From assembly GCA_012513815.1 (NCBI GenBank), contig JAAZBM010000010.1:1-64000 (forward strand): a stretch of DNA of 64,000 nucleotides. The letters are read 5' to 3'. How positions within the stretch are numbered: position 1 is the first letter of the stretch; each line of letters starts with the position of its first letter. Under the pieces are notes generated by a model. It was not told where the DNA came from. It searched no databases and worked only from the letters and a program-made list of their open reading frames with translations. Below are positions 1 through 64,000 of this stretch, in pieces. Both the position numbers and the translations under genes were made by a program. Source of the stretch: Candidatus Sumerlaeota bacterium (GTDB lineage: Bacteria; Sumerlaeota; Sumerlaeia; Sumerlaeales; Sumerlaeaceae).

Positions 1-1
1 A

Positions 2-378
2 ACACCCGCAACACCCATTCTGGCAGTACCCCCGATGGCAACGCCAATCGCTAAAGACAATGCGACAACACCAACCGCACCGGCCGCTGCTACGAAGAAG
101 TAACCATCGTCGGTTCATGGGTCAGACCCATCAACGGACAACCCGGCGAAGAAGGAATCTCCTTCAATCAGGACGGAACCGCAGCATCCATCAACATGGC
201 AACTCTCGTCTACAAGTCATGGACAAAAGAGGGAGACAACCTGAAAATGGAATTCGAAAGTATCGGCAACGGAGTGACAACAACCGGAACGGCCACATAC
301 AAAATCGACGCGATTTCACCGGATACGCTCAAACTTTCCGAAAACGGAAATGTCATCTACGAGCTGAAAAAGAAATAA
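2..378 (+). pseudogene. Lipocalin-like domain protein, 5' truncated by the window and apparently frameshifted
   Basis: Frame 1 reads ...EEVTIVGSWVRPINGQPGEEGISFNQDGTAASINMATLVYKSWTKEGDNLKMEFESIGNGVTTTGTATYKIDAISPDTLKLSENGNVIYELKKK*, like lipocalin-like domains of secreted Bacteroides-type proteins. No start codon exists upstream in that frame. The upstream linker TPATPILAVPPMATPIAKDNATTPTAPAAATKK* is in frame 2 and stops at 101-103. Confidence 0.55.
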
Positions 379-406
379 CAGCGCTAAAACTACAAAGCTT
401 TCATCT

Positions 407-441
407 TCCCCGAGGCCCACACAAAGGCGTCGGGGATTTTT
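407..441 (+). terminator. Rho-independent terminator downstream of the lipocalin-like gene
   Basis: Stem TCCCCGA/TCGGGGA followed by TTTTT. Confidence 0.7.
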
Positions 442-521
442 ATGCAAAACACACAACACAAAATCCTTTCGCCATCTCGTTTGCGATGTATCATGTTTGT
501 ATAACCTCTGGAGTGTAAATA

Positions 522-1904
522 ATGAAAACTTTTCGCCTTTTGGCAATCACAACACTTGCCACAATAACCATCACCGCCGCATGGGGAAACGCGGAAATCC
601 TCCCCAAAATCTGCGAGTCTGGCAAAAACGCTAACTTCACAATCGAAGTGACAAACTACAACGGACCAATGCAAGACCTGAGAATCCTCTATATCAGCCA
701 AGACGGCAAATTCCTCGACGGCAAATATCACCACGACAGAAAAGCATTCGAAGTCCTAACACCCGAATGCACATCCGGCTCAAAAACGCTCAAACTCAAC
801 AACATCAAACTCAACGGCGAAGGAATCCACACGATGCAACTCGCCATCAAAGCAAACACTAAACCGGTCGAATGGAAAGTCATCGGCAAAATCCCCGTCT
901 ACTCACTGCAACCTGACCTCTTCGCCCTCAGACCATACAAAGGCGACTTCCACGCCCACAGCAAAAACAGCGACGGCGCCGGACCCGGATTCAGCGTTTT
1001 CGCCTACGCCAGACGCGGAGGACACGACTTCATGACGCTCTCCGATCACAGAAAATACAACACCGCAATCCCCGAAATGGAAAAAGTCAACGAACTCAAC
1101 TCCGGAATGCTCACCATACCCGGCGAAGAATTCCACCACGGACCAACACCACTACACTCCGTCAGCGTCAACGCCAAAGCCGGAGTCTGTGACTGGGTCG
1201 AAAACAACAAAGAAGAATTCGATAAAATGCTCGAAGCAAAAATGAAAGAAGTCCCCCAAAACGAACTCTCCGAATTCGACCACAAATCCGTCGCCACAGC
1301 CGAAGTCATGTACGACATCGCCCGCGAAAAAGCCGGAGCACAACTCGTCATATACAGCCACCCATACTGGATGCCAAACGGACGATACAACGCGCCGACA
1401 CCATACAACAAAACACTCCTCGACAGACACAAATTCGACGCAATCGAATGCCCAAACGGCACTGACGTCGAACAAGCAATGAAAGTCGTCGCCGACGTCA
1501 AAAGACTCGCACTCGCCGGATACGACGCCACAGTCGTCAACGTCAGCGACACACACAACGCCGAAAAAGAAGACTTCGCGTCAAACCACACAATCGTCTT
1601 CGCCAAAAACCTCAACGCCACAGACATCTGCAAAGCTGTCAGAGACGGCATGTGCGTCGCCACCATCGGCAAAGTCAACGACAAACCCAAAACAAAACCA
1701 CTCTACATCGGCAAAGAGAGACTCATACCCTACAGCTACTTCCTATCAAAATACTACTTCCCCAAACACGACCAAATCTGCAACAAACAAGCAAAAGCCA
1801 TGCTCAAAGACCTTTTCGGCCAAGGCAACGCCCAAACAAAAACAGAAATACACGACCTCCGCGACCAACTCACGGAATACAACAAAACAATCTGGGCCAA
1901 ATAA
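522..1904 (+). CDS. Secreted PHP-domain metal-dependent phosphoesterase
   Basis: Signal peptide MKTFRLLAITTLATITITAAWGNA; PHP motifs KGDFHAHSKNSDG and LSDHRKYN; later SHPYWMPNG and VSDTHN. Confidence 0.75.
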   Translation: MKTFRLLAITTLATITITAAWGNAEILPKICESGKNANFTIEVTNYNGPMQDLRILYISQDGKFLDGKYHHDRKAFEVLTPECTSGSKTLKLNNIKLNGEGIHTMQLAIKANTKPVEWKVIGKIPVYSLQPDLFALRPYKGDFHAHSKNSDGAGPGFSVFAYARRGGHDFMTLSDHRKYNTAIPEMEKVNELNSGMLTIPGEEFHHGPTPLHSVSVNAKAGVCDWVENNKEEFDKMLEAKMKEVPQNELSEFDHKSVATAEVMYDIAREKAGAQLVIYSHPYWMPNGRYNAPTPYNKTLLDRHKFDAIECPNGTDVEQAMKVVADVKRLALAGYDATVVNVSDTHNAEKEDFASNHTIVFAKNLNATDICKAVRDGMCVATIGKVNDKPKTKPLYIGKERLIPYSYFLSKYYFPKHDQICNKQAKAMLKDLFGQGNAQTKTEIHDLRDQLTEYNKTIWAK

Positions 1905-1911
1905 AACCAAC

Positions 1912-1937
1912 TGGGGGACAGCACACGCCGTCCCCCA
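1912..1937. terminator. GC-rich hairpin between convergent genes
   Basis: TGGGGGAC...GTCCCCCA inverted repeat between the + gene ending at 1904 and the - gene ending at 1976; only a weak T-tract. Confidence 0.45.
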
Positions 1938-1975
1938 ACACTATCTAACGGAATCTCACAGCCCCCTGACGCGGC

Positions 1976-2623
1976 TTAGTCATCGGGAGTGTTCAGGATT
2001 TCGTGCAGGACTTGCGCGACGATTTCATATTGGAAGCCGCGCCGCGACAGCAATCCCGCCAGACGCCGCTGTTGTGCCGCCAACTCCAGACCGGCCGGGA
2101 AGCTCTTGCGCCGCCGCTGCGCCAACTCGCGCGCCTGTTCCAACTGGACTTCGCGGCTACCGACCTCGGAGGTCGCCGTATTAATCAGTTCATCGCGAAC
2201 CCCACGATTTTTCAGGTCGTAGCGCACACGCAAAATCCCGTGTTTGCTGCATGTGGTGCGGCTCTGCGCAAAGTCGTTGGCATATGCCACATCATTAATC
2301 AGCCCCAGTTCATGGGCCGCCGCCACGGCGCTGTCGACCGCCGCCGCCCGAAACTTCCGCCGCCGCAGATACTCGCGAGCCTCACCCTCCGTCCGCCGAT
2401 ACACCTGCAAATACTTCACCAGCGCACGCCGTGACTCCAGATTCTCCTGGGCCTTGCGCAGCGCCGCCACCTCATCATCCCCCAGCACCTTGCCCGTACA
2501 CACACGATGCGTCACAACGATTTCGGGGTCCACCTTCACAACCGTCCCATCATCGAATTCAACGGACACCATATCCCCGTAGCGCGGCTGTCGATAGACC
2601 TTGAGCAGAATAATCGCCGGCAT
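1976..2623 (-). CDS. recX: Regulatory protein RecX
   Basis: REYLRRRKF...GLINDVAYANDFAQSRTTCSKHGILRVRYDLKNRGV architecture typical of RecX. Confidence 0.75.
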   Translation of the reverse strand: MPAIILLKVYRQPRYGDMVSVEFDDGTVVKVDPEIVVTHRVCTGKVLGDDEVAALRKAQENLESRRALVKYLQVYRRTEGEAREYLRRRKFRAAAVDSAVAAAHELGLINDVAYANDFAQSRTTCSKHGILRVRYDLKNRGVRDELINTATSEVGSREVQLEQARELAQRRRKSFPAGLELAAQQRRLAGLLSRRGFQYEIVAQVLHEILNTPDD

Positions 2624-2631
2624 CGTGTCGC

Positions 2632-3783
2632 CTACATTCTCTCGATCATCGTCACAAGCGTATCCACAGCGTCCTCCTGTGACAATCCCGACTGCACCAA
2701 CATGCCCTTCTTATACAGCTGCATAGTTTCCCCCGCCACAATCAGCGCCAAATCCGCGTCGGCGGCCTCGCCGGGGCCATTGACCGCGCACCCCATAACG
2801 GCCACACGCAGCGGCCGCCGCACCTGAGCGGTACGCTGTTCAATTGCCCGTGCCACATCAGGCGTATTCACATTACTCTGTTGCCGCCCGCACGACGGGC
2901 ACGCAATCACCTCGACGCCCCATGGACGAATCCCGGCGGCGCGCAGCACGCGGAACCCCGCCGTTACTTCGCTGACCTTATCGCTATCGGAGCGTCCCGC
3001 GATACTCACGCGCAACGTATCGCCGATGCCGCTCAGCAACAGGCTTCCGATGCCCATCGCCGACTTGATGCAACTCTCCGTAAACGTCCCCGCCTCCGTC
3101 ACACCCAGATGCAGCGGGTAGTCGCATTCGCGCGCCAGTGACCGATAGGCCTTCGTCATCAGCGGAACATGGCTCGCCTTGACACTGATAACGGTATTAT
3201 AAAAATTGTGCGCTTCCAGAATCTTGATGTTATGCAATGCGCTGTCCACCAGTGCCTGCGCCGGATAGCCACCCTCGGGCGGACGCAACAGCCCCGACCC
3301 CGTGCCATCATCCTGAGCGCCATAACTCAGCGCAATCTCACGTTCGAGCGAACCGGCGTTCACCCCAACACGAATCGCCAAATCATACTGTTTCGCCGCC
3401 GCAACCACTGCCGCGATATGCTCCTCGTTGCCGATATTCCCCGGATTAATCCGAATCTTATCCACATACGGCGCCGACAGCACCGCCAGACGATGGTCAA
3501 AATGGATATCCGCGACAAGCGGCATCTTGAACCGCGCCCGTATCGCGGGCAGCGCCTCGATGGCCTTGAGCGAATTGACCGTCACGCGCACAATCTCGCA
3601 TCCGGCCTCCTGCAACGCCCCAATCTGGCGCAAAGTCGACTTGATATCCGCCGTTAGCGTCGCCGTCATACTCTGCACACGCACCGGGTTCTGTCCCCCG
3701 AGCACAACGCCTGAATGACCTAAAGGAACTTCCCGCGTGAAACGGCGTGGAAACGACAATTTTGCTGTACAATGTTTGGCCAT
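2632..3783 (-). CDS. ispG: 4-hydroxy-3-methylbut-2-en-1-yl diphosphate synthase
   Basis: VPLGHSGVVLGGQNPVRVQSMT, HLGVTEAGTF, CPSCGRQQ and MGCAVNGPGEA motifs of IspG/GcpE. Confidence 0.95.
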   Translation of the reverse strand: MAKHCTAKLSFPRRFTREVPLGHSGVVLGGQNPVRVQSMTATLTADIKSTLRQIGALQEAGCEIVRVTVNSLKAIEALPAIRARFKMPLVADIHFDHRLAVLSAPYVDKIRINPGNIGNEEHIAAVVAAAKQYDLAIRVGVNAGSLEREIALSYGAQDDGTGSGLLRPPEGGYPAQALVDSALHNIKILEAHNFYNTVISVKASHVPLMTKAYRSLARECDYPLHLGVTEAGTFTESCIKSAMGIGSLLLSGIGDTLRVSIAGRSDSDKVSEVTAGFRVLRAAGIRPWGVEVIACPSCGRQQSNVNTPDVARAIEQRTAQVRRPLRVAVMGCAVNGPGEAADADLALIVAGETMQLYKKGMLVQSGLSQEDAVDTLVTMIERM

Positions 3784-3844
3784 GGCGAAAAGTCCTTTAC
3801 AATTTTATTGGTATTATTACTTACGCCTAGGATTCCAAAAGCAT

Positions 3845-4540
3845 TTATTTTTTACCCGACGCCAGCGCCCGCCGAATCCAAACACCCGCCGTCGAATCAA
3901 TCCGCTCCGCGACAAGACCATACCCTGCGTCATTCGGATGAATCTGGTCAGACATAAGCGACGGAGTCCCCATAATTCCCTTGAGAATATGCGGAACATA
4001 AACGCATCCCCGACGCCGCGCCAGCGCCCGAAAAGCCCGACCATACTTCCCGCCCACATACGGCGGCTGAATCCCAACCAAAACAACCATCGCGCCCTCA
4101 CCCTGAAACGCGACAATCATCCGTTCAAGATTGCTCATCGTCTCTTCAAGCGGAATCCGCGTCAGCATATCATTGCCACCAAGCAGCAAAACCAGAACTC
4201 GCGGATGCTCCTTCAACACCGACTCAAGCCGCCCAAGCGCCGAGCGCGTCGTATCGCCACTCACACCCGCATTGACAACCTTGCACCCAAGAGTCGTCTC
4301 CAAACGAGAAACATACATGAACTCCGGCTCCGACGCACCCACGCCCGCCGTCAGACTATCGCCCAACACAACCACCGGAACCGCCCACGTCGCCCCGGAC
4401 GGCGCGCTCACATTCGCAATCGCCCACGAATTGTTCCGCCCGTAACAGCCGTACCACAACCCGCCCAACAGCAACGCGATAAGAACGAGGCACCACCACC
4501 GATGCCGCGAAAACAACTCCGTCACAAACCGCGGCATCAT
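3845..4540 (-). CDS. SGNH/GDSL hydrolase (TesA-like arylesterase)
   Basis: VVLGDSLTAGVGA, NAGVSGDTT, LLGGNDML, DQIHPN blocks; N-terminal TM/signal anchor. Confidence 0.85.
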   Translation of the reverse strand: MMPRFVTELFSRHRWWCLVLIALLLGGLWYGCYGRNNSWAIANVSAPSGATWAVPVVVLGDSLTAGVGASEPEFMYVSRLETTLGCKVVNAGVSGDTTRSALGRLESVLKEHPRVLVLLLGGNDMLTRIPLEETMSNLERMIVAFQGEGAMVVLVGIQPPYVGGKYGRAFRALARRRGCVYVPHILKGIMGTPSLMSDQIHPNDAGYGLVAERIDSTAGVWIRRALASGKK

Positions 4541-5292
4541 TTGCCGCGTGCGGCAAGCACACGTTCAACGGCGGCAATATCCTGCGGCGTATCCACTGCG
4601 AGACTGTCATGCTCAACCGTGACGACAACCATCCGATAACCCGCCTGCAACAAACGCAACTGCTCAAGACTCTCCGCCTGCTCATAGGACGAGCGCGGCA
4701 GCTTGACAAAAGCCTCCAACGCCGCGCGACGAAAAACATACAGCCCCAGATGCTTCAGCGCCCACGGCTCGCCATCGCTCGGAGCCCCCGAACGTTCGCG
4801 ATTCGGAATCGGAGAACGGCTAAAGTACAACGCCATCCCCGCCGCGTCAACGGTCACCTTGACCATGTTCATATTATGATAATCTTTCTCCGTGACGATG
4901 GGCGTACACGCCGTACTGACCGATGCCTCGGGAGTCTCGACCAACGCATGGACGCACCGATCCACAATCAACGAATCAATCAGCGGCTCATCACCCTGAA
5001 TATTCACGACGATATCGGCCTCGCGCCCCTCGATTGCCTGAGCGATACGGTCGGTGCCACTGGCGCAGTCCATCGATGTCATAACGGCATCACCACCGGC
5101 CGCGCGAACAACATCAACAATTCGTTTATCATCCGTCGCAACGAGAACGGCATCCAGCATCGTGCATTTCTTCACAGCCTCAACAACACGAACAATCATC
5201 GGCTTGCCCGCAATCATCGCAAGCGGTTTGCCCGGCAGCCGAGTCGATGCGTAACGCGCCGGAATCACACCAAGAATCTTCATCCTAATCAT
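4537..5292 (-). CDS. kdsB: 3-deoxy-manno-octulosonate cytidylyltransferase
   Basis: IPARYASTRLPGKPLAMIAGKPMI, VATDDKRI, NIQGDEPLI, KHLGLYVFRR; 4-nt overlap with the SGNH gene. Confidence 0.93.
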   Translation of the reverse strand: MIRMKILGVIPARYASTRLPGKPLAMIAGKPMIVRVVEAVKKCTMLDAVLVATDDKRIVDVVRAAGGDAVMTSMDCASGTDRIAQAIEGREADIVVNIQGDEPLIDSLIVDRCVHALVETPEASVSTACTPIVTEKDYHNMNMVKVTVDAAGMALYFSRSPIPNRERSGAPSDGEPWALKHLGLYVFRRAALEAFVKLPRSSYEQAESLEQLRLLQAGYRMVVVTVEHDSLAVDTPQDIAAVERVLAARGK

Positions 5293-5350
5293 TCTCCTTC
5301 ATTCGCTGATTGTCTCTCAAATACTACCACAAACGCGGCGCATTTACGCC

Positions 5351-6886
5351 TCACTCCACTCCCTGACGGAACGGCAACGCCGGCAAACCTTCCGCGCTGT
5401 AAAGATTGCACAGCGGGAAATTCGCCCAACCATAACGCACAATCTTCGGGTCGGTCACATAACGGTGGAAGCTAAGCTCAACCTTGTCCTTGCCCTTAAT
5501 CTTAGCCTTAGCTGTGACGAACATACCATCCGAACCACAAACCTCAAAACCGCTCAAATCATCGCCACTCATGATATGCTTATCCAGTGTCACCGTCGTC
5601 GATTGGAGACTACTGCCGACATTGTCAAAAGTCAACAGAATAGACTGCTTATCCTTCGACAGTTTCGCGCTCTTCACGATTGGTCCGCTGCCGTGGGCAT
5701 CCTTACGCCCATAAACCAGATTCAGAACCGCCGAACTCATGCGCTCGCCCAGAGGAATCTTGAACGGCGGATGAATATTCTTTTCCTGTCCAAGGTCCAT
5801 CGCCGAAATCGCCGCGACATTCTTCACCTTTGTCAGCGTCTTTATTTGCTCATCACGCAACGTACTATACGGCGGATTGTCCGGACCTTCCTTGGCATCC
5901 ATAAATCCGGCAAGCACCACATAAACAAACGGCATATCGGGTTGATGCCATCTTGCCCGCCACGTGCTAATCATCGTCGCAAACAAATCACTATAATGTG
6001 TCTTGCCATAATCGGTAAACCCGGCATCCGTTTCGCCCTGATACCACACAACGCCCTTGATGGGAAACTTGTGCAGAGGCGCGATCATCCCATTATAAAA
6101 CAAACTCGGCTGATGAGGGTTAGGCGTTTTGTCGTTGACCATATCGAGGAACGGACGCAACAACGACGAATCACTCATGATTTCGCGAGGCGTCCACGCA
6201 CGCAACATCGAACCGCCAACAGCGCTATAAATCAACCCAATAGGAACACCGACTTCGGGTTGAAGATTCTTCCCGAAATAATAGCCCAACGCGGAGAATT
6301 CGTAATTTGCGTCCTTGTCACTCGTTCGCCAATCGCCACCAAACTTATCGTCGTTCTTCTTAATCTCGTCTTGCGGTTGCTCGGCATTACAGTGCTTCAC
6401 AACGAACAAACGCAAATCCGGATTCACAGCGTCAAAACTCGCGGTCGTAACAATGTCAGGAAACTGAGTATGGTAATAGACCACACGTGTGTCCATATTC
6501 GACTGACCGCCACAAAGCCAGACATCACCCACCGCCACATTCTTCAGTTCAACGGTATGCGTACTGCCGGACACTTTCAGCGTCAATCCCGTCGCCGCCG
6601 AGCGCTTATTCAGCAGGGCGCGCCATTCACCATCACTACCCGTGGCGACACTTGTCGAATCGCCATCCATCGACACTGTAATCATCTCATTGGCATCGGC
6701 AACACCACGAACAACAATCGGCATATCACGCTGAAAAACCATATTATCCGTATATAGATTATTCAGCACAACATCGGCTCCCGAACTGAATGACATCGTC
6801 ATAAAGACTGATAACAAAGATACTATTGATAAACGCATAAGCGAACCCTTTGAGTTTTTATAATTTGTTGCGCACAACTGACCCAC
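5351..6886 (-). CDS. Sialate O-acetylesterase-family (SASA) protein
   Basis: VWLCGGQSNMD, GVVWYQGETDA; secreted N-terminus. Confidence 0.85.
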   Translation of the reverse strand: MGQLCATNYKNSKGSLMRLSIVSLLSVFMTMSFSSGADVVLNNLYTDNMVFQRDMPIVVRGVADANEMITVSMDGDSTSVATGSDGEWRALLNKRSAATGLTLKVSGSTHTVELKNVAVGDVWLCGGQSNMDTRVVYYHTQFPDIVTTASFDAVNPDLRLFVVKHCNAEQPQDEIKKNDDKFGGDWRTSDKDANYEFSALGYYFGKNLQPEVGVPIGLIYSAVGGSMLRAWTPREIMSDSSLLRPFLDMVNDKTPNPHQPSLFYNGMIAPLHKFPIKGVVWYQGETDAGFTDYGKTHYSDLFATMISTWRARWHQPDMPFVYVVLAGFMDAKEGPDNPPYSTLRDEQIKTLTKVKNVAAISAMDLGQEKNIHPPFKIPLGERMSSAVLNLVYGRKDAHGSGPIVKSAKLSKDKQSILLTFDNVGSSLQSTTVTLDKHIMSGDDLSGFEVCGSDGMFVTAKAKIKGKDKVELSFHRYVTDPKIVRYGWANFPLCNLYSAEGLPALPFRQGVE

Positions 6887-6915
6887 GATTTCAGCGACCT
6901 TACAACACCGCCCGA

Positions 6916-8448
6916 TTACTCGAGCTCGAAACCAGAAATCTCGACGGGCGTTTGCGGTGGAGACGAATAGACTTCGATCTCATTACATATGGCCCACTGA
7001 TAGAAGGGGAATGTGTAAACCACATAACGGGCGGAATACTCATTCGAGGTCGTCAACCGATAAATGGCATAATTCGTCGACTTGGACTCATTATTCGTCA
7101 TCAGCCCCAAATCCACATTACTTACGCCATTCGAAACCATAACACGAACAGAATCAGACTTAAGAGCCGGAACCGCGGCCCCATCAGCATGAATCATAAT
7201 CAACCGAAAATCTGTGAGACCTTTTTTTACCTCACCTAAGTCAAGCGTAATCGTCAGTGTTCCCGCATTGGAAGTATCCCACCAACCGACCATATCACCC
7301 TCGCCGCCCTGAACATAATCGATTGACCACTTGCCATCCGTGAGCTTCGTCATATTCGGGTCGGGATAGATGGTACTTGGCGCAAGGCTATAGCTATAAC
7401 TCTTGCCAAGAGACTCATTGACAAGAGTCTCTTTTCCCTCAAGGTACCGTTTATAATTGCAATTAAACGCAAACGACTTGGGAGAATACGTCGGCGAACA
7501 ATACTGCCAAACCCAACACACAAAATGGTCAACATAAGGCGCTTCTATTGCGAGCTGGGTTTTGACACGGGAAAAATCCGGCGGAGCATACTCAGCGGCA
7601 CCAATCGTAAACATCTCTAAATCCGACCAGAATTGGCGACCCGTCGCGTCGCAGGCGGCACGTGTAGCCGCGAAATATCGCTCAATCACCTCAAACGTAT
7701 TGAGCGTATTCGCGCCAATGCCATCCTGAACAATAATCAGATCCAGATTCGGACACGCATTCAAAATCGTCGTCCAAATCGATTGCCATTCGGCAGGCTG
7801 AGCATAAGCACTGTTCGAATTGTAAAACGGAGCATCCGAAACAATGAGACTGGAACGCAAACTCTTAATATGATTGCAAATCGGATTCAGAACACGATTC
7901 GTCAAAACGCCCAGAGCCTTCTCTGTCCGATAATTCGCGTTATCAATCTCCTGCGGCAAATACATCCCTTTCAGCGAAGAGTGCCCGCCATAGCGAGCAA
8001 ACAACTCATTGGCAACAATCGTACTGGTCGAAACAAGTTCCTCGGGATACGAAGTCTCCGTCAACGCCCAATTCCACTTGAACCAAGTATCCTCATCAAT
8101 CACCAAACCAAGATGGACATCCATCTCCTCCGCGTCTGCCGCGTCCATCATATTATCGAAATCCGTTGCGGCCGTCGCTGACATCGTCATCCCCGGAATA
8201 TTCGTCGGATAATAAGACTTCATTATGCTACTATTAATAGTATGCCGCATGATAACCGTCCTCATCCCGATATCCTTCATCTGCTGGAATTCATTGCGCC
8301 AATCTTCAACCGAATAACCAAGATATGGTTCCGGCGTCAGAAAGCCGCCGCCAAGACGCGCATCGGTCGCCGCCGTAGACAAAACGCAAGGCAAACACAA
8401 AAGCAGAACGAACAATATCCCTATGGACTTCAACATAACTTGACTCAC
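6916..8448 (-). CDS. DUF4434-type secreted protein
   Basis: GGGFLTPEPYLGYSVEDWRNEFQQMKDIGMRTVIMRH with signal peptide MLKSIGILFVLLLCLPCVLSTAA; TIM-barrel-like core and a C-terminal beta-rich domain. Confidence 0.65.
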   Translation of the reverse strand: MSQVMLKSIGILFVLLLCLPCVLSTAATDARLGGGFLTPEPYLGYSVEDWRNEFQQMKDIGMRTVIMRHTINSSIMKSYYPTNIPGMTMSATAATDFDNMMDAADAEEMDVHLGLVIDEDTWFKWNWALTETSYPEELVSTSTIVANELFARYGGHSSLKGMYLPQEIDNANYRTEKALGVLTNRVLNPICNHIKSLRSSLIVSDAPFYNSNSAYAQPAEWQSIWTTILNACPNLDLIIVQDGIGANTLNTFEVIERYFAATRAACDATGRQFWSDLEMFTIGAAEYAPPDFSRVKTQLAIEAPYVDHFVCWVWQYCSPTYSPKSFAFNCNYKRYLEGKETLVNESLGKSYSYSLAPSTIYPDPNMTKLTDGKWSIDYVQGGEGDMVGWWDTSNAGTLTITLDLGEVKKGLTDFRLIMIHADGAAVPALKSDSVRVMVSNGVSNVDLGLMTNNESKSTNYAIYRLTTSNEYSARYVVYTFPFYQWAICNEIEVYSSPPQTPVEISGFELE

Positions 8449-8592
8449 TTAAATATAATGTAAATTATAACACAACACGAAACGCTTTGTCAAGCACGAT
8501 CCAGACAGGCAAAATATATCACCGAATTAATGATACTTCCTCATTCACTGTAATTTAAAGTATTTGACCAATTAATATATGGAGTAACGCTC

Positions 8593-10068
8593 GTGGCTAA
8601 AGATAGCAAAGAACAGAGTTTTATCAAAGAAATCACACCCAGAAGTGAAGACTTTTCGCAATGGTACATCGATATCGTTCGAAAGGCGGAACTCGCCGAC
8701 TATACGAGCATGAAGGGATGCATGGTCATCAAACCATACGGCTACGCCATTTGGGAAAACATGCGCGACCAGATGGACAAACGAATCAAGGACACCGGCC
8801 ACATGAACGCCTACTTTCCACTTTTCGTCCCTGAATCATTACTCAACAAAGAAGCCGAACACATCGCCGGATTCGCACCCGAAGTCGCTTGGGTAACCCA
8901 AGGCGGAAACGAAAAACTCGAAGAAAGACTCGCAATCAGACCCACGAGCGAAGCCATCATTTGCTCAATCTACGCGGACTGGGTACACAGCTGGAGAGAC
9001 CTCCCCATCCTTATCAACCAATGGGCAAACGTCGTCAGATGGGAAAAAGTCACAAGACTTTTCCTCAGAACAACGGAATTCCAATGGCAGGAAGGCCACA
9101 CATGCCACCGCACCCACGAGGAAGCCGTCGAGGAAACGGTGAAGATGCTCGCCGTCTATAAAGAATACGCCGAGAACGTCCTCGCCATGCCCGCACACGC
9201 AGGCATCAAAACGTCCAACGAAAGATTCCCCGGGGCACAGGAAACCTACTGCATCGAGGCGCTTATGAGCGACGGCAAGGCGCTACAGGCCGGAACAAGC
9301 CACGACCTCGGACAGCACTTCTCGAAGATGTTTAACATCCTTTTCGAAGACCAAGACAACGAACGGAAATACGTCTGGCAAACATCGTGGGGAACCTCGA
9401 TGCGTATGCTCGGCGGAGTCATCATGACACACGGAGACGAAAACGGACTCATCCTTCCGCCCAAAATCGCTCCCTACCAAGTCGTCATCATCCCCATCTT
9501 CAAGGCCGCGAACAAAGAAGAAGTCTGCGCCAAAGCGCAAGAAGTGGCAGCCACACTCAAAGCCGCCGGAGTCCGTGTCTTCCTCGACGACCGCGAACAA
9601 TACAGCCCCGGCTGGAAGTACAACCAGTGGGAAATGAAGGGCGTGCCGCTTCGTCTGGAACTCGGCCCCAAGGACATCGAAAAGCAAACTGTCTTCAGCG
9701 CAAGAAGAGACACACGCGTAAAAGCCGCAATCCCAATGGCACAACTGACCACAGCCGTTCCGGAGCTTCTCAACACTATCCAAAACGACATGCTACAAAA
9801 GGCAATCAACTTCCGCGAGGAAATGACAACAAAAGTGGACAACTTCGAGGACTTCCAAAAAACCATCGAAACAAAACGTGGATTTGTCGTCGCAGGTTGG
9901 GACGGAACAACAGAAACCGAACTCAAAATCAAAGAACTGACGAAAGCAACAATTCGGTTCATCCCGATGGACGAGAACTTCAAGCCCATCCCGGCTCCTG
10001 AAGGAACAAAGTGCGTCCTCACCGGAGAACCCGCGAAACATCTGGTGTACTTCGCCCGCTCATACTAA
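8593..10068 (+). CDS. proS: Prolyl-tRNA synthetase, short archaeal/eukaryotic-like type
   Basis: QWYIDIVRKAELADYTSMKGCMVIKPYGYAIWE, RPTSEAIICSIYADWVHSWRDLPILINQWANVVRWE; GTG start with upstream GGAG. Confidence 0.93.
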   Translation: MAKDSKEQSFIKEITPRSEDFSQWYIDIVRKAELADYTSMKGCMVIKPYGYAIWENMRDQMDKRIKDTGHMNAYFPLFVPESLLNKEAEHIAGFAPEVAWVTQGGNEKLEERLAIRPTSEAIICSIYADWVHSWRDLPILINQWANVVRWEKVTRLFLRTTEFQWQEGHTCHRTHEEAVEETVKMLAVYKEYAENVLAMPAHAGIKTSNERFPGAQETYCIEALMSDGKALQAGTSHDLGQHFSKMFNILFEDQDNERKYVWQTSWGTSMRMLGGVIMTHGDENGLILPPKIAPYQVVIIPIFKAANKEEVCAKAQEVAATLKAAGVRVFLDDREQYSPGWKYNQWEMKGVPLRLELGPKDIEKQTVFSARRDTRVKAAIPMAQLTTAVPELLNTIQNDMLQKAINFREEMTTKVDNFEDFQKTIETKRGFVVAGWDGTTETELKIKELTKATIRFIPMDENFKPIPAPEGTKCVLTGEPAKHLVYFARSY

Positions 10069-10076
10069 GGGACCTA

Positions 10077-11303
10077 ATGACCGACGCAAAAAAAACTGCC
10101 ATCTCAATTTGCATCAACAGTCGTTTCACCTATAACTGCTGGGTCAACAACCACCGGCCTGTCGGAGGCGCAGAGCGTGACCTCACAAACGTCATGCGAT
10201 ACCTCAACGAAGACGGCCGGTTCAAGTTCACTCTCATCTCCGAAACATGCGGAGACAAATTGTCAGATGACAGCATCATCGACGGAGTACTCATCCGCAA
10301 CGCCGGAATGCCCAATTTCGAGCGCGTAAAGATTCTGCGCCCACTCGCGTATCTCGTTTACGCGCTCAGACTACTCTGTGCAAACATGACCGTACACACG
10401 GACATATTCTTCGCCGAAGGATGCAGCGTCGCGATGATAATGATGTGGTTAGCAGCCAAAATCAGGCGCAAACCATGCGTCTTCAGATACGCCAGCATCT
10501 CTGAACTCGACAAAGAAATCCTGAACTCGACAAAAAACACTCACGGAAAAATCGCCACGAAACTCTTTGACTTCGCCATCCGAACAATGACGCAATCCAT
10601 CGCGCAAACAACCGATCAGGCAAACCTCTTCGAAGAAAAGTTCGGGCACCAAATCCCCATCATCTACAACATCCTCAACATCGAGCCACTGTCGGAAAAG
10701 GAACTCGCGAGCAGTTTGGCACAGCGAGACAACATCCTCTGGCTCGGACGTTGCCACAGCGTCAAACGCCCGGAACTCTTCCTCAAGTTAGCAAAAGCAC
10801 TGCCGCAATATCGTTTCGTCATGGTAGCCCCCGAAGCCGCTGGCGAAGAAAAGTTCAAAACAGAAATCGAACAACAAGCTCGCGAAATCGACAACCTCAC
10901 ATTCATTGGCGGCGTCGAACCCGACAAAGTCGCGCAGTACTATCGCAGCGCCAGAGTCTTCATCATGACAAGCGTCTACGAAGGTTTTTCGAACACGATG
11001 ACCGAGGCATTCTCACAAGGCACACCCGTCGTCGCCTACTCCTTCGCAATCACCGGCTGGCTCGAGCCGCTCAACAAAAACGCAAACATGGCCGACCTGG
11101 ACGTCGCCGGAACAATCATCCTCACGACCCCCGGCTACTGCTGTCAGGCAAACGACGAGACATTCATCGAAATGACAAAGAGACTCATGAACAACGACGA
11201 CGCATGGCTCCAATCCGCCAACCTCGCCCTACAGCATGCCCACAAAATGAAACCCCACACCATCACCGACCAATACAAGAGCATCTTCGAAAAACTGGCA
11301 TAA
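10077..11303 (+). CDS. Glycosyltransferase (GT-B, family 1/4)
   Basis: RPVGGAERDL, ILWLGRCHSVKRPELFLKLAKAL, SVYEGFSNTMTEAFSQGTPVVAY; likely start at 10077 inside the supplied ORF. Confidence 0.85.
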   Translation: MTDAKKTAISICINSRFTYNCWVNNHRPVGGAERDLTNVMRYLNEDGRFKFTLISETCGDKLSDDSIIDGVLIRNAGMPNFERVKILRPLAYLVYALRLLCANMTVHTDIFFAEGCSVAMIMMWLAAKIRRKPCVFRYASISELDKEILNSTKNTHGKIATKLFDFAIRTMTQSIAQTTDQANLFEEKFGHQIPIIYNILNIEPLSEKELASSLAQRDNILWLGRCHSVKRPELFLKLAKALPQYRFVMVAPEAAGEEKFKTEIEQQAREIDNLTFIGGVEPDKVAQYYRSARVFIMTSVYEGFSNTMTEAFSQGTPVVAYSFAITGWLEPLNKNANMADLDVAGTIILTTPGYCCQANDETFIEMTKRLMNNDDAWLQSANLALQHAHKMKPHTITDQYKSIFEKLA

Positions 11304-11360
11304 TTAAAACATCACCCACACGGTACAGATTTTTAGTAAAAAAGAACCTGCAGAAACATT

Positions 11361-12773
11361 ATGCTTTTTAACACACCGGAATTTTTCATCTTTTTTGCCA
11401 TCGTACTCGCCCTCTACTTCATGATGACGCGCCGCTGGCAGAACATCCTTCTCATCGTAGCGAGCTACGTCTTCTACGGTTGGTGGGACTCGCGCTTCTG
11501 CGTCCTGCTTCTCATCAGCACCATCCTCGACTTCGTATGCGGCCTCATGATCCCTGGCAAACGCCCCAAACTCTGGTTATGGATTAGCGTCGTCGGCCAG
11601 CTCGGCATGCTCTGTTTCTTCAAATACTTCAACTTCTTCGAAAGTAGCGTCATCGACCTCTGCCACCTCTTCGGCATGAACCCCAGTTGGCCGACGCTCA
11701 AGCTCGTCCTCCCCGTCGGCATCTCGTTCTACACCTTCCAGACGCTCTCCTACACCATCGACATCTACCGCAAAAAACTCGAGCCGACCCGCAACTTTGC
11801 CGAATTCGCCGTTTTCGTTTCCTTCTTCCCGCACCTCGTTGCCGGCCCCATCCTACGCGCGACCTACATGCTCCCGCAAATCATGAAAGACCGCCACGTT
11901 GGCGCCCGCGAAATCAGCGAAGGCGCATACTTCATCCTCGTCGGACTCGTCAAGAAAGTCGCCATTGCCGACATGATTGCCCCACTTGTCAAGTCGGCCG
12001 CCGAGAACCCCGGCGCCATGAGCAGCCTCCAACTCCTCCTTAGTAGCTACATGTTTGCCCTACAAATCTACTGCGACTTCTCCGGCTACACTGACTGCGC
12101 ACGCGGCATCTCGCGCCTACTCGGCTTCCACCTCCCCGAAAACTTCAACTGGCCCTACTTCTCCGCCGGCTTCCAAGAATTCTGGCGCCGTTGGCACATG
12201 TCACTCAGCTTCTGGCTCCGCGACTACCTCTACTTCTCCCTTGGCGGCAGCCGCTGCTCGACCCTAAAAACATACCGCAACCTCTTCATTACCATGCTCC
12301 TTGGCGGCCTGTGGCACGGCGCCAGTTGGAACTTCGTCCTCTGGGGCGGCCTCCATGGCATCTACCTAGCGCTCGGACGCATGAGCGGCCCGCTCTTCTG
12401 GAATGCGCTCAAAGAGAAAGCGCAACAATGGAAAATCGGCTGGCTACTCACCGGCCTCTGCATCCTCTTCACCTTCCACGTCGTCAACTTCACATGGATA
12501 TTCTTCTTCATTCCTGACTTCAGCGTCGCCGCCAAATACTTCGACGGCCTCCTCGCCTTCACCACCACCTGCGACCCTGACCGCATCCGCCTGTTCATCT
12601 ACGCCCTCATCGTCATCCTCTTCATCGACCTACCGGAGTTTCTCTTTGGCAGCCACGAATGGCTCATCAACCGTCCACGCCCCCTACGTGCCCTCTTCTA
12701 CGCCATATTCGTCATACTCCTCATGATTACATGGACAGACAACTACGAGCCATTCATCTACTTCCAATTCTAA
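11361..12773 (+). CDS. MBOAT-family O-acyltransferase (AlgI-like)
   Basis: LPVGISFYTFQTLSYTIDIYR, DFSGYTDCARGISRLLGFHLPENFNWPYFS, FWRRWHMSLSFWLRDYLYFSLGG, GLWHGASWNFVLWGGLHG. Confidence 0.93.
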   Translation: MLFNTPEFFIFFAIVLALYFMMTRRWQNILLIVASYVFYGWWDSRFCVLLLISTILDFVCGLMIPGKRPKLWLWISVVGQLGMLCFFKYFNFFESSVIDLCHLFGMNPSWPTLKLVLPVGISFYTFQTLSYTIDIYRKKLEPTRNFAEFAVFVSFFPHLVAGPILRATYMLPQIMKDRHVGAREISEGAYFILVGLVKKVAIADMIAPLVKSAAENPGAMSSLQLLLSSYMFALQIYCDFSGYTDCARGISRLLGFHLPENFNWPYFSAGFQEFWRRWHMSLSFWLRDYLYFSLGGSRCSTLKTYRNLFITMLLGGLWHGASWNFVLWGGLHGIYLALGRMSGPLFWNALKEKAQQWKIGWLLTGLCILFTFHVVNFTWIFFFIPDFSVAAKYFDGLLAFTTTCDPDRIRLFIYALIVILFIDLPEFLFGSHEWLINRPRPLRALFYAIFVILLMITWTDNYEPFIYFQF

Positions 12774-12774
12774 A

Positions 12775-14787
12775 ATGAAAACCACACTTGACATAAGAGC
12801 CTTACCCAAAGCGGCACTGACACTGCTGCTCACAGCGATGATTTTCTATGCCATCGACTTCTCTGTGCGTCAGTGGAATCCGATAAAGTCTTACTTGCCT
12901 TGGGGCGTGGATAACTGCCAATGGAAAATGGATGATTTGGAAGCTCATTATCAAAAATATGGCCGAATCGATTTAGTGACATTGGGCACTTCGGTTGGGA
13001 CAGGATGTGATGTTGGAATATGGCAACGCGAAACGAAAGACCAACTCATTTGTTTCAATTTGTGTTTACCCGGTTTTCGGGCCGAAAACATAGAGTTTCT
13101 ATTTACGCACTATATTTATCCAAAATACAAACCTAAGTATGTTTTGTACATTGCACAACCCCGCTTTATGTTGGGTACTGAGGGAACAAAAGCACATCAA
13201 TTTGTTCCCGCTTTCTGGAAATCATCACGAGTAAAACAACTCTTAGCAAAGTCTTTTGGCGAGAAAATCCAAAGCTCCTTTGAAATTTCCTCCTATATTG
13301 CTCAAACCAATGGGCATGTTCGACTGCTTCTTACAAAAGGGTCAAGAACAGGCGTATTGTCGCCGGCACTAGGGCTTAAAAACATTGGCGATTATGGTGT
13401 GACACACGGTGTTTCGTGGAATCCGGCACATCACTATTCGACTTATCCCGAACAAAAAGGCACTTTTTCGCTTCATGGAGCATTAGGGTATATCAGTCGG
13501 TTATTTTCATGGTGTAATGAACAAGGGATCCAAGCATTCTTGATAAATCAAGAACAAAATCCTGACTACTGGAACCGATATCCTCTTGGTTCAAAGGATC
13601 TTTATCGTCATCTTATCCAGACAATAGTGAGTTCGGATAAGATGTTCGATATTCCAACGGCACTCTCTTTGACACCTCAGGAATTTATGGATACAGTACA
13701 TCCCAACGCATTTGGTTTGGAACGAGTATATCGTTTTATCTTCAACAATATTATTTCTCCGAAATTTCTCTTATCTCGTTTTGGAGTATCGCCGGAACAT
13801 CGATATCGATTTGCAGATGACGCAAATCATTTCAATGAAAATTTTGCCATTTGCCGTCCAATAAAAATTAAAGGCAAGATGCCATCTATGTTCCAATTAA
13901 TGGCCGAAGAAGACGGTGCCAGTGTGACATTGGGTCAAGAAATCATGCCCGGGGACTATGAATTGACAATCTACTCATATAATGACATTGAAACAACGGC
14001 TCCAAAAGATGAAACACACCGTATTAGGATTGAGGCTATTACTGCGGATGGTCGAACGCTCTTGTCAAAATCGGTCGCAATGAGTCGTGCTATCAATTCT
14101 GATGGGATGTCGGCGATGACCGTAACACAAGTCAATATTTCAGAGCCTGCACATCTAGTCATTATTGCGGATTCCATTGTGAAAGACAAACAATTAGTGT
14201 TAGATTTGATGTCCATTCGCCGCCTTTTCTTACCACTTGCCGAAGCGACACAAAGCTCTTCGACTATTGAAAAACAAACTGTACCAATTGGAAGTCCTTT
14301 GCTTTTTAATGAGTCGTTTTCTACTCCAAATCCTGTAACGACCACGACCTATTTGGCGTTATCTTGGAACAATTATGCGAAAGACCAAGCATCTGTTATA
14401 GCTCTCGAGGATGGTAACAAGGTGTTGAAAATAGAATGTCTTAATGGAAAAGACAGACCTCCGGTCGCACAATGGATAGATCAAACGTTATTACCATTTT
14501 TAACAAAGAAAACTGTGCGATTGAGTTTTGTTGGTAAAACGACAACTGGGACTTTGATTTCAGGTGGTGTTGAGGGAAGACTTATGGGCACAACAGAAAC
14601 GGTAAAGTCGTTTGGGAAGATCCCAGATGGGGCTTCTCCACAGGATTGGTGCGAATATACCACAGAACTGAAACTCCCAGACAAGCCGCTTGAGACTCTG
14701 AAGGTTGACTTGCGTTTGGGTTGGACTCCTGGGGTCAAGGGTTATGCCCTCATCGACGATGTTCGGCTTGAGGTCGTAAATGAATAG
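12775..14787 (+). CDS. SGNH-like protein, probable partner of the MBOAT acyltransferase, with C-terminal beta-sandwich-like domain
   Basis: N-terminal TM; TLGTSVG and DTVHPN resemble SGNH blocks I and V; starts 1 nt after the MBOAT stop codon. Confidence 0.65.
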   Translation: MKTTLDIRALPKAALTLLLTAMIFYAIDFSVRQWNPIKSYLPWGVDNCQWKMDDLEAHYQKYGRIDLVTLGTSVGTGCDVGIWQRETKDQLICFNLCLPGFRAENIEFLFTHYIYPKYKPKYVLYIAQPRFMLGTEGTKAHQFVPAFWKSSRVKQLLAKSFGEKIQSSFEISSYIAQTNGHVRLLLTKGSRTGVLSPALGLKNIGDYGVTHGVSWNPAHHYSTYPEQKGTFSLHGALGYISRLFSWCNEQGIQAFLINQEQNPDYWNRYPLGSKDLYRHLIQTIVSSDKMFDIPTALSLTPQEFMDTVHPNAFGLERVYRFIFNNIISPKFLLSRFGVSPEHRYRFADDANHFNENFAICRPIKIKGKMPSMFQLMAEEDGASVTLGQEIMPGDYELTIYSYNDIETTAPKDETHRIRIEAITADGRTLLSKSVAMSRAINSDGMSAMTVTQVNISEPAHLVIIADSIVKDKQLVLDLMSIRRLFLPLAEATQSSSTIEKQTVPIGSPLLFNESFSTPNPVTTTTYLALSWNNYAKDQASVIALEDGNKVLKIECLNGKDRPPVAQWIDQTLLPFLTKKTVRLSFVGKTTTGTLISGGVEGRLMGTTETVKSFGKIPDGASPQDWCEYTTELKLPDKPLETLKVDLRLGWTPGVKGYALIDDVRLEVVNE

Positions 14788-14821
14788 ACTCATTTTCTAC
14801 TCCATACCAAAGCGATGATAC

Positions 14822-15331
14822 ATGACTGCGGACGAACTCATCAAACAGTTTGGCATGGCGCCACATCCCGAAGGCGGGTTTTGGGTACGCTCATCGATTG
14901 CCCTGCCACCACACCCGGCGTGGTCCGCAATCTATTTTCTCTTGCGCCGCGACGACATCTCGCGCCTCCACGTCCTCACGGCCGACGAACTGTGGCTTGC
15001 GCACGGTCCGACGCCCGTCGAACTCATCCAAATCTTCCCCGACGGCTCGCTCAAGCGTTCATTTCTGGGGCTGGACATCACCAAACAACAAGTCCCACAA
15101 ATCACAATCACCACCGGCACCATCTTCGGAGCACGCGTCCTGCCGCTCGCCGCTGACGCCACCGCGACACCGGCGCCGCACGACGATTATGCGCTGATGA
15201 GTTGTCTTGTCATCCCGGCGTTCACCGACGAATGCTTCACCCTTTGCGACCGCGAGGAACTCCTACAACGCTTCCCCAGCCATGCGCAAACGATTCGGGA
15301 TTTCACCCCGAACATCGACACAAAACCATAA
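14822..15331 (+). CDS. Cupin_5 (DUF985)-family protein
   Basis: MTADELIKQFGMAPHPEGGFWVRSS ... IYFLLRRDDISRLHVLTADELWLAHGPTPVEL. Confidence 0.8.
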   Translation: MTADELIKQFGMAPHPEGGFWVRSSIALPPHPAWSAIYFLLRRDDISRLHVLTADELWLAHGPTPVELIQIFPDGSLKRSFLGLDITKQQVPQITITTGTIFGARVLPLAADATATPAPHDDYALMSCLVIPAFTDECFTLCDREELLQRFPSHAQTIRDFTPNIDTKP

Positions 15332-15451
15332 GCGACACGCACTCTGATGCGTTCTGTCACAGCCCGCACAACGCAACGTCGAACCGCCAACTCATGCAGA
15401 AACTCCCCCACACATGGTACTATACACTTATAGAACCTCAGTTTACTGACC

Positions 15452-16663
15452 TTGAAAGTGAAAACACAAATGAAGAACGATAAACAACTCAGCGGCGTCC
15501 TCTGCAACGAACTCTGGACACCCGAAGTGCAAATGAAAAATGTCTTCGTTAAATTTGACAACGAACGCATCGAGCGCATCATCCCATGGGAAGACGGAAA
15601 AGCCCTCCCGCAAAACGCCATTATCGCCGACGATAAACTTGTCGCTGTCCCCGGCCTCATCGACATCCATGTCCACGGCAACGGCGGCGGAGACTTTCTC
15701 GACAACACAGACGAAGCACTCTACGCAATCAGCGACACATCCGCGCGCGGCGGTGCTACATCCGTCATCGCCACCATGAGCATCGCTGGCGACGACACAA
15801 ACTTCACAAAATTCGAACAGATTGTCAAGCGGCTGAAAAACACTGTCGTCAACGGCTCGCGTTTCGCGGGTCTTCACCTCGAAGGCCCATACATTAACCC
15901 CGAACGCCGTGGCAGTTTCTCCGACAGATACATGAGACCGCTCAAGGCCGAAGAGCTTAACAAAATCCTCGACATCTGCGCCGACTTTCTCCGCAAAATC
16001 ACCATCTGCCCGGAACTCGACGGAGCATGGGATCTCGTCGATCTTATCGTCAAAAGAACAAACGCCGAAATCTCGCTCGGCCACAGCATCGCCTCATACG
16101 AAAAAGCCGAAGAACTCTACCAACATCCGCGCGTCAGACAGGCCACCCACTGCTTCAACGCAATGGTTCCGCTTCATCACCGCGCCCCAGGCCTACTCGG
16201 CGCCTCACTCCTTGACAGACGCGTCACAACAGAAATGATTCCCGACGGGTATCATCTCTCCGGCCCCATCATCGACATGATTTACCGACTCAAGGGGCGC
16301 GACAAAGCCGTCATCATCACCGACGGCAACGCCGCGACCGGACTTCACGAGGGACAAATTATCGAGTGCCTCGGCGGCAAGGCATGCGTCAAAAACGACG
16401 CTGTTTATATCGCCGGAACGGACACGCTCGCGGGCAGCAATCTCCTCATGGCCAGAGGTCTATACAAAGCGCAAATTCTCGGCCACATCCCATTCCAAGA
16501 TGCGCTCACCATGTGTACCTACAACGCCGCCAAAGCAATTCACATGGACGACGTCATGGGCACCATCGAACCAGGTAAACTTGCTGACATGGCGCTCATC
16601 AAGGCCGACGGAACAGTCGCGACGACCATCCGTGACGGTAAAATCGTATACTCCGCGGAATAG
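15452..16663 (+). CDS. nagA: N-acetylglucosamine-6-phosphate deacetylase
   Basis: VPGLIDIHVHGNGGGDF, GLHLEGPYINPERRG, SLGHSIAS, THCFNAMVPLHHRAPG, TDGNAATG; start could be 15452 or 15470. Confidence 0.9.
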   Translation: MKVKTQMKNDKQLSGVLCNELWTPEVQMKNVFVKFDNERIERIIPWEDGKALPQNAIIADDKLVAVPGLIDIHVHGNGGGDFLDNTDEALYAISDTSARGGATSVIATMSIAGDDTNFTKFEQIVKRLKNTVVNGSRFAGLHLEGPYINPERRGSFSDRYMRPLKAEELNKILDICADFLRKITICPELDGAWDLVDLIVKRTNAEISLGHSIASYEKAEELYQHPRVRQATHCFNAMVPLHHRAPGLLGASLLDRRVTTEMIPDGYHLSGPIIDMIYRLKGRDKAVIITDGNAATGLHEGQIIECLGGKACVKNDAVYIAGTDTLAGSNLLMARGLYKAQILGHIPFQDALTMCTYNAAKAIHMDDVMGTIEPGKLADMALIKADGTVATTIRDGKIVYSAE

Positions 16664-16680
16664 ATTCCGCGACAACTTTC

Positions 16681-16717
16681 GCAAGAGAGCCACGCCCACT
16701 CGGCATGGCTCTCCTTG
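16681..16717 (+). terminator. Hairpin downstream of nagA
   Basis: GCAAGAGAGCCA...TGGCTCTCCTTGC inverted repeat with a single bulge. Confidence 0.5.
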
Positions 16718-16844
16718 CTTTGCGCAAGTTGAAACGACACGATGAACTTTCTCAATTTTACACAACATCTCTGTCGTCACTGTACTCTTTTTGTTGGTAT
16801 ACTATAATTAATATAGCAAAACAGGCAACAACACTCTTCTCATC

Positions 16845-18305
16845 ATGGACAATAACACAAATACAACCAACACCGACCGGCGGAGACGCATCATGCTCAT
16901 CAACCCGCCGACAGGTCTATACCGGCGCGACGACAGATGCCAGTCAAAAGTCGACGACCAGACGGTACGCGTTGTATTCGCGCCCGTTGATCTCGCCTTG
17001 CTCGGAGCCATCGCGCGACAAGCCGGAGCCGAACCGAAGGTCTGCGACTACCCGGCGCTCAACCAGTCCGAAGGCGTATTCATTGCTGACATCAAAACGT
17101 TCAGACCACACATACTGTTCCTGAATTCGACGGTACACACCCTCGCGAAGGACATGGAGCTCGTTGCCAAAGCCCGCGACTTTGACCCCGGAATTCTCAC
17201 GCTTCTCCACGGCGAAGGCGTCGTTGTTCAGGCCGAAAAAGTCCTCCGCGATTATCCTCAATGCGACGCGATTCTTGACGGAGAACCCGAACTTACGCTA
17301 CGAGAAATCGTAACCACCGTCCCCGACGAGCAGACGCTCTGGCAGACTCCCGGACTTGTGTGCCGCGACGGCTCGGGAACGCCGTTCCGCACCGGCAAAA
17401 GGCCGCTCATCGAATCCCTCGACATACTGCCCTTGCCCGCCCGCGACCTCCTGAACAACAAGATTTATCACAGCCCCGAAAACGGCAAACCGCTGACCGT
17501 TATCCAAGCGCAACGCGGCTGCCCCAGCAAATGCGTCTTCTGCCCCGCAGGCTCAATGTTCGGCTACGTCGTCAGAGAAAGGAGCGTCGAAAGCATCATG
17601 GCCGAACTCAAAGAATGCGTCGAGAAGTATGGAATCACAAATTTCCTTTTCCACGGAGACACGTTCACGCTCCACAAGCCGTGGCTTCTCAAACTTTGCG
17701 ACGCCATCATCAATTCCGGAATGAAAATCCATTGGGGATGCAACTCACGCATCGACACCATCGACGACGAAAGAGCCGCCGCACTCAAAAAAGCCGGATG
17801 CTGGGTCGTCGCTTTCGGCTTCGAGCACGGCAACCAGAACATGCTGAACTTGATGCGCAAAGGACAACGAGCCGAAAGAGCATTCGAGGCGGTCAGCATT
17901 TGCAAACGCAACGGCCTACTCACACACGGATTTTTCATCGCCGGGTTGCCATGGGAAACCAAACGGACCCTTCAGCAACTCTATCTCTACGCGAGAAAAC
18001 TCAACACGGACTTTTTCGATTTCAACATCGCATGCCCGCTCCCAGGAACCGAGCTTTACAACATCTGTCTACAAGAACAACTGTTCGTCCACACAGACAG
18101 CTCAAGCTATGCGCACGCCGGAGTCCGAACACTATCGCTGTCCGCCGAAGAGCTTACCGAATGGAGACGCAAAACGCTTCTCAAAATGTACTTCCGTCCG
18201 ACATATGTCGCGCGTATCATCATACACGCAATTAAAACCGGAACAATCAAACACTATCTCGCAGCGGCATTATCACGAGTAAAAAACCTCGTCAAAACGA
18301 CTTAA
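16845..18305 (+). CDS. Cobalamin-binding-domain radical SAM protein
   Basis: N-terminal B12-binding-like region (VDLALLGAIARQAG...), CPSKCVFC radical SAM motif, HGDTFTLH, GCNSRIDTI, FGFEHGNQNMLNLMRKG. Confidence 0.85.
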   Translation: MDNNTNTTNTDRRRRIMLINPPTGLYRRDDRCQSKVDDQTVRVVFAPVDLALLGAIARQAGAEPKVCDYPALNQSEGVFIADIKTFRPHILFLNSTVHTLAKDMELVAKARDFDPGILTLLHGEGVVVQAEKVLRDYPQCDAILDGEPELTLREIVTTVPDEQTLWQTPGLVCRDGSGTPFRTGKRPLIESLDILPLPARDLLNNKIYHSPENGKPLTVIQAQRGCPSKCVFCPAGSMFGYVVRERSVESIMAELKECVEKYGITNFLFHGDTFTLHKPWLLKLCDAIINSGMKIHWGCNSRIDTIDDERAAALKKAGCWVVAFGFEHGNQNMLNLMRKGQRAERAFEAVSICKRNGLLTHGFFIAGLPWETKRTLQQLYLYARKLNTDFFDFNIACPLPGTELYNICLQEQLFVHTDSSSYAHAGVRTLSLSAEELTEWRRKTLLKMYFRPTYVARIIIHAIKTGTIKHYLAAALSRVKNLVKTT

Positions 18306-18328
18306 ATCTAAACTCGCAATGGAAGGGA

Positions 18329-19078
18329 TTGGCTATGAAACTATCACTTAAAGAAACTCTTATCCAAACTGCGGCAATACTTGCGATTGCCATCCTCGCA
18401 CCGGCAAACGCAACCGCGGACCATGCGCTCGAATCAAAAGGAACGGGGCTTTTCAATGTGATTGTTGAGGACAATGTTCCAACCGGAACAAAGAATATGC
18501 GCGTCCGCTTCACGGATACCTCCTTCGCATTAACATACAAAACCAAAACCCTCCGCCCACTGCTTGGACGTGCGAACTACTATGACATCGTCGATCACAT
18601 CACAACCGCCACAAGGGTCGGTAAAGACGCCGCAATCAAACTTATGGAAGACAAAGAGTGGAGCAAATACACCCCCACGCCGCCGCCAACACCTAAACCG
18701 GCGACGACATCAACCATCGAAACAAGAATGGCGGCTTCCGAACTCAACTCGCCATACGGCAGACTTCTAAGCACGTTCAACAAACCATTCCTCATCCCTA
18801 TTGATTCCTCACACACCGAAGAAGAACAAATCACTAGCCAGCTCAACGCCTTTATCCAACAGCAACAGATGGCCGTCACACAAATCAACTCATACCTTCG
18901 CATCGGTATGCTCACACTCGCGCAAGGAACAGAACTCCGCAAATCAATCCTCGAAATGCAGCTCAAAGCCTTCAAAGACACCTATAAACAGGATACGGAA
19001 AACGTGAGAAAGGCGATGAAGTTTTTCGACATGCAAATCAAATCTCTGAACGAACGAGGCTTCTACAACTATGAATAA
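18329..19078 (+). CDS. Hypothetical secreted protein
   Basis: ORF with signal peptide MKLSLKETLIQTAAILAIAILAPANATA; 3' end overlaps the next gene by 8 nt; no family recognised. Confidence 0.6.
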   Translation: MAMKLSLKETLIQTAAILAIAILAPANATADHALESKGTGLFNVIVEDNVPTGTKNMRVRFTDTSFALTYKTKTLRPLLGRANYYDIVDHITTATRVGKDAAIKLMEDKEWSKYTPTPPPTPKPATTSTIETRMAASELNSPYGRLLSTFNKPFLIPIDSSHTEEEQITSQLNAFIQQQQMAVTQINSYLRIGMLTLAQGTELRKSILEMQLKAFKDTYKQDTENVRKAMKFFDMQIKSLNERGFYNYE

Positions 19079-19991
19079 CCTTGGCACGACGACAACCGTC
19101 AGCATTGTTATTCTTACGTACAAAAGCGAGGACTACATCGCGCAATGTCTCACATCGATAGCCCGTTCGGACAACGGCGATAAACACGAAATTATCATCG
19201 TCGACAACGCGTCAAGCGACCTCTCCACAACGGTGGCCAACCAAACCATCAAAGCACTTGGACTGACAAGAGCCAAAGTTGTTCCGTTACCCAAAAATCT
19301 TGGATGCGCAAGCGGCAACAACGCCGGATGGAGAGCCGCAACGGGCGACATCATTCTCTTTTTGAATCCCGACACCGAAATCACCGCGAGCTTCGTCGCG
19401 GAGATAACCAATCCGCTCATCAACGACCCGGAGGCCGCCGTCACGGGAGCAAAAATCTACTACCCGAATTCACGCGTCCTTCAGCACGCCGGAGCATACA
19501 TTCACCCAAACGGAATGACGGGTCACTACGGCGTCGGCGAGACGGATGACCAAGAACTCTATAACGAGATTCGCCCATGCGACTATGTCACCGGTGCCGG
19601 TTTCGCCGTAACAAGAAAAGCCCTCGAAGAGCTGAACGGATTCGATGAAGAATACTTTCCGGCCTACTTCGAAGAAACAGATTTCTGTACAAGGGTGCGC
19701 AAGATCCTCCACAAAAAAGTCCTCTACATCCCAACGGCGATTCTCTACCACCACGAGAGCGTCACACTCGCCGTCGACAGTCCCGCCTTCCGCAGACTCT
19801 ACCAGAAAATGCGAATCATGTATCTCTGCAAAAATCTGCGAACACTGCGCGAATGGCGCAAGGCCATCGGCTTCGAAAAATGGTGGATGCTCAAAAGTCC
19901 TCACTCTCGCGGACACAGAACCGAACAATTCCGCGCCTATTACGAGGCCGCCGTTCAACTCATCAAAAACAAATTCACGCACTCCGCGTAG
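19071..19991 (+). CDS. Glycosyltransferase family 2
   Basis: VSIVILTYKSEDYIAQCLTSI, IIIVDNASSD, NLGCASGNNAGWRAATGDIILFLNPDTE, GFDEEYFPAYFEETDFCTRVRK. Confidence 0.92.
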   Translation: MNNLGTTTTVSIVILTYKSEDYIAQCLTSIARSDNGDKHEIIIVDNASSDLSTTVANQTIKALGLTRAKVVPLPKNLGCASGNNAGWRAATGDIILFLNPDTEITASFVAEITNPLINDPEAAVTGAKIYYPNSRVLQHAGAYIHPNGMTGHYGVGETDDQELYNEIRPCDYVTGAGFAVTRKALEELNGFDEEYFPAYFEETDFCTRVRKILHKKVLYIPTAILYHHESVTLAVDSPAFRRLYQKMRIMYLCKNLRTLREWRKAIGFEKWWMLKSPHSRGHRTEQFRAYYEAAVQLIKNKFTHSA

Positions 19992-20024
19992 TCTTATCTA
20001 TCACCCAACACTCAGGAGTTCACA

Positions 20025-21563
20025 ATGCGGTATCGCAACATCATCTTCTTGTTATTCGCTGCGACGGTATGTCTGGGGACAGCCTGCGCCAACACCATAG
20101 ACGAGAGCAAACCGCTGTCGCACAAAAAAGAAATCATCGAGTTCTACAGCAAATCGCTCGACGCGACAACCACATGCACCGTCTACACGCCGGACCCCAT
20201 CAAGCCCGGCAAACAATACCCCGTCTTCTACATCCTCCACGGCTACGGCGGAAGCCACAACAGCTGGACACAATGCACAAGCATGTCACTGGCGCTCATG
20301 GATCGCGAAGTCATCGCGGTTATGCCAAACGGCGCAAACGGATGGTTCCTCGACAGCCCGATTGTTCCCAAAAGCAATTACGAATCGCTCATCGTGAAAG
20401 ATGTGATTCCCGAAATCGACCGTCGATATCCGACTTATCCAAAGCGCGAAGGACGCGCCATTTTCGGCCTGAGCATGGGCGGACATGGTGCCTTCATTCT
20501 CGCCGAGAAACACCCAGAACTTTTCGCGTCTGTCTCTTCCCTGAGCGGCGTCCTGAATCTGTCCAGCGAACTTCCAAGATACAATCTCGATGAACTTCTC
20601 GGCAAAGACCGCAAGGCCAAGCCATGGCACGAGAACAACGCGCTTGAACTTTCGGACGCGCTCACAACCGCCAACATCGCCCTAATGATTGACTGCGGCG
20701 AAGACGACATGTACTGTCGCGATGCGTACGAAATGCACGAGAAACTCGCGGCCAGAGGCGTACAGCACAAATTCCGCATTCACCCCGGCAACCACATCTG
20801 GTCGTACTGGGACGAGCACCTCGGCGAACACATTGCCTTCCACGACAGCAACCTCAAAATAGCGATGCAGGGCAAACCGTTCGACGCCGGACAAATAATC
20901 AAAGGCAACTTCGAGAAGAAGTATATGGAACGCGTCATTCGCTTCGAGAAAGAAACCGCCGAATGGCTTGCGCAAGAGAACCCACCACGCCCAATCGTCC
21001 TACTCGGAAGCTCGACCATTCAAGGATTCAACGAAAAGAAACTCATGCCCGGCCTGCCTGTCGTCAATCGTGGCATCTCCGCCGACCGCATCGGACTTGA
21101 CGGCAAACGCGGACTCGCGAACAGAATATTCAACACCGTCATCGCGCTCAAACCCAAGGCGGTCATTATCAACAACGGCACCAACGACCTCTCCGCAAGC
21201 GCGAAGTTCGGCGAACCGAACATGTATGAAGTAGCTAGCAAATACCGCGAAGTCGTCACGACAATCCTCAAAAGAGTTCCGGACTGCCACGTCTATATTG
21301 ACTCATGTCACCCCACTCGCGGCAAGAGTGTGCGTTCCGCCTACTTCATCAATCGATACAACAAAATCCTCAGCAAAATGGCGGACGAACTCGGCGACAA
21401 CGTCCACTACATCGACCATGCGACAGCCGTCACGGCGCCTGATGGAACACTCAATCCCGAATTCGCCGCGGACGGACTTCACCTCAACCAAAAGGGCAAC
21501 GCAATATTGCGCGACAAAATCATCGAGGCGCTGAAGCAACAAGGCCTCGTCCCTGACAAATAG
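20025..21563 (+). CDS. Two-domain esterase: N-terminal esterase-D-like alpha/beta hydrolase, C-terminal SGNH hydrolase
   Basis: YPVFYILHGYGG, FGLSMGGHGA, then IVLLGSSTIQGF, NRGISADR, INNGTNDLS, DGLHLNQKG. Confidence 0.88.
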   Translation: MRYRNIIFLLFAATVCLGTACANTIDESKPLSHKKEIIEFYSKSLDATTTCTVYTPDPIKPGKQYPVFYILHGYGGSHNSWTQCTSMSLALMDREVIAVMPNGANGWFLDSPIVPKSNYESLIVKDVIPEIDRRYPTYPKREGRAIFGLSMGGHGAFILAEKHPELFASVSSLSGVLNLSSELPRYNLDELLGKDRKAKPWHENNALELSDALTTANIALMIDCGEDDMYCRDAYEMHEKLAARGVQHKFRIHPGNHIWSYWDEHLGEHIAFHDSNLKIAMQGKPFDAGQIIKGNFEKKYMERVIRFEKETAEWLAQENPPRPIVLLGSSTIQGFNEKKLMPGLPVVNRGISADRIGLDGKRGLANRIFNTVIALKPKAVIINNGTNDLSASAKFGEPNMYEVASKYREVVTTILKRVPDCHVYIDSCHPTRGKSVRSAYFINRYNKILSKMADELGDNVHYIDHATAVTAPDGTLNPEFAADGLHLNQKGNAILRDKIIEALKQQGLVPDK

Positions 21564-21585
21564 TCGCCCCACCTAATGGCATAAC

Positions 21586-21624
21586 AAAACCGGCATATTT
21601 CCGCGATGGGCATATGCCGGTTTT
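21586..21624. terminator. Bidirectional terminator between convergent genes
   Basis: Perfect 13-bp stem AAAACCGGCATAT/ATATGCCGGTTTT with A-tract/T-tract on either side. Confidence 0.8.
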
Positions 21625-21647
21625 CATTATCGCATAGATTTCGTCAA

Positions 21648-24600
21648 CTACGGCAGCAACGCGCTATAGTCGTAGTTATCCGTTTCATCCGTCTCGGCAA
21701 CGACATCCGTCGAGTCTGCCAGAACGCCGACCATCTTTCCGGCAGGAACAACGCCCGTAATACTGATGGCCTGTTCGCCGTTCGGCGCAAGCCCCGAGCA
21801 ATTGACGCCACCTGCGAAGACCTTCGAGCTATCCTTGTAGAAGTAGCCCGTCTTCGCTTGCATTGTTCCGATAAATGCTTCGGTCCAGAAGCTGCGTGTC
21901 GCGACGGTTCCGACATTCTTAATCTTTCCGGTAATCGTCACCTGCGACCCGGTTTGACTGAACACAGGGCCCTCGCTCCAGACAATATTGCGAACGCCAC
22001 TATCAACCGGCGTGCTCAGGAAAATGCGGCCTGTCGCGCACGCGAAACGGTTATCAGGCGGATACATATCGCCGGGATTCGCCGCCAGCCCGGTGCGATT
22101 CACGACGGCAACCAGAGTATACATTCCATCGCCGATACTGTTAAGTGGTTTCGCGAAGTTATACACTCGTTCCGTTCCCGGAGCCGGAGCTTCAACCAGT
22201 TCACTCCAAGTTGCTGTTACGCCCGGAACCATCGAAGCGCCGCCATCACGCGAGGCGAAAACCTCGAGATAAACCTTCCCGCTCGGCGCGGCAGTCCCAC
22301 GATTCGCGACGGTGACAACACACCGCAACGACTCGCCCGGCGCAACCGAGGCCGGCGCAAGCTGCGACGCGTCAACACTCAAATCCGTCACCGTCAAATC
22401 AATTCCGTTATCCTTGCCCGAAGGCAAAATCGACGCGTCATAACGCAAAACGTAATTATTCGTCTCATCAATTTCCGGAACAATATCCGTGCTGTCAGCC
22501 GTCACCGCCAGTGCCTTGGCAGCGATACCACCGGGAACAACACCACTCAGCGTGAAGTCTTGCAACTCACCTGCGCCAAGCGTATTGATATTCACACCGC
22601 CACCGATAGTACCTTGCGGCATCAGCGTTCCCTCGGCCGTCAGCGTCCCGAAGAAGACCTCAACCCAGCAACCCGGGCGAACCATATCCTCGGTGCCGCC
22701 GTTGCAAATCTGACCCGTCACGGTGACCTTATTCGGCACCGTCAAGTCGGGCTGAACATCCACATCGACAAGGAACAAATCGACATTCGGCAGGCTCGGG
22801 TTATGCACCGCGAGGCGTTTGCCTGATACGACCTGCCAGTTGTTGGTATAGTTGACTTCATAAAGCGCTTCCGAATTCGAACCACGGTTCACACTCGGCA
22901 TCAGCGTATACAGACCGTCACTCAGCGCGTTCAGCTTCAGCGTCCCCGGCGCGATTGTTTCCGCAACACCCATACCGGCAGCCTTATACGAACTCGTCGC
23001 GGTAACACCGGTACGAACCTGATCAAAACCGCCTGTCTTGCTCGCGAAAATCTCGCACCAGAAAGGTTCGCTCACGGCCTTTGTCGCCGTCGCCGTCCAA
23101 GAGAAATCAACTGCGTCGCCCGGCTTCAGCGGAGCGCTAACACCGGCGCTAAAGTCGCCGCTCACCAACGCTATATCAAAAGCAAAATAAGCGCCACTCG
23201 CACTTGCAACCGCGTTCTTCGTGACCGACACCATCTGCGGTGCGGGCGTCTCATAGCCTGCGGCCTCGCCAAACACGACTTCATAATCACCCGTCGCCAG
23301 CGTAACCGTCGACCCGCTTTCGTGCCAAGTCAAACCGTCATCGACGCTCCACTTCGCGCCGGCAGCCACAGCGTCGCCCGGCGTCAACGTCACCGACAAA
23401 CCGCCATTCGCCACTTGATACAACGCGCTCGTCGTAAAGTTGCCATCCCGTTCCAGAACAAACGACACCGGAGCCGGAGCATCCCACGCCGCCAAATCCG
23501 CGAACGTAATCGTTTGCGTTCCGGCAGCTGCAGGCACCGACGTCCCGCTCTCATTCCAGTTCAGGCCACCATCGAGGCTCCACTTCGCCCCATCCGCAAC
23601 GGCCTCCGCCGGAGCAAGGTCAACCGTCACAAAGCCCGGATTATAAATCCCATTCGCGACCGTTGTACCGTCCTTCGTAATCGTCACCGTCTGCGGCGCC
23701 GGAGTGCTCCAACCATCAGCAGCCGAGAACTCCACCGTATACACACCCTCAGGAATCGAAATCGTCCGACCAAGATTCCACGTCACGCCGCCATCAATCG
23801 TCCAGCGTGCGCCAACCTTCTCGACCGCCTTCGGCAACAGATTCACGGTCAGTTTCCCGTCCGTCATCCCTTGGAAATATGGATACGAATTATTTTCAAC
23901 GATAGCCCACGTATTCACGAAATCCCACGCGACAAATTTGTCTTCTTCGATTGTCCCGAAAGTATTACGCTGATGCATCAAAGGACTACTCGTAGCGAAA
24001 CCGCCTGCGGACTCTGTCTGCAGCGAGGTATCGACATCCCAGAAGCAACTCGTAATGGACGTCACAACATCATTGTAACCAACCAAGCCGCCCGCCTGAC
24101 TATCAAACCCTGTCACCTTGCCCATCGAATAACTCTCGTTAGCGACACCGGACTCGTAGTCATTAAAACCAATCAAACCGCCGACATAATAGTTGCCCTC
24201 AACCACGGCGTGACTGTACGTGTTATCGATAGACCCCATGTTCTTTCCAACCATACCGCCAACGGCGTTGTTACCAAACACGACACTGTACTTATCGACA
24301 TAGCACTTCTCAATCATACCGTCAGCATCAAGATAACCGACGAGCGCGCCCACGGCATTGTGGCCGCTCACGAACGCGTTATCCACGCCGAGCCACTTGA
24401 TTTCGCCGCTCACGAATCCAAAAATACCGGCGCCGTTTTCCGACGCGCAATTGACGTAGAATTCCGACAGCTTCTTCTTGTTACCGTCATACTTCCCGGC
24501 GAACGGCACATCCTCCGTGCCAATCGGAATGAACCCTGCGCCCGCGTTCCATTCAAGCGTCTCAAAGCCATCGATGTCATTCATCTGCATGCAATACACG

Positions 24601-27600
24601 CCATCCGATCCGCCTCCCAAAGTCATACTTTTCAGCCAGACCAAATGTCCAATCTCGGTAATGCGATAAGGATCTTCTTCAACACCCGAACCCTCAGGCG
24701 TATACACGCCGGTCAGAATCTTCGGCTTGCCAAGCTCGATTGTAATCGTCGTCGTTTCCGGCTCGACCCAATCTTCAACAGGCTTGAAGCTCAAAGAATA
24801 ATCGCCGACGGCCAGATTCTTTGTTTCGCCACTCTTATACCAAGTGTAGCCACCATCGATACTCCAGTGACCAAGGCTCGGCAGCTCATCACTCAGATTA
24901 ACCGTCAAGTCCGCCGAATTCGGATAATAAACTCCAATCTTCCCCGTCAGCTCGTTCTTCTTGATATGCGCCGTTATTTCCGCAGGCGTAATCCACCGAG
25001 ACAAATCCTTGAACATAATAGCGTAATCGCCAACCGTCAGACTCAGCTCAACGCCATCGTCATACCAATTCAGACCGCCATCGATACTCCACTGACCACC
25101 ATCCGCAATCGCGCCCTCTGGCTCGATTTGAACACAAAGGCGACCCTTCTGCTCGACATACACGCCAAGCACCGCCTTCGTGGCATTCTTCTCGACCGTC
25201 ACAATTTGCGACTCGGGCGTATCCCAACCGACAAGCGGCTTGAACGTCACAACATAGCTACCGACGGCAACCGTCAAAAACGCGTCATTCGCATTCCACG
25301 TCGTACCGCCATCGATACTCCACGCGGCGCCCGCGTCAACAGCCTTCGACGGTGACAACACACCCTGAAGCGTTCCCGTCTGCGGCGTATACAAGCCACT
25401 GCAAGTCGTCAGAGCATCCTTCGTGATCAAGACCTTTTCAGAGGCCGGAGTCTTCCAATTCTCCAAATCCTTATACTTCACCGTATACTCGCCAACGAAC
25501 AAATCCTCAAGCGTTGCGCCACTCGCGTTCCAAGTCGTGCCACCATCGACACTCCATTGGCCGCCATCCGCCGCCGCGCTTGCAGGCAGAATCACAGCGC
25601 TCAAACGGCCCGTGTCTTTCATATACTTCGCCGTCAAAACGCGAGACTCATTCTCACTAATCGTAACAGTCACAGGCTCCGGGGTATACCACCCGTCGAC
25701 ATCCGCGAAAACAACCTTATACGTACCAACGGCCAAACTCTTCGTGCGGCCGCCTTCCAACCAACTCGCCCCGGAGTCAAGACTCCAGCGTGCGCCCGCC
25801 GGAACGGGTGCGTCAAAATTCACTTGCAAAGAACCCGTCAACGCCGTGTAGTAACCCTGCGTCTCGATCACCGTATTCTTTGCCAGCGCCACAAGGCTTG
25901 TCTCCGGAGTGACCCATCCCGAAACATCCTTGAACATCACATAATAAGACCCGATGAGCATACTGTCGACTTCCGACCCGCTGTCGTGCCAACTGCCGCC
26001 GCCGTCAATACTCCACTGAGCGCCCGCCGCCACCGCAGCCTCCGGATAAATCGTCACCTTAATCTTGCCGGTCGCGAAATACGGATAACTCTCGCCCTCA
26101 TCGATATCCCACACACGTGTGAAATCCCAACCGACAAACGACCCTTGCTTCTTCATCTGGTCCGCGGTTAAGCCGCCGCGCTGACCTGTCGTAGAAGTAT
26201 CCCAATAGCTTTTCACAACATGACCGTCGTTAATACCGACAAGCCCGCCATTCTCATGCAAATCCTTTGTCGAAGTCGTCCGCCCCGCCGCATAGCACGT
26301 CGTAATCGTCCCGTGATTAGAGCCGACCAAACCGCCCGCGTTAGTCACAACCACAGCGCCGCCCAGAGCATAGCAGTTCGTCAGATTTCCCTCATTCCAG
26401 CCAATCAGACCGCCGCCGCAATAGCCCGCCGTCACAGCTCCGCTCGCGCGGCACATCTCAATCGTCTTGGGGCTGTCATTCCAGCCAATCAAACCGCCAA
26501 CATAATAATTCCCCTTGACATCGCCCGTGACCTCAAGAGAACCCAACTGCCCGCTCTCCTGATTCCACCCAATCATACCGCCAACATAGCTATCACCGCG
26601 AACAGCAACACTGCTATTGCACCACCCCGCGAAACCGGAGTTCGCGCCAATCAGACCGCCGATGGTATAAGTCCCTGTACCGCTCGCCTCGGCCTGCTGC
26701 CCCGTCACGGAGCAACCATAAGTCAAGCTGCCGCTATTGTGACCGACCAAACCGCCAAGATAATAAACCCGGTCTGTCATGTCGACAATCTTAAACGGAG
26801 AAACTATCTTCGCGCTACTGCCGGTAATCACGCCATTCACTTCATTCGACCCGGCAAAACCACCTGCGTAATTCGCGACACCCGCCAGCGAAACTTCCGC
26901 GCTACAGCCGCTGATGGACTGCAGATTCATCCCGGCAAAACCACCAATGTAGGTATCTTCATTCCGAGTATTCGTGACACGCACCTGTCCGCGAGCGCTG
27001 CACCCATCAATGTAACCGGTATTAGTGCCCACAAAACCGCCCGCGTTATTACATCCTTGAACATCGGCATCCGACGAGCAATTCCCCGCAATAGTACCAG
27101 CGTTACCACCGACAAAACCACCAACGAAACCCTCTCTATAATCCGAAGTTTCCGTTGCGGTAACAATACCCGTCGCGCGGCAATCCTGCAAGATTTGCCC
27201 CTCGTTATAACCGGCAAAACCACCGGTCAGCACCACACCATTAACGGCCGCGAGCGAAACACAACCGCCATAAATCAAACCACTGTTATAACCTGTGATG
27301 CCGCCAATAAAGCCACGGCCCGTCACAGTCTTCGACACACTGCTCGTCGTAATTGTACCGCCACGATTCCATCCCGTCAGCCCGCCGCTATAATCCGACG
27401 CGCAAATAACATCAACGGAACTCGTATTGCCAACCATCGTCCCGGCCTCACTATAACCCGCGATGCCGCCACAATATTTCCCGGAAGCATAAACCGCCCC
27501 GCCCGAGACATAGCAATTGTAAATATTCCCGCGATTCAAAGTCCCCGCAACGCAACCGACATAGCTCTTACCCTTGACATAAGGCGTAATCAACCGGACA

Positions 27601-28016
27601 TTGCGCACATACGAACGCAGACCCATATACCCAAACAGACCTGCGTTATCCGAAGAAGTTGTCACGACATTCAAATGCAGAATCGAATTCCCATCGCCAT
27701 CGTAATTCCCCAAAAACGGCGCGGAGCTGCTACCAATCGGAGCGAATTCGGCAAACATCATATCGATATTCCCGACCTGCTGATAATACATCCCGGCAGT
27801 CCGCCCTTTTTCGGTCTCTTTACGCAGCCAATCCAAATCGTCTGCTGTCTTGATGAGACATGGATCGTCCTGCGTGCCCGTTCCTGACGGCGCCGCGACT
27901 AGGCCACACGAAATCGTCATCATGAGCGCCAAACAACTGACAACACTCAACAGAGGACTTTTCAGCAAACGTGTTCTATCAAGACCTGTACCAAAAATCA
28001 TGCAAAATCTCCACAA
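21648..28016 (-). CDS. Giant secreted protein: two GLUG blocks, nine ~75-aa repeats, C-terminal CARDB-like domains
   Basis: Signal peptide-like N-terminus; many GGLIGxN/GGFVGxN GLUG motifs; repeats of the type GAxWSxDGGxxWxxSGxxxxLxxGxYxVxFxxxxGWxTPxxxxVxIxK; C-terminal repeats ending VVAETDETDNYDYSALLP / IVPEIDETNNYVLRYD. Confidence 0.88.
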   Translation of the reverse strand: MWRFCMIFGTGLDRTRLLKSPLLSVVSCLALMMTISCGLVAAPSGTGTQDDPCLIKTADDLDWLRKETEKGRTAGMYYQQVGNIDMMFAEFAPIGSSSAPFLGNYDGDGNSILHLNVVTTSSDNAGLFGYMGLRSYVRNVRLITPYVKGKSYVGCVAGTLNRGNIYNCYVSGGAVYASGKYCGGIAGYSEAGTMVGNTSSVDVICASDYSGGLTGWNRGGTITTSSVSKTVTGRGFIGGITGYNSGLIYGGCVSLAAVNGVVLTGGFAGYNEGQILQDCRATGIVTATETSDYREGFVGGFVGGNAGTIAGNCSSDADVQGCNNAGGFVGTNTGYIDGCSARGQVRVTNTRNEDTYIGGFAGMNLQSISGCSAEVSLAGVANYAGGFAGSNEVNGVITGSSAKIVSPFKIVDMTDRVYYLGGLVGHNSGSLTYGCSVTGQQAEASGTGTYTIGGLIGANSGFAGWCNSSVAVRGDSYVGGMIGWNQESGQLGSLEVTGDVKGNYYVGGLIGWNDSPKTIEMCRASGAVTAGYCGGGLIGWNEGNLTNCYALGGAVVVTNAGGLVGSNHGTITTCYAAGRTTSTKDLHENGGLVGINDGHVVKSYWDTSTTGQRGGLTADQMKKQGSFVGWDFTRVWDIDEGESYPYFATGKIKVTIYPEAAVAAGAQWSIDGGGSWHDSGSEVDSMLIGSYYVMFKDVSGWVTPETSLVALAKNTVIETQGYYTALTGSLQVNFDAPVPAGARWSLDSGASWLEGGRTKSLAVGTYKVVFADVDGWYTPEPVTVTISENESRVLTAKYMKDTGRLSAVILPASAAADGGQWSVDGGTTWNASGATLEDLFVGEYTVKYKDLENWKTPASEKVLITKDALTTCSGLYTPQTGTLQGVLSPSKAVDAGAAWSIDGGTTWNANDAFLTVAVGSYVVTFKPLVGWDTPESQIVTVEKNATKAVLGVYVEQKGRLCVQIEPEGAIADGGQWSIDGGLNWYDDGVELSLTVGDYAIMFKDLSRWITPAEITAHIKKNELTGKIGVYYPNSADLTVNLSDELPSLGHWSIDGGYTWYKSGETKNLAVGDYSLSFKPVEDWVEPETTTITIELGKPKILTGVYTPEGSGVEEDPYRITEIGHLVWLKSMTLGGGSDGVYCMQMNDIDGFETLEWNAGAGFIPIGTEDVPFAGKYDGNKKKLSEFYVNCASENGAGIFGFVSGEIKWLGVDNAFVSGHNAVGALVGYLDADGMIEKCYVDKYSVVFGNNAVGGMVGKNMGSIDNTYSHAVVEGNYYVGGLIGFNDYESGVANESYSMGKVTGFDSQAGGLVGYNDVVTSITSCFWDVDTSLQTESAGGFATSSPLMHQRNTFGTIEEDKFVAWDFVNTWAIVENNSYPYFQGMTDGKLTVNLLPKAVEKVGARWTIDGGVTWNLGRTISIPEGVYTVEFSAADGWSTPAPQTVTITKDGTTVANGIYNPGFVTVDLAPAEAVADGAKWSLDGGLNWNESGTSVPAAAGTQTITFADLAAWDAPAPVSFVLERDGNFTTSALYQVANGGLSVTLTPGDAVAAGAKWSVDDGLTWHESGSTVTLATGDYEVVFGEAAGYETPAPQMVSVTKNAVASASGAYFAFDIALVSGDFSAGVSAPLKPGDAVDFSWTATATKAVSEPFWCEIFASKTGGFDQVRTGVTATSSYKAAGMGVAETIAPGTLKLNALSDGLYTLMPSVNRGSNSEALYEVNYTNNWQVVSGKRLAVHNPSLPNVDLFLVDVDVQPDLTVPNKVTVTGQICNGGTEDMVRPGCWVEVFFGTLTAEGTLMPQGTIGGGVNINTLGAGELQDFTLSGVVPGGIAAKALAVTADSTDIVPEIDETNNYVLRYDASILPSGKDNGIDLTVTDLSVDASQLAPASVAPGESLRCVVTVANRGTAAPSGKVYLEVFASRDGGASMVPGVTATWSELVEAPAPGTERVYNFAKPLNSIGDGMYTLVAVVNRTGLAANPGDMYPPDNRFACATGRIFLSTPVDSGVRNIVWSEGPVFSQTGSQVTITGKIKNVGTVATRSFWTEAFIGTMQAKTGYFYKDSSKVFAGGVNCSGLAPNGEQAISITGVVPAGKMVGVLADSTDVVAETDETDNYDYSALLP

Positions 28017-28078
28017 ATTATATTTCTATATAATTCATATAAGTCAACTAAACGAAATAGTTATAAAAAAGTCGATAC

Positions 28079-29404
28079 ATGACAAAACCGAAAACACAAT
28101 CCGCGCCCCCAACCATGCGAAACACCGACACAAACGATGCGCTCGCCAATGCGATGAGCATCATCAACTCATTGCGACAGCACGGGCACGAAACATTTCT
28201 CGTTGGCGGATGTGTGCGCGACAGACTTCTCAACAGACCCCCCAAAGACTACGACGTCACAACTCAAGCGACACCGCGACAAATCAAAGCATTGTTCCCG
28301 AAGGCAAAACTCATCGGGGCATCGTTCGCCGTCATGGAGTATCAACAGATTCAAATCGCCTCCTTCAGAAAGGATGGAAAATACTCGGACAAAAGGCATC
28401 CGGACAACATCGACTTTGGAACAATCGAAGAGGACGCTGCCCGAAGAGACTTCACAATCAATGCCCTTTACGAGTTGCCGAACCCGCGCAATCTCGCAAG
28501 ACCCGGCAGAATCACGGATTTCTTCGGAGGCCGCGAAGACCTCAGGAATCGCGTCTTGCGCACGGTCGGCAACCCCAACGCCCGCTTCAGAGAAGACGCC
28601 CTCCGACTGATGCGCGCCGTCCGTTTCGCGGCACGATTCAACATGACCATCGCCCCACAAACACTGCGCGCGATGACACGCCACCACCGCAAACTTTCCA
28701 TGATTTCCCGCGAACGTGTCCGCGACGAATTCCTACTCATCATCACCGGCGCCCAGCCGACACACGCCTTAGACATCATCATCAAAACAAAACTGCTCGC
28801 GCCTATCTGCGACAACCGCACGCTCGCCTATCTCGTCCGCAAAAACTGCGCGCGACTTACACCGCTATCAAAATTACTGAGCGCCACAACGTCAACCAAC
28901 AACCATCAATGCCTCATGATTGCCGCACTGCTTGCCGACGCGGACAGAAAACGCCGCACACCCCAAGCGGCAGTCGAAGCGCTCCAAAAGCTCCGCCTCG
29001 CGAACAAGCAAACAAAACTCATCACGGAAATATTGCAATGCCTTGACCAACTGCGACTGCCCGACCACAAAACAATCGCGCAGCACAGCGCCCGCGTCAT
29101 CGCGGCGCATCCCGCAGCCCCACTCATTCTCGCGCTCGCCCGCATCATCTTCAAAACAAAACCAAACATCAAACGCAACACCAACGCCATCAACAAATGG
29201 ATAAACACAAATCAGACGCGACTACCAGACCCATTAATCACAGGAAACACGCTCATCAGAATGGGAATCAAACCGGCGACGAGCTACGCGACAATTCTCT
29301 CGAAAATTTACAACCTACAACTCGACGGCAAAATCAACACTGCAGACGAAGCGCGAAAAACCATCGCGAAAATCATCGTCGCGCAACAAAAACGAAACCG
29401 CTAA
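28079..29404 (+). CDS. CCA tRNA nucleotidyltransferase / poly(A) polymerase family protein
   Basis: TFLVGGCVRDRLLNRPPKDYDVTTQATPRQIKALFPKA, EEDAARRDFTINALYE, RFREDALRLMRAVRFAARF. Confidence 0.9.
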   Translation: MTKPKTQSAPPTMRNTDTNDALANAMSIINSLRQHGHETFLVGGCVRDRLLNRPPKDYDVTTQATPRQIKALFPKAKLIGASFAVMEYQQIQIASFRKDGKYSDKRHPDNIDFGTIEEDAARRDFTINALYELPNPRNLARPGRITDFFGGREDLRNRVLRTVGNPNARFREDALRLMRAVRFAARFNMTIAPQTLRAMTRHHRKLSMISRERVRDEFLLIITGAQPTHALDIIIKTKLLAPICDNRTLAYLVRKNCARLTPLSKLLSATTSTNNHQCLMIAALLADADRKRRTPQAAVEALQKLRLANKQTKLITEILQCLDQLRLPDHKTIAQHSARVIAAHPAAPLILALARIIFKTKPNIKRNTNAINKWINTNQTRLPDPLITGNTLIRMGIKPATSYATILSKIYNLQLDGKINTADEARKTIAKIIVAQQKRNR

Positions 29405-29410
29405 AAGCGC

Positions 29411-29902
29411 CTACCGCCGATTCTTCCGGAACCAATCCTGCATCAGCGCGACAGCGTCATCAGCCATCACATTGCCAACCGTCCGAACCTTATGATTCCA
29501 ACCGTCATGACAAAACAAATCGCAAACCGAACCACACGCGCCAAACTTTTGATTCTGTGCGCCATAAACAACTAGCGGAATGCGAGCCAGCAAAATAGCG
29601 CCCGCGCACATCGCGCAAGGCTCAATCGTAACGAATAGCGTACAATCGTCAAGACGCCAATCGCCAAGATACTGCGACGCCTCGCGAATCGCCATAATCT
29701 CCGCATGAGCAGTCGGGTCCGTCAACAGCATACGCTGGTCACGACCACGCCCAATCACATCACCATCACGAACAATTACGGCGCCCACCGGAACCTCATT
29801 GACCTCGGACGAAAAACGAGCTTGTTGCAACGCTAAGCCCATATACTTTACGTAATCAGTCTCTGACATCGGCGTAAAAACCGCCGCTTTCCTTTTTGTC
29901 AC
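29411..29902 (-). CDS. tadA: tRNA-specific adenosine deaminase
   Basis: HAEIMAIREA, EPCAMCAGAI zinc-deaminase motifs. Confidence 0.9.
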   Translation of the reverse strand: MTKRKAAVFTPMSETDYVKYMGLALQQARFSSEVNEVPVGAVIVRDGDVIGRGRDQRMLLTDPTAHAEIMAIREASQYLGDWRLDDCTLFVTIEPCAMCAGAILLARIPLVVYGAQNQKFGACGSVCDLFCHDGWNHKVRTVGNVMADDAVALMQDWFRKNRR

Positions 29903-29904
29903 GA

Positions 29905-31068
29905 CTATTGACTCCCACTCTTACTGGTTCTCTCATATACAGTATATGTTTCTTTGGCCGTTTTTGACCACGAAAACTCCGCTGCGCGCGCCATGCCTTT
30001 TTCACGCAAACGCGACGACAACGCACAATCACTCAGAACCATGCACAACTTACTCGTAAGATCGGCCTCATCTAAGGGGTCAACCTGCAAGGCCGCATCG
30101 GGACCGGTCACCTCCGGAAGCGAGGACGTCAACGACGTCACCACCGGAGCGCCACAAGACATCGCTTCGAGCGGCGGCATACCAAATCCCTCATAAAGCG
30201 ACGGAAAAACAAACACATCCGTATGATTCATCAATTCAACGACAGCGTCATCCGACACATGACCCAAAAACTTTATCCGTTGACGATGCGAAGCGCGTTC
30301 GGCCTCCGCGAATATCGAATCCGTCAGCCAACCCTTGTCACCCGCGAGCAACAACAGATGCTCCGGAAAACGATCCGCCAACGCGTCAAAAGCACGAATG
30401 ATGCGACCGACATTTTTCCCCGGCTCCAGTGTGCCCACATACAAAATATACGGCAACGAACCCGCGTAAGCACCGACCGACATGCAGCGCTCGCGAGGCA
30501 AATCCAAAACGCGAAAACGCCGATGGGCAGCCAGTGGAATCACGGTCACGGGCGCTTTGCAATCGGGAAAATAATGAAGAATATCACGACGCGAATTCTC
30601 GCTGATGGTGATGATCTCATCCGCGACAGCGACACTCCGTGCCGTCATCGCGTACCAGTAAGCGCGCCGAAGCGTCCCACAACGTTCGGGGTGAACGTAA
30701 TACGACAAATCGTGAAGCGACAAAACATAAGGACAAACCTTATAGAACGGCAAAAAGTTGGACAACCCATGCAGCAACGTGGGATGATGCTGACGGGCAG
30801 CCTCACGCGGGAAACACAGATACTCCTTTAGCAAACGCCGAATCTTCTTGCCCTCCGGAAAACCCCAAGGGATATTCTCGTAATTCGGCGGCGCATCCGC
30901 GAACTGATAATTCCCGCAATTCTCACGGCTCGTATAGAGCGACAAATGGTCATCCGATTTCAGTAGCGGCAACAACTCCTCAGTCAACGCGTAGATATAC
31001 TGACCAACGCCGCTCTTCGCCGCGCGCACCTGCATCGCATTTAAAACCAAACGCATTCCCGGCAACAC
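29905..31068 (-). CDS. Glycosyltransferase family 1/4
   Basis: ILYVGTLEPGKNVGRIIRAFDAL, FVFPSLYEGFGMPPLEAMSCGAPVVTS. Confidence 0.92.
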   Translation of the reverse strand: MLPGMRLVLNAMQVRAAKSGVGQYIYALTEELLPLLKSDDHLSLYTSRENCGNYQFADAPPNYENIPWGFPEGKKIRRLLKEYLCFPREAARQHHPTLLHGLSNFLPFYKVCPYVLSLHDLSYYVHPERCGTLRRAYWYAMTARSVAVADEIITISENSRRDILHYFPDCKAPVTVIPLAAHRRFRVLDLPRERCMSVGAYAGSLPYILYVGTLEPGKNVGRIIRAFDALADRFPEHLLLLAGDKGWLTDSIFAEAERASHRQRIKFLGHVSDDAVVELMNHTDVFVFPSLYEGFGMPPLEAMSCGAPVVTSLTSSLPEVTGPDAALQVDPLDEADLTSKLCMVLSDCALSSRLREKGMARAAEFSWSKTAKETYTVYERTSKSGSQ

Positions 31069-32387
31069 TACTTCCGTTTTGTCAAGGGTTGATACTGCGT
31101 CAACGGAGCGCCGATATAAATCTGCCGCGGACGAGTCAAACGCGAATTCTGGTCATTGTAAAGCTCTTTCCACTGAGCGATCCAACCGGGCATACGACCA
31201 ATCGCGAAAATCACCGTAAACATATTCGTCGGAATACCAATGGCACGCAGAATAATCCCGCTATAAAAGTCAACATTCGGATACAGTTTCCGCTCGATAA
31301 AATACGAATCTTTCAACGCGAGCTCCTCAAGTTTCCGCGCGATATCAAGCAACGGATCCTGCACCTTCAGACGCTTAAACACACGGTCACAGCAAGTCTT
31401 CAGCAGCCGAGCACGCGGGTCATACTTCTTATAAACGCGATGACCGAAACCCATCAACCGGAAAGGCTCATTCTTATCCTTAGCCTTCTCGATACACTCC
31501 TGAGGCGACAGACCGCCACGATGAATCGACTCAAGCATATCAATCACCGCCACATTCGCGCCGCCATGCAGCGGACCCCACAGAGCGCAAATCCCCGCCG
31601 AAACGGAAGCATACAAATTCGCCTGCGCCGAACCCACAATACGAACCGTCGTCGTCGAACAATTCTGCTCGTGATCCGCGTGGAGCGTCAGAATCAAATT
31701 CAGCGCCTCATCAATCTCATTTTCCGGAATATACTGCCGATAAGGCTCACTGAACATCATGTGCAAAAAGTTGCTGCAATAACGCAAACTCGGGTCCGGG
31801 AACATATAAGGCAAACCCTGAGCAGCCCGGTGCGAATACGCCGCCAGAGTACGAACCTTACTCATCAGATTCGCTGCCGCCGTATCAATCGCAAGCGTCG
31901 GGTCCTTATCAATCATTCGCTGAAACTGACGGTCATAGCAAAACAGAGAGTTCACCATCGCCGACAGAATCGCCATGGGGTGCGCCTTCGGAGGAAAACT
32001 GTCAAAATGATGTTTCATGCTCTCGTGAATATTCGCGTTCTCCGTAAGCAGCATTCCAAAATTCAAACGCTCCTCAACCGTCGGCAACTTCCCATTCATC
32101 AGCAGCATGGCCGTCTCGATAAAATCATGCGTCGCACTCAACTTTTCAATCGGAATACCGCGATAACGCAAAATCCCATTCTCACCATCAATATAAGAAA
32201 TATCACTCTTACAAACCGCCGTGTTCGCCATGCCAGGGTCATAAACCAGATGACCCGTCTTCGCATAGAGATTCGACACATCAAAACCAACTTCACCCTC
32301 GGTCCCCACAACGACTGGCAATTCAATACTGCGGCCATTATAAGTTAGAGTCGCTGTCTGCGGAACAGGCGTATTCTTCTTCTCCAT
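31068..32387 (-). CDS. gltA: Citrate synthase
   Basis: GILRYRGIPIEKL, HADHEQNCSTTTVRIVGSAQANLYASVSAGICALWGPLHGGAN, GFGHRVYKKYDPRA; start probably at MEKKNTP inside the supplied ORF. Confidence 0.93.
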   Translation of the reverse strand: MEKKNTPVPQTATLTYNGRSIELPVVVGTEGEVGFDVSNLYAKTGHLVYDPGMANTAVCKSDISYIDGENGILRYRGIPIEKLSATHDFIETAMLLMNGKLPTVEERLNFGMLLTENANIHESMKHHFDSFPPKAHPMAILSAMVNSLFCYDRQFQRMIDKDPTLAIDTAAANLMSKVRTLAAYSHRAAQGLPYMFPDPSLRYCSNFLHMMFSEPYRQYIPENEIDEALNLILTLHADHEQNCSTTTVRIVGSAQANLYASVSAGICALWGPLHGGANVAVIDMLESIHRGGLSPQECIEKAKDKNEPFRLMGFGHRVYKKYDPRARLLKTCCDRVFKRLKVQDPLLDIARKLEELALKDSYFIERKLYPNVDFYSGIILRAIGIPTNMFTVIFAIGRMPGWIAQWKELYNDQNSRLTRPRQIYIGAPLTQYQPLTKRK

Positions 32388-32515
32388 TTTCGAAGTCTCC
32401 TTAAATTTTCTTGACACTCAACATCCACGGCACACCACACGATGAACAGCATCTTGTAATTTCTATAAAACACTTACACGTTCTTTAACTTCAAAAGAGC
32501 GCAATTTTCTGAACG

Positions 32516-33649
32516 TCATTCCCATGAGGACGGAAAGTCAATTTGCCAAATCTTGCACAACTTCCGACACAATCGAGCGCGACAAGAATCAATCTCGGTC
32601 ATCATCTTGTGCCTCACGGCAGCAGACTCATTCTTATGCGGGAACTCCATCCCCGCCTCCAGAGCTATATGACACGGAAAAACACGTATCGCCAAATAGT
32701 TCAGCAACCGATGGTCAAGATTCTTGATGATACCATTCGAAACACCCAAACGCAACGCGAACAAATGCATCGCGCACTCCTGCCAATCAATCAAACGCGC
32801 GCTGCCAAGCAACGCCAACGACCGACAAATCTGATCTGACATCAGCGCATTCTCTGACTCCCACAGTGTCTCACGCCCAACACGTTCTTGCATCAGCAAA
32901 AGCTCAAGATAGCGATGCATGCTCATGACAATCTGCTCTTCCGACTTACCCATCGCCGACGTGTTCTCAATCACATAAACATTACTGCCCGGCCAACGAT
33001 ACTCCTTCAGCGTGACATTATAACGCTTCGCTATATCCTTAAAAGCACTCGTCCGATGCGTCGAAAGATAACCCGGCAAATGCACCAGAACACCAATCCG
33101 CAGACCGGTCCCGGCATCCTCCGGACGCGTCGTCAGATAACCAAGCTCTTCATCATAAGCGTACTTCGCGATGATGCGAGTCGAAAACTCATGCTCAAGT
33201 TTCAGGGCGCGACCAAGCGCAAGAAAAGGCTGGCAACCCGGCAAAACACTCGTGAATACAAAATGGTCACGGCCATTGACCACGATGTTCTCGCAGCCAT
33301 CACCACTCGAAAACAAAACTTGATGCGGCTCCGCGCGAACAATGAGCTGATAAGGCAACTGAAAACTTTCCTCTAAAAAACGACGCTCCGTATAGTTCAA
33401 GTCACCCAAGCAAAACTCGACGCCGCGGTCATGCCAATAATCAGCGAACAAACCATTATCATACGCAGCCTGACGAGCCATATCCACAAGCTCCATCAGC
33501 GTCGCGGAATCCTCAGTGGAAGGAAAACGAAAATTCTCCGCGTTCCGCGAAAGACGAACATACGTCAGCAAAACAGCATCACTATCCGTCGAAGCCATCT
33601 GCCAAACATCATCGAGACTCGAAAACGGAGAACCCGAAGAGTTCATCAC
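32516..33649 (-). CDS. McsB-like ATP:guanido phosphotransferase homologue, predicted catalytically inactive
   Basis: Aligns by eye over its length with protein arginine kinase McsB (SDAVLLTYVRLSRNAENFRFP; LGYLTTRPEDAGTGLRIGVLVHLP; AMGKSEEQIV; LGVSNGIIKNL) but key residues are substituted. Confidence 0.85.
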   Translation of the reverse strand: MMNSSGSPFSSLDDVWQMASTDSDAVLLTYVRLSRNAENFRFPSTEDSATLMELVDMARQAAYDNGLFADYWHDRGVEFCLGDLNYTERRFLEESFQLPYQLIVRAEPHQVLFSSGDGCENIVVNGRDHFVFTSVLPGCQPFLALGRALKLEHEFSTRIIAKYAYDEELGYLTTRPEDAGTGLRIGVLVHLPGYLSTHRTSAFKDIAKRYNVTLKEYRWPGSNVYVIENTSAMGKSEEQIVMSMHRYLELLLMQERVGRETLWESENALMSDQICRSLALLGSARLIDWQECAMHLFALRLGVSNGIIKNLDHRLLNYLAIRVFPCHIALEAGMEFPHKNESAAVRHKMMTEIDSCRARLCRKLCKIWQIDFPSSWE

Positions 33650-34248
33650 TTTAGCCTTTTTATCTGATCCCGCAACTTAGCCGCAGACAAATAATCCTCG
33701 GACCTCACCGCCAAACGCAACTGCTTCCGCAAAGCATGCAAACGAGTGGTATGCAAAACACGATCACTGACCGACGCGCCATCCTGAGGACACATCCCAA
33801 CATGACGGGCAACCTCATCACCGGGCCAAAGTGGAATATTCTCTAAACAAACATCCCGAAAAACACGATAGCAACGCGAGCAACCCAAACGACCGGTCTT
33901 CCGAAACGAACGCAAAGTGGTCTTGCAATAAGGACAAGTGATATCCGCCATATCCGACTCTTCCAGATTGCCCACAACATTAGACGAATCCAGAGCTTGC
34001 GTTATCATATCATCAAGACTGTCGCTCCCAAAAAACTCCCGAAGCAACTCGGACAATTCCTCCGGAGACAAACCCTGCGTCAACTTCGGCGAAATCTCCG
34101 AAGCGCACGGCTCGCACAAAAAATGCTCATTCAAAACGCCACCGGCATCACTCATAAACGCGACTTTCACGGTCGCGGGATTACGGTGACAGTGACAACA
34201 CAGGACGGCAGCATTGTCATCATCAAAACCATCATGACCAGACATCAT
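33646..34248 (-). CDS. mcsA: McsA-like zinc-finger/UVR-motif protein
   Basis: CxxC zinc-binding pairs (CCHCHRN, CEPCA, CPYC, CSRC) and a C-terminal UVR motif LRLAVRSEDYLSAAKLRDQIKRL; 4-nt overlap with the McsB-like gene. Confidence 0.85.
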   Translation of the reverse strand: MMSGHDGFDDDNAAVLCCHCHRNPATVKVAFMSDAGGVLNEHFLCEPCASEISPKLTQGLSPEELSELLREFFGSDSLDDMITQALDSSNVVGNLEESDMADITCPYCKTTLRSFRKTGRLGCSRCYRVFRDVCLENIPLWPGDEVARHVGMCPQDGASVSDRVLHTTRLHALRKQLRLAVRSEDYLSAAKLRDQIKRLK

Positions 34249-34402
34249 TCAATACCATCCTTTACTAAAACTTCACTACTATCTACAAATTATAATACGC
34301 CACATTCGAGAATCCGACCACCGACTAAAAACACCAAAAACATAAACAATAGAAAAACACAGTAGTTTTTGTGAGTTTTATTATTCAGAATACAATTAAC
34401 CG

Positions 34403-34486
34403 ATTTATGATGGCGCACTTACTGACGAAGAAGTCGCCCAACTCACCAGAGGACTCACAAGTGTTGACGACTGGTCACTCATGTAA
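34403..34486 (+). pseudogene. C-terminal remnant of a LamG-like/phosphoesterase-type protein
   Basis: Reads IYDGALTDEEVAQLTRGLTSVDDWSLM*, closed upstream by TAA at 34397-34399; resembles IAVYDGVMTDQEVADLGGL and the terminus VNDWSLQ* of the adjacent 34657 gene. Confidence 0.5.
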
Positions 34487-34515
34487 TTTTATCTGACGAC
34501 ACAACCTTGATCAAG

Positions 34516-34549
34516 AAGCCCAACCATTTTGTGATAGTCGGGCTTTTTG
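34516..34549 (+). terminator. Terminator following the remnant
   Basis: AAGCCCaac...gtCGGGCTTTTT hairpin plus T-tract. Confidence 0.6.
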
Positions 34550-34656
34550 TTTGCTCTCAAAAAACGAAAAAAGTAGAAACCTGAATAATTAATTAATATC
34601 GCTTGCAGTACCTCATATCACTATGGTTCATCCCAAATAGTCTATAGGGAATTAAA

Positions 34657-36570
34657 ATGAGAATCAAACAATTATATCTGTCGGCTCTGGTCATGGCTTC
34701 CGCTGCCCTTGCGGGAGCGATACCCACAATGACCGGGCAATGGAATTTCACAAACAGCAACCTCGACGCGACCGTCGGAACCGCAATGGCATACAGAGGA
34801 ACAACACAAAGCAACACATCATTCGGCAAGGCATCAACATTCGGCATGCCAAACGTCGAAGGTGTCGACAAAGTCGTCATGGCATTCCCCGCATGCAACA
34901 ACTCACAGGGATACATTTTCCACCCCAACACATCCGCATCCGGCGGTAGTGACACTAACCAATACACAATCCTCATGGACATCGGATACAAAACAGTTCC
35001 ATCAGGATACGGAGCGCTTCTCCAGACAGACCCAAACAACAGCAACGACGCAGAATGCTTCTGCTACAACGGAGGAATCGGCATATCCGGACAATACGAT
35101 GGAGAATTACAGGAAGGTGCATGGCACAGAGTCGTATGGACAATGAACAACAGAGTTTTTAAGAAATACATCGACGGACAACTCGTCGGAACACAAAATC
35201 TGGACGGTTACGCGGATGACAGATGGTCAATGTACTCCGGGGCCTCCGGAACAGCACTCGTCTTCACCGACAACGACAACGAGACGGCCCCCGGCTACTG
35301 CTCGCAAATCGCCGTATACGACGGAGTCATGACTGACCAAGAAGTCGCCGACCTCGGCGGACTCTATGTCTCGACTGTCAAGGTCAAAACACCCCCATAT
35401 CTCCAAAACATGAAGACAAACGAAATGACCATCATGTGGGAAACATCGACTGACAACGCCGCGACCGTCGAATATGGAACAACAACCGCCTATGGTCAAA
35501 CCGCGACGCCCACGGCCATCGCCTCCAAGGCCGCCACATACATCCACAAAGCGGTACTCACATCACTCACCCCCGACACACTCTACCACTACCGCGTCAA
35601 GAACGTCGGCGCTGACCCCGAATACACCGACGACGCGACGTTCAAAACAGCCCCCGACACCAACACCGGTGACTTCGCGTTCGCCTTCTGGAGCGACAGT
35701 CAGGGAGCAGTCAACGGCAGCAACGACCATCCGACAAACGACCTCTTCGACCACATGGCCGCACAGGGAATCGACTTTGCCGTCACAGCCGGTGACCTCT
35801 CCGAAGCAGGTGACTCATCTGCGCACGTTCGCAACTTCTTCCTCAACCGCACATGCGCGCACCTCGGAACAAAAGTCCCGTTCTTCATCGCATGGGGCAA
35901 CCACGACGCCTACAACACTGAGCCGCCGCAAGGTGAACTCAACTTCATCAGACAATGCGCCTCACTTCCATCCCAAGACCGCACGGACCAACCCGGCAAA
36001 GTCAACGCCGGTCGTGGCGGATTCAGCTACACATACAGAGGCGTATACTTCTGCTTTATCGACGACCTGCATCCGGACGACATCATTAACGGATGGCTCG
36101 ATGCCGAACTCGCGTCGGACGCATGCAAAAACGCGCGCATGCGCGTCTGCGTCGTACACCAGCCGCCCTACTGCGACATGTGGGTTGATGGAACACCATC
36201 ATACCGCACAAACCTCGTGCCCAAACTCGAAGCCAACAACTTCGTCCTGTGCCTCTCCGGACACACACACGAATACGAAAGAGGATTCCTCAACAACATC
36301 AACTACGTGATTTGTGGTGGAGCGAGCTGGCTCGACCTAACAGAACCCATCGTCAAAGATTGGGAACACATCACCGTTGGCGGAGCGCACAACATGGACG
36401 GAGCACCCAGAGCCGGACTCCTGCACGGATACACACTCTTCAACATCAGCGATGGAGTCGTCACAGCGCAATTCCACACCTTCTCATCGACGGGCGAGTA
36501 CACTGGAATCAAAGACAGCTTCATCATAAACCTTCCTGTTGCGGCTGTCAACGACTGGTCGCTGCAATAA
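34657..36570 (+). CDS. Secreted metallophosphoesterase with N-terminal LamG-like and purple-acid-phosphatase-type FnIII domains
   Basis: Signal peptide; LamG-like AWHRVVWTMNNRVFKKYIDGQLVG; FnIII TPPYLQNMKTNEMTIMWET; phosphoesterase motifs WSDSQG, TAGDLSEAGD, WGNHDAY, LSGHTHEYERG. Confidence 0.85.
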   Translation: MRIKQLYLSALVMASAALAGAIPTMTGQWNFTNSNLDATVGTAMAYRGTTQSNTSFGKASTFGMPNVEGVDKVVMAFPACNNSQGYIFHPNTSASGGSDTNQYTILMDIGYKTVPSGYGALLQTDPNNSNDAECFCYNGGIGISGQYDGELQEGAWHRVVWTMNNRVFKKYIDGQLVGTQNLDGYADDRWSMYSGASGTALVFTDNDNETAPGYCSQIAVYDGVMTDQEVADLGGLYVSTVKVKTPPYLQNMKTNEMTIMWETSTDNAATVEYGTTTAYGQTATPTAIASKAATYIHKAVLTSLTPDTLYHYRVKNVGADPEYTDDATFKTAPDTNTGDFAFAFWSDSQGAVNGSNDHPTNDLFDHMAAQGIDFAVTAGDLSEAGDSSAHVRNFFLNRTCAHLGTKVPFFIAWGNHDAYNTEPPQGELNFIRQCASLPSQDRTDQPGKVNAGRGGFSYTYRGVYFCFIDDLHPDDIINGWLDAELASDACKNARMRVCVVHQPPYCDMWVDGTPSYRTNLVPKLEANNFVLCLSGHTHEYERGFLNNINYVICGGASWLDLTEPIVKDWEHITVGGAHNMDGAPRAGLLHGYTLFNISDGVVTAQFHTFSSTGEYTGIKDSFIINLPVAAVNDWSLQ

Positions 36571-36598
36571 GCAAACTGTTTAGAACAGAAACAAACAA

Positions 36599-36641
36599 CA
36601 AACACCCCGATGTCGGAAATCAACGGCAGCGGGGTGTTTTT
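36599..36641 (+). terminator. Rho-independent terminator
   Basis: AACACCCCG...CGGGGTGTTTTT. Confidence 0.8.
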
Positions 36642-36705
36642 CATCCTACAGACTTGTTGTCAATCGTAAATATTCATCAAACACAACGATAACATTTCTA
36701 TACAA

Positions 36706-37755
36706 ATGAATATCCGCGCAAACATCTTTCTAACGATTGCGGTAGCAGCAACACTACTGCTGACGGCTTGTGCTGACAACAACAAAATAATCCTCCCAAA
36801 CGACCCGATTGGCCGACCCATCATCGGACTTATTCTCAAAAGCATCACAGCCACAACCACGCAGAGAATGTTGGTGAATACGGTCGAATACCAAAAGAAA
36901 AAGAACACCTTCAACATCATCATCGAAGGCACTGTTACGCCTAATAGCGTCGCAAAACAGGAAGAACTCGTTCGAAAGATGATTGAGGCCGGTGTCGACG
37001 CGATTGTCATCGATCCCATCAACCGAACCACCGCACTAAAAGAACTCAAAAAAGCCATCGACAAAGGCATTCCCGTCGTCAACATTGACATCCCATTCGA
37101 CAAAAAAACCATGGAAGCGCTCGACATCGATATCCCATACATCGCGCCCGACAACGAGAAAGCAGCCGAAAACATCGCCGACTATGTCATATCCAAAATG
37201 GGAGACAGCAACGAACTCATCATCCTCGAAGGAATGCCACAAACGGCACTCGGAGAAGAGAGAACGAAAGGCTTTATCAAATCAATTGACAAAAACAACA
37301 AGACGCTCAACAGCATATACCTCGTGCCATGGTCGGATAACGAAATAAAAGAAATTCTCAAAAAAGCGCTGACGGCGCACCCAGGAACAAAAGCTGTCCT
37401 GACATGCACCGACACAATTGCATTCTACGCGTGCCAAGCAATCAACGACCTCGGCCTCACCGGAAAAGTCCTCGTCGGAACAATCGGCTATCAGCACAAA
37501 TCGATACAGAGCCTCATCACCAAAGGCAAAGTAACAGCCGCCGCAAACCTTCACCATGACAAATACGGAATTGACGGAATCGAACTTGCCCTCAACCTGT
37601 TAGCCGACCGCGAGCACTCACTCGACGACGTCAGGACATCGACAACCATCATCACCGCGAAAAACGCGCCGGTCATGTCGATGCAAACATCAGATGAGAC
37701 CACAAATCCTGACGACGAATCCAAAAACACGACACCATCAAAACGCAAAAACTAA
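36706..37755 (+). CDS. Sugar-type periplasmic binding lipoprotein (LacI/ribose-binding fold)
   Basis: Lipobox LLLTAC; IIGLILKSI, EAGVDAIVIDPINRTTALKELKKAIDKGIPVVNIDIPF, AVLTCTDTIAFYACQAINDLGLTGKVLVGTIGY. Confidence 0.85.
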   Translation: MNIRANIFLTIAVAATLLLTACADNNKIILPNDPIGRPIIGLILKSITATTTQRMLVNTVEYQKKKNTFNIIIEGTVTPNSVAKQEELVRKMIEAGVDAIVIDPINRTTALKELKKAIDKGIPVVNIDIPFDKKTMEALDIDIPYIAPDNEKAAENIADYVISKMGDSNELIILEGMPQTALGEERTKGFIKSIDKNNKTLNSIYLVPWSDNEIKEILKKALTAHPGTKAVLTCTDTIAFYACQAINDLGLTGKVLVGTIGYQHKSIQSLITKGKVTAAANLHHDKYGIDGIELALNLLADREHSLDDVRTSTTIITAKNAPVMSMQTSDETTNPDDESKNTTPSKRKN

Positions 37756-39116
37756 CGCCGACGAAAACGCGGATAAACGCTCCCTGACGCAAGCTCCCAC
37801 ACATCGGCAAAATCCCAACCCTTAAAAATCTCACGACGACTAAAAACGCGTGTTTCAAATCCCAAACCAGCATCGGAACGGCTTATACCGGAAACCTTTG
37901 TATCCCAAAAACAATTCGCCACACGTCCGATATTCAGCCCCGCGAAGCCACCCGTATAATCTCGGCCCTCAACCAAAACAGAAGCATAGCTGTTACTCAC
38001 AGAACCATTATTATAACCAACCAAACCGCCGACTTTCTGCTTGCCCAAAACCGTAGACCCTAATGCGTAACAATCGCGCACCACACCATTCTGATTCAAA
38101 CCGACCAAACTCCCCACACTGTTGCTCCCCCAAAAACTGCTATTCTCAATTCCAAGATGACGAACCTCACCCGAAGAAACACACCCGAACAACCCGACAC
38201 CGGTCACAAATTCCGGCATCGAAATATGCACATTCGTGACGACCTTTCCATTACCATCGAAAAAGCCACAGAAACCTTGCCCTTGCATATTCGTGCCAAT
38301 CGGCAACAGCAACTGACGCACACGCACTGCCCGCCCTCGCGACGCCGACGCCGACTCCTCCGGCGACAACTTCTTCGTGACACTGCCATCAATATCACGC
38401 ACCATCCGATAATGCTTGCCACGCGTCGCCTCATTCCCAAGCGTACACTGCGCCGACAACCACGCCAAATGCCCAAGCTCCTCGATAATATACGGGTCAG
38501 CCGCCGAACCACTACCATGAATCGGCACAACAGCAGGCACAAAAATCGTCGATGGTGCTACCACCACCCGTGGCGCCACCCGCGGCCGCCGCTTCTTGAC
38601 CAAAACGCCCGACGAAACCAGACTCCCTGTCGACACCACAGGCGCAACCGGAGCAACCTCCGCAGGCGGCGCGGCGATGGCAACCGTCGTCCCCGAAGAC
38701 TCATGTTCAATCTGTTCCTCCGCGGACAAAATCGAACTAATCGTCGGAGTCGTCACCGTCGACGAAGAAACAACATCAGCCACCGGAGACTGCGCCCCAT
38801 CAGGTCGAAGCGCGTCAACCAACTCCTGATTATGCGCGTTTCGCATTGCGCGCACATTACGGATGCCATCGAAAAATCCAACATTCCCCTCCGCCCGAGG
38901 TTCAACAACCGACGGCGAAGTCCGTGACGTATTGGGAGACAAAAAATATACTGCCGCAGCAACAAGCACCGCTACCAAAACTATAAACGCGAGCGCCAAC
39001 AAAACCCGAGACAAAGGACGTCGTGAAACTGAAGGTTCATCCTCTTCACAAACAGGACAAACCTCAAGACCATGATAATCAATCGGATACCAACACTTTT
39101 CACAAAACCTTTTCAT
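37752..39116 (-). CDS. Membrane protein: N-terminal zinc ribbon, TM helix, extracytoplasmic GLUG domain
   Basis: MKRFCEKCWYPIDYHGLEVCPVCEED zinc ribbon; TM VLLALAFIVLVAVLVAAAVYFL; GLUG motifs VGSLVGLNQNG, VGGLVGYNNGS, TGGFAGLNIG; start inside the supplied ORF. Confidence 0.75.
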   Translation of the reverse strand: MKRFCEKCWYPIDYHGLEVCPVCEEDEPSVSRRPLSRVLLALAFIVLVAVLVAAAVYFLSPNTSRTSPSVVEPRAEGNVGFFDGIRNVRAMRNAHNQELVDALRPDGAQSPVADVVSSSTVTTPTISSILSAEEQIEHESSGTTVAIAAPPAEVAPVAPVVSTGSLVSSGVLVKKRRPRVAPRVVVAPSTIFVPAVVPIHGSGSAADPYIIEELGHLAWLSAQCTLGNEATRGKHYRMVRDIDGSVTKKLSPEESASASRGRAVRVRQLLLPIGTNMQGQGFCGFFDGNGKVVTNVHISMPEFVTGVGLFGCVSSGEVRHLGIENSSFWGSNSVGSLVGLNQNGVVRDCYALGSTVLGKQKVGGLVGYNNGSVSNSYASVLVEGRDYTGGFAGLNIGRVANCFWDTKVSGISRSDAGLGFETRVFSRREIFKGWDFADVWELASGSVYPRFRRR

Positions 39117-39227
39117 ACTATGACTTACAAAACAACAACAAACATTGTGTGTTTTCCAAAATGTTATTAATAGCATCATGTAATTTTTTAAAAAGATGTT
39201 ATCGGAATTTGCCAGTCGGAGGGCAAG

Positions 39228-40949
39228 ATGAAACCGTTTGATGAAAACATTACGAAGCTCATTAAGTCACGCTATCCTATTATCTACGTACACACATGGG
39301 AAGAAAACAGGCTCATCGATACTGTCAAGGAAGTTGTCGAAAAAATCCGTAACGAAACCGTAAACAAAACGGATCGCAAAATCTATCTCTGGAGCTCAAC
39401 AAAAGGCATCGTCGAAACTCGACGCAAAGAAGGCAACGCCGAAAGCGAAGAACAAATCAAAGACACGCAAGACATCCTGAAGGCGCTGACGCAAGTCGAG
39501 CGGTGCACCAACAACGCAATCTTCATTTTCAAAGATATGCACCAATACTTCGGATACTGCAACAGACCACCCGACAACGAAGTCATCAGAAAAATCCGCG
39601 ACCTCGTCCCGACAATCCAAGAAGGAACATCCGCATTCATCACGCTCATCTTCGTCTCGCCGAGCCTCGTCCTACCGCAAGAACTCCAAAAAGATGTGAC
39701 GGTGCTCGAATTCCCGCTGCCCACATTCGACGAAATCATGGAAATCCTCAACGGCATCATCGAGGACCACAAAGACCTTCCGCACGTACACATCGACCTC
39801 AACAAAACGCAAAGTGAGCAACTCGTCCGTGCCGCAATGGGACTAACGAGTTCCGAAGCGCGGCGAGCCTTCATGAAAGCAATTGTCGGAGACAAAACCC
39901 TCAGCGTCAAAGATGTCGACATCATCCTCGAAGAGAAACAGCAAATCATCAAGAAAAGCGGAATCCTCGAATTCATCAACTCCGAACTCAAAATCGAAGA
40001 TGTCGGCGGCCTCGAAAACCTCAAGGCGTGGCTCCGAAAAAGAAACAAGTCATGGCTCGAAGACGCCAAGAGATACGGCGTCCCCGCGCCCAAAGGCGTC
40101 CTCATCACCGGCGTCCCCGGCTGCGGAAAAAGCCTCGTCGCCAAAGCCATCAGCACCATGTGGCAAATCCCGCTACTCCGCCTCGACGTCGGCCGCATTT
40201 TCAGCGGCATCGTCGGCAGCAGCGAAGAGAACGTCCGCAACGCCATCAGCACCGCCGAAGCGATTGCCCCGTCCATTCTCTGGATTGACGAAATCGAAAA
40301 AGGCTTCAGCTCCTTCGGCGGGCACAACGGCGACAGCGGAACATCAAGCAGGGTATTCGGCACGTTCCTCACATGGATGCAAGAGAAAACAAAACCCGTC
40401 TTCGTCATCGCGACAGCCAACAACATCGAAACGCTCCCGCCCGAATTCCTCAGAAAAGGACGCTTCGACGAGATTTTCTTCGTTGACCTTCCCACCAACA
40501 ACGAGCGACAAGACATCTTCAAGGTTCACCTTGACAAACGCCTGCTCAACAAAGACGGAACACCCAAAGAACCCGAAGTCATGGGCAACTTCGAAATCTC
40601 GCAGACCGTCCTCTCGAATCTCGCCGAGCTTACCGAAGGTTTCGTCGGTGCCGAAATCGAACAGATTGTCATCACGGCGCTTTTCGAGGCGTTCGCCGCC
40701 AACAGAAGCATCACCTATGACGACCTCAAAAAGTCGATTCAAGACACCGTGCCTCTTTCGATAACGCAGGCGGAACGCATCATCACCATTCGCGAATGGG
40801 CAAACGCCCGGGCCGTCGCCGCAACGAGAAGAGAAGACCTCGTCGGCTACAGCACCGAAAGCCCCGAAACGAAAAACGAAACCAAGGAAGCGGCAACCAA
40901 CGACGTCACCAAGAAGCGCGGTGGAAGATCGCTCACGGTCGATATGTAG
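39228..40949 (+). CDS. AAA+ ATPase, Ycf46-like
   Basis: N-terminal SRYPIIYVHTWEENRLI; Walker A GVPGCGKS; Walker B ILWIDEIEKGF; GRFDEIFFVDLP; layout as in Ycf46-type ATPases. Confidence 0.85.
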   Translation: MKPFDENITKLIKSRYPIIYVHTWEENRLIDTVKEVVEKIRNETVNKTDRKIYLWSSTKGIVETRRKEGNAESEEQIKDTQDILKALTQVERCTNNAIFIFKDMHQYFGYCNRPPDNEVIRKIRDLVPTIQEGTSAFITLIFVSPSLVLPQELQKDVTVLEFPLPTFDEIMEILNGIIEDHKDLPHVHIDLNKTQSEQLVRAAMGLTSSEARRAFMKAIVGDKTLSVKDVDIILEEKQQIIKKSGILEFINSELKIEDVGGLENLKAWLRKRNKSWLEDAKRYGVPAPKGVLITGVPGCGKSLVAKAISTMWQIPLLRLDVGRIFSGIVGSSEENVRNAISTAEAIAPSILWIDEIEKGFSSFGGHNGDSGTSSRVFGTFLTWMQEKTKPVFVIATANNIETLPPEFLRKGRFDEIFFVDLPTNNERQDIFKVHLDKRLLNKDGTPKEPEVMGNFEISQTVLSNLAELTEGFVGAEIEQIVITALFEAFAANRSITYDDLKKSIQDTVPLSITQAERIITIREWANARAVAATRREDLVGYSTESPETKNETKEAATNDVTKKRGGRSLTVDM

Positions 40950-40974
40950 CGCAAATATACGGAGGTAAAAGAAC

Positions 40975-41739
40975 ATGTCATGCGTCGTCATCGGATTCCC
41001 AATCGGACTCGCAATGTGGACAGCAATCGCTGCCGCATCAACACCTAAAGTGGTGCAAACATCAAAGGAAATATACAAAGACTGGCTCGCGTCAACTAAA
41101 CTCGAACTACCGACATCGTTCCGAAGCAGCAAGGAACTCATCAAAGTCGTCCAAAAGTGCGGATACGACTGCGTCAAATGGGACGGCCGATACAAAACCG
41201 AAATCAACGGAACGGTCATCTTTTGGGAAAAAATCTTCGGACGATGGCACGCCGTCTCCGCCTCATACGACGCCCCCGTCGTCAGGAAATTCGTCGACAG
41301 AGTCAACGACGAAATGAAGATGGAAATCTTTAACATGGACAAGGCGAAAAAGGCTCTCGAAGAGAGCGAAAAGGCGGCCTCACGCCTCTGGACGACCAGC
41401 TTCACGGACGGCGATTTGCTCATCAAAGCCCTCGCGGACAAAGGCTTCTCCGCCAAACCGGATCCCGACGGCAACATCATTTGCGCCGTGGACGCCAAGT
41501 CCGCGCTCTGCTTCAGGCCCGTGGAAAACGGCCCATACTCCGTCGAAGTCAAGAACATCGACGACCTCAGCCAAGTCCATCGCGAGCTTGTCGAACTCGA
41601 CGGCCACTACAGACAGCTCATTCAACAACGAACGGTGCAGAACATCAAGAACAGAGCAAAGTCACGAAACATGACCATCGAATCGGAAACGGTTATGCAA
41701 GACCAATCTGTCGTCATCGTGCTCAACGTAGAGGAATAA
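40975..41739 (+). CDS. DUF1257 (Ycf35)-like protein, apparently with a tandem domain duplication
   Basis: C-terminal half SFTDGDLLIKALADKGFSAKPDPDGN...CFRPVENGPYSVEV...VQNIKNRAKSRNMTIESETVMQDQSVVIVL resembles DUF1257; linked to Ycf46-like and DUF2997 genes. Confidence 0.65.
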   Translation: MSCVVIGFPIGLAMWTAIAAASTPKVVQTSKEIYKDWLASTKLELPTSFRSSKELIKVVQKCGYDCVKWDGRYKTEINGTVIFWEKIFGRWHAVSASYDAPVVRKFVDRVNDEMKMEIFNMDKAKKALEESEKAASRLWTTSFTDGDLLIKALADKGFSAKPDPDGNIICAVDAKSALCFRPVENGPYSVEVKNIDDLSQVHRELVELDGHYRQLIQQRTVQNIKNRAKSRNMTIESETVMQDQSVVIVLNVEE

Positions 41740-41751
41740 AGGGCGAACTCT

Positions 41752-42531
41752 ATGGATAACGAATCGCGATTCGACCAATGGCAACGGCGACTTGACACCG
41801 ACGAAAAACAACTGGTATCTTTTTTCGACACAAAAGTCACCGCCTCGGACACTGTCTTTATCTTTCCCGACATCCCACCGGAAGTCTGGAAACTCACGCT
41901 AAATATCCCGGTCAGTAAGGACACGTGCGTTCTCGCCATCATCCTCATGTTCCTCGACGACTTCGACGGAACAAACGCCCTCATACTCACGACGAACGCG
42001 TTATGCCTGCGACAAAAAGCAAGAACGGTGACGTACCCTTACCAGACCAGCGCCGGAACTCAAGTCCCCGACGACATCATCGGAAAGATTAAAACAAAAT
42101 ACCCCGCGATTGCGGAATTTCTCGCGACCGTTACGGCGCCCGAATACGTCACGAACTTCCACAAGACGCTCCCGCACCAAAGTAGCACAAGCTTCCCGCT
42201 GATGCAGGACACACCCGACACGAACAACCTGCCATCCGCCCTCGAGAATTCACCCGCCACAAAACTCGACCCGACTCTCTCGTTCAGACTTGACCTCAAC
42301 AACGCGACCCTCGACGACCTACTCGAAATGCCCGGATTCTCGCTCGTCACGGCGCAATCGTTCATCAAAGAGAGAGACCGCCGCCACGGATTCGCCTCAT
42401 ACACCGACATCGGCGAGTTCCTCGACCTCCAGCCGCACCAAATCGAAAAACTCAGAATGGAAACGACTCTAAACCCAATGTCGGACAACACCATTTCAAA
42501 GGCCTCAAAAAGGGCCATCGTTGACTATTAG
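41752..42531 (+). CDS. Protein with C-terminal ComEA-type helix-hairpin-helix domain
   Basis: DLNNATLDDLLEMPGFSLVTAQSFIKERDRRHGFASYTDIGEFLDL matches ComEA-like HhH; N-terminal domain not firmly identified. Confidence 0.7.
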   Translation: MDNESRFDQWQRRLDTDEKQLVSFFDTKVTASDTVFIFPDIPPEVWKLTLNIPVSKDTCVLAIILMFLDDFDGTNALILTTNALCLRQKARTVTYPYQTSAGTQVPDDIIGKIKTKYPAIAEFLATVTAPEYVTNFHKTLPHQSSTSFPLMQDTPDTNNLPSALENSPATKLDPTLSFRLDLNNATLDDLLEMPGFSLVTAQSFIKERDRRHGFASYTDIGEFLDLQPHQIEKLRMETTLNPMSDNTISKASKRAIVDY

Positions 42532-42542
42532 GAGACAACACT

Positions 42543-42797
42543 ATGGCAAAGAAGAAAATCAAAATTCAAGTCATGAGCGACGGAATGATTCACACGGAAG
42601 TCTCGGGCATTAAAGGGAAAAAATGCATGGACTACATCAAAGTCATTGAAGAACTTGCGCAGATGACGACTATTCATTCTAAAGCGACTAAAGAATATTA
42701 TGAACCGGAAGACAAGGTTTATCTTACTCCGTCAACCAATCAAACGAAAACAGAGGATGTCTTGCCCACTGTTCAGCAACAGAACAAAATGGAGTAG
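42543..42797 (+). CDS. DUF2997-family small protein
   Basis: KIKIQVMSDGMIHTEVSGIKGKKCMDYIKVIEEL; 11-12 nt spacing within the operon. Confidence 0.7.
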   Translation: MAKKKIKIQVMSDGMIHTEVSGIKGKKCMDYIKVIEELAQMTTIHSKATKEYYEPEDKVYLTPSTNQTKTEDVLPTVQQQNKME

Positions 42798-42808
42798 GAC
42801 CGCAACTC

Positions 42809-43477
42809 ATGAAGAGCATTGAAAAAGGCAATACTGTTCTTCGCGTACATCAATACCTCCCGAGAACCGAAGCCGAAGGACCCGGTGTCAGAGCATGCGT
42901 CTGGGTACAAGGATGCTCAATTCACTGCAAAGGATGCTTCATGCAAGAAGCATGGGACCCAAATGCCGGCAAAGAATACGACGTAGAAGAACTCGCAAAT
43001 GACATCCTCGCGCAAAAAGACATCGAAGGCCTAACCATACTCGGCGGCGAGCCTTTCGACCAAGCCCACGCCGTCGGACTACTCGCATCAATCATGCACG
43101 TACACGGCCTATCCGTCATGACTTTTACCGGCTACAAAGTCGAAGAACTCTGGATGAAAAACGACACCGACGTCAACGCCCTACTCAACGCCACGGACCT
43201 GCTCGTTGACAGCCCGTTCATTCTCGAACTCGAATCGAACGACAGGCCATGGGTTGGCTCATCGAACCAGCGCTTCCACTTCCTCAGCAGCAGATACATC
43301 GACCTCAAGGACTCGCTACACACAATCAAAAACAAAATCGAAGTCCGCATCGACAAAAACGGACAATACAAAATCAACGGCATGGCGAGTAAGAAAATCC
43401 GAGACGAGATGTTTGACAAACTCCGCTGCCCCCAAAATAACTCAATCCCAATATCTGAGCCTAAACCGAGAGAATAA
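42809..43477 (+). CDS. Radical SAM activating-enzyme-like protein (NrdG/PFL-AE-like)
   Basis: GPGVRACVWVQGCSIHCKGCFMQEAWD (CxxxCxxC), LTILGGEPFDQ, VMTFTGYKVEEL. Confidence 0.85.
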   Translation: MKSIEKGNTVLRVHQYLPRTEAEGPGVRACVWVQGCSIHCKGCFMQEAWDPNAGKEYDVEELANDILAQKDIEGLTILGGEPFDQAHAVGLLASIMHVHGLSVMTFTGYKVEELWMKNDTDVNALLNATDLLVDSPFILELESNDRPWVGSSNQRFHFLSSRYIDLKDSLHTIKNKIEVRIDKNGQYKINGMASKKIRDEMFDKLRCPQNNSIPISEPKPRE

Positions 43478-43509
43478 TTCGGAATTATCTCACAAACAAA
43501 TTTTACTTT

Positions 43510-43538
43510 TTGACAGCAATAGCAAAAAACTTTATTAC
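43510..43538 (+). promoter_or_regulatory. Candidate sigma70-type promoter upstream of the acetyl xylan esterase gene
   Basis: TTGACA - 17 nt - TATTAC just upstream of the ATG at 43555. Confidence 0.4.
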
Positions 43539-43554
43539 GAAAGCTTGAATAACC

Positions 43555-44526
43555 ATGTCTGTAGATATGCCTTTAGAAGAACTTTTGAAATACAACGGAA
43601 CAAATGCCAGACCTAACGACTACGATGAATACTGGCAAAAGGCACTCGACGAACTCGACAACACAGCGCCATCGGTCAGACTGACACCCGCCGAATGGCA
43701 AATTCCAAATTTCGTCTGCAGAGACCTCTGGTTCCACGGCGTCCGAGGCGGCAAAATCTACGCGAAAGCGGTCAGACCGGCCGGCACGGAAAACACAAAA
43801 CTCCCCGCCCTCCTTCTCTTCCATGGTTACAGTGGCGCAAGCGAACCTTGGCAATACATGTTGGGATTCGCAGGCATCGGATTCGAAGTCTTCTACATGG
43901 ACTGTCGCGGACAGGCCGGCGCAAGCTACGACGACAACGGCAACAGAGGACGCACACACTTCGGAACGCTCATGAAAGGTGTCATGGACGGAGACCCACA
44001 GCGCCTTGCGTTCAGACACATCTATCTTGACACGGCGCAGCTCGCCAGAATCGTCATGAACCTCCCCGGGATCGACCCGGACAGAGTCGCCGTCTACGGC
44101 CAGTCACAAGGAGGAGCGCTCTCCGTCACATGCGCCGCGCTCGAACAAAGAATCGCCTACTGCGCCCCCGTATTCCCATACCTCAGCGACCACAAAAGAG
44201 TCTACGATCTCGCCTTCCCGGTCGGTGTCAACGAGGAAATCAACTACTGGTTCAGAACATACGACCCACAGCACAAGAGAGAAGATTGGCTCTTCGAACA
44301 ACTCGGCTACGTCGACATTCAGTTCCTCGCGCCACGTATCAAAGCCAAAACGCTCATGATGTGCGGACTCAAAGACACCTGTTGCCCGCCCTCATCGCAG
44401 TTCGCGATGTACAACAAAATCACCGCGCCCAAGCAACTCAGAGTCTTCCCGGACTTCATCCACGAAACGTTGCCCAACCAAGCGGACGAAATGCTGCAGT
44501 GGCTCTTGCCGCAGATTTTGGCATAA
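43555..44526 (+). CDS. Acetyl xylan esterase / cephalosporin-C deacetylase (AXE1 family)
   Basis: LLLFHGYSGASEPWQYMLGFAGIGFEVFYMDCRGQAG, VAVYGQSQGGALSV, GLKDTCCPPSSQFAMYNKI, FPDFIHE. Confidence 0.88.
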   Translation: MSVDMPLEELLKYNGTNARPNDYDEYWQKALDELDNTAPSVRLTPAEWQIPNFVCRDLWFHGVRGGKIYAKAVRPAGTENTKLPALLLFHGYSGASEPWQYMLGFAGIGFEVFYMDCRGQAGASYDDNGNRGRTHFGTLMKGVMDGDPQRLAFRHIYLDTAQLARIVMNLPGIDPDRVAVYGQSQGGALSVTCAALEQRIAYCAPVFPYLSDHKRVYDLAFPVGVNEEINYWFRTYDPQHKREDWLFEQLGYVDIQFLAPRIKAKTLMMCGLKDTCCPPSSQFAMYNKITAPKQLRVFPDFIHETLPNQADEMLQWLLPQILA

Positions 44527-44695
44527 ATCGCAACGCGACAAACACACCTAAACAAACGGACATGAAGCACCAACATCATGCCCACAATGGACTGTACGCT
44601 ACCTTTCCTAAATGAAAACCATAGCATACAGGTAATTTATTCTGTTTTGAGATTCCACCAAACTATTGCGATAAGGCAACACAAATAATCCCATC

Positions 44696-47023
44696 ATGAC
44701 CGACATCAAAAAAGCACAAAAGCCCAAAGTAAAAGACTACGGGAATTTCCTCGCGCTATGGAGAATGCTGCTCTATCTCAGAGGATACAAACTCGCGCTC
44801 TTCCTGATGCTCATGTGCATGATTGGTGAAGCGCTCGCGACCATGGGCACTCTCTCCCTCATCAAACCCATGACCGACCTCATGTTCACAGGACGACTGA
44901 TTGACAGACCCGAAGAAGGAAAACTCTCGCACTTTGTCCTCGGCCGCCCGAACGAGAGCGCCAACTCCGAGACCGTCGGCGTTGTCGGCGTCGGAGGCAT
45001 GGAAGACCAGACCGTCCGAAGCATCCGCTCATTCTTCACGCAATACATCACCCCGCAAACGACAACCGTCGCCATTGACCTCACACGAGTCGAGGGCATC
45101 GGTCCCGAAGGATGGTCCGCGATAGCGCTCGGCCAAACAATGGCAGACCAAACAACCGGAACAAAACTCATCGTCGCCCTGCCGCAAAACATCGAATTCC
45201 CCGAGAGTGTCACCACGGCGTCCCAACACTCGATATGCCTCACAACGACATCACAAACATGGCAAACTTGCCTGACGCAAATCATCCGAGACGCCGAAGT
45301 CCCGCCATCGCCCAAACAAGACATCGCCATCGCCGCGAACTCCTTCAAGGCAAAGGCATACGACGCCATCATGCCCTACATCGGATACATCGAGCGATAC
45401 AGCAAAGGCAACCTCTTCATGGTAATGGGCATGCTACTCGGCGTCATGCTATTCTTCGCGCTCCTCATGGCGATCTTCGGATACGGCCTCAACTACTACG
45501 CCAGCATGCTTGCCAGAATCGTCGCCATCAAGATGCAAGAAGAACTTTTCGCGCGATCCATGCAACAGGACGTCGCGTACTTCGCGCGAAAGCGGGACGC
45601 CGACCTCATGAGCATTGTCATGAGCGACACCGTCGTTGTGACTGACACCGTCGAAATCATTTTCTCCGGCCTCGTCAGAACCCCCATTACACTCGTCACA
45701 CTACTCATCGCGATGCTCATCATCTCGCCCAAGCTCACCTTATTCTGCATGACCGTCCTACCCGTCATGGGCATACTCATCGCCCTCCTCGGCAGAACCG
45801 TCAGACGCTACGGCAGAACAATGAGAGAAAGAGCCGCTGACCAGAATGTCGTCGTACAGGAAGCCTACACCGGCATCAGAGTCATCAAGGCATTCAACAC
45901 CGAAGCACGAGAAGCAAGCAGATTCCACGTACTCAACAACAGGCTCATGCGAGACTTCAAGAGAGTCGTCATCGCCACAGAAGCCGGCGAAAGAGCAATC
46001 AGGCTACTCGGATTCATCACCATCGGCCTCATGATATTCTTCGGAGGCTGGATTGTCCTCGGCACACGCGAACTCTCCGCATCCGACTTCACACTCTTCG
46101 TCGCCCTACTCTCCCAAGTCTTCAGGCCTCTGCAAGCAATCAGCAAAACAAACAGCAGACTCCAGCGGGGACTGGCATGTTGCGACCGTATCTATGCGGT
46201 ACTCGATGAAGAACCGACAATCGTCGACGCGCCCGACGCGACCGCAATGCCTAAAATCGCCAAAGAGATTCAGTTCAAAAACCTCTGCTTCAGATACGAC
46301 AACACCGACCACGACACACTCTGCGACATCAACATCACTGTCCCGTGTGGACAAAAAGTGGCAATCGTCGGCGAAACCGGCTCAGGCAAAAGCACTCTCG
46401 TCAACCTGCTACCAAGATTCTTTGACCCCACCAAAGGCCAAATACTCATCGACTCAAGAGACATCCGCACCGTAACGCAAGCATCACTCCGCGACCAAAT
46501 TGCGCTCATTACGCAAGAGACGGTTCTCTTCGACGACACCGTGGCCAACAATATCGCCTACGGAAAACCGGACGCCACAAAAGAGGAAATCATCGAAGCC
46601 GCTAAACAGGCAAACGCCCACAAGTTCATCACCGAAAGACTCGACAACGCCTACGACACCATCATCGGAACACGGGGCGGCAGACTCTCCGGAGGCGAAA
46701 GACAAAGACTGGCAATTGCCCGCGCAATCCTCAAAAACGCCCCGATTCTGATTCTCGACGAAGCAACAAGCGCGCTCGACACTGAAACCGAAAGCCTCAT
46801 CCAAGAAGCCCTCGACAGAGTCATGATTGGCAGAACCGTTTTCGTCATCGCGCACAGACTCAGCACCATCAGAAACTGCGACATCATCTACGTAATGGAC
46901 AAAGGACAAATCGTCGAAAGCGGGTCACAACAAGAACTGCTCGACATCCCAAACGGACGTTACGCAAGATTCTACAACATCCAGTTCGGCGGTGGCAACA
47001 ACAACCACGAAACAAACAACTAA
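44696..47023 (+). CDS. ABC exporter (MsbA-like, fused permease-ATPase) with large insertion between TM1 and TM2
   Basis: ABC exporter TM region; Walker A GETGSGKST, signature LSGGERQRLAIARA, Walker B ILILDEATSALD; extra ~170 aa after TM1. Confidence 0.92.
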   Translation: MTDIKKAQKPKVKDYGNFLALWRMLLYLRGYKLALFLMLMCMIGEALATMGTLSLIKPMTDLMFTGRLIDRPEEGKLSHFVLGRPNESANSETVGVVGVGGMEDQTVRSIRSFFTQYITPQTTTVAIDLTRVEGIGPEGWSAIALGQTMADQTTGTKLIVALPQNIEFPESVTTASQHSICLTTTSQTWQTCLTQIIRDAEVPPSPKQDIAIAANSFKAKAYDAIMPYIGYIERYSKGNLFMVMGMLLGVMLFFALLMAIFGYGLNYYASMLARIVAIKMQEELFARSMQQDVAYFARKRDADLMSIVMSDTVVVTDTVEIIFSGLVRTPITLVTLLIAMLIISPKLTLFCMTVLPVMGILIALLGRTVRRYGRTMRERAADQNVVVQEAYTGIRVIKAFNTEAREASRFHVLNNRLMRDFKRVVIATEAGERAIRLLGFITIGLMIFFGGWIVLGTRELSASDFTLFVALLSQVFRPLQAISKTNSRLQRGLACCDRIYAVLDEEPTIVDAPDATAMPKIAKEIQFKNLCFRYDNTDHDTLCDINITVPCGQKVAIVGETGSGKSTLVNLLPRFFDPTKGQILIDSRDIRTVTQASLRDQIALITQETVLFDDTVANNIAYGKPDATKEEIIEAAKQANAHKFITERLDNAYDTIIGTRGGRLSGGERQRLAIARAILKNAPILILDEATSALDTETESLIQEALDRVMIGRTVFVIAHRLSTIRNCDIIYVMDKGQIVESGSQQELLDIPNGRYARFYNIQFGGGNNNHETNN

Positions 47024-47055
47024 ACACAACAGCAAACAGCACAAATAATAAACTG

Positions 47056-47086
47056 ACAGCCTACCCGGAATCTCCGAGTAGGCTGT
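47056..47086. terminator. Terminator hairpin between convergent genes
   Basis: ACAGCCTAC...GTAGGCTGT 9-bp stem. Confidence 0.6.
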
Positions 47087-47137
47087 TCAATTAAGGACCT
47101 ACACGAGAAGCGCCGTTGCGCCCCTCATCAAAACCAA

Positions 47138-47719
47138 TTACATTGAGAAGTTGGTAACATCGTCTTCATCAAGACCACGAGCTGAACCGGCCTCGGTCAC
47201 ACCATTCGGGCCACAAGAATAAATCTGCACACCGGCCTGATTGAAGAAGTTATCCTTGAACGGACCTTCCTGAATCTTGCTACCGCCATTGGCCTCGCCA
47301 TACTTCTCGCTCGAGATAAAGCTATAAGGCATACCCCATGGGTCGATGATGTTGACTTGCTCGGCAACCGAAGCAGACGTCTGGGAATCAAGCTTGTTCA
47401 TCTGAATGTTCAGATAAGGGCCTTTCCAATTCGGCAAGTTCGCAACGTTGTAAACAACATCCGAGTGGAACAAACCGGTGCCAAAACCGGAACCATCCGC
47501 CAGCAAACTCCCTGTGCTCGGGTAACGACCGACATCCAACTTATAACGCTCAGCGGCAAGCGACATTTCGCGAATATCCGAAGCGGCCGTAGCGACGCGA
47601 GCATTATCAACTTCTTTAATATAAACACCCGTGATCATCGTCGCGAGCATCATGATAATCATGATAACAACCAGCATCTCCAAAAGGGTGAATGCTTTTG
47701 CTGAACTATTTCTTCTCAT
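47138..47719 (-). CDS. GspG-like type II pseudopilin (paralogue 5)
   Basis: AFTLLEMLVVIMI N-terminus, WKGPYLN, DPWGMPYSF, SCGPNG...DEDD. Confidence 0.85.
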   Translation of the reverse strand: MRRNSSAKAFTLLEMLVVIMIIMMLATMITGVYIKEVDNARVATAASDIREMSLAAERYKLDVGRYPSTGSLLADGSGFGTGLFHSDVVYNVANLPNWKGPYLNIQMNKLDSQTSASVAEQVNIIDPWGMPYSFISSEKYGEANGGSKIQEGPFKDNFFNQAGVQIYSCGPNGVTEAGSARGLDEDDVTNFSM

Positions 47720-47815
47720 TAGGTAGTACCTGTCCTTCTTGTTATGTTTTTCTCTTATTTGTAGTATATAATCACTAATAGCTGATTAACAATGTTTTGC
47801 GCGATTAATTGCAAC

Positions 47816-48646
47816 TTAGTCGTGCAACGTCCCGAAAAAGTAGAAGATATCATCTTTCATATAGTCATCATTCTGATACTCATTCATGATGCCATCCGGA
47901 CCCCAGCTTACGACAGCAAACTGTGGATTCGTCCGATAATTCCCATCACGACGAAGTTGACCATTACTAAAAGTGTTATTCTCCATGATATTACTCGAAA
48001 CGGTCTGAGACATTGGATAATAACCCGTCGGGCCATAAGGGCTATACAGGAAATATGGATTGCCCCAAGGATCAAGCGGAAAATCACGACGACGATCTGT
48101 ATCACTATTCAAATAGGAACTATCCGTCGGACCCGAATAGGTCGGAGGAATATACCAACGCTGGAAGGTTGCATAGGGGCCCTTCCACTGACGAATCATA
48201 CGCGTGACACGAGCATCAGCATTGGTGCTCTCACCCGTACCATAAACCGAAACACCGCCCAACCTAGACTGATTATCAAACTGACCTTCAAGATTCGTAT
48301 GAGCATTGATAACATACATGTTATCCGTCTCCAAGTTAATCTGGTTTCCACGACCCGCATACGTTCCATTATGAGTAATCGGGCGGTCATTCAAAATCTG
48401 CAAAGGAACAAAGAACCCAAATTCCATCGCGACAACTTCCTCAGCCTGACCAAGCATCTTACACTCAGCCTGCGCGATTGTAACACGAGCTTCCTTCATC
48501 TGGCTATTATAGACCATCACAATCAGGGTGGTGATAAAGGTCAAGATGGCCATAACGGTTACCAATTCCGTCAAGGTTAAACCACGGCGACCTGTCATTC
48601 TAATATCTGTTAAGGGGGTTTTCATTAGTTTAGCTCCTAATCTCAT
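47816..48646 (-). CDS. GspG-like type II pseudopilin (paralogue 4)
   Basis: GLTLTELVTVMAIL, WKGPYATF, DPWGNPYFLYSP, SWGPDG...DDI. Confidence 0.85.
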   Translation of the reverse strand: MRLGAKLMKTPLTDIRMTGRRGLTLTELVTVMAILTFITTLIVMVYNSQMKEARVTIAQAECKMLGQAEEVVAMEFGFFVPLQILNDRPITHNGTYAGRGNQINLETDNMYVINAHTNLEGQFDNQSRLGGVSVYGTGESTNADARVTRMIRQWKGPYATFQRWYIPPTYSGPTDSSYLNSDTDRRRDFPLDPWGNPYFLYSPYGPTGYYPMSQTVSSNIMENNTFSNGQLRRDGNYRTNPQFAVVSWGPDGIMNEYQNDDYMKDDIFYFFGTLHD

Positions 48647-48653
48647 TCTCTAC

Positions 48654-49295
48654 CTAAAACTGCTGCTTGATATCATCTGAAGTATTCAGGATACCATCCG
48701 GACCACAGCTCACAACCGTAAACCGATCATAAGTCAAGGTGCCGCTAGGAGTCGAAACACCACCGGGAGTCACAACACCAAGCTGAGGGTCGACAAAACC
48801 ATAAGGCGTAAAGAACATATAGACATTGCCCCACGGATCCACCGGAGTCCCATTGAAATTATCATCAAAAGTGACCTGCTGCTTGAACTCCAGATAAGGA
48901 CCACGATGACGATTGGGATTCGTCGGAAGAGGACGAATACGTTGCCAAATATAATCCTCATCATCAACCATCTGACCGGCGGGATTCGTCTTCGGGTTTA
49001 TAAAAACGCCCTGCAGGTTATTGGGTCTATTCACCGTATCCGTCGTCGCGGGATCATCCAAATAATACAGCTGCGTGAAGAAACCCGTATGAACACAAAT
49101 CTGCTCCTCACCCTCCGCAAGCTCACGAATCGCGTTCATCGCGTTAGTAATACGAGCTTCATCTGCACGCTTCGTAAAAGCAAAAACAACCATAACGGTC
49201 AAAACCGACAATATAATCATGGCAATAAGCAATTCAAGCAACGAAAAGCCTGAACGATTACGATCGAGTACGTTTCTCATCTTCATTTTTCTCAT
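48654..49295 (-). CDS. GspG-like type II pseudopilin (paralogue 3)
   Basis: GFSLLELLIAMIIL, HRGPYLEF, DPWGNVYMFFTP, SCGPDGILNTSDDI. Confidence 0.85.
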   Translation of the reverse strand: MRKMKMRNVLDRNRSGFSLLELLIAMIILSVLTVMVVFAFTKRADEARITNAMNAIRELAEGEEQICVHTGFFTQLYYLDDPATTDTVNRPNNLQGVFINPKTNPAGQMVDDEDYIWQRIRPLPTNPNRHRGPYLEFKQQVTFDDNFNGTPVDPWGNVYMFFTPYGFVDPQLGVVTPGGVSTPSGTLTYDRFTVVSCGPDGILNTSDDIKQQF

Positions 49296-49310
49296 CCTAT
49301 AATCCCAGCG

Positions 49311-50111
49311 TTAAAATATCAGTACGATATCATCCGAATTCGTGTTGGTAGTACCGACACCGGTCCAACCAACAACCTTGCTACGCAAATAATCCGCAGC
49401 ATTATTCCCATCACGAGTCCCGGGCAAACCATCAGGACCAAGCGAAACCAAAAGACTGTCATAAAAACTCGTCGCCTCAGTGCCGGTGTCACCGGTCGCA
49501 GGATAAAACAAATAGGGATTACCCCACGGGTCAAGCGGCAACTTGTTGTCCAAAGAATCAACCGGGCCACCATTCGCGTTCGAAGTCATATCCTGAATCG
49601 GAGCGAGCGTGTTACCCGTCGTGCTACGCAAAACATAAGCGCCAATCGGATTCAACGTCACATTACGCATATCGGTCAAAGTGATAGACTGCGGGAATGT
49701 CGCGTAGGGGCCCTTGAACTGCTTCGCGAAACTACGCCACTGAGCTTGGCTCATACCCTCGCGATTCGCCGCCTGCGTCGGGTCTACATTATACGAATAC
49801 TTAAAGAACGGAACCTCATTAGTGACGCCATTCGCCGGCATACCTGTTGCGGGAATATTATCCTGAACATTGTCCAAATCTTCCAAACGAAGATAAGCGC
49901 CAAGCTCCGCGCGAGCAAGCATCTCGGCCTTCATAAAGCTATCCAAATCCGACTTCGCGGCTGTGATACGGGCCTCATCAACACGAGCCCGAAACTGAGG
50001 CAAAACAAGCAGCGCAAACATTGCGATTATCGCTGCAACCATCGCCATCTCCATCGCGGTAAAACCGCTGCGACCTTGTCTGTAACTATATAATGAGAGA
50101 CTCTTCATCAT
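49311..50111 (-). CDS. GspG-like type II pseudopilin (paralogue 2)
   Basis: GFTAMEMAMVAAII, FKGPYATF, DPWGNPYLFYPA, SLGPDG...SDDI. Confidence 0.85.
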   Translation of the reverse strand: MMKSLSLYSYRQGRSGFTAMEMAMVAAIIAMFALLVLPQFRARVDEARITAAKSDLDSFMKAEMLARAELGAYLRLEDLDNVQDNIPATGMPANGVTNEVPFFKYSYNVDPTQAANREGMSQAQWRSFAKQFKGPYATFPQSITLTDMRNVTLNPIGAYVLRSTTGNTLAPIQDMTSNANGGPVDSLDNKLPLDPWGNPYLFYPATGDTGTEATSFYDSLLVSLGPDGLPGTRDGNNAADYLRSKVVGWTGVGTTNTNSDDIVLIF

Positions 50112-50154
50112 CTTTTTTCCTTGTTTATATCTTCGTCTTCGGTTTTTCGTTTCA

Positions 50155-50997
50155 CTAAAATTCTACCAAAATATCATCGGAACCAACTTCGCGAATGCGC
50201 GGATGAGCCGGATCGACTGTCGTCGCATTACCCGAAGCATCAATGTTCAGCAAAATCGGATTAATCTTCGCGTAATCTGTAAACTGCGAAGGCTGCAAAG
50301 CAGTGAAAGGACCTTTCACATCACCCGTATACAAACGACGCGTCATCATATCAGCCTGCTGCGAAGCCGCTGACGACTGCAATGAATCCAATTCACCCGG
50401 AACCGCGTTACGACCATAACTCACAATACCCGCAAAATAATCCGGCTGCTCACCGGGCTTCTCAATAAAGCGAGGAGTAATACGGCCTGTCGTGGCGTCA
50501 CCGTTGCTCTTCAGCAAATACATCGTATAAGGATTACCCCACTGGTCACCGGGCCAATCATAAGGAGCACCGACAGCGCCGGGCAAAGTCATACTGACAA
50601 TCTTCTTCGAATTACCCGTCAGATAAGGAGAGGACTTCGTCCAATTCTTCTTCAAACGCAAAGTCAGATTATTGACCAAATGACCATGATACTCAAACTG
50701 CGCCACCGGAATCGGCTTCTGACCGGTAATGTTACTCATCAGATTATCATAACTAAAATTCAAAAAACAAAGCTTCGGGAAAAAGCCAAGGTCCGTATTC
50801 GCGAAACCAACGGCGGTAGCGAGTTGACGACACTCAGCGACGGTGGCCTTCTTCCGGGCCTCTTCCATAGCCGTAAAAATCGAGATTGTCGCCATCGCCG
50901 ACATAATCGACAGCAACGCGGCGACTATCATCATTTCAATCAGCGTAAAGCCTGCTTCACAAGCTGGAGTTATATGTTTTATTCTGATCATCATCAT
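50155..50997 (-). CDS. GspG-like type II pseudopilin (paralogue 1)
   Basis: GFTLIEMMIVAALLS, DQWGNPYTMYLL, C-terminal SDDILVEF. Confidence 0.82.
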   Translation of the reverse strand: MMMIRIKHITPACEAGFTLIEMMIVAALLSIMSAMATISIFTAMEEARKKATVAECRQLATAVGFANTDLGFFPKLCFLNFSYDNLMSNITGQKPIPVAQFEYHGHLVNNLTLRLKKNWTKSSPYLTGNSKKIVSMTLPGAVGAPYDWPGDQWGNPYTMYLLKSNGDATTGRITPRFIEKPGEQPDYFAGIVSYGRNAVPGELDSLQSSAASQQADMMTRRLYTGDVKGPFTALQPSQFTDYAKINPILLNIDASGNATTVDPAHPRIREVGSDDILVEF

Positions 50998-51080
50998 GTC
51001 TATTTTTCTCTTGGCGTTATTCTTAATTCTATGCTCAACTGCGAACGATTGTCAAGACTATTCGTGCGCTTATCGCTTTT

Positions 51081-53285
51081 TTACCATTCCGACACAACCG
51101 AACTTACCTCCGGGGAACCACCGGCGCCACCCAAAATAATCAGGTTTTGCTTGCCCGAAACTTCACTCGTCTTCGACGACTTGCTCAACGCCTCAACCGA
51201 CGCAGCATAAGAAGCTGACGAAACGGTGACGCAATCCAACAACCGGACCGCCGCCGAAAAATCACTCTCATTACTTATCGATGGTATCACCGCGCAAACA
51301 AAATCGGTCACACAACGATAAGGATTACTACCGGCGCCATCGCCCTGAGCCTTCTCTGCCGTCAGACGCTTCCAAAGCTGCGGCGTCAACACCAACTGAC
51401 CATCGGCGCCACGAGCGTCAAGCGACAACAAAGCCTGCGGACGGCACGTATTCACATTCAGCTTCCCACGAGTATAAACACTCGAAGTCTCAACATCCTC
51501 GACCACAATCGCCGTACCGGCCACAAACAACTCCGCCACCGTCTGGTCAAAATTCAACTTCGCGTCATCGCCCGTAGCCTTACTATTATAAACAGGCATC
51601 TGCCACAAACGGAACTGACGGCTCGACGGGTCTGCGAAACCGCTATTCACACGCAACAAATCAAGCGGCGAAGAACAACCCTTGTCGCCATGCTCAAGAC
51701 GCATCGACGCCATCGAACGGATATAATGCTGCTTGCCGCTATCCATCAACGCCGGAATCGCAAACGGAGTCGCCGACGAAGTCGCGCTCACACGCACCGT
51801 CGGGTCCGAACGTTGCCAGCTAATCATGCTATCAAGCCCATTCACAGGCCCATAACTCATGACATCAATCAAATCCCCAACCTTGTTACGCAAAACCACA
51901 TAACCACCAAAGTCAGGCAAATCCAAACCACCGGCCTCATAAACATTATAAAGGTGACCATCGGGCTGAACTCCGAAAATATCAAAAAGGCCGTCGCCAC
52001 TCTCGCCTGTCTTGCGGAACAAATCCGTCACGACCAAAACGCCGCCGGCAGGGAGATTAGCGCTAACACTCACTTGACTCGACAAAACGCCATCAAGACC
52101 ATAAACTTCTAACTGCCACCCCGCGAGCGACAAATTCCGACCCCACGGGTTATACAACTCGACAAACTGACCGCTGTCACCCTTGACCGCCGCCGTTGCG
52201 CTGTCAGCATAAACTTCCGTAATCAGCGCCGTAGCCTCGACACCGATCACAGCCTTATCCAACGACTTATCCTTGTTCGTATACATCACCGTTGGCGTCG
52301 TGTTATCATCAAAATAGTCAATGATATTCGCCGCGAACTGCATCAACAAACGCTCATTCTTATCTGGGAAAGCCTCCGCCAGAGCCTGCCAAACACCAAT
52401 CGGGTCATCCGAAGCATGATCCGTCGTCAGCCGACTTCCGTGCGCCCCCGAAGCAAGCGAATAAACCTCCGGCGTCTGCGACACAACCGTAACATACGGA
52501 CGCAAACGCGCCATCTCATCCGCGCTAAACGGAGCCGGATAATTCCCCACGGCATGCGTCGCGTCGCCAAGCGAAAGCAAAGGCTCAGCGTCATTCACAA
52601 ACATCGGCGGCGTCGAATCCGCGGAACTCACATCCACATACTCGCCATCCTCATCCTTAGCCGCCGCGACCTCCGAAGCCGTAACCTTCAAAGACGCCTT
52701 AGAATCATCCTGCTTACCAACCTCGCGGCAAGCATCCAACAGCGAAACAAGCATCCGACCATACGCCGGGAAAACCCGATTATTAGCGCTATTCTGAACA
52801 CGTTCCGTAGCCGAATCACGAGTCGCGGCCTTATCCGACGCCGCAACCTCCACAGAAACATGAGACTGAGCATTCTTCACATTATCCGCGACATCACCCG
52901 ACTCGGACGGCGATTCAAGAATCGAACGCACAAACCGGTCAAAAGCCTCTGCGTCCTTCACATAATTCAAATTCACCCGACCCGACAAATCATCAACATT
53001 CTCAATGACACCCGTTTGCTGTTGCAAATCATTTGCCTGAGTTAATATCTGACGAGAAGACGCAATCGTCGCCGAAGTCGCCGTCTCCGCAACCGCGGCC
53101 GCAGTGCCATTAGCCAAACCGGCATCATAGCGAGCCTGCACCTGACGACCATAAAAATTGCCCGACTGGCCCTCAATCAGCACAAGATAAGACAAGCTGA
53201 ATAAAAGGAACAGCAACAGAACAAGCAGACCAAGAACAACAACTAACGAAGCGCCACGTTCTCTATTTCTAACAACTAATTTCAT
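51081..53285 (-). CDS. GspK-like minor pseudopilin/secretion protein with lamin-tail-like domain
   Basis: N-terminus RGASLVVVLGLLVLLLFLLFSLSYL plus GRVNLNYV and GKLNVNTCRPQAL as in GspK; LTD-like ALITEVYADSATAAVKGDSGQFVELYNPWGRNLSLAGWQLEVYG; start inside the supplied ORF. Confidence 0.7.
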   Translation of the reverse strand: MKLVVRNRERGASLVVVLGLLVLLLFLLFSLSYLVLIEGQSGNFYGRQVQARYDAGLANGTAAAVAETATSATIASSRQILTQANDLQQQTGVIENVDDLSGRVNLNYVKDAEAFDRFVRSILESPSESGDVADNVKNAQSHVSVEVAASDKAATRDSATERVQNSANNRVFPAYGRMLVSLLDACREVGKQDDSKASLKVTASEVAAAKDEDGEYVDVSSADSTPPMFVNDAEPLLSLGDATHAVGNYPAPFSADEMARLRPYVTVVSQTPEVYSLASGAHGSRLTTDHASDDPIGVWQALAEAFPDKNERLLMQFAANIIDYFDDNTTPTVMYTNKDKSLDKAVIGVEATALITEVYADSATAAVKGDSGQFVELYNPWGRNLSLAGWQLEVYGLDGVLSSQVSVSANLPAGGVLVVTDLFRKTGESGDGLFDIFGVQPDGHLYNVYEAGGLDLPDFGGYVVLRNKVGDLIDVMSYGPVNGLDSMISWQRSDPTVRVSATSSATPFAIPALMDSGKQHYIRSMASMRLEHGDKGCSSPLDLLRVNSGFADPSSRQFRLWQMPVYNSKATGDDAKLNFDQTVAELFVAGTAIVVEDVETSSVYTRGKLNVNTCRPQALLSLDARGADGQLVLTPQLWKRLTAEKAQGDGAGSNPYRCVTDFVCAVIPSISNESDFSAAVRLLDCVTVSSASYAASVEALSKSSKTSEVSGKQNLIILGGAGGSPEVSSVVSEW

Positions 53286-53451
53286 TTCGGTTCCATCATA
53301 AATATAATACTTCATCATTAGCTTATGTGCAAAAACTTTTAAAATAACGACTTTTCTTACCAATAACAACTTACCACAACTTTAAATAATACATCTACCC
53401 GATAACCATTGTAATTTCTACAAAATCCTAATTCTTGACAAATCGCCGGAA

Positions 53452-54225
53452 ATGAACACCGAAGAATACTACAAAATGCACCGAATGGAAGACCGGATGT
53501 GGTGGTTTAGGGGACGAAGAAAAATCGTCCTCGGGCAATTGCGTTACCTGCTCGGCACCCCAACCGGCCAGCAAAAACCCATTCTCGCTGACATCGGATG
53601 CGGAACCGGCAGACTCATGCCCGAACTCGCGCAAATTGGCACACCCATCGGCATCGACATCGCAACCGTAGCCCTCGGTATTTGCAAACAAAACAACGCC
53701 CAATACATGCGGGTCGCGCGCGCGAACGCCATCCAACTTCCAATACTCGACAACTCAATCGACGCCATCACAGCGCTCGACATACTCGAACACCTCCCCG
53801 ACGACGCCAAAGCGCTCGAAGAATTCCACAGAATCATCAAACCCGGCGGCGGCGCAGTCATCACCGTCCCCGCCCACCCAAACCTATGGGGAATGCACGA
53901 TATCGCCTTGCACCACAAAAGAAGATACAAGACCCAAGAACTCAAAAACAGAATCGCGAACGCGGGCTTCAACATCGAACGCCTGTCATACGCGATGATG
54001 CCCGCATACCCAGCGGCATGGCTCTGGCGCAAACACAAAAACCTGCGCGACACAAATCAGGACGCGCAGAACGCCAAAACAGACGACTTCCTACCACCAA
54101 AATGGATCAACGAAACACTATACCACATGCTCAAAGCCGAAGCGGCATGGCTCACCCGGGGACACACACTCCCATTCGGTCTCAGCATCATCGCGGTCAT
54201 CCGAAAACCAATAGCCCAGAGCTAA
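53452..54225 (+). CDS. SAM-dependent methyltransferase (class I)
   Basis: ILADIGCGTGRLMPELAQIG, IDAITALDILEHLPDDAKALEEFHRIIKPGGGAVITVPAHP. Confidence 0.9.
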   Translation: MNTEEYYKMHRMEDRMWWFRGRRKIVLGQLRYLLGTPTGQQKPILADIGCGTGRLMPELAQIGTPIGIDIATVALGICKQNNAQYMRVARANAIQLPILDNSIDAITALDILEHLPDDAKALEEFHRIIKPGGGAVITVPAHPNLWGMHDIALHHKRRYKTQELKNRIANAGFNIERLSYAMMPAYPAAWLWRKHKNLRDTNQDAQNAKTDDFLPPKWINETLYHMLKAEAAWLTRGHTLPFGLSIIAVIRKPIAQS

Positions 54226-54311
54226 CAATGACTCGCGAACTATACGACGACCCAAACATGGTACCATACAACAAGCTGTCACACGATTTCCGAATTCCTC
54301 CGACCCATCAA

Positions 54312-54542
54312 CTACAAAATTGAACCTCTGTAAACAAATGCGAGCTGTTGCAGGAAATCGACCGGCGCCGTGAAATTCTTCCCCACGAACGACGGTTCTT
54401 TTTTGCCATCACGGCCTTTTTTCTTGCAATCTCCCGCAAAACTGTGGTATATAATTATACCAAAGGGAACAACCCTCAACTTGATGATTCCGGAGACGAA
54501 CCCGAACATGATTGTTGCGACGAACAAAACAACGAAACGCAT
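54312..54542 (-). CDS. Possible small membrane protein
   Basis: MRFVVLFVATIMFGFVSGIIKLRVVPFGIIIYHSFAGDCKKKGRDGKKEP...: TM helices then a basic tail; start assumed inside the supplied ORF. Confidence 0.35.
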   Translation of the reverse strand: MRFVVLFVATIMFGFVSGIIKLRVVPFGIIIYHSFAGDCKKKGRDGKKEPSFVGKNFTAPVDFLQQLAFVYRGSIL

Positions 54543-54661
54543 AAATGATAATTGCGATTCAGCTTGTTCTTCGCGAAACAGCGTGCGCAACAACAATCAT
54601 CACAAAACGAAAACAGCAATTTTGTCTCGATTAAATTCTAAGGATAAAGGAGAAACACTCT

Positions 54662-55144
54662 ATGACTGATTTCGATCATTTAGTTGCCCGCGAAATGCAC
54701 AACGACAACCTTTCGATGCAACTCAGCTTAGGCAAACACATCGGCGACGCGCCAAATCTCGTCCCGTGGGAAGACCTCAGCGAACTCTCAAAGGAAGCTG
54801 TGCTTTGGCGGGCCACATTCGTCCTCACAAAACTCCGCGCAATCGGCTGTGACATCAGACCAGCAAAACCCGAAGAATCGTTTGAGTTTGTGTTTACTGA
54901 TAAAGAAATCGAGAAAATGGCCATCCTCGAGCATGACCACTGGATTGTCAGAAAACTTAAGCTCGGCTTCGTATGGGGCGCAAATCTCGACGGAACGGCC
55001 AAACCGCCGACCCATCCGTTCCTCGTGCCATTCGTGAATCTACCCGAAGAGCAAAAAACACGCGACAGGGACTTCAGCAGAAAAATCCCTCAGCTACTCG
55101 CTCGCATCGGCTATGTCGTCGAACGCAAAACAAACGACGCCTAA
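54662..55144 (+). CDS. RyR-domain protein
   Basis: IEKMAILEHDHWIVRKLKLGFVWGANLDGTAKPPTHPFLVPFVNLPEEQKTRDRDFSRKIPQLLARIGYVV matches the bacterial RyR domain pattern; RBS-like AAGGAGA upstream. Confidence 0.8.
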   Translation: MTDFDHLVAREMHNDNLSMQLSLGKHIGDAPNLVPWEDLSELSKEAVLWRATFVLTKLRAIGCDIRPAKPEESFEFVFTDKEIEKMAILEHDHWIVRKLKLGFVWGANLDGTAKPPTHPFLVPFVNLPEEQKTRDRDFSRKIPQLLARIGYVVERKTNDA

Positions 55145-55202
55145 ACAACTCTCGTGACACCGCACTTGTCGAACAACAAGCTAACGGTCAAAATCAACGA
55201 TG

Positions 55203-55286
55203 ATGACCGACCTTTTTAACGTGCCATCAAAATCCAACCCCAACGCTCCGATTTCCCTCAACGCAATCGCGCGCACAACCATATAA
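55203..55286 (+). other. Short ORF/possible gene remnant MTDLFNVPSKSNPNAPISLNAIARTTI*
   Basis: 27-aa ORF between the RyR and MFS genes; resembles a RarA/MgsA-type N-terminus (DLF...APLAxRxRPxTL) only loosely. Confidence 0.2.
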
Positions 55287-55323
55287 TATTGTACCCGAGC
55301 AAAACGAAAGTGAACAAAAAACC

Positions 55324-56526
55324 ATGACTGCCACAAAAGAACAACGCGTAAGCCTGTTCTTGCTTACCATCGTTTACCTCGGATTCATCAGCCTCGGCAT
55401 GCCCGACGGTCTACTCGGCGCGGCATGGCCCAAGATGCGGCAGGACTTCGGCCTATCCCTCAGCGACAACTGGCCGCTGATGGCGCTCACCACAACCGGC
55501 GGAGCCTTCGCCGGATTCATCAGCGGACGGGTTCTGGCCCGCTTCGGCGTCGGCCTCGTACTAGCCGTCAGCGCCCTACTCACAGCCGTCAGCATCCTCG
55601 CGTGGGCATGCGGCAGCACATGGGCGACGCTCGTCATTTTCGCCCTACCCCTTGGCCTCGGTAGCGGCTCCGTTGACAGCGGCATGAACAGCTTCGTCGC
55701 GAAAAATCTCACCGCCAGACACATGAACTGGCTGCACGCGTTCTGGGGCGTCGGCGTTTGCACAGGCACCGGAATCCTCAGCACCATCTTCTTCTGCGGC
55801 GGAATCTGGAGAACGGCATACCTCACCGTCGGAATGCTCCAACTGATTCTCACCATCATATTCTTCACCACGCTCAAGCAATGGCACACCGGCAAACCGG
55901 AACAAACCGACGACAACAACACCGAAAAACAAACGTCACTCTGGCAAACCCTCAAACTCAAAAACGCCCAACAGAGTCTCGCGATGTTCATCCTTTACGC
56001 CGGCATCGAGTGCAACATGGGCGTCTGGTCCGCGAGCCTACTCGTCACCAACAGAGGCTGGTCGCCCGCCACCGCCGGAACAATGCTCACACTCTACTGG
56101 GCATCGCTCACCGTCGGCCGCTTCCTTCTCGGGGCCATTGCCAACCGTCTCGGAAACCAACGCCTCATCTGGGTCGGATGCGTCGGCCTTGCCCTCGGCG
56201 CCACCATCCTACTCATCAGTCGCTTCTTCGCCACACCAACTGACGGCATCCTCGTCGCTGTCGCCATGCTCGTCACGGGCTTCTTCTGCGCGCCCATTTA
56301 CCCCTGCGTCATGCACGACACGCCCAACCGTGTCCCCGAAAATCACGTCAGCAACCTCATTGGAATGCAAGTCAGCACCGCCATCATTGGCATGGCGCTC
56401 ATGCCCATCATCGGCGGATTCATACTCAAACACATCGGCCTCGAATCGCTCGCCCCCATCGTACTCGCGTGCGCCATACTCCTCGCATGCCAGACAATCA
56501 CCCTTCGGCGAAACTGCAAAAACTAA
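55324..56526 (+). CDS. MFS transporter
   Basis: Multiple TM helices; GFISLGMPDGLLGAAWPKMRQDFGLS, SGRVLARFGVGLVL, GSVDSGMNSFVAKNLTARHMNWLHAFWGVG. Confidence 0.9.
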   Translation: MTATKEQRVSLFLLTIVYLGFISLGMPDGLLGAAWPKMRQDFGLSLSDNWPLMALTTTGGAFAGFISGRVLARFGVGLVLAVSALLTAVSILAWACGSTWATLVIFALPLGLGSGSVDSGMNSFVAKNLTARHMNWLHAFWGVGVCTGTGILSTIFFCGGIWRTAYLTVGMLQLILTIIFFTTLKQWHTGKPEQTDDNNTEKQTSLWQTLKLKNAQQSLAMFILYAGIECNMGVWSASLLVTNRGWSPATAGTMLTLYWASLTVGRFLLGAIANRLGNQRLIWVGCVGLALGATILLISRFFATPTDGILVAVAMLVTGFFCAPIYPCVMHDTPNRVPENHVSNLIGMQVSTAIIGMALMPIIGGFILKHIGLESLAPIVLACAILLACQTITLRRNCKN

Positions 56527-57989
56527 CCAAGCCGACTTTGCTTATCGACGCACCCGACAGTCATCGCCTTCGGCGACACCGGGCAAACATCCTGACAAGC
56601 GCCACAGCCAATACACTTCGATGCTGTAAGGCGGGGAATGCTCAAACCCGTCGGGAATGTCCTTAACTCCAGAGCGCCCGTCGGACAAACCTTCACACAC
56701 AAACCGCATTCCTGCTCATCCTGAACGGTGCGACAATGCTCCGCCGAAAAACTCGCCACACCAATCTGCGTTTTCTGTTTCTCCGCAAGCGACAGCGGCA
56801 ACAGCGCATCCGTCGGGCAAACCTCATTGCAACGGTTGCAATCATAGCGGCAATACCCATGCGACAAATCAATCCGTACACCGCCATCAACCGTATTCCC
56901 CGGAACAATAATCCCACTCGGACAAACGGCAACACACAACTGACAGCTAATACACTTCGCCGAAAAGCGAGACCAAACACCGCCACCGGGAGGCATCATC
57001 AAACACGTCCCCGACGCGGCAGCAGCGCCACCATCAGCAACCGGCGACAAAGCACCGGACGCCGCCTGAACTCCACCCGCCAAGCGCGACAAAGCATAAC
57101 CACCACTAGCGCCTAACGCGAGCGCCGCGACAGCCACAGCGCCATCAACACAAAAAGCGCGACGACTGACATTAACACTCGCGGAATCATCCGCGGACGT
57201 CACCGTTGCTGCGACCAACCGCGAACCACGCCCTAGCGCGACCGCGCCAAAACGACAAACCGCCGTGCAATTCATGCAACGTACACACCGCTCATTGTCA
57301 ATACTCCGGCTCGCGCTGTCAATGCAACCCACCGGGCAGACCGACTGACACAGGCCGCAATCAACACACGCATCCGAAATCGACATACGATAAACGCCAT
57401 GTTTCGCGAACAAACCCAACACCGTCCCGACGGGACAGAGGGTCGTACAAAACACACGCCGCTTCCAAATCACCAACGCGACAATCACCAACAACGGCAA
57501 CAACGCGTCAACCCAAAACGCGACCGGAGCACCCGAGAATCCCTCGCGCGCCCACAGAACAACGGCAGTGACGATACTCCCGAAATTCGAGTACGGCCCC
57601 AGAACAACAAAGCCCAAACTCGACCCGCCCAACAACAAACCAACACACAAAAACGCCACAACATAACGCGTTTTGCGCAGATTTCGATACAGCGAACGCT
57701 TACACCGAAAAACAAATCCTATCAAATCCTGCAAAATGCCAAACGGGCAAAAGACGGAACAATAGAACCGACCAAAGAAATAGGTCAAAATCACCGTCAC
57801 GCCCACAACCGCTAAACCGATACCCGAAAACGCCGTCACCAGTGAAACCAGTGCGCCGCCAAACTGCAAGTGCATTAGCAATTCCGCGAGACGACAGCCC
57901 GAAACAAACGAAAACACTGCGGCGACGAAAAAGATCGCCGCCGCAAATATCCGCAATAAACGCGACCGCGAAGTCAAGCGTTTCATCAC
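56523..57989 (-). CDS. Membrane-bound polyferredoxin (NapH/MauN-like plus 4Fe-4S domains)
   Basis: TM segments, FCPFGILQD, TLCPVGTV, CVDCGLCQSVCPVGCID, CVRCMNCTAVC, CISCQLCVAVCPSG, CGLCVKVCPTG, CIGCGACQDVCPVSP. Confidence 0.88.
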   Translation of the reverse strand: MMKRLTSRSRLLRIFAAAIFFVAAVFSFVSGCRLAELLMHLQFGGALVSLVTAFSGIGLAVVGVTVILTYFFGRFYCSVFCPFGILQDLIGFVFRCKRSLYRNLRKTRYVVAFLCVGLLLGGSSLGFVVLGPYSNFGSIVTAVVLWAREGFSGAPVAFWVDALLPLLVIVALVIWKRRVFCTTLCPVGTVLGLFAKHGVYRMSISDACVDCGLCQSVCPVGCIDSASRSIDNERCVRCMNCTAVCRFGAVALGRGSRLVAATVTSADDSASVNVSRRAFCVDGAVAVAALALGASGGYALSRLAGGVQAASGALSPVADGGAAAASGTCLMMPPGGGVWSRFSAKCISCQLCVAVCPSGIIVPGNTVDGGVRIDLSHGYCRYDCNRCNEVCPTDALLPLSLAEKQKTQIGVASFSAEHCRTVQDEQECGLCVKVCPTGALELRTFPTGLSIPRLTASKCIGCGACQDVCPVSPKAMTVGCVDKQSRLG

Positions 57990-59266
57990 TTCTTGGCAGC
58001 GGTATCAAAAGCCGCAGCGACTTCCTTCATCTTGTCAGCAATCTTGATATGCTGCGGGCACTTATCCTCGCACTTGCGACATGTGATGCAATCCGAAGCC
58101 CTCACACCGGCCTTCTTGGCCTCGCCATCATACTGACGCTGACCACGTTCCTTGCCGCGATTCCCGACCGTATTCAGAGCCGTGAAGAACGACGGAATCG
58201 GAATCCCAACCGGACACGGCAAGCAATAACCACAAGACGTACACGGAACGGCATTCTTACCCAAGAAAGCCTGATGAGCCTTCTCAACCACAGCCAAATC
58301 CTCTTTGCTCAGCATACCAACCGAAGAACGCTCGGCATACAATATATTATCCTGAACATGTTGCATCTCTCCCATGCCGCTCAGCGCAATCGAAATCTCG
58401 GGCATATTCCAAAGATAATCCAACGCCCATTCAACGGGGGTCTTTTGCTTAGGAGCTTCACTGAAGACAGCCGAAACTGCCGTCGGCAAATTCGAAGCCA
58501 ACTGACCGCCACGCAAAGGCTCCATGATGACAACGCCCATGCCCTTCTCAGCCGCGTACTTCACTCCACGCAAACCCGCTTGATAATTCTCATCAAGATA
58601 GTTCAACTGAATCTGACAAAAATCCCATTTCCCATAATCATCAACAATTTCTTTGAACGCGTCAAAACTGTCATGAATCGAGAAACCAAGGAAACGGATT
58701 TTGCCTGCTTTGCGAGCAGCCTCCAACTTATCCATAATCTTCCAAGGAACCGCCTGATTCTTCCAAATCCCCGCATTCAGCGAATGCAACAAATACATAT
58801 CGATATGATCCGTCTGCAAACGCTTCAACTGCTCATCCAGAACCTTATCAAAATGGCTCGGGTTCTTAGCCCCCCAGAAAGGATACTTCGTCGCGATATT
58901 CACCTTATCACGATAACCGCTTTTTTTCAGCGCCAAACCTGTCGCGACTTCGCTCTCACCTTTGTGATAAACGTAAGCAGTATCAATATAATTCAATCCG
59001 TGCTCAATCGCGTACTTCAACATACGCTCAACCTCACCCTGATTGATTTTTCCATCAGTAGTCGGTAACCGCATCATCCCAAAACCAAGCGGAGAAACAC
59101 TCACGCCGGTTTTCCCAAATTTCCGCAAGGGCATACTCGAAACACCAACGTCAGCCTTTCCGGTCAACGCTGCACTCGTCTCGTCGGCGGCAAGGCTAAA
59201 ACGACTCAACAAAAGGCCACCGGCAGCCGTCAAAGCAGCCGTCTTGATAAAATCACGTCTATTCAT
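57986..59266 (-). CDS. TAT-exported aldo/keto reductase with C-terminal 4Fe-4S cluster
   Basis: TAT-like MNRRDFIKTAALTAAGGLLLS; AKR core YIDTAYVYHKGESEVATG, YLLHSLN; CTSCGYCLPCPVGI, CITCRKCEDKCPQ. Confidence 0.9.
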   Translation of the reverse strand: MNRRDFIKTAALTAAGGLLLSRFSLAADETSAALTGKADVGVSSMPLRKFGKTGVSVSPLGFGMMRLPTTDGKINQGEVERMLKYAIEHGLNYIDTAYVYHKGESEVATGLALKKSGYRDKVNIATKYPFWGAKNPSHFDKVLDEQLKRLQTDHIDMYLLHSLNAGIWKNQAVPWKIMDKLEAARKAGKIRFLGFSIHDSFDAFKEIVDDYGKWDFCQIQLNYLDENYQAGLRGVKYAAEKGMGVVIMEPLRGGQLASNLPTAVSAVFSEAPKQKTPVEWALDYLWNMPEISIALSGMGEMQHVQDNILYAERSSVGMLSKEDLAVVEKAHQAFLGKNAVPCTSCGYCLPCPVGIPIPSFFTALNTVGNRGKERGQRQYDGEAKKAGVRASDCITCRKCEDKCPQHIKIADKMKEVAAAFDTAAKK

Positions 59267-59423
59267 GAAATAAATCCCTTTCTACATGAAGTAATATAGT
59301 ATTACAATCTCAAAAGAATCGTGAATCACACAGAACCAACCTAATTCGCTGAACAACAATAAAAACATCAACACATCCAAACATGATTCATTGACTTGAA
59401 CAAATGGTACAATAAAAGATAAA

Positions 59424-60323
59424 ATGAAAACTTTTCTCTCAGGAATCATTCGCCTTGCGCGACCCAAACAATGTTCAAAAAACCTGTTAGTTTTTTGCGG
59501 TATCTTGCTGACACCAATCATCACGCTCAGCATGCTCAAAGCCGAATTCCTGACATTCATCGCCTTTAGCCTCACATCAATGTCCGTCTACATGCTCAAC
59601 GACATCATCGACCTCAAAAACGACCGACAGCACCCACGCAAACAATTCCGCCCGCTACCGCAAGGCATCGTCACCGTACCCCAAGCAGCAGCGACATCAG
59701 CCCTCTGCCTCATCCTCGGAATCACCATTGCGGCAGCCGTCTCAAAAATCGTATTAGCTGTCATTGCATGCTACTACATCATGACAACCGCCTACACGAT
59801 TTGCCTCAAGCATCAAGTCATTGTTGATGTCATGTGCGTCGCCGCCGGATTCGTACTTCGAGCCGTCGCAGGCATCACCGCCGCCGTCACACCACAAAAC
59901 CAAGACAAACCAATCGTCACATCATGGTTCCTCGCTTGCATATTCTTCCTTGCACTCTTCCTTGTCCTCTGCAAAAGAAGACACGAGCGAGCGCTCCTCG
60001 AGGACACCGCCGGGAACCACAGACCCGTACTCGACAAATACACCATTCCACTATTAGACCAGATGGTCTCCGTCGCGACATCATCAGCCATCATATGCTA
60101 CTCACTCTACGTCATACTCGGCGTCAAAGAAAGCAGCCTCCACTTCCGCCACCCGCAATGGCTTGTCCTGACCATCCCCATTGTTGCCTACACCATTCTC
60201 CGATACCTCTATGTTGTGTACGGCAAAAAAGAAGGCGGAACACCCGAAGACATTCTCATCAAAGACCACGGGATGCAGCTCTCAATATTACTCTTTATCG
60301 CGGTGATTTTCGCCCTCAAATAG
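59424..60323 (+). CDS. UbiA-family prenyltransferase, decaprenyl-phosphate phosphoribosyltransferase-like
   Basis: RPKQCSKNLLVFCGIL, YMLNDIIDLKNDRQHPRKQFRPLPQG, CKRRHERALL. Confidence 0.85.
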   Translation: MKTFLSGIIRLARPKQCSKNLLVFCGILLTPIITLSMLKAEFLTFIAFSLTSMSVYMLNDIIDLKNDRQHPRKQFRPLPQGIVTVPQAAATSALCLILGITIAAAVSKIVLAVIACYYIMTTAYTICLKHQVIVDVMCVAAGFVLRAVAGITAAVTPQNQDKPIVTSWFLACIFFLALFLVLCKRRHERALLEDTAGNHRPVLDKYTIPLLDQMVSVATSSAIICYSLYVILGVKESSLHFRHPQWLVLTIPIVAYTILRYLYVVYGKKEGGTPEDILIKDHGMQLSILLFIAVIFALK

Positions 60324-60969
60324 CGGCGCCATCCGCGCCCAGCGCCATGGAGCGAGTCGTGAATCCCGACAATTCCTCCGGATAATGCGTCACACAAATA
60401 ACCGTCATCCCCGCATCACGACCATGACGCGCCACCAAGTCAAGCATCTTGCTACGCCCCGCAGCATCAAGCGACGAAAATGGCTCATCGAGCAACAACA
60501 ACTTCGGACCAATCCCGAGCGCCCGAATGAGATTCACGCGTTGCGCCATACCACCCGAAAGCGTAAGCGGCCACTGTGCCGCGGAATCCTTCAACCCCGC
60601 CTCATCCAACAAACCTTCCGTGCGTGCCCGAGCCTCAGCCGCATCGACACCCGCCGCAAGCATCGGGAGCATCACATTCTCCGACACACGGCACCACGGC
60701 AACAGCCGCGGCTCCTGAAAAACATATCCAGTGACAAGACCCGCCGAGCGATCCACACTCCCACCGGCCGCAGTCAGCAGCCCCGCGCACAGCCGCAAAA
60801 ATGTCGTCTTTCCACTACCGCTCTCGCCGGTCACCACAACAAAATCGCCCGCGAAAAAATCCCCACTAAACGGCCCGACAGTTTTCCCCTGTCCAAACCG
60901 AACCGAAGCGTCACGCAAAGACAAAACAGCATTAGCACCCGAAGCTCCAATCATTTTGCCTTGCTCCAT
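60316..60969 (-). CDS. ABC transporter ATP-binding protein (nitrate/sulfonate/taurine type)
   Basis: TGESGSGKTT, LSGGMAQRVNLIRALG, LLLLDEPFSSLD. Confidence 0.9.
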   Translation of the reverse strand: MEQGKMIGASGANAVLSLRDASVRFGQGKTVGPFSGDFFAGDFVVVTGESGSGKTTFLRLCAGLLTAAGGSVDRSAGLVTGYVFQEPRLLPWCRVSENVMLPMLAAGVDAAEARARTEGLLDEAGLKDSAAQWPLTLSGGMAQRVNLIRALGIGPKLLLLDEPFSSLDAAGRSKMLDLVARHGRDAGMTVICVTHYPEELSGFTTRSMALGADGAAI

Positions 60970-61733
60970 TTCTCACTGCGGCGCTGCATCGGCCCCAGCA
61001 ATAAAGACTCAAGAAGCCCCACCAACAACACCGCAATCAAAATCCAAGCGAACAGCGTCGGCAGCTCAAGCGTCGAATTCGCGAGACTAATCGCCGCCCC
61101 CATGCCGTTATTCGACCCGATGACCTCCGCAAGCAACGTCACACGAACAGCGTTACAAACAACCTGCACCGCCGCCGCGCTCAGCGGCACCGTCAGCGCT
61201 GGAATATAAACACGACGAACACGCATCGACAACGAAAAACGATAAAGCGTCGCCATCTCAAGCAAACGGTCATCGACCAAATCAAAACCCTTAATCGTAT
61301 TCACATAAACAATCGGCGCAAGCATCACGGACGCGAAACACACAACCAAACCACTGCCGACGCCAAGCCACAACATCGCGATCACCACAACTGTAATCGG
61401 CGGAATACTCATCGACACCCAACGCAACGGCTCCAGAAACCAACGCAAATCCTGACTCAAACCGGCCGCGATTCCCAACAGCAACCCGACTGCGCCACCC
61501 GCGAAAATCGCAGCGCCGACACGCAAAAGTGTGACACCAAACGTCTGCCATCCGATAACGCTCGTCAACAAACCAAACAGCGTGGACAAAGTCTCAAATG
61601 GTGACGGCAAAACCAACTTCCCCGCATAAATACGAGCAAGCACGTACCACACGAACACCAGAAAAACACCACCCAAAAACGTCAGCAATAACCGCCGAAA
61701 CGAAGGACACCGAGAACATTTCCAAATAATCAT
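60951..61733 (-). CDS. ABC transporter permease (SsuC/TauC-like)
   Basis: VTLLRVGAAIFAGGAVGLLLGIAAGLS, EVIGSNNGMGAAI; overlaps the ATPase gene by 19 nt. Confidence 0.88.
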   Translation of the reverse strand: MIIWKCSRCPSFRRLLLTFLGGVFLVFVWYVLARIYAGKLVLPSPFETLSTLFGLLTSVIGWQTFGVTLLRVGAAIFAGGAVGLLLGIAAGLSQDLRWFLEPLRWVSMSIPPITVVVIAMLWLGVGSGLVVCFASVMLAPIVYVNTIKGFDLVDDRLLEMATLYRFSLSMRVRRVYIPALTVPLSAAAVQVVCNAVRVTLLAEVIGSNNGMGAAISLANSTLELPTLFAWILIAVLLVGLLESLLLGPMQRRSEKWSKAK

Positions 61734-61757
61734 CGCAACCTCGCTGACTTTAAAAAA

Positions 61758-63173
61758 CTACAAATCCGAAACAGACGGCTTGACCATCGGGCGCTTCTTC
61801 TCGCGCTTAAAGAGCCACGTCAGCAGCGGCGGCGTAATCATCGTCGTCACAATAACCATAATCACCGACGCCGAGAACGTCGCCGAATTGATAACCGGAT
61901 GCCCCTCGGCAGTCTTCATCGTCGCGCCCAAACCGGCGACAATCAAGCCGACTTCACCACGAGGAATCATCCCGACACCAATCACCAAACGATCCAACCC
62001 ACGTTCCAGAACGCCAAGACCGCAAACCTGTTTACCCAAAATCGCCGCAAGTGTCAAAACGCCCGCGAACAACAAAATCTCTTTCTGGGCAAACGTACTC
62101 AAATCAACCTGCATTCCCATTCGCACAAAAAACACCGGAACAAGAAACGCCGACAGCGGGCGCAGCAATTCCGCCAGTGTAGTCTGCTCGCGTTTCGCGA
62201 TATTATGCACCGCCAAATCCTCAAGCACAAGACCGGCCGCGAAAGCGCCAACAATTGACGCCAACCCGATGTACGTCGCGAACCACGACATAAAGAACAT
62301 CCAAATCAGCGTGCAAGTCAGCAGCACACCCGCTCCGCGCAAGAAGCCCGCCAGACGAAACAAATGACGCGTAAAAATCCCACCGACAAACATCGCCACA
62401 ACAAAGAACGCAAGCGACTTCACGACAATCATGCCAAGCGACATAATGTCCACCGAGCCACCCTGATTAACCGCGTTCACCATACCAATCGCTATCGCCA
62501 TCACAATCAGCCCGAGCACGTCATCAATCACCGCAGCCCCCAGAATAATCTTCGACTCTCGTCTATGCATCTGCCCAAGGTCGCTAATCACGCGAGCCGT
62601 AATGCCAACACTCGTCGCCGCCAAAACCGCGCCCAAAAACAGATGCACGGTATACGGTTCGCCCTTCAGGAAGATCTCGCCGACGCCGAATCCCAGCGCC
62701 ACGGGCGTAATCACCCCAAGCACCGCCACCAGAAAAGCCGACGTCCCCACGCTCATCATCTCGCGAACGGTACTCTCCAACCCGACCTCAAACAGCAACA
62801 ACATCACACCGACCTCAGACAGCAACGTCACAAACTCCGAAACGACGGGGTCATGAAAAACCGCCGTAATCTGAAGGCTCTCCGCAAGCGACGGAGAAAA
62901 CAACGCGACGTTCCCCAACAAAATACCAAACAGCAATTCGCCCAAAACCGCCGGCTGACCAAGACGCAACATCAAATCGCCGCCAAGTTTCGCCAGCAGC
63001 ATAATCATCATCAACGCAATCATCACACGCTGCAAAATCTGAGTTTGGCGATTCGGGTCAATAACCTCGCCCGCGCCGACTTCCGACGCGAAACTCGACT
63101 CACCACAAAACAAAATGATTAAAGTAATGGCGAACGCACTCAACAGTGTCTTCACCAACGAATGACTGAACAT
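61758..63173 (-). CDS. Kef-type/CPA2 cation:proton antiporter
   Basis: LGQPAVLGELLFGILLGN, FEVGLEST, LAATSVGITARVISDLGQMHRRESKIILGAAVIDDVLGLIVMAIAI, GMIPRGEVGLIVAGLG. Confidence 0.9.
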   Translation of the reverse strand: MFSHSLVKTLLSAFAITLIILFCGESSFASEVGAGEVIDPNRQTQILQRVMIALMMIMLLAKLGGDLMLRLGQPAVLGELLFGILLGNVALFSPSLAESLQITAVFHDPVVSEFVTLLSEVGVMLLLFEVGLESTVREMMSVGTSAFLVAVLGVITPVALGFGVGEIFLKGEPYTVHLFLGAVLAATSVGITARVISDLGQMHRRESKIILGAAVIDDVLGLIVMAIAIGMVNAVNQGGSVDIMSLGMIVVKSLAFFVVAMFVGGIFTRHLFRLAGFLRGAGVLLTCTLIWMFFMSWFATYIGLASIVGAFAAGLVLEDLAVHNIAKREQTTLAELLRPLSAFLVPVFFVRMGMQVDLSTFAQKEILLFAGVLTLAAILGKQVCGLGVLERGLDRLVIGVGMIPRGEVGLIVAGLGATMKTAEGHPVINSATFSASVIMVIVTTMITPPLLTWLFKREKKRPMVKPSVSDL

Positions 63174-63340
63174 ACCTTATTTCCTAAACATCTGCCCTCA
63201 AAGGACATATATTTTTCGTACTTATCAAAATGCGACTTACATCGGGTTTTATTCCACGCGCGACAAACAAAACCGCCATGAATGTCATCAAACCCTCAGG
63301 GTAACATCTTCTATCATACCATATTACGAGGTCTCGAGTA

Positions 63341-64000
63341 ATGATGAAAAAGGTTATCAGATGTGCAACACCCGTCGCGCTCGCAAGCGTCATCGCATCC
63401 TGCCAGACGGCAACAATGGCGGCACAAAATGCTGTCGCAATCGTACCACAACCCGAGGAAATCGCAATCCTCGACGAAACAGCCAACCCGCCGTTTACTT
63501 TCGCGGCGCAAACGACCGTTAAGGCCACGCCCAAAGAAGCCGAGTTCGCAGCAAAGGAACTCAAAAAATGGATGAAGGCGCTCAACCCTGACAAAGCCCC
63601 AGCCGCGCAGGACACCGCCATCAACTTCATCACTGCCGAAAACAAACTCGGCGACGAAGCATATCAACTGACGGTCAACGCTAAAGAAATCACCATCAAA
63701 GCATCGGCCGCCCCCGGCTTCTACTACGGTGCCCAGACGCTCCGCAGATTGCTCCCCGCCTCGCACGACGGCCTCATCAACGGCGCCGCCAAAATCCCCG
63801 CGCTCACAATCAACGACGCGCCCCGCTACAAATGGCGTGGAATGATGCTCGACTGCTGCCGCCACTGGTGGCCCATGGACGAAATCAAAAAAATCATTGA
63901 CATGATGGCATCGCTCAAACTGAATGTCTTCCACTGGCACCTCACCGAAGACCAAGCATGGCGTATCGAAATCAAAAAATACCCCGAACTCGTCGAGAAG
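63341..64000 (+). CDS. Beta-N-acetylhexosaminidase (GH20), lipoprotein, 3' truncated by the window
   Basis: Open frame to the window end absent from the supplied track: MMKKVIRCATPVALASVIASCQTATMAAQNAVAIVPQPEE...GFYYGAQTLRRLL...APRYKWRGMMLDCCRHWWPMDEIKKIIDMMASLKLNVFHWHLTEDQAWRIEIKKYPEL. Confidence 0.92.
   Translation, partial: MMKKVIRCATPVALASVIASCQTATMAAQNAVAIVPQPEEIAILDETANPPFTFAAQTTVKATPKEAEFAAKELKKWMKALNPDKAPAAQDTAINFITAENKLGDEAYQLTVNAKEITIKASAAPGFYYGAQTLRRLLPASHDGLINGAAKIPALTINDAPRYKWRGMMLDCCRHWWPMDEIKKIIDMMASLKLNVFHWHLTEDQAWRIEIKKYPELVEK

Follow-up and report, generated by a model that had tools for sequence, protein, structure and literature searches.

A five-gene operon of Candidatus Sumerlaeota with a Ycf46-like AAA+ ATPase, DUF1257- and DUF2997-type proteins, a radical SAM protein and a common C-terminal peptide

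AAA+ ATPases of the p97/CDC48 type possess C-terminal docking tails. Ycf46 and Ycf35 (DUF1257) are functionally obscure proteins that plastids and cyanobacteria have conserved. The one functional link that we met comes from Synechocystis and consists of an altered activity of the carbonic anhydrase EcaB and an altered use of CO2 (Jiang 2015, cited in PMC7496141). The Synechocystis cluster DUF2997-ycf35-fed7 includes a ferredoxin (PMC4284462). In red-algal plastids, ycf46 and ycf35 are lost in step with habitat, as are ycf34 and the heme oxygenase gene pbsA (PMC5940233). The related gene set described here lies in a window of 64,000 nucleotides, which comprises positions 1 to 64,000 of contig JAAZBM010000010.1 (assembly GCA_012513815.1) from a Candidatus Sumerlaeota bacterium. 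No described system matching this module was found in the libraries and literature searched, and no functional paper on it in that literature.

At positions 39228-43477, five co-directional ORFs follow each other on the + strand with gaps of 25, 12, 11 and 11 nt, which reproduces the operon and the spacings given in a preliminary description. Gene 1 (39228..40949, 573 aa) codes for a Ycf46-like single-ring AAA+ ATPase (PF00004, E 3e-31; AAA_lid_3, E 9e-8), gene 2 (40975..41739, 254 aa) for a tandem DUF1257-type protein, as judged by profile-profile comparison and AlphaFold2, and gene 3 (41752..42531, 259 aa) for an HhH adaptor-type protein (PF12836, E 2e-6). Gene 4 (42543..42797, 84 aa) codes for a DUF2997 protein (PF11211, E 2.9e-10) and gene 5 (42809..43477, 222 aa) for an NrdG/PflA-like radical SAM (rSAM) protein (PF13353, Fer4_12, E 1.5e-34). 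All features given below are on the same + strand. Profile searches matched the AAA, HHH_3, DUF2997 and rSAM identities proposed earlier. The GC content of the operon resembles that of the flanking DNA, and a scan of the operon for promoters and terminators gave no signal clearly above chance.

The Walker A motif GVPGCGKS (40110..40133) and the Walker B motif ILWIDE (40275..40292) of gene 1 are seen in the sequence and in the AAA alignment A2, where Walker A is kept. The best segment shared with a Planctomycetota homologue is 59% identical. Since the libraries hold no profile for Ycf46, the assignment was made via an AAA protein from a Pseudanabaena plasmid. This protein, whose gene sits with DUF1257 and DUF2997 genes, is 43.7% identical to the window AAA over 92% of the length, the N-terminal region included. 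By this full-length similarity the gene 1 product is Ycf46-like, in agreement with the original assignment. In the AAA tree, the window sequence falls within a mixed-phylum clade (SH-aLRT 96, or 86 with the plasmid sequence added), which is separate from the clade of the window's own family relatives. As the AAA clade crosses phyla in this way, the cassette is probably horizontally mobile.

For genes 2 and 4, the profile searches yielded a mixed picture. The gene 4 product scores 40.3 bits with PF11211, above the gathering cut-off of 24.1, which establishes the proposed DUF2997 identity; its GxxGxxC motif (42606..42626) contains a Gly25 and a Cys28 that are invariant in 15 sequences. In contrast, hmmscan gave no match of the gene 2 protein of the window to DUF1257 (PF06868), and only three of ten type II gene 2 proteins matched weakly (best E 0.01). 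Profile-profile comparison with DUF1257 proteins, a reference set in which PF06868 matched 11 of 11 members, did recover the family: the second repeat (residues 139-252, 41389..41730) aligned with an hhalign value of 97% and E 4e-11. The second half of gene 2 is therefore DUF1257-type by profile similarity and is not filed as a Pfam member. The first repeat (residues 42-114, 41098..41316) is predicted by AlphaFold2 to adopt a beta-alpha-beta4-alpha topology (block pLDDT 83-93), and the same order of elements occurs in both halves of the model. The two halves match each other weakly in sequence (32%, E 5e-4), and the first half has no match to type I DUF1257 in sequence comparison. Of the duplicated DUF1257 proposed previously, the second half is supported by profile-profile comparison, and the duplication by the predicted model and only weakly by sequence. 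A comparison of the gene 2 fold with the PDB gave the pseudo-symmetric AdoMetDC and TBP at TM-scores of about 0.2 and was uninformative.

The gene 3 product exceeds the gathering score of HHH_3 (PF12836) with 28.2 versus 27 bits. Its predicted model is confident only over the ComEA-type HhH_3 domain (residues 180-235, 42289..42456; pLDDT about 95), and the N-terminus, which contains no recognised domain in the window protein, is of low confidence. Across loci, the N-termini of the HhH proteins consist of membrane helices in most cases and are GYF-like in Planctomycetota.

By its CxxxCxxC and GGEP motifs, both invariant in the rSAM alignment A6, the gene 5 product is a member of the radical SAM superfamily; the cluster motif C-x3-C-x2-C reads CSIHCKGC (42914..42937). 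It resembles the structure of PFL activase (3c8f, E 2e-9), and it shares the rSAM core with NrdG, the activase of anaerobic RNR, being 38% identical to the genome's own NrdG. It differs from NrdG in that it stays below the equivalog cut-off of TIGR02491 (111.7 versus 126.1 bits), has no adjoining nrdD and contains an extra C-terminal hairpin past the NrdG core (NKIEVRIDKNGQYKINGM, 43328..43381). The hairpin is faintly like that of DUF2997, but hhalign gave 49% over only 16 columns, and a homology of the two was left as a hint. A role as a duplicate NrdG was rejected because the genome already possesses a separate canonical NrdD-NrdG pair. The same pair speaks against the activation of a glycyl-radical enzyme by the operon, which had been suggested before and which the NrdG/PflA fold and the CxxxCxxC motif would permit; moreover, of nine genomes that carry all five genes, six yielded neither a glycyl-radical protein (PF01228) nor an NrdD protein (PF13597) in genome searches. 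We give this reading next to no credence.

The module occurs in at least six bacterial phyla. All five genes are found in Planctomycetota, Bacillota, Bacteroidota and on actinobacterial (Actinomycetota) plasmids; it is this conservation of the gene set that makes a chance grouping untenable. The gene order varies between genomes. The coherent, undescribed module postulated at the outset is borne out. We coined the labels type I and type II for two subtypes; the operon of the window is type II, and one Planctomycetota genome carries operons of both types. Two Betaproteobacteria retain the AAA and HhH genes, tails included, and lack the rest of the five-gene set. Because neither an NrdG- or PflX-like rSAM nor DUF2997 was found in their genomes, these components are not obligatory. 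The rSAM is also exchanged between loci, as NrdG-like, PflX-like and MiaB-like families occur in the same AAA/DUF1257/DUF2997 context.

The distribution is patchy: only 5 of 150 Chitinophagaceae contain an AAA homologue of any kind. Together with the plasmid-borne copies and with phages that carry related AAA, DUF1257 and DUF2997 genes, this could indicate a module for phage defence or plasmid conflict; a nucleic-acid-linked stress or defence module was considered in the preliminary description. However, the operon contains no nuclease, toxin or nucleotide-signal gene, and PADLOC matched the operon proteins only generically, namely to the AAA domain of IetA/TRIP13 and to the viperin (rSAM) fold. 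A defence function is improbable on these grounds. Viral contigs queried with the operon rSAM gave no match.

A new finding is a C-terminal peptide common to AAA and HhH proteins, which, like the rSAM exchange and the mobility, is absent from the preliminary description. In all 16 type II loci (the window, L010-L020, L114, L138, L139 and L174), both proteins end in approximately R-x-[ILV]-[DE]-[FYL], in a deviant form in the window, whose own tails are imperfect. Its AAA tail GGRSLTVDM (40920..40946) departs from the clade consensus GGR-x-[ILV]-[DE]-[FY]; the counterpart in the alignment of HhH C-termini is KRAIVDY (42508..42528). A narrower form of the tail pattern matched none of 493 background ORFs, and a wider form matched 68 of 1345 ORFs, nearly all of them AAA or HhH/partner proteins. 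In two other subtypes, the variants common to AAA and partner co-vary in sequence. In Chitinophagaceae, the AAA ends in ...KRSIII and the adjacent protein in ...GRKIIF. In Clostridia, an AAA with ...TRQIRFKK has two partners that begin with QRVIRFKK and QRVIRFKR, and an AAA with ...RRTIKYDD has partners that begin with RRKIRFEN, NRRIKFEE and NRKIIFSE. A tailed AAA adjoins rSAM, DUF1257 or DUF2997 genes at 53 loci and a tailless AAA stands solo at 26, with four exceptions. Most of this association reflects shared descent, and the independent pairs that are informative, 4 in number (p 0.125), are too few to correct for it. The type I locus L060 possesses the genes without the tail. A role of the tail as rSAM substrate is disfavoured, since the tails of the Betaproteobacteria persist without a detected NrdG- or PflX-like rSAM. 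The terminal position, the flexible linker and the presence of the same peptide on ATPase and partner would also suit a degron recognised by the AAA, the HhH protein being a substrate of the unfoldase and the AAA tail an autoinhibitory pseudo-substrate. The operon, however, contains no protease, and the clostridial motif is located at the N-termini of the partners and internally in one AAA tail, which is more docking-like. We consider the degron interpretation distinctly unlikely.

We tentatively favour the view that the operon is the mobile type II form of an uncharacterised ATP-driven remodelling module, composed of a Ycf46-type AAA+ ring, DUF1257/DUF2997 partners, an rSAM and the common docking peptide. 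The proteins would form a complex in which the ring spends ATP to remodel a protein target, DUF1257 and DUF2997 hold the target or the enzyme at the ring, and the rSAM supplies Fe-S chemistry that modifies the target; in cyanobacteria, a ferredoxin might by analogy take the role of the rSAM. Hsp70 and, in one case, GrpE genes next to related AAAs are in keeping with this view. The variable N-terminus of the HhH adaptor would determine where this protein places the ring. Past a flexible linker, ring and adaptor end in one peptide R-x-[ILV]-x-[FYL], which would dock in a common pocket. This pocket would most simply lie on the AAA itself, because the AAA is the sole component present in all peptide-sharing subtypes. 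It is possible, and put forward with more reserve, that the module represents an undescribed AAA+ class in which a single terminal peptide (R-x-Phi-x-Phi), specific to the clade and common to ring and adaptors, serves as their address. Such a machine would recruit rSAMs of at least three families to act on the remodelled protein, and plastid Ycf46/Ycf35 would be its reduced descendants.

Alternatively, the rSAM/Fe-S protein could be the client. The AAA with DUF1257/DUF2997 would then serve as a chaperone in the assembly, repair or activation of a radical or Fe-S enzyme. The swapping of rSAM families while AAA and DUF proteins stay would fit this role, as would the ferredoxin of the cyanobacterial cluster (PMC4284462), the habitat-linked plastid losses (PMC5940233) and the Hsp70 genes (once GrpE) that adjoin related AAAs. 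Many AAA homologues are solo, however, and for two loci of the type II clade no such rSAM was found in the genome. This alternative is rather unlikely.

The operon is a compact, non-photosynthetic and partly plasmid-borne form of Ycf46/Ycf35 with an enzyme, an adaptor and a short common peptide. The peptide lends itself to truncation, exchange and pull-down and is a concrete handle on how the Ycf46 family works; with so compact an operon and so short a peptide, partner, docking site and client become directly testable in culturable hosts such as Chitinophaga, Rhodococcus or Arthrobacter. The AAA, DUF1257 and DUF2997 families are the same as in the cyanobacterial/plastid set, whose DUF1257 is not tandem. 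The Pseudanabaena plasmid locus lacks the NrdG-like rSAM, the HhH protein and the shared tail; in their place, the cyanobacterial/plastid set has a ferredoxin, or else WD40 proteins and Hsp70/GrpE. The type I module of Planctomycetota, Verrucomicrobiota and Sumerlaeota relatives also combines an AAA, here with the C-terminus RR[KM][ILM]E[LIMF], with DUF1257, DUF2997 and an rSAM. In contrast to type II, its rSAM is PflX-like and lies upstream, and the place of HhH is taken by genes for a zinc-ribbon membrane protein, a TPR protein and a PilT-like ATPase. With p97/CDC48-type enzymes, the operon AAA shares the AAA ring fold and a functional-looking C-terminal peptide; unlike them, it is single-domain, its tail differs, and its partner bears the same tail.

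The five open reading frames of the operon (window positions 39228-43477, forward strand) and the gaps of 25, 12, 11 and 11 nt between them are exactly as in the preliminary description, and the window sequence contains Shine-Dalgarno-like sequences upstream of genes 1, 2 and 4. Gene 1 codes for a CDC48-like protein with a single AAA+ domain (AAA). The assignment of gene 4 to DUF2997 was confirmed above the Pfam cut-off, and gene 3, described as an HhH protein, codes for a ComEA-type HhH domain just above the cut-off. The radical SAM protein (rSAM) of gene 5 is NrdG/PflA-like as proposed, but scores under the NrdG equivalog cut-off. For gene 2, named a duplicated DUF1257, the Pfam search did not match PF06868; its second half reached 97% in an alignment with accepted DUF1257 proteins. 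Because the AlphaFold2 model contains two beta-alpha-beta4-alpha repeats, the duplication is probably right structurally, although the first repeat is weakly supported by sequence. Just upstream of the operon starts a divergent gene (37752-39179, reverse strand), whose 475-residue product combines GLUG repeats with a zinc-ribbon-like N-terminus.

A total of 85,462 species genomes was scanned with AAA, and the resulting loci were searched with the other proteins of the window. The five-gene set (type II) occurs, with varying gene order, in one Planctomycetota genome (L010) and in rumen Clostridia (L014, L015); a further rumen locus, L012, ends at a contig edge. It was also found in five Chitinophagaceae (L016-L020), one more Clostridia genome, and plasmids of Paenarthrobacter, Rhodococcus and Arthrobacter. 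Two Betaproteobacteria (L011, L013) contain AAA and HhH only; searches of their genomes for an NrdG-like rSAM, DUF2997 and a PflX-like rSAM found none. In a quick maximum-likelihood tree, supported by SH-aLRT values without bootstraps, the window AAA lies inside a mixed-phylum type II clade (SH-aLRT 96; 86 once the plasmid sequence is included), and the AAAs of two family relatives of the window genome (G002, G004) are placed in a separate clade. The simplest reading of these sequences is that the type II cassette has moved by horizontal transfer.

The type I arrangement is that of the family relatives and of most loci in Planctomycetota and Verrucomicrobiota: AAA is preceded by an rSAM that differs from that of type II; its Pfam match is Radical_SAM, and by our reading it is PflX/COG1313-like. 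Downstream of AAA follow DUF1257, DUF2997, a zinc-ribbon membrane protein, a TPR protein and a PilT-like ATPase. Types I and II are distinct systems, since one Planctomycetota genome contains both complete operons. In two Clostridia loci (L175, L176), AAA stands beside a DUF1257-DUF2997 fusion protein and an rSAM that is MiaB/RimO-like (TIGR00089, E 1e-52 and 1e-62, under the cut-off). Thus, three rSAM families (NrdG-, PflX- and MiaB/RimO-like) adjoin the same core.

Other gene sets were seen as well. The type III operon (L135, L136, L137, L141) codes for proteins of ~155, ~570, ~65 and ~178 aa and a distant AAA. A Pseudanabaena plasmid (L140) contains consecutive genes for GrpE, Hsp70, DUF1257, an ABC-type ATPase, DUF2997, AAA and a WD40 protein. 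In Rhizobium and Pseudomonas phages (L120, L121), AAA, DUF1257-like and DUF2997 genes precede DnaB and further genes for replication; mycobacteriophages also have AAA homologues. Conjugative or resistance plasmids of Polaromonas, Acinetobacter, Moellerella and Leisingera (L116, L117, L118, L119) contain a different operon, in which comparable parts accompany a non-orthologous ATPase. Its genes code for a large AAA protein, for a PIN protein, for a protein of ~370 aa with a DUF2997-like C-terminus (E 5e-3 in one), for a ClpB-type AAA and for an NrdG-like rSAM.

The C-terminus of AAA, preceded by a low-complexity linker, reads GGR-x-[ILV]-[DE]-[FY]-COOH in type II and RR[KM][ILM]E[LIMF]-COOH in type I. 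The HhH proteins of all 16 type II loci close with a peptide of this kind, such as GGGRVIEY beside the AAA tail RGGRSIEF, or SPGRRLEF beside RGGRTFEF on a Rhodococcus plasmid; the window tails, GGRSLTVDM and KRAIVDY, are imperfect. The narrower tail pattern matched none of 493 background ORFs; the wider one, applied to 1345 ORFs with a length of 100 aa or more, matched 68, about six to eight of which code, by our reading, for neither AAA nor a partner. In nearly all type I loci examined, the TPR protein (e.g. L008, 7534-8313) carries RFxxLEF right after the start codon, perhaps a related signal. Clostridia AAA tails TRQIRFKK and RRTIKYDD correspond to partner N-termini QRVIRFKK/KR and RRKIRFEN, NRRIKFEE, NRKIIFSE, respectively; in L175 and L176 the near-C-terminal AAA peptide recurs at the start of the partner proteins. 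Chitinophagaceae with a distant AAA (~33% identity) show KRSIII-like AAA ends and GRKIIF-like ends of the adjacent protein; in the type III loci of this family, the ~178 aa protein and AAA have this C-terminal peptide (GRKIIF/KRSIII) in common. Judged from these sequences, the general form is R-x-Phi-x-Phi. Where the tail is missing, AAA is mostly a solo gene (tail and neighbours both present in 53 cases, neither in 26, 4 exceptions). Much of this association is due to shared descent; the informative independent pairs agree in four of four cases (p 0.125).

Homologous AAAs adjoin Hsp70 and GrpE genes, or an Hsp70-like gene, and on a Treponema plasmid one with the tail VRKLEM lies with an NrdG-like rSAM in a phage-tail-like locus. 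These neighbourhoods point to a protein-remodelling role, and an ATP-driven remodelling module is therefore proposed. In the Treponema succinifaciens plasmid locus (L115), the Ycf46-like AAA (6076-7500) and the rSAM (5345-5953) adjoin baseplate V and hub-like genes; the phage-tail-like locus is of the injection type. AAA would remodel proteins at the expense of ATP, with DUF1257 and DUF2997 as partners of its ring; the HhH adaptor would dock via the peptide it has in common with AAA. The simplest receptor for this peptide would be AAA itself, as no other component is present in every subtype that has shared peptides. The rSAM may act on the remodelling module or be served by it. A serious rival casts the rSAM, or some other Fe-S protein, as the client of the module; the cyanobacterial cluster of DUF2997, ycf35 and ferredoxin (PMC4284462) favours this reading. 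Glycyl-radical activation, suggested previously, is unlikely because the window genome has a separate NrdD-NrdG pair and genome searches found no PF01228 or PF13597 protein in the operon-bearing Chitinophagaceae and Planctomycetota genomes, the Planctomycetota one being a possibly incomplete MAG.

The component families of the operon are already known. In the open-licence literature searched, no description of the gene combination, the rSAM exchange or the shared peptide was found. We place the operon, as a new form, with the little-understood Ycf46/DUF1257/DUF2997 set; it may represent a new class of machine.
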